Positions 1 to 11,355 of a stretch of 11,355 nt of DNA are shown here, piece by piece. How positions within the stretch are numbered: the first letter of the stretch is position 1; each line of letters begins with the position of its first letter. Under the pieces are notes generated by a model. The model had not been told where the DNA came from and did not search any database. It saw nothing but the letters and a program-made list of their open reading frames with translations. Made by a program: the position numbers and the translations under genes. This DNA comes from Candidatus Altarchaeota archaeon (lineage in GTDB: Archaea; SpSt-1190), in assembly GCA_030590165.1 (NCBI GenBank), contig JAUUZA010000021.1, positions 1 through 11,355 on the forward strand, written 5' to 3'.

Positions 1-1
1 T

Positions 2-1834
2 GGTTGGCTTCCTGGCCGAACTGAGGATACCTTTGTTTTTGCAGTTAATATAAAACAAGAACCAGGTGTTTGTGTTGAAATGATTGAGGATACTAGGGTT
101 GAAAGTGAAATTACATTTCTTAAAGAAAGAGTAAATCATTTTACATATACAATTAATTATTTTGCAGAAAGAGGAATAGTTGAAATTGGAATAGAAGAGG
201 GAAAACCAGGAATTGCCATATCGGGTGATTGTTTTCAAGTAAGAGAAAATCTTAAAGAGAGAATTCAAAACTTAGAACGTGAAATTAGAATTGCTGATGA
301 AAACAATAGGATTTTGATAGTTCGTGAATTAAAACAATTATTATATCACGAAATTGAAAGACTTGATGGTTTGAATTGTGAACAAGAGGTTCCACAGGAA
401 ATGATGTCTTCTTTGGCAACATGTGTTAGTCAGAGACTTGAGTTTGAAAATAAAATTAGAAGTTTGAAATTATTAGTAAATAAAGCAGAAGAAGCGGGTG
501 AATTTGGTATTGCTACTGTAACTCGGGAACGAATTGAAGAGCTTGCTAAGCAGCTTGAGGATCTTCCGTCTGTTGAAAGATGTAATATTGTTTTGAAATC
601 TGTTGATGAAACTTCAATGATACAAAGTAGATTTTCTCAATATATTGAACGAATGAGAAACATGGAATATAGACTTCAGTTATTGAATCCATGTTCAAAA
701 GTTGAGAGTTTAGATGGTCAACTTAGGGACATGAAATTAAATCTTGAAATGGTAAGTGATGAAGAAAAAGAAGTTATTGAATCAAAGATTGGTGCATTTA
801 TTGAAATAAGAAATACAATGTACCGAGCGTGTGAAGAATTAAAAGAAAATTCAGAATGTACTGATGCTTTGAAACTTCGTGAACACTTAATTAGTCTTGC
901 AAAAGATATGGATTTAGAAAATGTAGATATTGAAGACGCTAAAAGAAAAGCCGAAGATTTATTAAGAAAATTTGCAGAACTTGAAAGAAGTTGTTTCAAT
1001 CAAATGGGAATGATGATGAATGAACATCCCTGTATGGCAGCACAGGTTTTGGAAATTGAAATGAATAGATTAACAGATTTGAATGAAGCAGGGGATTCAC
1101 TTGGTTTGCTTTATGAAAAAGCAAGAGAGTACAGGGAACAATGTGTTCGAGAAAGTAATATAGAAGTAATAAGAGAACAGGCTCGAGAAAAATTAAATGA
1201 AGGTAATCAAGACAATAGGGCAGAGGTGGCTCAGTTGGTTGGTGAACTTGAACTTAAGAAACACATGATTCTTGCAGATGACACCTTATCTGGGCAAGAG
1301 AGAAGTCGGCTTATTGGTGAAATAGAAACTGAGAAAGTTAGACTGATAAAAGAACTTATTTCCCAAGGTGGAACAGCAAGAGTTTCTAGTGCAATTAAAC
1401 TGAGATTTGCACCAAATAGTTTAGAAATTGAAGGCGAACAAGTTATTGGAACTGCAACAATCTTGGAAATTCCAACGACTGAAGGTGAAAATATGGAAGT
1501 TACTATTGGCGCCGAAGAAGTTGAAATGAAAACAAGAAGAGTGAATGTTCAAGCTAAGATTGCGCTTGATTTTGAAAATGGTGTACTTAAGATTGGAGGA
1601 ATTGCCATAAAGTTACCGGATGAAATTATGGATGAAGTAGATGCAGAACTTGGTGAACTTGAACTTAAAGAAGATGAAGATGGAACAGCTATTTATGAAG
1701 GAAATATTAAAAAGAAATATAAACTTTTTGCAATAGTTCCAATAAATGCAAATGTTTTCATGAGGGCGGATGCCACCCTTGGAAATATTCTTGAAGAACG
1801 AAAGCCTTGGTGGACAATTTTTGCAACGGAATAA
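2..1834 (+). CDS. Partial large helical, Cys-bearing, probably secreted/surface protein with C-terminal beta domain (5' end outside window)
   Basis: The frame is open with no stop from base 2, so this is the last 610 residues of a longer protein. The first ATG at base 80 is probably internal, because the 26 residues before it look like ordinary protein (GWLPGRTEDTFVF...). Residues about 40-460 are mostly charged amphipathic helix, compatible with coiled coil or helical hairpins, and carry ten cysteines spread about every 40-50 residues (near 77, 126, 141, 194, 231, 277, 286, 331, 344 and 381). Residues about 461-610 are beta-rich and cysteine-free, and end in KPWWTIFATE. No membrane segment is visible. 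A signal peptide, if present, would lie upstream. The cysteine spread, without a metal-site pattern, suggests disulfides and an extracytoplasmic location (inference). From memory, similar C-terminal beta domains ending in Pro-Trp-Trp occur in secreted DPANN proteins; I cannot verify this here. Function unknown. A tandem terminator follows directly. Confidence 0.8.
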   Translation, partial: GWLPGRTEDTFVFAVNIKQEPGVCVEMIEDTRVESEITFLKERVNHFTYTINYFAERGIVEIGIEEGKPGIAISGDCFQVRENLKERIQNLEREIRIADENNRILIVRELKQLLYHEIERLDGLNCEQEVPQEMMSSLATCVSQRLEFENKIRSLKLLVNKAEEAGEFGIATVTRERIEELAKQLEDLPSVERCNIVLKSVDETSMIQSRFSQYIERMRNMEYRLQLLNPCSKVESLDGQLRDMKLNLEMVSDEEKEVIESKIGAFIEIRNTMYRACEELKENSECTDALKLREHLISLAKDMDLENVDIEDAKRKAEDLLRKFAELERSCFNQMGMMMNEHPCMAAQVLEIEMNRLTDLNEAGDSLGLLYEKAREYREQCVRESNIEVIREQAREKLNEGNQDNRAEVAQLVGELELKKHMILADDTLSGQERSRLIGEIETEKVRLIKELISQGGTARVSSAIKLRFAPNSLEIEGEQVIGTATILEIPTTEGENMEVTIGAEEVEMKTRRVNVQAKIALDFENGVLKIGGIAIKLPDEIMDEVDAELGELELKEDEDGTAIYEGNIKKKYKLFAIVPINANVFMRADATLGNILEERKPWWTIFATE

Positions 1835-1835
1835 T

Positions 1836-1888
1836 TCCCGACTTTGTCGGGATTCTTTTTCCCCTTATTGGGGAGTTTTTTTATTTTT
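1836..1888 (+). terminator. Tandem hairpin plus T-run terminator
   Basis: Two GC-rich hairpins begin immediately after the stop codon. The first has a 7-bp stem (TCCCGAC at 1836-1842, TTT loop, GTCGGGA at 1846-1852) followed by TTCTTTTT. The second has a 5-bp stem (TCCCC at 1860-1864, TTATT loop, GGGGA at 1870-1874) followed by seven Ts, an A and five Ts. The layout resembles two bacterial-style intrinsic terminators in series. Archaeal RNA polymerase terminates mainly on the T-runs. It would insulate the upstream gene from the convergent DUF2797 gene that ends at 1912. Confidence 0.75.
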
Positions 1889-1911
1889 AAAATTTTCTTG
1901 AATTTTTAGGG

Positions 1912-2649
1912 TTAGAAGTCGAAAATACTTTGTTTTTCTATGATTCTACGTCCTCTTAATGATGAAAATGGGATAACTACATTTTTGAGAATAAGGAGTT
2001 GACCAATTGTTTTAATCTGTTCATCTGGAATAAATTTAATAACTTTTTTTATTTTTTGATTTTTAATTTCTTTTACTGTTTTCAAATTTTTTTCAATTAT
2101 TATAGCATTATCAAATTTATTTTGAAACCAATCCAATTTTAGTTTCTTATATAGTTCAATTTTTTTTGCTGATTTCACTCTGTCTGGAAATTTCTTAGCT
2201 AAATTTGTTTCACATCTTCTTGCTAAAAGACCATTTTTAAATTCGTCGTGAATTGAAAAAGCAATTGCACCTTGTTCTGTTAATCGTTCATTCAGTCTTC
2301 TTTTTGCTGTTACTCCAACTTTTATTAAATCTCCGCCAAAATAAGCAAAATAAACAATGAAAGGTTGATTGCACCACGACCAAGAACGTTTATCTAAACA
2401 TTTTGCCCCATTACAAATTGTGCATTTCAAAAAAACATCGTAATTCTTACATTTTTTGCACATTATTCCTGTTTTTAATTTAATTCCGTGTGGAATTCGT
2501 TTTCCTTTTTTATTATATCCTATACAAAATCTTTCATTTGAGATATATTTCCCTTTAAGACTTCCGACTTGTATTTGTTTGGAATTGTGGCCTTCGTGAA
2601 CTTCTATGAGTGGTTTATTTTCTTTATACCAAAGATTAGTAAGAAGCAT
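1912..2649 (-). CDS. DUF2797 family protein with zinc-binding cysteines and GIY-YIG-like segment
   Basis: This is a 245-residue basic protein. The N-terminal half holds a cysteine cluster typical of a zinc ribbon or treble clef: C64-x2-C67, C76-x2-C79, plus C84, C93 and C42. The middle segment (about 98-132) reads IVYFAYFGGDLIKVGVT followed by Arg residues and EQGA. This is the hallmark of DUF2797, an archaeal/actinobacterial family of unknown function. The Y-x-A-x-F-G...K-V-G-V-T...R pattern recalls the GIY-YIG nuclease core, so nucleic-acid binding or cleavage is plausible but unproven. The frame is open up to 2742, but I chose the ATG at 2649. The longer forms would overlap taw1 and have an unconvincing N-terminus, and a TATA-like element lies 23-24 bases before this ATG on the minus strand. 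The gene diverges from taw1. Confidence 0.78.
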   Translation of the reverse strand: MLLTNLWYKENKPLIEVHEGHNSKQIQVGSLKGKYISNERFCIGYNKKGKRIPHGIKLKTGIMCKKCKNYDVFLKCTICNGAKCLDKRSWSWCNQPFIVYFAYFGGDLIKVGVTAKRRLNERLTEQGAIAFSIHDEFKNGLLARRCETNLAKKFPDRVKSAKKIELYKKLKLDWFQNKFDNAIIIEKNLKTVKEIKNQKIKKVIKFIPDEQIKTIGQLLILKNVVIPFSSLRGRRIIEKQSIFDF

Positions 2650-2668
2650 TATTGAAATTAGTGTAATT

Positions 2669-2678
2669 CTTTTTAATG
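2669..2678. promoter_or_regulatory. Shared TATA-like element for divergent DUF2797 and taw1
   Basis: CTTTTTAATG lies midway in the 48-base spacer. Its centre is about 24 bases from both the minus ATG at 2649 and the plus GTG at 2698, the distance expected for leaderless archaeal transcripts. No Shine-Dalgarno sequence precedes either start. The element is AT-rich but not a strong consensus, so the call is moderate. Confidence 0.5.
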
Positions 2679-2697
2679 ATTTAAGAACGACTAGAGT

Positions 2698-3645
2698 GTG
2701 ACAGTGATTAAAGACTTTGAAAAAAGAGGATATAGATTCCACGGTACTGGGGCAGTTGAGATTTGTCGCTGGACAAAAAATGTGTTAACTGGTAGGGGTG
2801 CTTGTTACAAACAAAAATTTTATGGAGCACCAGCTCACAAGTGTATGGAATTTGCTCCGTCTGCATTATATTGTAATAATAATTGTGTGTATTGTTGGCG
2901 ACCTGAAGAGTTTATGTCTTTACCGAAGGGAATTGAATGGACCGACCCTAAAGAAATGGTTGAATCTTTAATTAAAAAAAGATTAGACCTTTTATGGGGA
3001 TTGAAGGGAAATCCGAAGACAAATCAGAAATTATTCTTAGAGGCAAAAGAACCTTCTCACTTTGCAATAAGTTTAAGTGGTGAACCAACTAATTATGGAA
3101 AACTTCCTGAACTGATTGATTATATTGCAAATCGTAAAGGAACCTTTTCAATTTTTCTTGTTACAAATGGACAATATCCAGACGCACTTGAAAAATTAAA
3201 AGGACATTTACCAACACAAATTTATTTGAGTTTAACTGCTCCGAATAAAGAAAGTTATAAACGAATTTCAGTTCCAACTGAAAAAGATTATTGGGAACGT
3301 TTAATGAAAAGTTGTGAATTTGTGTCAGAAACTTCTGCACGAACTGTAGCTAGAGTAACTTTGATTAAGGGGATGAATATGATTGATGTTGATGGATGGG
3401 TAAATATTTTGAAAAAAACTAATGCACATTTCATTGAATTTAAGGGATATTCTTGGATAGGCTATAGTCGAATAAGGCTCAAACTAGAAAATGTTCCTAC
3501 TTTAGATGAAATAAAAGAATTTGTAGCAAAGATTATGAAAAAACTTAATAATTATAAGTATGAAGATGAGGAAAAGAGAAGTCGCATTTTGCTTTTTAAA
3601 AGTAAAACACGCCCTATAAATAGGATGATTACGCGAGTTCGCTAA
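2698..3645 (+). CDS. taw1: Taw1: tRNA 4-demethylwyosine synthase (radical SAM)
   Basis: This enzyme builds the tricyclic base 4-demethylwyosine at position 37 of tRNA-Phe from N1-methylguanosine and pyruvate, using S-adenosylmethionine and two iron-sulfur clusters. The 315-residue product has the radical SAM motif C59-x3-C63-x2-C66 (YCNNNCVYCWR). Three more cysteines, C23, C36 and C49, have the spacing of the second Fe-S cluster in archaeal Taw1. CYKQKFYG (36-43), HKCM (48-51) and SLSGEPTNYG (125-134) are family signatures. The start is GTG at 2698: an in-frame TAG lies just upstream at 2692, a TATA-like element sits 24 bases before it, and a second GTG at 2704 is the only close alternative. 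The protein is at the short end for the family but complete. It would depend on a Trm5-type m1G37 methyltransferase encoded elsewhere. Confidence 0.93.
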   Translation: MTVIKDFEKRGYRFHGTGAVEICRWTKNVLTGRGACYKQKFYGAPAHKCMEFAPSALYCNNNCVYCWRPEEFMSLPKGIEWTDPKEMVESLIKKRLDLLWGLKGNPKTNQKLFLEAKEPSHFAISLSGEPTNYGKLPELIDYIANRKGTFSIFLVTNGQYPDALEKLKGHLPTQIYLSLTAPNKESYKRISVPTEKDYWERLMKSCEFVSETSARTVARVTLIKGMNMIDVDGWVNILKKTNAHFIEFKGYSWIGYSRIRLKLENVPTLDEIKEFVAKIMKKLNNYKYEDEEKRSRILLFKSKTRPINRMITRVR

Positions 3646-3647
3646 TA

Positions 3648-3656
3648 TTATAAATA
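3648..3656 (+). promoter_or_regulatory. TATA box of manC
   Basis: TTATAAATA lies just after the taw1 stop and is centred 24 bases before the manC ATG at 3676. It is a near-consensus archaeal TATA box at leaderless spacing, so manC probably has its own promoter although it follows taw1 by only 30 bases. Confidence 0.65.
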
Positions 3657-3675
3657 AGTAATACGAAGTAATACT

Positions 3676-5031
3676 ATGGCTAAAGCAATTATTCTTGCAG
3701 GGGGAGTTGGTTCACGTTTATGGCCATTAAGTAGGGAAGGATATCCAAAACAATTTATTAAATTTTTTGAAGGAAAAAGTTTATTCCAAAAAACTATTGA
3801 GAGATTAAATCCAATTTTTGGTAGTGAAAATCTCTTAATTTCAACAAGTAAGAATTATAGATTTTTAGTTCAAAATCAATTAGATGAGTTAAACTTAGAT
3901 CTAGGTAAAAATCAAATTGTTGCAGAACCTGCGGCAAGAGGAACACTTTCTGCCATACTTTTGAGTATGCATGTTGGTGGTCATGATGACTATGGTGTTT
4001 TTCCAAGTGATCATTCAATGCGTGGTCAAGATGAATTTATTGAAAGTATAAAAAATGCAAAAAAATTATCAAAAAATAAATTGATTTCATTTGGGATAGT
4101 CCCAACACACCCTCATACAGGTTATGGTTATATTAAACCCGGTAAGGAGTTGAACGGAGGTTTTGAGGTAGATAAATTTATTGAAAAACCAAATTATGAA
4201 CTTGCTAAAAAATATGTAAATAATGGATATTTTTGGAATGCTGGAATGCTTTATGTTAATTCAAAAAATTTTGTGAAGGAAGTTCAAGAATATTCACCGG
4301 AGCATCTTTGTATTCATGAAAGGGGGGTTGATGATTATGAAAGTGTTAAATCAATGACATTAGAATATGGGGTGTTAGAAAAAACAGATAAAGCAGTTGT
4401 AGTTCCAATAACTTCAAAATGGAATGATTTGGGGAGTTTTTCAAGTTTTTTTGATGAAATGGACAAAAATGGTGAAAAATTAGTAACTAACACTGAAGTT
4501 TTAAATCTTGATTCAAAAAATAGTTTAATTTGGAGTGAATCAAAAAAACTTATCGGATTGATTGATGTTGATGATTTAATAGTTGTTGATACGAGGGACG
4601 CCCTTCTTATAAGTTCAAAAAAGAGTTCACAAAAAGTTAAAAAAATGGTAACTTTTTTGAAAGATAACAAAGATAGTCGTGCAAGATTTCACACAACAGT
4701 TCATAGACCTTGGGGATATTTTATTATGATGGAGGATAATGGAGGATACAGAATCAGACGTATGTTTGTTCGTCCAGGAAAAAGATTAACAGCTCAGAAG
4801 CATTTTAATAGGAGTGAACATTGGGTCGTTGTAAAGGGAACAGCTCGTGTTTACTTGGATGGGGTTGAGACAATTCTTGGTCCGGGTGAATCAAGTTATG
4901 TTCATCGTGGAACATCTCACAGAATTGAAAACCCAGGTCAAATTCCTTTAGAAATGATTGAGGTTCAAATTGGAGATTACATAAGTGAAAAAGATGTTGA
5001 ACGAATTGACAACGACAAAATAGAAGAATAA
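3676..5031 (+). CDS. manC: ManC: mannose-1-phosphate guanylyltransferase / mannose-6-phosphate isomerase
   Basis: This is a cytoplasmic bifunctional enzyme that makes GDP-mannose for glycans and glycolipids; it interconverts fructose-6-P and mannose-6-P and couples mannose-1-P to GTP. At 451 residues it has the normal two-domain length. The N-terminal nucleotidyltransferase shows LAGGVGSRLWPLSREGYPKQF-type residues (7-27: G9, G10, G12, R14, K25), FPSDH (109-113), FIEKP (168-172) and WNDLGSF (249-255). The C-terminal type II isomerase cupin starts at HRPWGYF (343-349) and carries the metal-ligand region Q374, H376, E381 and H382, plus a later His in HRGTSHRIEN (410-419). One oddity: the usual P-E-T-G-Y-G-Y-I substrate motif reads PHTGYGYI (146-153), with His147 in place of Glu. 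The phosphomannomutase needed between the two steps is not in the window. The gene converges on the PDO gene with a 6-base gap. Confidence 0.93.
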   Translation: MAKAIILAGGVGSRLWPLSREGYPKQFIKFFEGKSLFQKTIERLNPIFGSENLLISTSKNYRFLVQNQLDELNLDLGKNQIVAEPAARGTLSAILLSMHVGGHDDYGVFPSDHSMRGQDEFIESIKNAKKLSKNKLISFGIVPTHPHTGYGYIKPGKELNGGFEVDKFIEKPNYELAKKYVNNGYFWNAGMLYVNSKNFVKEVQEYSPEHLCIHERGVDDYESVKSMTLEYGVLEKTDKAVVVPITSKWNDLGSFSSFFDEMDKNGEKLVTNTEVLNLDSKNSLIWSESKKLIGLIDVDDLIVVDTRDALLISSKKSSQKVKKMVTFLKDNKDSRARFHTTVHRPWGYFIMMEDNGGYRIRRMFVRPGKRLTAQKHFNRSEHWVVVKGTARVYLDGVETILGPGESSYVHRGTSHRIENPGQIPLEMIEVQIGDYISEKDVERIDNDKIEE

Positions 5032-5037
5032 GTTAAG

Positions 5038-5655
5038 TTACAAAGTTTCTATAACTTTTTGAACGAATATGTTTGGTGGAACTGCTCCTTCAAAACTTTT
5101 ATTTTCATTAACCACAGTTTTTGGAACTCCCATAACTTCAAATTTTTGGGACATAGTTGGAAATTCCGTAGCTTCAACCATTTGACCTGTAATTAAAGGG
5201 TTTTCAATTGCCATTTGAAGTGCCATTATTACTGAGGATGAACAATAGGGGCAAGTTGGTGTAATAAAAACTTTAAGGTCTACAGGAGTTGAAATGGCTT
5301 TAATTTCTTTTATTAATGCAGCTTCAAGTTTAGTTTTTTTTGTTGAAACCATTACGATTGTTTCTAGTAAAGCCCTAAATTCATGTCCACTTGGAATCCC
5401 CATAAATCGAACATTTGGAAAATCATCAAAAAGGAGAACAGGTTCTTTTGTTATCTTTAATTGTTTAGCCTTGTCTGACTCGAGAGAAAAAATTTCTAGA
5501 CTTATTTTTGAAATTTTTGCAAGGTCCGTAAGTAAATCTTTAACAACAATTACATATTCATTGTTTTCCGAACCGAATAAATTTAATTTGATTGGATTTA
5601 TTGCTGCTTTCAAAATTTCTGAAACCGCACTTTTTGTTTTTTCGTCAAGAGCCAT
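5038..5655 (-). CDS. Protein disulfide oxidoreductase (PDO/glutaredoxin-like), N-terminal active site lost
   Basis: The 205-residue product has two tandem thioredoxin folds, as in archaeal PDO proteins that form, reduce or shuffle disulfides in the cytoplasm. The C-terminal unit (about 124-205) has the active site C135-P-Y-C138 after KVFITPT and the cis-proline loop GVPKT (P178). The N-terminal unit (about 15-110) keeps the fold pattern, the cis-proline-like KEPVLLF (P72) and MGIPSGHEF. At the usual CxxC position, however, it reads LFGSENNEYV, with no cysteine. CPYC is therefore the only redox pair in the protein. It diverges from a ferredoxin across a palindromic TATA element, consistent with co-regulated redox genes (inference). 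The ATG at 5655 fits a leaderless start. Confidence 0.88.
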   Translation of the reverse strand: MALDEKTKSAVSEILKAAINPIKLNLFGSENNEYVIVVKDLLTDLAKISKISLEIFSLESDKAKQLKITKEPVLLFDDFPNVRFMGIPSGHEFRALLETIVMVSTKKTKLEAALIKEIKAISTPVDLKVFITPTCPYCSSSVIMALQMAIENPLITGQMVEATEFPTMSQKFEVMGVPKTVVNENKSFEGAVPPNIFVQKVIETL

Positions 5656-5676
5656 ACTTCAAAAAATAGGTAACTC

Positions 5677-5684
5677 TTTATAAG
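5677..5684. promoter_or_regulatory. Shared palindromic TATA box for PDO and ferredoxin genes
   Basis: TTTATAAG contains the perfect palindrome TTATAA (5678-5683). Its centre is 23.5 bases from the ferredoxin ATG (5704) and 25.5 bases from the PDO ATG (5655). It is the only good TATA box in the 48-base spacer, and both distances suit leaderless transcripts, so one box probably directs both genes. Confidence 0.68.
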
Positions 5685-5703
5685 ACTTCATAAAAAGAAT
5701 TTT

Positions 5704-5892
5704 ATGAGAATTAAAGTTACTGAAGATTGTATTGGTTGTGGTGCCTGTGTCGCAGTTGCTCCCGATCTTTTTGAGTTGAATACGGATACAATGAAGAGTG
5801 TGGTCAAAAAACAACCAAATGCGGATGAAGAAGAAAGTGCAAAACAAGCTAAAGATGCTTGTCCAGTAAATGCAATTATTCTTGAAGATTAA
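5704..5892 (+). CDS. Single-cluster [4Fe-4S] ferredoxin
   Basis: This 62-residue acidic electron carrier of the Pyrococcus/Thermotoga monocluster type carries C9-x2-C12-x2-C15 (EDCIGCGACVAVAP) and the distal C53-P (DACPVNAI), enough for one [4Fe-4S] cluster. No second CxxCxxC set is present. The length is typical of small archaeal ferredoxins. The ATG at 5704 lies 23-24 bases from the centre of the TTATAA box shared with the divergent PDO gene. The electron donor and acceptor are not evident from the neighbours. The radical SAM enzyme Taw1 upstream needs a reductant, but any link is speculation. Confidence 0.93.
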   Translation: MRIKVTEDCIGCGACVAVAPDLFELNTDTMKSVVKKQPNADEEESAKQAKDACPVNAIILED

Positions 5893-5910
5893 TTGAGTAA
5901 TATAACTAAG

Positions 5911-5918
5911 CTTTTATG
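5911..5918 (+). promoter_or_regulatory. TATA-like element of the alpha/beta hydrolase gene
   Basis: CTTTTATG is centred about 25 bases before the GTG at 5939. It supports that GTG as a leaderless start. No other start codon lies in frame between it and the stop at 5903-5905. Confidence 0.5.
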
Positions 5919-5938
5919 TTTGCAAATGTCTTATTAAT

Positions 5939-6721
5939 GTGGATGCTTTTTTCAAATTTGGTGGATGTAATATATTTTACAAAGTTCAAGGAAAAGGTGA
6001 ACCAGTTCTTTTAATTCATGGAATGCTCAATGACCATAGACGTCTTGATGATTTTTCAGATGACTTAGTTAAAGCAGGGTTTCAAACAATTTTAGTTGAT
6101 CTCCCCCTTCACGGAAAATCTACTGGAGTTTTATTCTCTGTTGAAGGAATCATAGCTTCAATGAAAGCACTTATGACCTTCTTAGGTGTGAAGAAATATC
6201 ACTGCATTGGGTTCTCAATGGGTGCAGGTATTTGTTCTGTTCTGGCTAGGACAGATTCACGTGTTAAAAGTTTTGTGGCAATTGCTCCAGTAGTATCTGA
6301 TTTTCAACCTGTCAAAGTTGTGTTGACTTCTCTTTTCTCCAGTTGGCTACATGGTGAATTTTCAAAGAAAGCAATGTTTAGAAGGTTATATCGCAAAATA
6401 ACTTCACCAAAAATTTCTAAAAATGAGTTGGAAAAAAAAGTTGGTTTTTCAACAAAATTACATAAAAGATTAATATTTTATGATTTAGTTTGGTCTTCAC
6501 ATATTAATTGTGGATTGAATATTTTGTATATGGATAAACCAATAATGGTAATAGTTGGCAAGTATGATTCTTTTTCTCCTTGGGAAGAGTTAGATAGTTT
6601 TATTTCGGGTTTATCGAAAGTGGTTATGGTGAATAAAGGGCACGCGGACCTTATGTCAAAAGACTTGGTAAGAAATAAGAAACATGTTTTAATAAATTTT
6701 CTTAAATCAGTTTCAGCTTAA
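5939..6721 (+). CDS. Alpha/beta hydrolase
   Basis: The 260-residue protein has the complete alpha/beta-hydrolase catalytic set. HGML (27-30) gives the oxyanion region, DLPLHGKS (54-61) the strand 4 turn, and G91-F-S93-M-G the nucleophile elbow with Ser93. VGKYDSFSPW gives Asp210, and NKGHADL gives His235. A cap region of about 125-195, rich in Lys and aromatics, lies between the core halves and would decide the substrate, which I cannot name; esterase, lipase or dehalogenase-like hydrolases all share this layout. There is no signal peptide, so it is probably cytoplasmic. The start is GTG at 5939, the only start codon in the open frame, with a TATA-like element about 25 bases before it. It lies 46 bases after the ferredoxin stop and ends 34 bases before the convergent uracil-DNA glycosylase. 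Confidence 0.87.
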   Translation: MDAFFKFGGCNIFYKVQGKGEPVLLIHGMLNDHRRLDDFSDDLVKAGFQTILVDLPLHGKSTGVLFSVEGIIASMKALMTFLGVKKYHCIGFSMGAGICSVLARTDSRVKSFVAIAPVVSDFQPVKVVLTSLFSSWLHGEFSKKAMFRRLYRKITSPKISKNELEKKVGFSTKLHKRLIFYDLVWSSHINCGLNILYMDKPIMVIVGKYDSFSPWEELDSFISGLSKVVMVNKGHADLMSKDLVRNKKHVLINFLKSVSA

Positions 6722-6755
6722 TTTAGTTTAATTACCTTAATATCAAGTTGGTTGA

Positions 6756-7337
6756 TTAATTTATATTTTCACTTTGAATTAAAGTTAAAAGAGTTTTGAG
6801 TGCCGAAATGAAAATTCCTTTTTTATTTGGGTCTCGAAGAACAGCTGCTGGGTGAAGAATTGGGAGTAATATTAATTGATTTGTTAATGTATTCACTTTT
6901 TTTGGTTTTCCATTTTCTTTTAACATTGCAGTCCAAGTACAATTAAATTTTTTTGAAATATATTCGCCTGAAACTGCACCAAGTGTTACAATAACTTTTG
7001 GATTGATTGCTTCAATTTGCATATCTAAGAAAGGAGTACATGCTTTGCTTTCGATTTTTGTTGGTCTTCGGTTTTCAGGAGGTCGACATTTTACAATGTT
7101 TGTTATGAATACATCCTCACGATTTATACCGACTTCAGAAAGACATTTGGTCAAAAGGTTTCCACCCCTCCCAACAAAAGGTTCGCCTTGTAAATCTTCG
7201 AATCGACCTGGTGCTTCTCCAATAACAATTACTTTTGCATTATAATTTCCTTTTCCTGGAACTGTATTTGTCCGAGTTTTATGAAGTTCACATTTAGTAC
7301 AATTGAAAATTTGATTTTTAATTTCATTTAAATTCAT
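6756..7337 (-). CDS. Family 4 uracil-DNA glycosylase (Fe-S, thermophile/archaeal type)
   Basis: This repair enzyme removes uracil from DNA, starting base excision repair of deaminated cytosine. The 193-residue length is normal for family 4. Motif A reads GEAPGRFEDLQGEPFVGRGG (40-59), and motif B is HPAAVLR (162-168). Four cysteines, C13-x2-C16, C84 (IVKCRPPENRRP) and C100 (ACTPFL), match the [4Fe-4S] ligands of this family. All active-site motifs are intact. The ATG at 7337 has a minus-strand TATA-like CTTTAAGC centred about 23 bases upstream. The gene converges with the alpha/beta hydrolase and diverges from the small-protein pair. The chance of another function is low; related Fe-S UDG-like proteins (family 5) differ in motif A. 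Confidence 0.94.
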   Translation of the reverse strand: MNLNEIKNQIFNCTKCELHKTRTNTVPGKGNYNAKVIVIGEAPGRFEDLQGEPFVGRGGNLLTKCLSEVGINREDVFITNIVKCRPPENRRPTKIESKACTPFLDMQIEAINPKVIVTLGAVSGEYISKKFNCTWTAMLKENGKPKKVNTLTNQLILLPILHPAAVLRDPNKKGIFISALKTLLTLIQSENIN

Positions 7338-7356
7338 AAAAATTAAGGATTTGGGT

Positions 7357-7364
7357 GCTTAAAG
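7357..7364 (-). promoter_or_regulatory. TATA-like element of the uracil-DNA glycosylase gene
   Basis: On the minus strand this reads CTTTAAGC. Its centre lies 23.5 bases before the ATG at 7337, consistent with a leaderless transcript. It is separate from the box used by the divergent gene. Confidence 0.5.
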
Positions 7365-7378
7365 TGGCTTCCATTGGT

Positions 7379-7387
7379 TATATAAAC
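7379..7387 (+). promoter_or_regulatory. TATA box of the first tandem small-protein gene
   Basis: TATATAAAC, preceded by GGT, is a near-consensus archaeal TATA box. It is centred 25 bases before the ATG at 7408 and favours that ATG over the internal ATG at 7450. Confidence 0.68.
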
Positions 7388-7407
7388 TAAGAAGTGGTAA
7401 TACATAT

Positions 7408-7722
7408 ATGTTATCGCTTACCTGTCGTGAAACTTCCTTTGTTTATAGAATGTTTATTGCTCCTTCTTATGTTTCCTATAATTTGGCAGTAGAAATTGCA
7501 AGACGTGCAGAACAACGCCTTTTTGAAGTTGCGGTAGAGAATTCAGTGAATGCTTTTGTAAAACGAGTTGTTAGACGCAACGGTGAATATAATGCAATTG
7601 TTGTAGTTGAATCTCAAGACCGTATTCTTGTTGAAAAAGTAATTAAAGAAGTTGAAGCTAGGACTGTTAAGATGGGGCTTAAAATTATTAATTTACTCAA
7701 ATACGAACTCAAACAATTCTAA
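7408..7722 (+). CDS. Small protein of unknown function, first of a tandem related pair
   Basis: I do not recognise this 104-residue protein. The predicted order is strand (FVYRMFIAP, 11-19), helix (NLAVEIARRAEQRLFEVA), two strands forming a hairpin (NAFVKRVVRRN and EYNAIVVVES, about 48-70), and a long C-terminal helix (from about 71 to 104). The next gene encodes a clear relative sharing N-[AV]-F-x-K-[RK]-V, G-[ED]-Y-x-A-I-[VI]-V-[VI]-E-S and V-E-x-R-T with nearly the same spacing. There is no signal peptide or metal site; the single cysteine is C6. The strand-helix-strand-strand-helix order resembles Pcc1/CTAG or other ferredoxin-like folds, but the Pcc1 signature (L-R-A...N-S) is absent, so I do not assign it. 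The ATG at 7408 is supported by a strong TATA box. Confidence 0.8.
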   Translation: MLSLTCRETSFVYRMFIAPSYVSYNLAVEIARRAEQRLFEVAVENSVNAFVKRVVRRNGEYNAIVVVESQDRILVEKVIKEVEARTVKMGLKIINLLKYELKQF

Positions 7723-7773
7723 GTATTACTGGCAGGTAGTCCGAAAGCCATTAATCAATTTGAGTTGTATTCT

Positions 7774-8085
7774 ATGGTGAAAATAATTCAATACAATACT
7801 CATACTGCTTTAGTTGAAGTTTATCTTGCACCGGGGATAGTTTCACCAGATGTGGTTCATCCTTTAATTGAAAAGTTTGAAGTGATGCTTGCTGAATTTT
7901 CCAATAATGTTTTTCTAAAAAAAGTTTATAAGAAAGGGGATTATTTTGCAATTATAGTTATTGAAAGTAATAAATTTGATGATGTTGTTTCAATTGGATT
8001 GCGTGTTGAAAAAAGAACGAGGCAAGTTTCGTCAATAGTTAAAAGTTCAGTTTTTGCAGCTATTAACCGCCTAGGACAAATTTAA
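7774..8085 (+). CDS. Small protein of unknown function, second of a tandem related pair
   Basis: This 103-residue relative of the preceding protein shares the AP-x2-VS turn, NVFLKKVYKKGDYFAIIVIE (positions about 46-65) and VEKRT, spaced almost as in the first copy. The two are widely diverged elsewhere, so this is an old duplication. The helix after the first strand is four residues shorter, and this copy has no cysteine. The start chosen is ATG 7774; a TTG nine bases earlier is in frame but less likely. A weak TATA-like ATTAAT (7750-7755) lies 21-22 bases before the ATG. The gene may be read from its own weak promoter or with its neighbour across the 51-base gap. Its last 23 bases overlap the end of the convergent membrane protease gene. 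Such pairs often form heterodimers; that is inference. Confidence 0.78.
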   Translation: MVKIIQYNTHTALVEVYLAPGIVSPDVVHPLIEKFEVMLAEFSNNVFLKKVYKKGDYFAIIVIESNKFDDVVSIGLRVEKRTRQVSSIVKSSVFAAINRLGQI

Positions 8086-8635
8086 GACAAATTGTTGAGG
8101 TGAATAGAAATACCCAAATTAGGGGTTTCCAACTAAAAATTGAATAACCATCTAAAGGTGGAAATGGAAATAAGTTGAACATTGCTAACATAAAATTAAT
8201 GTCCATTCCAATTTTCATAATGGGCATAAAAAATGACAAAATCCAAAAAATTAGAGCAAGAATTATATTTGATATGGGACCTGCTGCAGAAACTTTCCCT
8301 CTGTCTTCAAGAGTTGCATTTCGCTTGACCCAAAGTGTTGCACCTGGAGCAATAAAAATAGGTCCACCGACAATTCTCATAAGTAAGGCAAAAACAAGTC
8401 CTTTTGCCCACATTCTAAATTCACTCCAAGCTCCGAGACTCTTTGCCATAAATTTGTGCGCACTTTCATGAATTATAAAACTAAGTCCAACAAAACCAAA
8501 ATAAATTAAGAAAACATAAGCTCGAGATAAAAGTGAATAATTAAAATTCATCACATTATCAAAAGCAAAAATGAAAGTTATTGCAAGGGCTGAAATTAAG
8601 AGTTCCTTAAATTCTTGTTTTCCAAATGGCGCCAC
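8063..8635 (-). CDS. M50 family membrane metalloprotease (site-2 protease type)
   Basis: This is an intramembrane zinc protease that would cut substrates within the membrane. The 190-residue protein is nearly all hydrophobic, with about five or six membrane segments (roughly 11-30, 38-60, 77-98, 116-140, 147-160 and 171-189). The zinc motif H56-E-S-A-H60 lies at the end of the second segment. AAGPISN (117-123) is the conserved S2P loop, and N154-LFPFPPLD162-G carries the third zinc ligand, Asp162. There is no PDZ or CBS domain, so it is a minimal form of the family. The start is GTG at 8635, the only start codon after the in-frame stop at 8642-8644, with a minus-strand TATA-like element 25 bases before it. 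The 3' end overlaps the convergent gene by 23 bases. The substrate is not evident. Confidence 0.9.
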   Translation of the reverse strand: MAPFGKQEFKELLISALAITFIFAFDNVMNFNYSLLSRAYVFLIYFGFVGLSFIIHESAHKFMAKSLGAWSEFRMWAKGLVFALLMRIVGGPIFIAPGATLWVKRNATLEDRGKVSAAGPISNIILALIFWILSFFMPIMKIGMDINFMLAMFNLFPFPPLDGYSIFSWKPLIWVFLFTSTICLKFVLGG

Positions 8636-8640
8636 AAAAG

Positions 8641-8648
8641 TTTAAATC
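8641..8648 (+). promoter_or_regulatory. TATA-like element of the 8671 gene
   Basis: TTTAAATC is centred 26.5 bases before the ATG at 8671. It starts only six bases from the first base of the divergent protease gene, so the two promoters are interleaved. Confidence 0.52.
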
Positions 8649-8654
8649 AAAGGG

Positions 8655-8664
8655 GTTTTAATTA
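8655..8664 (-). promoter_or_regulatory. TATA-like element of the membrane protease gene
   Basis: On the minus strand this reads TAATTAAAAC, centred about 25 bases before the GTG at 8635. It lies between the TATA element and the start codon of the divergent gene, so both preinitiation complexes could hardly assemble at once. Confidence 0.5.
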
Positions 8665-8670
8665 CTTTTG

Positions 8671-9081
8671 ATGAAACCGTTTTGGTTGACTGAGCAAGAA
8701 GAGATTTTAGAGAAAAGCAGTAAAAAAGGGGTTTTGATTGTTGTTTCAGATGATGAGTCGGCACAAAGAATGTTGGAGATGTTGGTGTCAATAAATAAAC
8801 AATTAAAAAATGAAGCTTGGTTTTTTCTGAATTTTGAAGGAAAGAGTGATATTGGTTATATTCCAGTGTTTTTTGTAAAGCCAAAACTCTTTGATTTAGA
8901 GGCAGATGATAGGATTCAAGTTATTCCACTTGGAACAAATATTCCAAAACTTATTGGGATTGAAGCTCTTGATAAAACTAATGTGTCTCATCTAATTTTA
9001 AAAATGCAAGTTATTGAAAAAGAAGAAATTAAGGAAGAAATTCCCGATTCTCAATCTTCTCAGGAAGATAAACTTCACTGA
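8671..9081 (+). CDS. Hypothetical cytoplasmic protein, cysteine-free, possible degenerate thioredoxin-like fold
   Basis: I do not recognise this 136-residue protein. It alternates predicted strands and helices: KGVLIVVSDD, a helix over AQRMLEMLVSINKQL, AWFFLNF, YIPVFFV and RIQVIPL. The order, with the YIPVFFV segment resembling a cis-proline strand, faintly recalls a thioredoxin-type fold. There is no cysteine anywhere, so any such domain would be redox-inactive. The last 25 residues or so are acidic, Lys/Glu/Ser-rich and probably disordered. The start is ATG 8671; the TTG directly before it is less likely, and a TATA-like element sits 26.5 bases upstream of the ATG. It diverges from the membrane protease within 35 bases and overlaps the end of top6A by 53 bases, tail to tail. 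The fold suggestion is weak. Confidence 0.75.
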   Translation: MKPFWLTEQEEILEKSSKKGVLIVVSDDESAQRMLEMLVSINKQLKNEAWFFLNFEGKSDIGYIPVFFVKPKLFDLEADDRIQVIPLGTNIPKLIGIEALDKTNVSHLILKMQVIEKEEIKEEIPDSQSSQEDKLH

Positions 9082-10108
9082 CGAATTTTAAATTTCTTTG
9101 AGCAAGAGCTTCTTGTTCTGCCTTGATTTTACGCTTCAACATCATTTTAATTTCAGTTTCCCATGCTTTGTGTTGGAACCAAGGATATTTTAGTAATTCT
9201 CTTGCTCTCTTCAAATCTACATCCTTTGCTTTGATAATTGCATTATGAAGTTCATATTTGTCAATATCACTAATAGTTAATCCAAGGAAACGTGCAGCTG
9301 GTGTTCCAAGTTTCTTTGATGCGTGAGCTAAATTCATACTTCCAATTTTAATAACGCTGTAAATATACCACCCGTAAGGGTCACTATCAGTGAAAACATA
9401 GACTGGAAGTTTGAATTGAGCATTTATTTGGTGAATAAGTCGCCGTATACCTCTGGCAGCTTGACCTTGAGTACCAATTAAGACACAATTATGTTTCTTC
9501 CAAAATTTATCTTCGTGAAGCCTATCAAAAGTAGCATTTTTTTCAACAACTAAAACAAAATCAGCATCAATATCATTAAATTTAATTTCTTCAACATTTC
9601 CAGGAATTGCCCATCCCCCACTTCCGAGTTTGCTCCAATTAATTTCATCTCCTCTGTCCATTATTGAAACATTTCCTGCTGCTACACCACGTCTATCGGC
9701 ATTGATATGTAATTCATCTCTGAGTGTATTAATGGCGACTTCTAAATCTACAAAAACTGCATCACTTTCAGATTGACCTTCAAATGTATTTTCCTTTGTT
9801 TTTCCTATACTGTGTTTTAAACTGTAATAAGACTCCCTGAGACTAGCATGAACGCCTTCATTCTGAAGCTTTTTTATGAAAGCACTAACAAGCGTAGTTT
9901 GCATAAACTTTTTTGCGTGTGCAACATTGATGAAGTATCGTTTGGACATTTTGTCTCCCAGACTTAAAAGACCTAATTCTTGATCCCAAATAACATTTGA
10001 ACTTCCTCTAACTGGAAGCTGAATAAAAGGGTTGTTTCCCTCTTCTATTGTATCTATAATTGAGTTACCAAGAGTTACTACTTTTTCTTTTGGACTTTGT
10101 TTTTCCAC
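9029..10108 (-). CDS. top6A: DNA topoisomerase VI subunit A (Spo11-like)
   Basis: This is the DNA-cleaving subunit of the archaeal type IIB topoisomerase, which relaxes and decatenates DNA with the ATPase subunit Top6B. The 359-residue protein is complete. The winged-helix (5Y-CAP) domain holds the catalytic tyrosine motif RESYY (91-95). The Toprim domain has the metal-binding Glu189 in VVEKNATFDRL (187-197), GTQGQAARG (212-220) and the DxD motif in TDSDPYG (240-246). The start is GTG at 10108; an ATG two bases earlier is out of frame, and an in-frame stop lies at 10130-10132. A TATA-like TTTTAAAA is centred 23.5 bases upstream. top6B, often the direct neighbour in archaea, is absent: the gene upstream is divergent and unrelated. 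The 3' end overlaps the convergent hypothetical gene by 53 bases. Confidence 0.95.
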   Translation of the reverse strand: MEKQSPKEKVVTLGNSIIDTIEEGNNPFIQLPVRGSSNVIWDQELGLLSLGDKMSKRYFINVAHAKKFMQTTLVSAFIKKLQNEGVHASLRESYYSLKHSIGKTKENTFEGQSESDAVFVDLEVAINTLRDELHINADRRGVAAGNVSIMDRGDEINWSKLGSGGWAIPGNVEEIKFNDIDADFVLVVEKNATFDRLHEDKFWKKHNCVLIGTQGQAARGIRRLIHQINAQFKLPVYVFTDSDPYGWYIYSVIKIGSMNLAHASKKLGTPAARFLGLTISDIDKYELHNAIIKAKDVDLKRARELLKYPWFQHKAWETEIKMMLKRKIKAEQEALAQRNLKFVSEVYLPEKIENREFLP

Positions 10109-10127
10109 ATATAATTTAAAATCAAGG

Positions 10128-10135
10128 TTTTAAAA
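10128..10135 (-). promoter_or_regulatory. TATA-like element of top6A
   Basis: The palindrome TTTTAAAA is centred 23.5 bases before the top6A GTG at 10108. It lies beside, and just outside, the element of the divergent gene. Confidence 0.48.
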
Positions 10136-10138
10136 AAC

Positions 10139-10146
10139 TATTTTAG
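10139..10146 (+). promoter_or_regulatory. TATA-like element of the acyl-CoA synthetase beta / HAD operon
   Basis: TATTTTAG is centred 24.5 bases before the ATG at 10167. The more striking TATATATTTTAAA at 10154-10166 abuts the ATG and is too close to act as a TATA box for it. Confidence 0.42.
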
Positions 10147-10166
10147 TTACGGATATATATTTTAAA

Positions 10167-10742
10167 ATGAATGTTTCAGATTCAATGCGTTTGCTTTCAA
10201 GATATGGTCTTTGGACTGTTGGAAAAAGAGTTTCATTATCCCAAGCGCTGGAAATGCCGAGACCAATAGTTCTTAAAGCCGATACGGACGAACATAAATT
10301 AGATAAGGGGCTTGTTTTTGTTGGGTTGGCTTCTGATATTGAAATAAAAAAAGCATATGAAAAAATTTCCAAGAATTATGATGTTTTTGCACAACCAGTG
10401 GTTAAGGGATTTGAATTTGTTGTTGGGGCGTTAGAAAATAAAAGTTTTGGTAAAATTATTATGTTTGGTCTCGGTGGGACTTTTACAGAACTCTTCAGTG
10501 ATGTTACTTTTAGGGCGGTTCCTCTTTCAAAAAAGGATGCCATTGAAATGGTTGACGAATTAAAAATTTCAAAAGTATTCAAAGGTTTTAGAAAAGTTAA
10601 ACCAAATAAAGATGCAGTTGTTAATGTTTTAATGAGTATATCTAAATTAATTAGTGAGAATCCAATTAATGAGATAGATGTGAATCCCTTAATGGTTAAT
10701 GAGGAAGGGGCATATGTTGTTGATGTGAGAGTGATGATGTGA
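10167..10742 (+). CDS. Short ADP-forming acyl/acetyl-CoA synthetase beta subunit (ATP-grasp)
   Basis: The 191-residue protein matches the ATP-grasp beta subunit of archaeal ADP-forming acetyl-CoA synthetase, which makes ATP from acetyl-CoA, ADP and phosphate together with an alpha subunit. Matching segments are RLLSRYGLWTV (8-18), IVLKAD...EHKLD (34-46, with His43 at the place of the beta-subunit phosphohistidine), MFGLGGTFTELFSDVTFR (99-116) and EIDVNPLMV (169-177). It is about 40 residues shorter than typical beta subunits, mainly at the N-terminus, and the usual HKSDxGGV motif reads HKLDKGLV (43-50). No alpha subunit is in the window. It could be a working but shortened subunit or a family member with a changed role. 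The HAD gene overlaps its stop by four bases, so the two are translationally coupled. Confidence 0.82.
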   Translation: MNVSDSMRLLSRYGLWTVGKRVSLSQALEMPRPIVLKADTDEHKLDKGLVFVGLASDIEIKKAYEKISKNYDVFAQPVVKGFEFVVGALENKSFGKIIMFGLGGTFTELFSDVTFRAVPLSKKDAIEMVDELKISKVFKGFRKVKPNKDAVVNVLMSISKLISENPINEIDVNPLMVNEEGAYVVDVRVMM

Positions 10743-11335
10743 TTGTCGTATTTGATTTTGATGGAACTTTAGTTGATGCATCAAAGCTTCATTCTGAAAT
10801 ATTATTTGAACTTTTAGGAAAAAAGATACCACCAAGTGAGATTTATATGTCGAGTTCACTTCGGTTTTTGCTTATGGAAAATTTATCGAAAGAAAAATGG
10901 AGGTCGTTTAAAGATATTACTCGAAAACATGAGGCGGAACTTCTTAAACGAATTAATTTGATAGAGCCTATGCCTGGATTGTATAGTATGCTTAAACAAA
11001 TAAAATTGAAAAAAGTTGTGTTTACTTCTGCAAGTAGAAAACTTTGTGATGCGATGATGGAACACTGTTTGATTAAGGGGCATTTTGATATGGTGGTGAC
11101 TTCTAATGACGTTAATAGAAAAAAGCCTGATTCAGAAGGCTTATTTAAGATTTCTGAGGAATTAAAAGACCATTCACTCATTTTTATTGGTAATAGTGGG
11201 AAGGATTTACTTGCAGCTAAGAAGTTTGGGGCGATTTCAGTGCTTTTTAATCCAAGAAACAATGTAGAAGCTATTGCTGACTTCGAGGTTTCCAATTTGA
11301 GTGATGTTCCAGCTCTTGTTGACAGTCTTTCTTAA
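10739..11335 (+). CDS. HAD superfamily hydrolase (phosphoglycolate phosphatase-like)
   Basis: The 198-residue phosphatase-type protein has HAD motif I D6-F-D8-G-T10 (the nucleophile and acid/base aspartates), motif II FTSAS (95-99) and motif III Lys129 in NRKKPDSEG. A helical cap at about 15-75 (C1 type, as in PGP, Gph and beta-phosphoglucomutase) would select the substrate. Motif IV reads IGNSGKDLLAAKKFG (150-164). The usual first acidic residue of GDSxxD is Asn152, leaving Asp156 as the remaining metal ligand there, so activity or metal use may be altered. The start is GTG 10739, overlapping the ATGTGA stop of the previous gene by four bases. This gives a two-gene operon whose combined role is unclear. 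The gene stops 20 bases before the window end. Confidence 0.87.
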   Translation: MIVVFDFDGTLVDASKLHSEILFELLGKKIPPSEIYMSSSLRFLLMENLSKEKWRSFKDITRKHEAELLKRINLIEPMPGLYSMLKQIKLKKVVFTSASRKLCDAMMEHCLIKGHFDMVVTSNDVNRKKPDSEGLFKISEELKDHSLIFIGNSGKDLLAAKKFGAISVLFNPRNNVEAIADFEVSNLSDVPALVDSLS

Positions 11336-11355
11336 TTTGACCGGAGTATTTTTAA

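Follow-up and report, generated by a model that had tools for sequence, protein, structure and literature searches.

Pcc2 is a paralogue of Pcc1 in the KEOPS complex and, within DPANN, has been found only in Altiarchaeota (PMC9889334). It carries an acidic pair, D/E72-D/E73, in helix 2, and the authors indicated that divergent Pcc2 orthologues may have been missed (PMC9889334). Here we analyze two adjacent genes, A and B, from an 11,355-nucleotide stretch of archaeal DNA (the window), which is contig C27 of a 724-kb MAG that is 87.6% complete. Because the predicted order of elements is the same as in Pcc1, and because Pcc2 in DPANN is reported only from Altiarchaeota, Pcc1 was the known family tested hardest.

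A tandem pair of paralogous genes

Gene A occupies positions 7408–7722 (+ strand) and encodes 104 aa. Gene B occupies 7774–8085 (+ strand) and encodes 103 aa counted from the ATG at 7774, with an alternative TTG start at 7765. A preliminary description had proposed a tandem paralogous pair that shares a hairpin motif and a following VExRT, and both proposals held. The motif reads NAFVKRVVRRNGEYNAIVVVES in A, followed by VEART, and NVFLKKVYKKGDYFAIIVIES in B, followed by VEKRT. Core identity between the two proteins is 33%. Their Smith-Waterman score was 76, whereas shuffled sequences averaged 30.0 (sd 5.6, z 8.2) and none of 5000 shuffles reached 76; the local alignment spans ‘MFIAPSYVS...VEART’ of A and ‘VYLAPGIVS...VEKRT’ of B. 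A profile built from only the seven B-type proteins recovered A at 49.7 bits, and hhalign of the B-type profile against A gave a probability of 97.3 (E 1.8e-11). The in-frame codon scores (A, 0.342; B, 0.339) each exceeded those of all other frames of the same stretch. A and B are genuine genes and true paralogues.

All eight proteins are identical in six columns (A19, E36, N45, F47, A59, and E64 in B numbering). The B orthologues further keep F35, D56, R83, and A96, and A is altered at each: F35 is replaced by A, R83 by V, and A96 by E, and the D56 column adjoins an alignment gap, so that it may correspond to a shifted E in A. Conserved in the B family are also a basic hairpin strand, N-x-F-[LV]-[KR]-[KR], and a basic patch in helix 2, E-[KR]-[KR]-x-R.

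Distribution, gene order, and origin of A

The seven genomes of the family are all incomplete (72–90%). Three of the relatives are public MAG contigs, two deposited as Candidatus Altiarchaeota and one as DPANN group archaeon. A search with a profile of all eight proteins found a single-copy B-type orthologue in each of the seven genomes, to which the window genome adds A. No A-like second copy was found by profile search in the six relatives (72–90% complete), and each relative's copy is nearer to B (Smith-Waterman 119–257) than to A (61–119).

Outside the family, the same profile yielded no convincing relative of A or B in the rest of the 394 genomes covered, including three from other families of the same class. 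Just two hits reached E ≤ 0.01, with 15–16 bits each, and both were rejected: one sits inside a 216-aa frame that appears to encode a methyltransferase, and the frame of the other carries two stop codons. Viral contigs contained no relatives, and the surroundings of TopoVI-A in other families of the class held no B-like gene. A scan of public genome contigs with the B sequence alone gave no match; with the alignment as query it gave three, all from the same family. Since B occurs in every family genome and A only in that of the window, the B-type family is an ordinary orphan confined to one lineage, rather than an ancient pair found universally.

These results do not agree with the ancient duplication and the general heterodimer suggested by the preliminary description. 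Six of the seven family genomes have the B-type copy only, at the same conserved locus, and the confinement of A to the window genome means that the family does not, in general, rely on an obligate A:B heterodimer. The generality implied by the preliminary description fails in that the second copy is absent from 6/6 relatives, although the hairpin motif is kept in their single copies.

The gene order in the relatives, with names by Pfam, is largely kept: wyosine radical-SAM, mannose-1-P guanylyltransferase, thioredoxin-like, ferredoxin, alpha/beta hydrolase, udg, B, M50, small protein, TopoVI-A, ATP-grasp, and HAD. The stretch udg-B-M50-(small gene)-TopoVI-A-ATP-grasp is found in four relatives; in a fifth the contig stops within M50, and a sixth has no udg near B. 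In three genomes no alpha/beta hydrolase gene lies near B. B and the M50 protease gene are convergent in 7/7 family genomes, abutting or overlapping; in the window, their 3' ends overlap by 23 bases (8063–8085).

Other genes of the window were noted. A large protein at 2–1834 (+ strand), open at the window start and 584 aa long if counted from its ATG at 80, has no Pfam match. Judged by its long runs of charged, apparently helical sequence, it may be a coiled-coil protein that is secreted or lies at the surface, and the versions in relatives have 739–772 aa and a signal-peptide-like N-terminus (L046:1088–3403, L047:5436–7652). A DUF2797 protein is encoded at 1912–2742 (− strand), between the genes for the large protein and the wyosine radical-SAM enzyme, with its gene start overlapping that of the latter gene; it is absent from this place in L046 and L047. 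Between M50 and TopoVI-A lies a gene for a 137-aa protein (8668–9081, + strand) without Pfam match, which has weak orthologues (~30% identity) at the corresponding position of L046 and L048.

The spacing around B bears on the origin of A. In the five relatives with udg at the locus, the udg-B gap is only ~50–85 bases, which leaves no room for a counterpart of A. In the window, udg and A are 70 bases apart, and the A-B spacer (7723–7773, + strand) has 51 bases. A TATA-box-like TTATATAAA at 7378–7386 (+ strand), ~25 bases upstream of the ATG of A, is a putative promoter of this gene, from which the transcript would be nearly leaderless. The spacer contains TGGCA (7730–7734) and an ATTAA-type element; it aligns with the upstream element of the single-copy relatives and may represent the ancestral promoter of B. 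The absence of A in relatives and the retention of this promoter-like element before B point to A as a lineage-specific tandem duplicate, and the simplest reading is that gene and promoter were duplicated together, in tandem, in the lineage of the window. To assume that the duplication is older and that A was lost repeatedly is less parsimonious. In a tree of the eight short sequences, A has a branch of ~5 changes per site, versus a median end branch of 0.98. No branch of this tree is strongly supported and the long branch of A floats, so the tree does not prove the lineage-specific duplication.

The long branch, the changes at several B-invariant sites, and the occurrence in a single genome would also be expected if A were a functionless, decaying duplicate. 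We consider this very doubtful, since the frame of A is intact, its codon usage is as good as that of B, and it has the TATA-like element, the conserved hairpin, and the predicted fold.

Predicted fold and searches against known families

Searches of Pfam, NCBIfam, PHROG, PADLOC, and PDB sequences assigned A and B to no named family, which bears out the initial statement that the pair has no recognizable match. The B-type proteins are a real, undescribed family.

An AlphaFold model of B made with five sequences (pLDDT 84.2, pTM 0.68) has a β-α-β-β-α order, with strands at 2–7, 11–19, 46–54, and 56–64 and helices at 25–42 and 68–101; the last helix has 34 residues and no strand after it. The first reading of the sequence, a Pcc1-like order of elements without the Pcc1 signature, agrees with this prediction and with the absence of the signature. 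For a joint model, the single TAA between A and B was read as glycine. Both halves show the same β-α-β-β-α order; with a pTM of 0.50 and pLDDT below 50 in the linker, the arrangement of the domains carries no meaning, and the structural matches of this model were generic.

Foldseek with the B model gave no match at E ≤ 0.001. With a second structural aligner, the top row was the C-terminal segment of Pyrococcus abyssi aIF2-alpha (Z 8.4, rmsd 2.2 Å, 77 residues aligned), tied within 1 Z with mechanosensitive-channel domains, TON_0450, and designed ferredoxin folds. A Z of about 8 is typical of a common arrangement and no fold match stands out; the predicted topology is ferredoxin-like and common to many proteins, including Pcc1. 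The aIF2-alpha row is what could suggest that B derives from the C-terminal domain of this factor. We regard such a descent as extremely unlikely and rejected it, given the unrelated folds at the same level, an hhalign probability of 2.9% over 14 columns against the group's own aIF2-alpha C-terminal region, and a full-length aIF2-alpha elsewhere in the window genome. The identification of A and B as eS24 (PF01282) was likewise rejected: neither hmmscan nor hhalign matched it, the TM-score was ~0.3, and a genuine eS24 is present at G000:C33.

KH and ribosomal proteins were also among the weak fold matches. These, together with the N-x-F-[LV]-[KR]-[KR]-[VIA] strand and the basic helix-2 patch, would be compatible with a pair of proteins that bind RNA or DNA through the basic first hairpin strand. 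In related loci the neighbors include translation-related genes, for a wyosine-synthesis radical SAM enzyme and for L15e and a tRNA methyltransferase, the latter two judged from their N-termini only. We nevertheless think a nucleic acid-binding pair rather unlikely: the weak fold matches are generic, with de novo designs and metabolic enzymes among them, sequence searches matched no RNA-binding family, and the basic strand, with its alternating hydrophobic residues, may be buried in part.

The identification of A and B as Pcc1 was negative in both profile and pairwise tests. PF09341 was found by hmmscan in 0/8 family members, and hhalign of the B family against the archaeal sequences from PF09341 hits gave a probability of 0.9–1.0, whereas the positive control, two Altiarchaeota Pcc1 rows against other Pcc1, gave 96.4. 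Pairwise scores of A and B with Pcc1 were no better than those of shuffles. No Pcc1 chain is among the structural matches listed for B, which says nothing against a Pcc1 fold. The window genome has a separate, canonical Pcc1 beside a prefoldin-beta-like gene (L092, G000:C35:17178–17417, − strand); in this group, prefoldin-beta is the neighbor of the KEOPS Pcc1. The helix-2 signature of this protein is VYSLLR, compared with VNSWLR in G005 and G006, and the PF09341 search missed it.

This canonical Pcc1 could be the mate of B if B were a strongly diverged Pcc2, a fifth KEOPS subunit, which would use helix 2 and strand 1 to pair with it and would block KEOPS superdimers, with A as an extra cap. 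The predicted element order of B would fit, and the B-bearing genomes yielded no second Pcc1-family gene. Within DPANN, Pcc2 is reported from Altiarchaeota only, and divergent orthologues might have escaped notice (PMC9889334). Even so, we hold this to be quite unlikely in view of the profile and shuffle results above. The helix-2 positions matching the acidic pair of Pcc2 read A/G-x in the B family, so that the pair is not evident, by a hand alignment that is not reliable as an alignment to Pcc2; helix 2 of B has ~34 residues, and gene linkage to KEOPS was not seen. There is only a slim chance that the family's missing KEOPS cap, of the Pcc2/Gon7 type, is B in highly diverged form, with a tandem duplication in the window genome; if it were, the Pcc2/Gon7 story would reach lineages without a known cap.

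A candidate adaptor and its comparison with known systems

The explanation that we tentatively prefer, while rating it slightly below an even chance, is that B, a small protein restricted to the family, is a non-enzymatic adaptor that associates with itself, and that A arose from it by tandem duplication in the window's lineage and diverged. Paralogy, distribution, synteny, coding potential, and the predicted fold come from computation, whereas dimerization, partner binding, and the role of A are inferences. In this reading, B is a single-copy housekeeping gene with a constant position next to the M50 protease gene, usually together with udg. B may form a homodimer through its three-stranded sheet and long C-terminal helix, and its basic hairpin strand and helix-2 patch could hold RNA or a protein complex as the partner. 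A, with its own TATA-like element, would have arisen in the window's lineage and evolved faster, with the fold and hairpin retained and several B-invariant residues altered. Probably it either pairs with B and thereby modifies it or has acquired a role of its own.

B is a conserved single-copy protein of a DPANN family with reduced genomes, in a gene order fixed over seven genomes, and the lineage-specific tandem copy could show how small proteins of this kind diverge. As matters stand, B counts as another lineage-restricted orphan of common fold.

The pair resembles Pcc1/Pcc2 of KEOPS (PF09341) in its size (~80–100 aa), its β-α-β-β-α order, and its being a paralogous pair in archaea. It differs in having no profile or pairwise match and no L-R-A-x-x-N-S in helix 2; the canonical Pcc1 of the genome sits elsewhere, and A is known from one genome. 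The a/eIF2-alpha C-terminal domain (1yz7) gives the best structural row for B, but with 13% identity, and B is a free-standing gene. Several of the top Foldseek rows are eS24, although at the low TM-score given above. TON_0450 of Thermococcus onnurineus (3ueb), for which a literature search found no function, has 8–11% identity and no match in the PDB sequence search. It is nevertheless, like A and B, a free-standing archaeal protein, of ~104 residues, of which 89 align with B (Z 7.7) and with A (Z 8.2).
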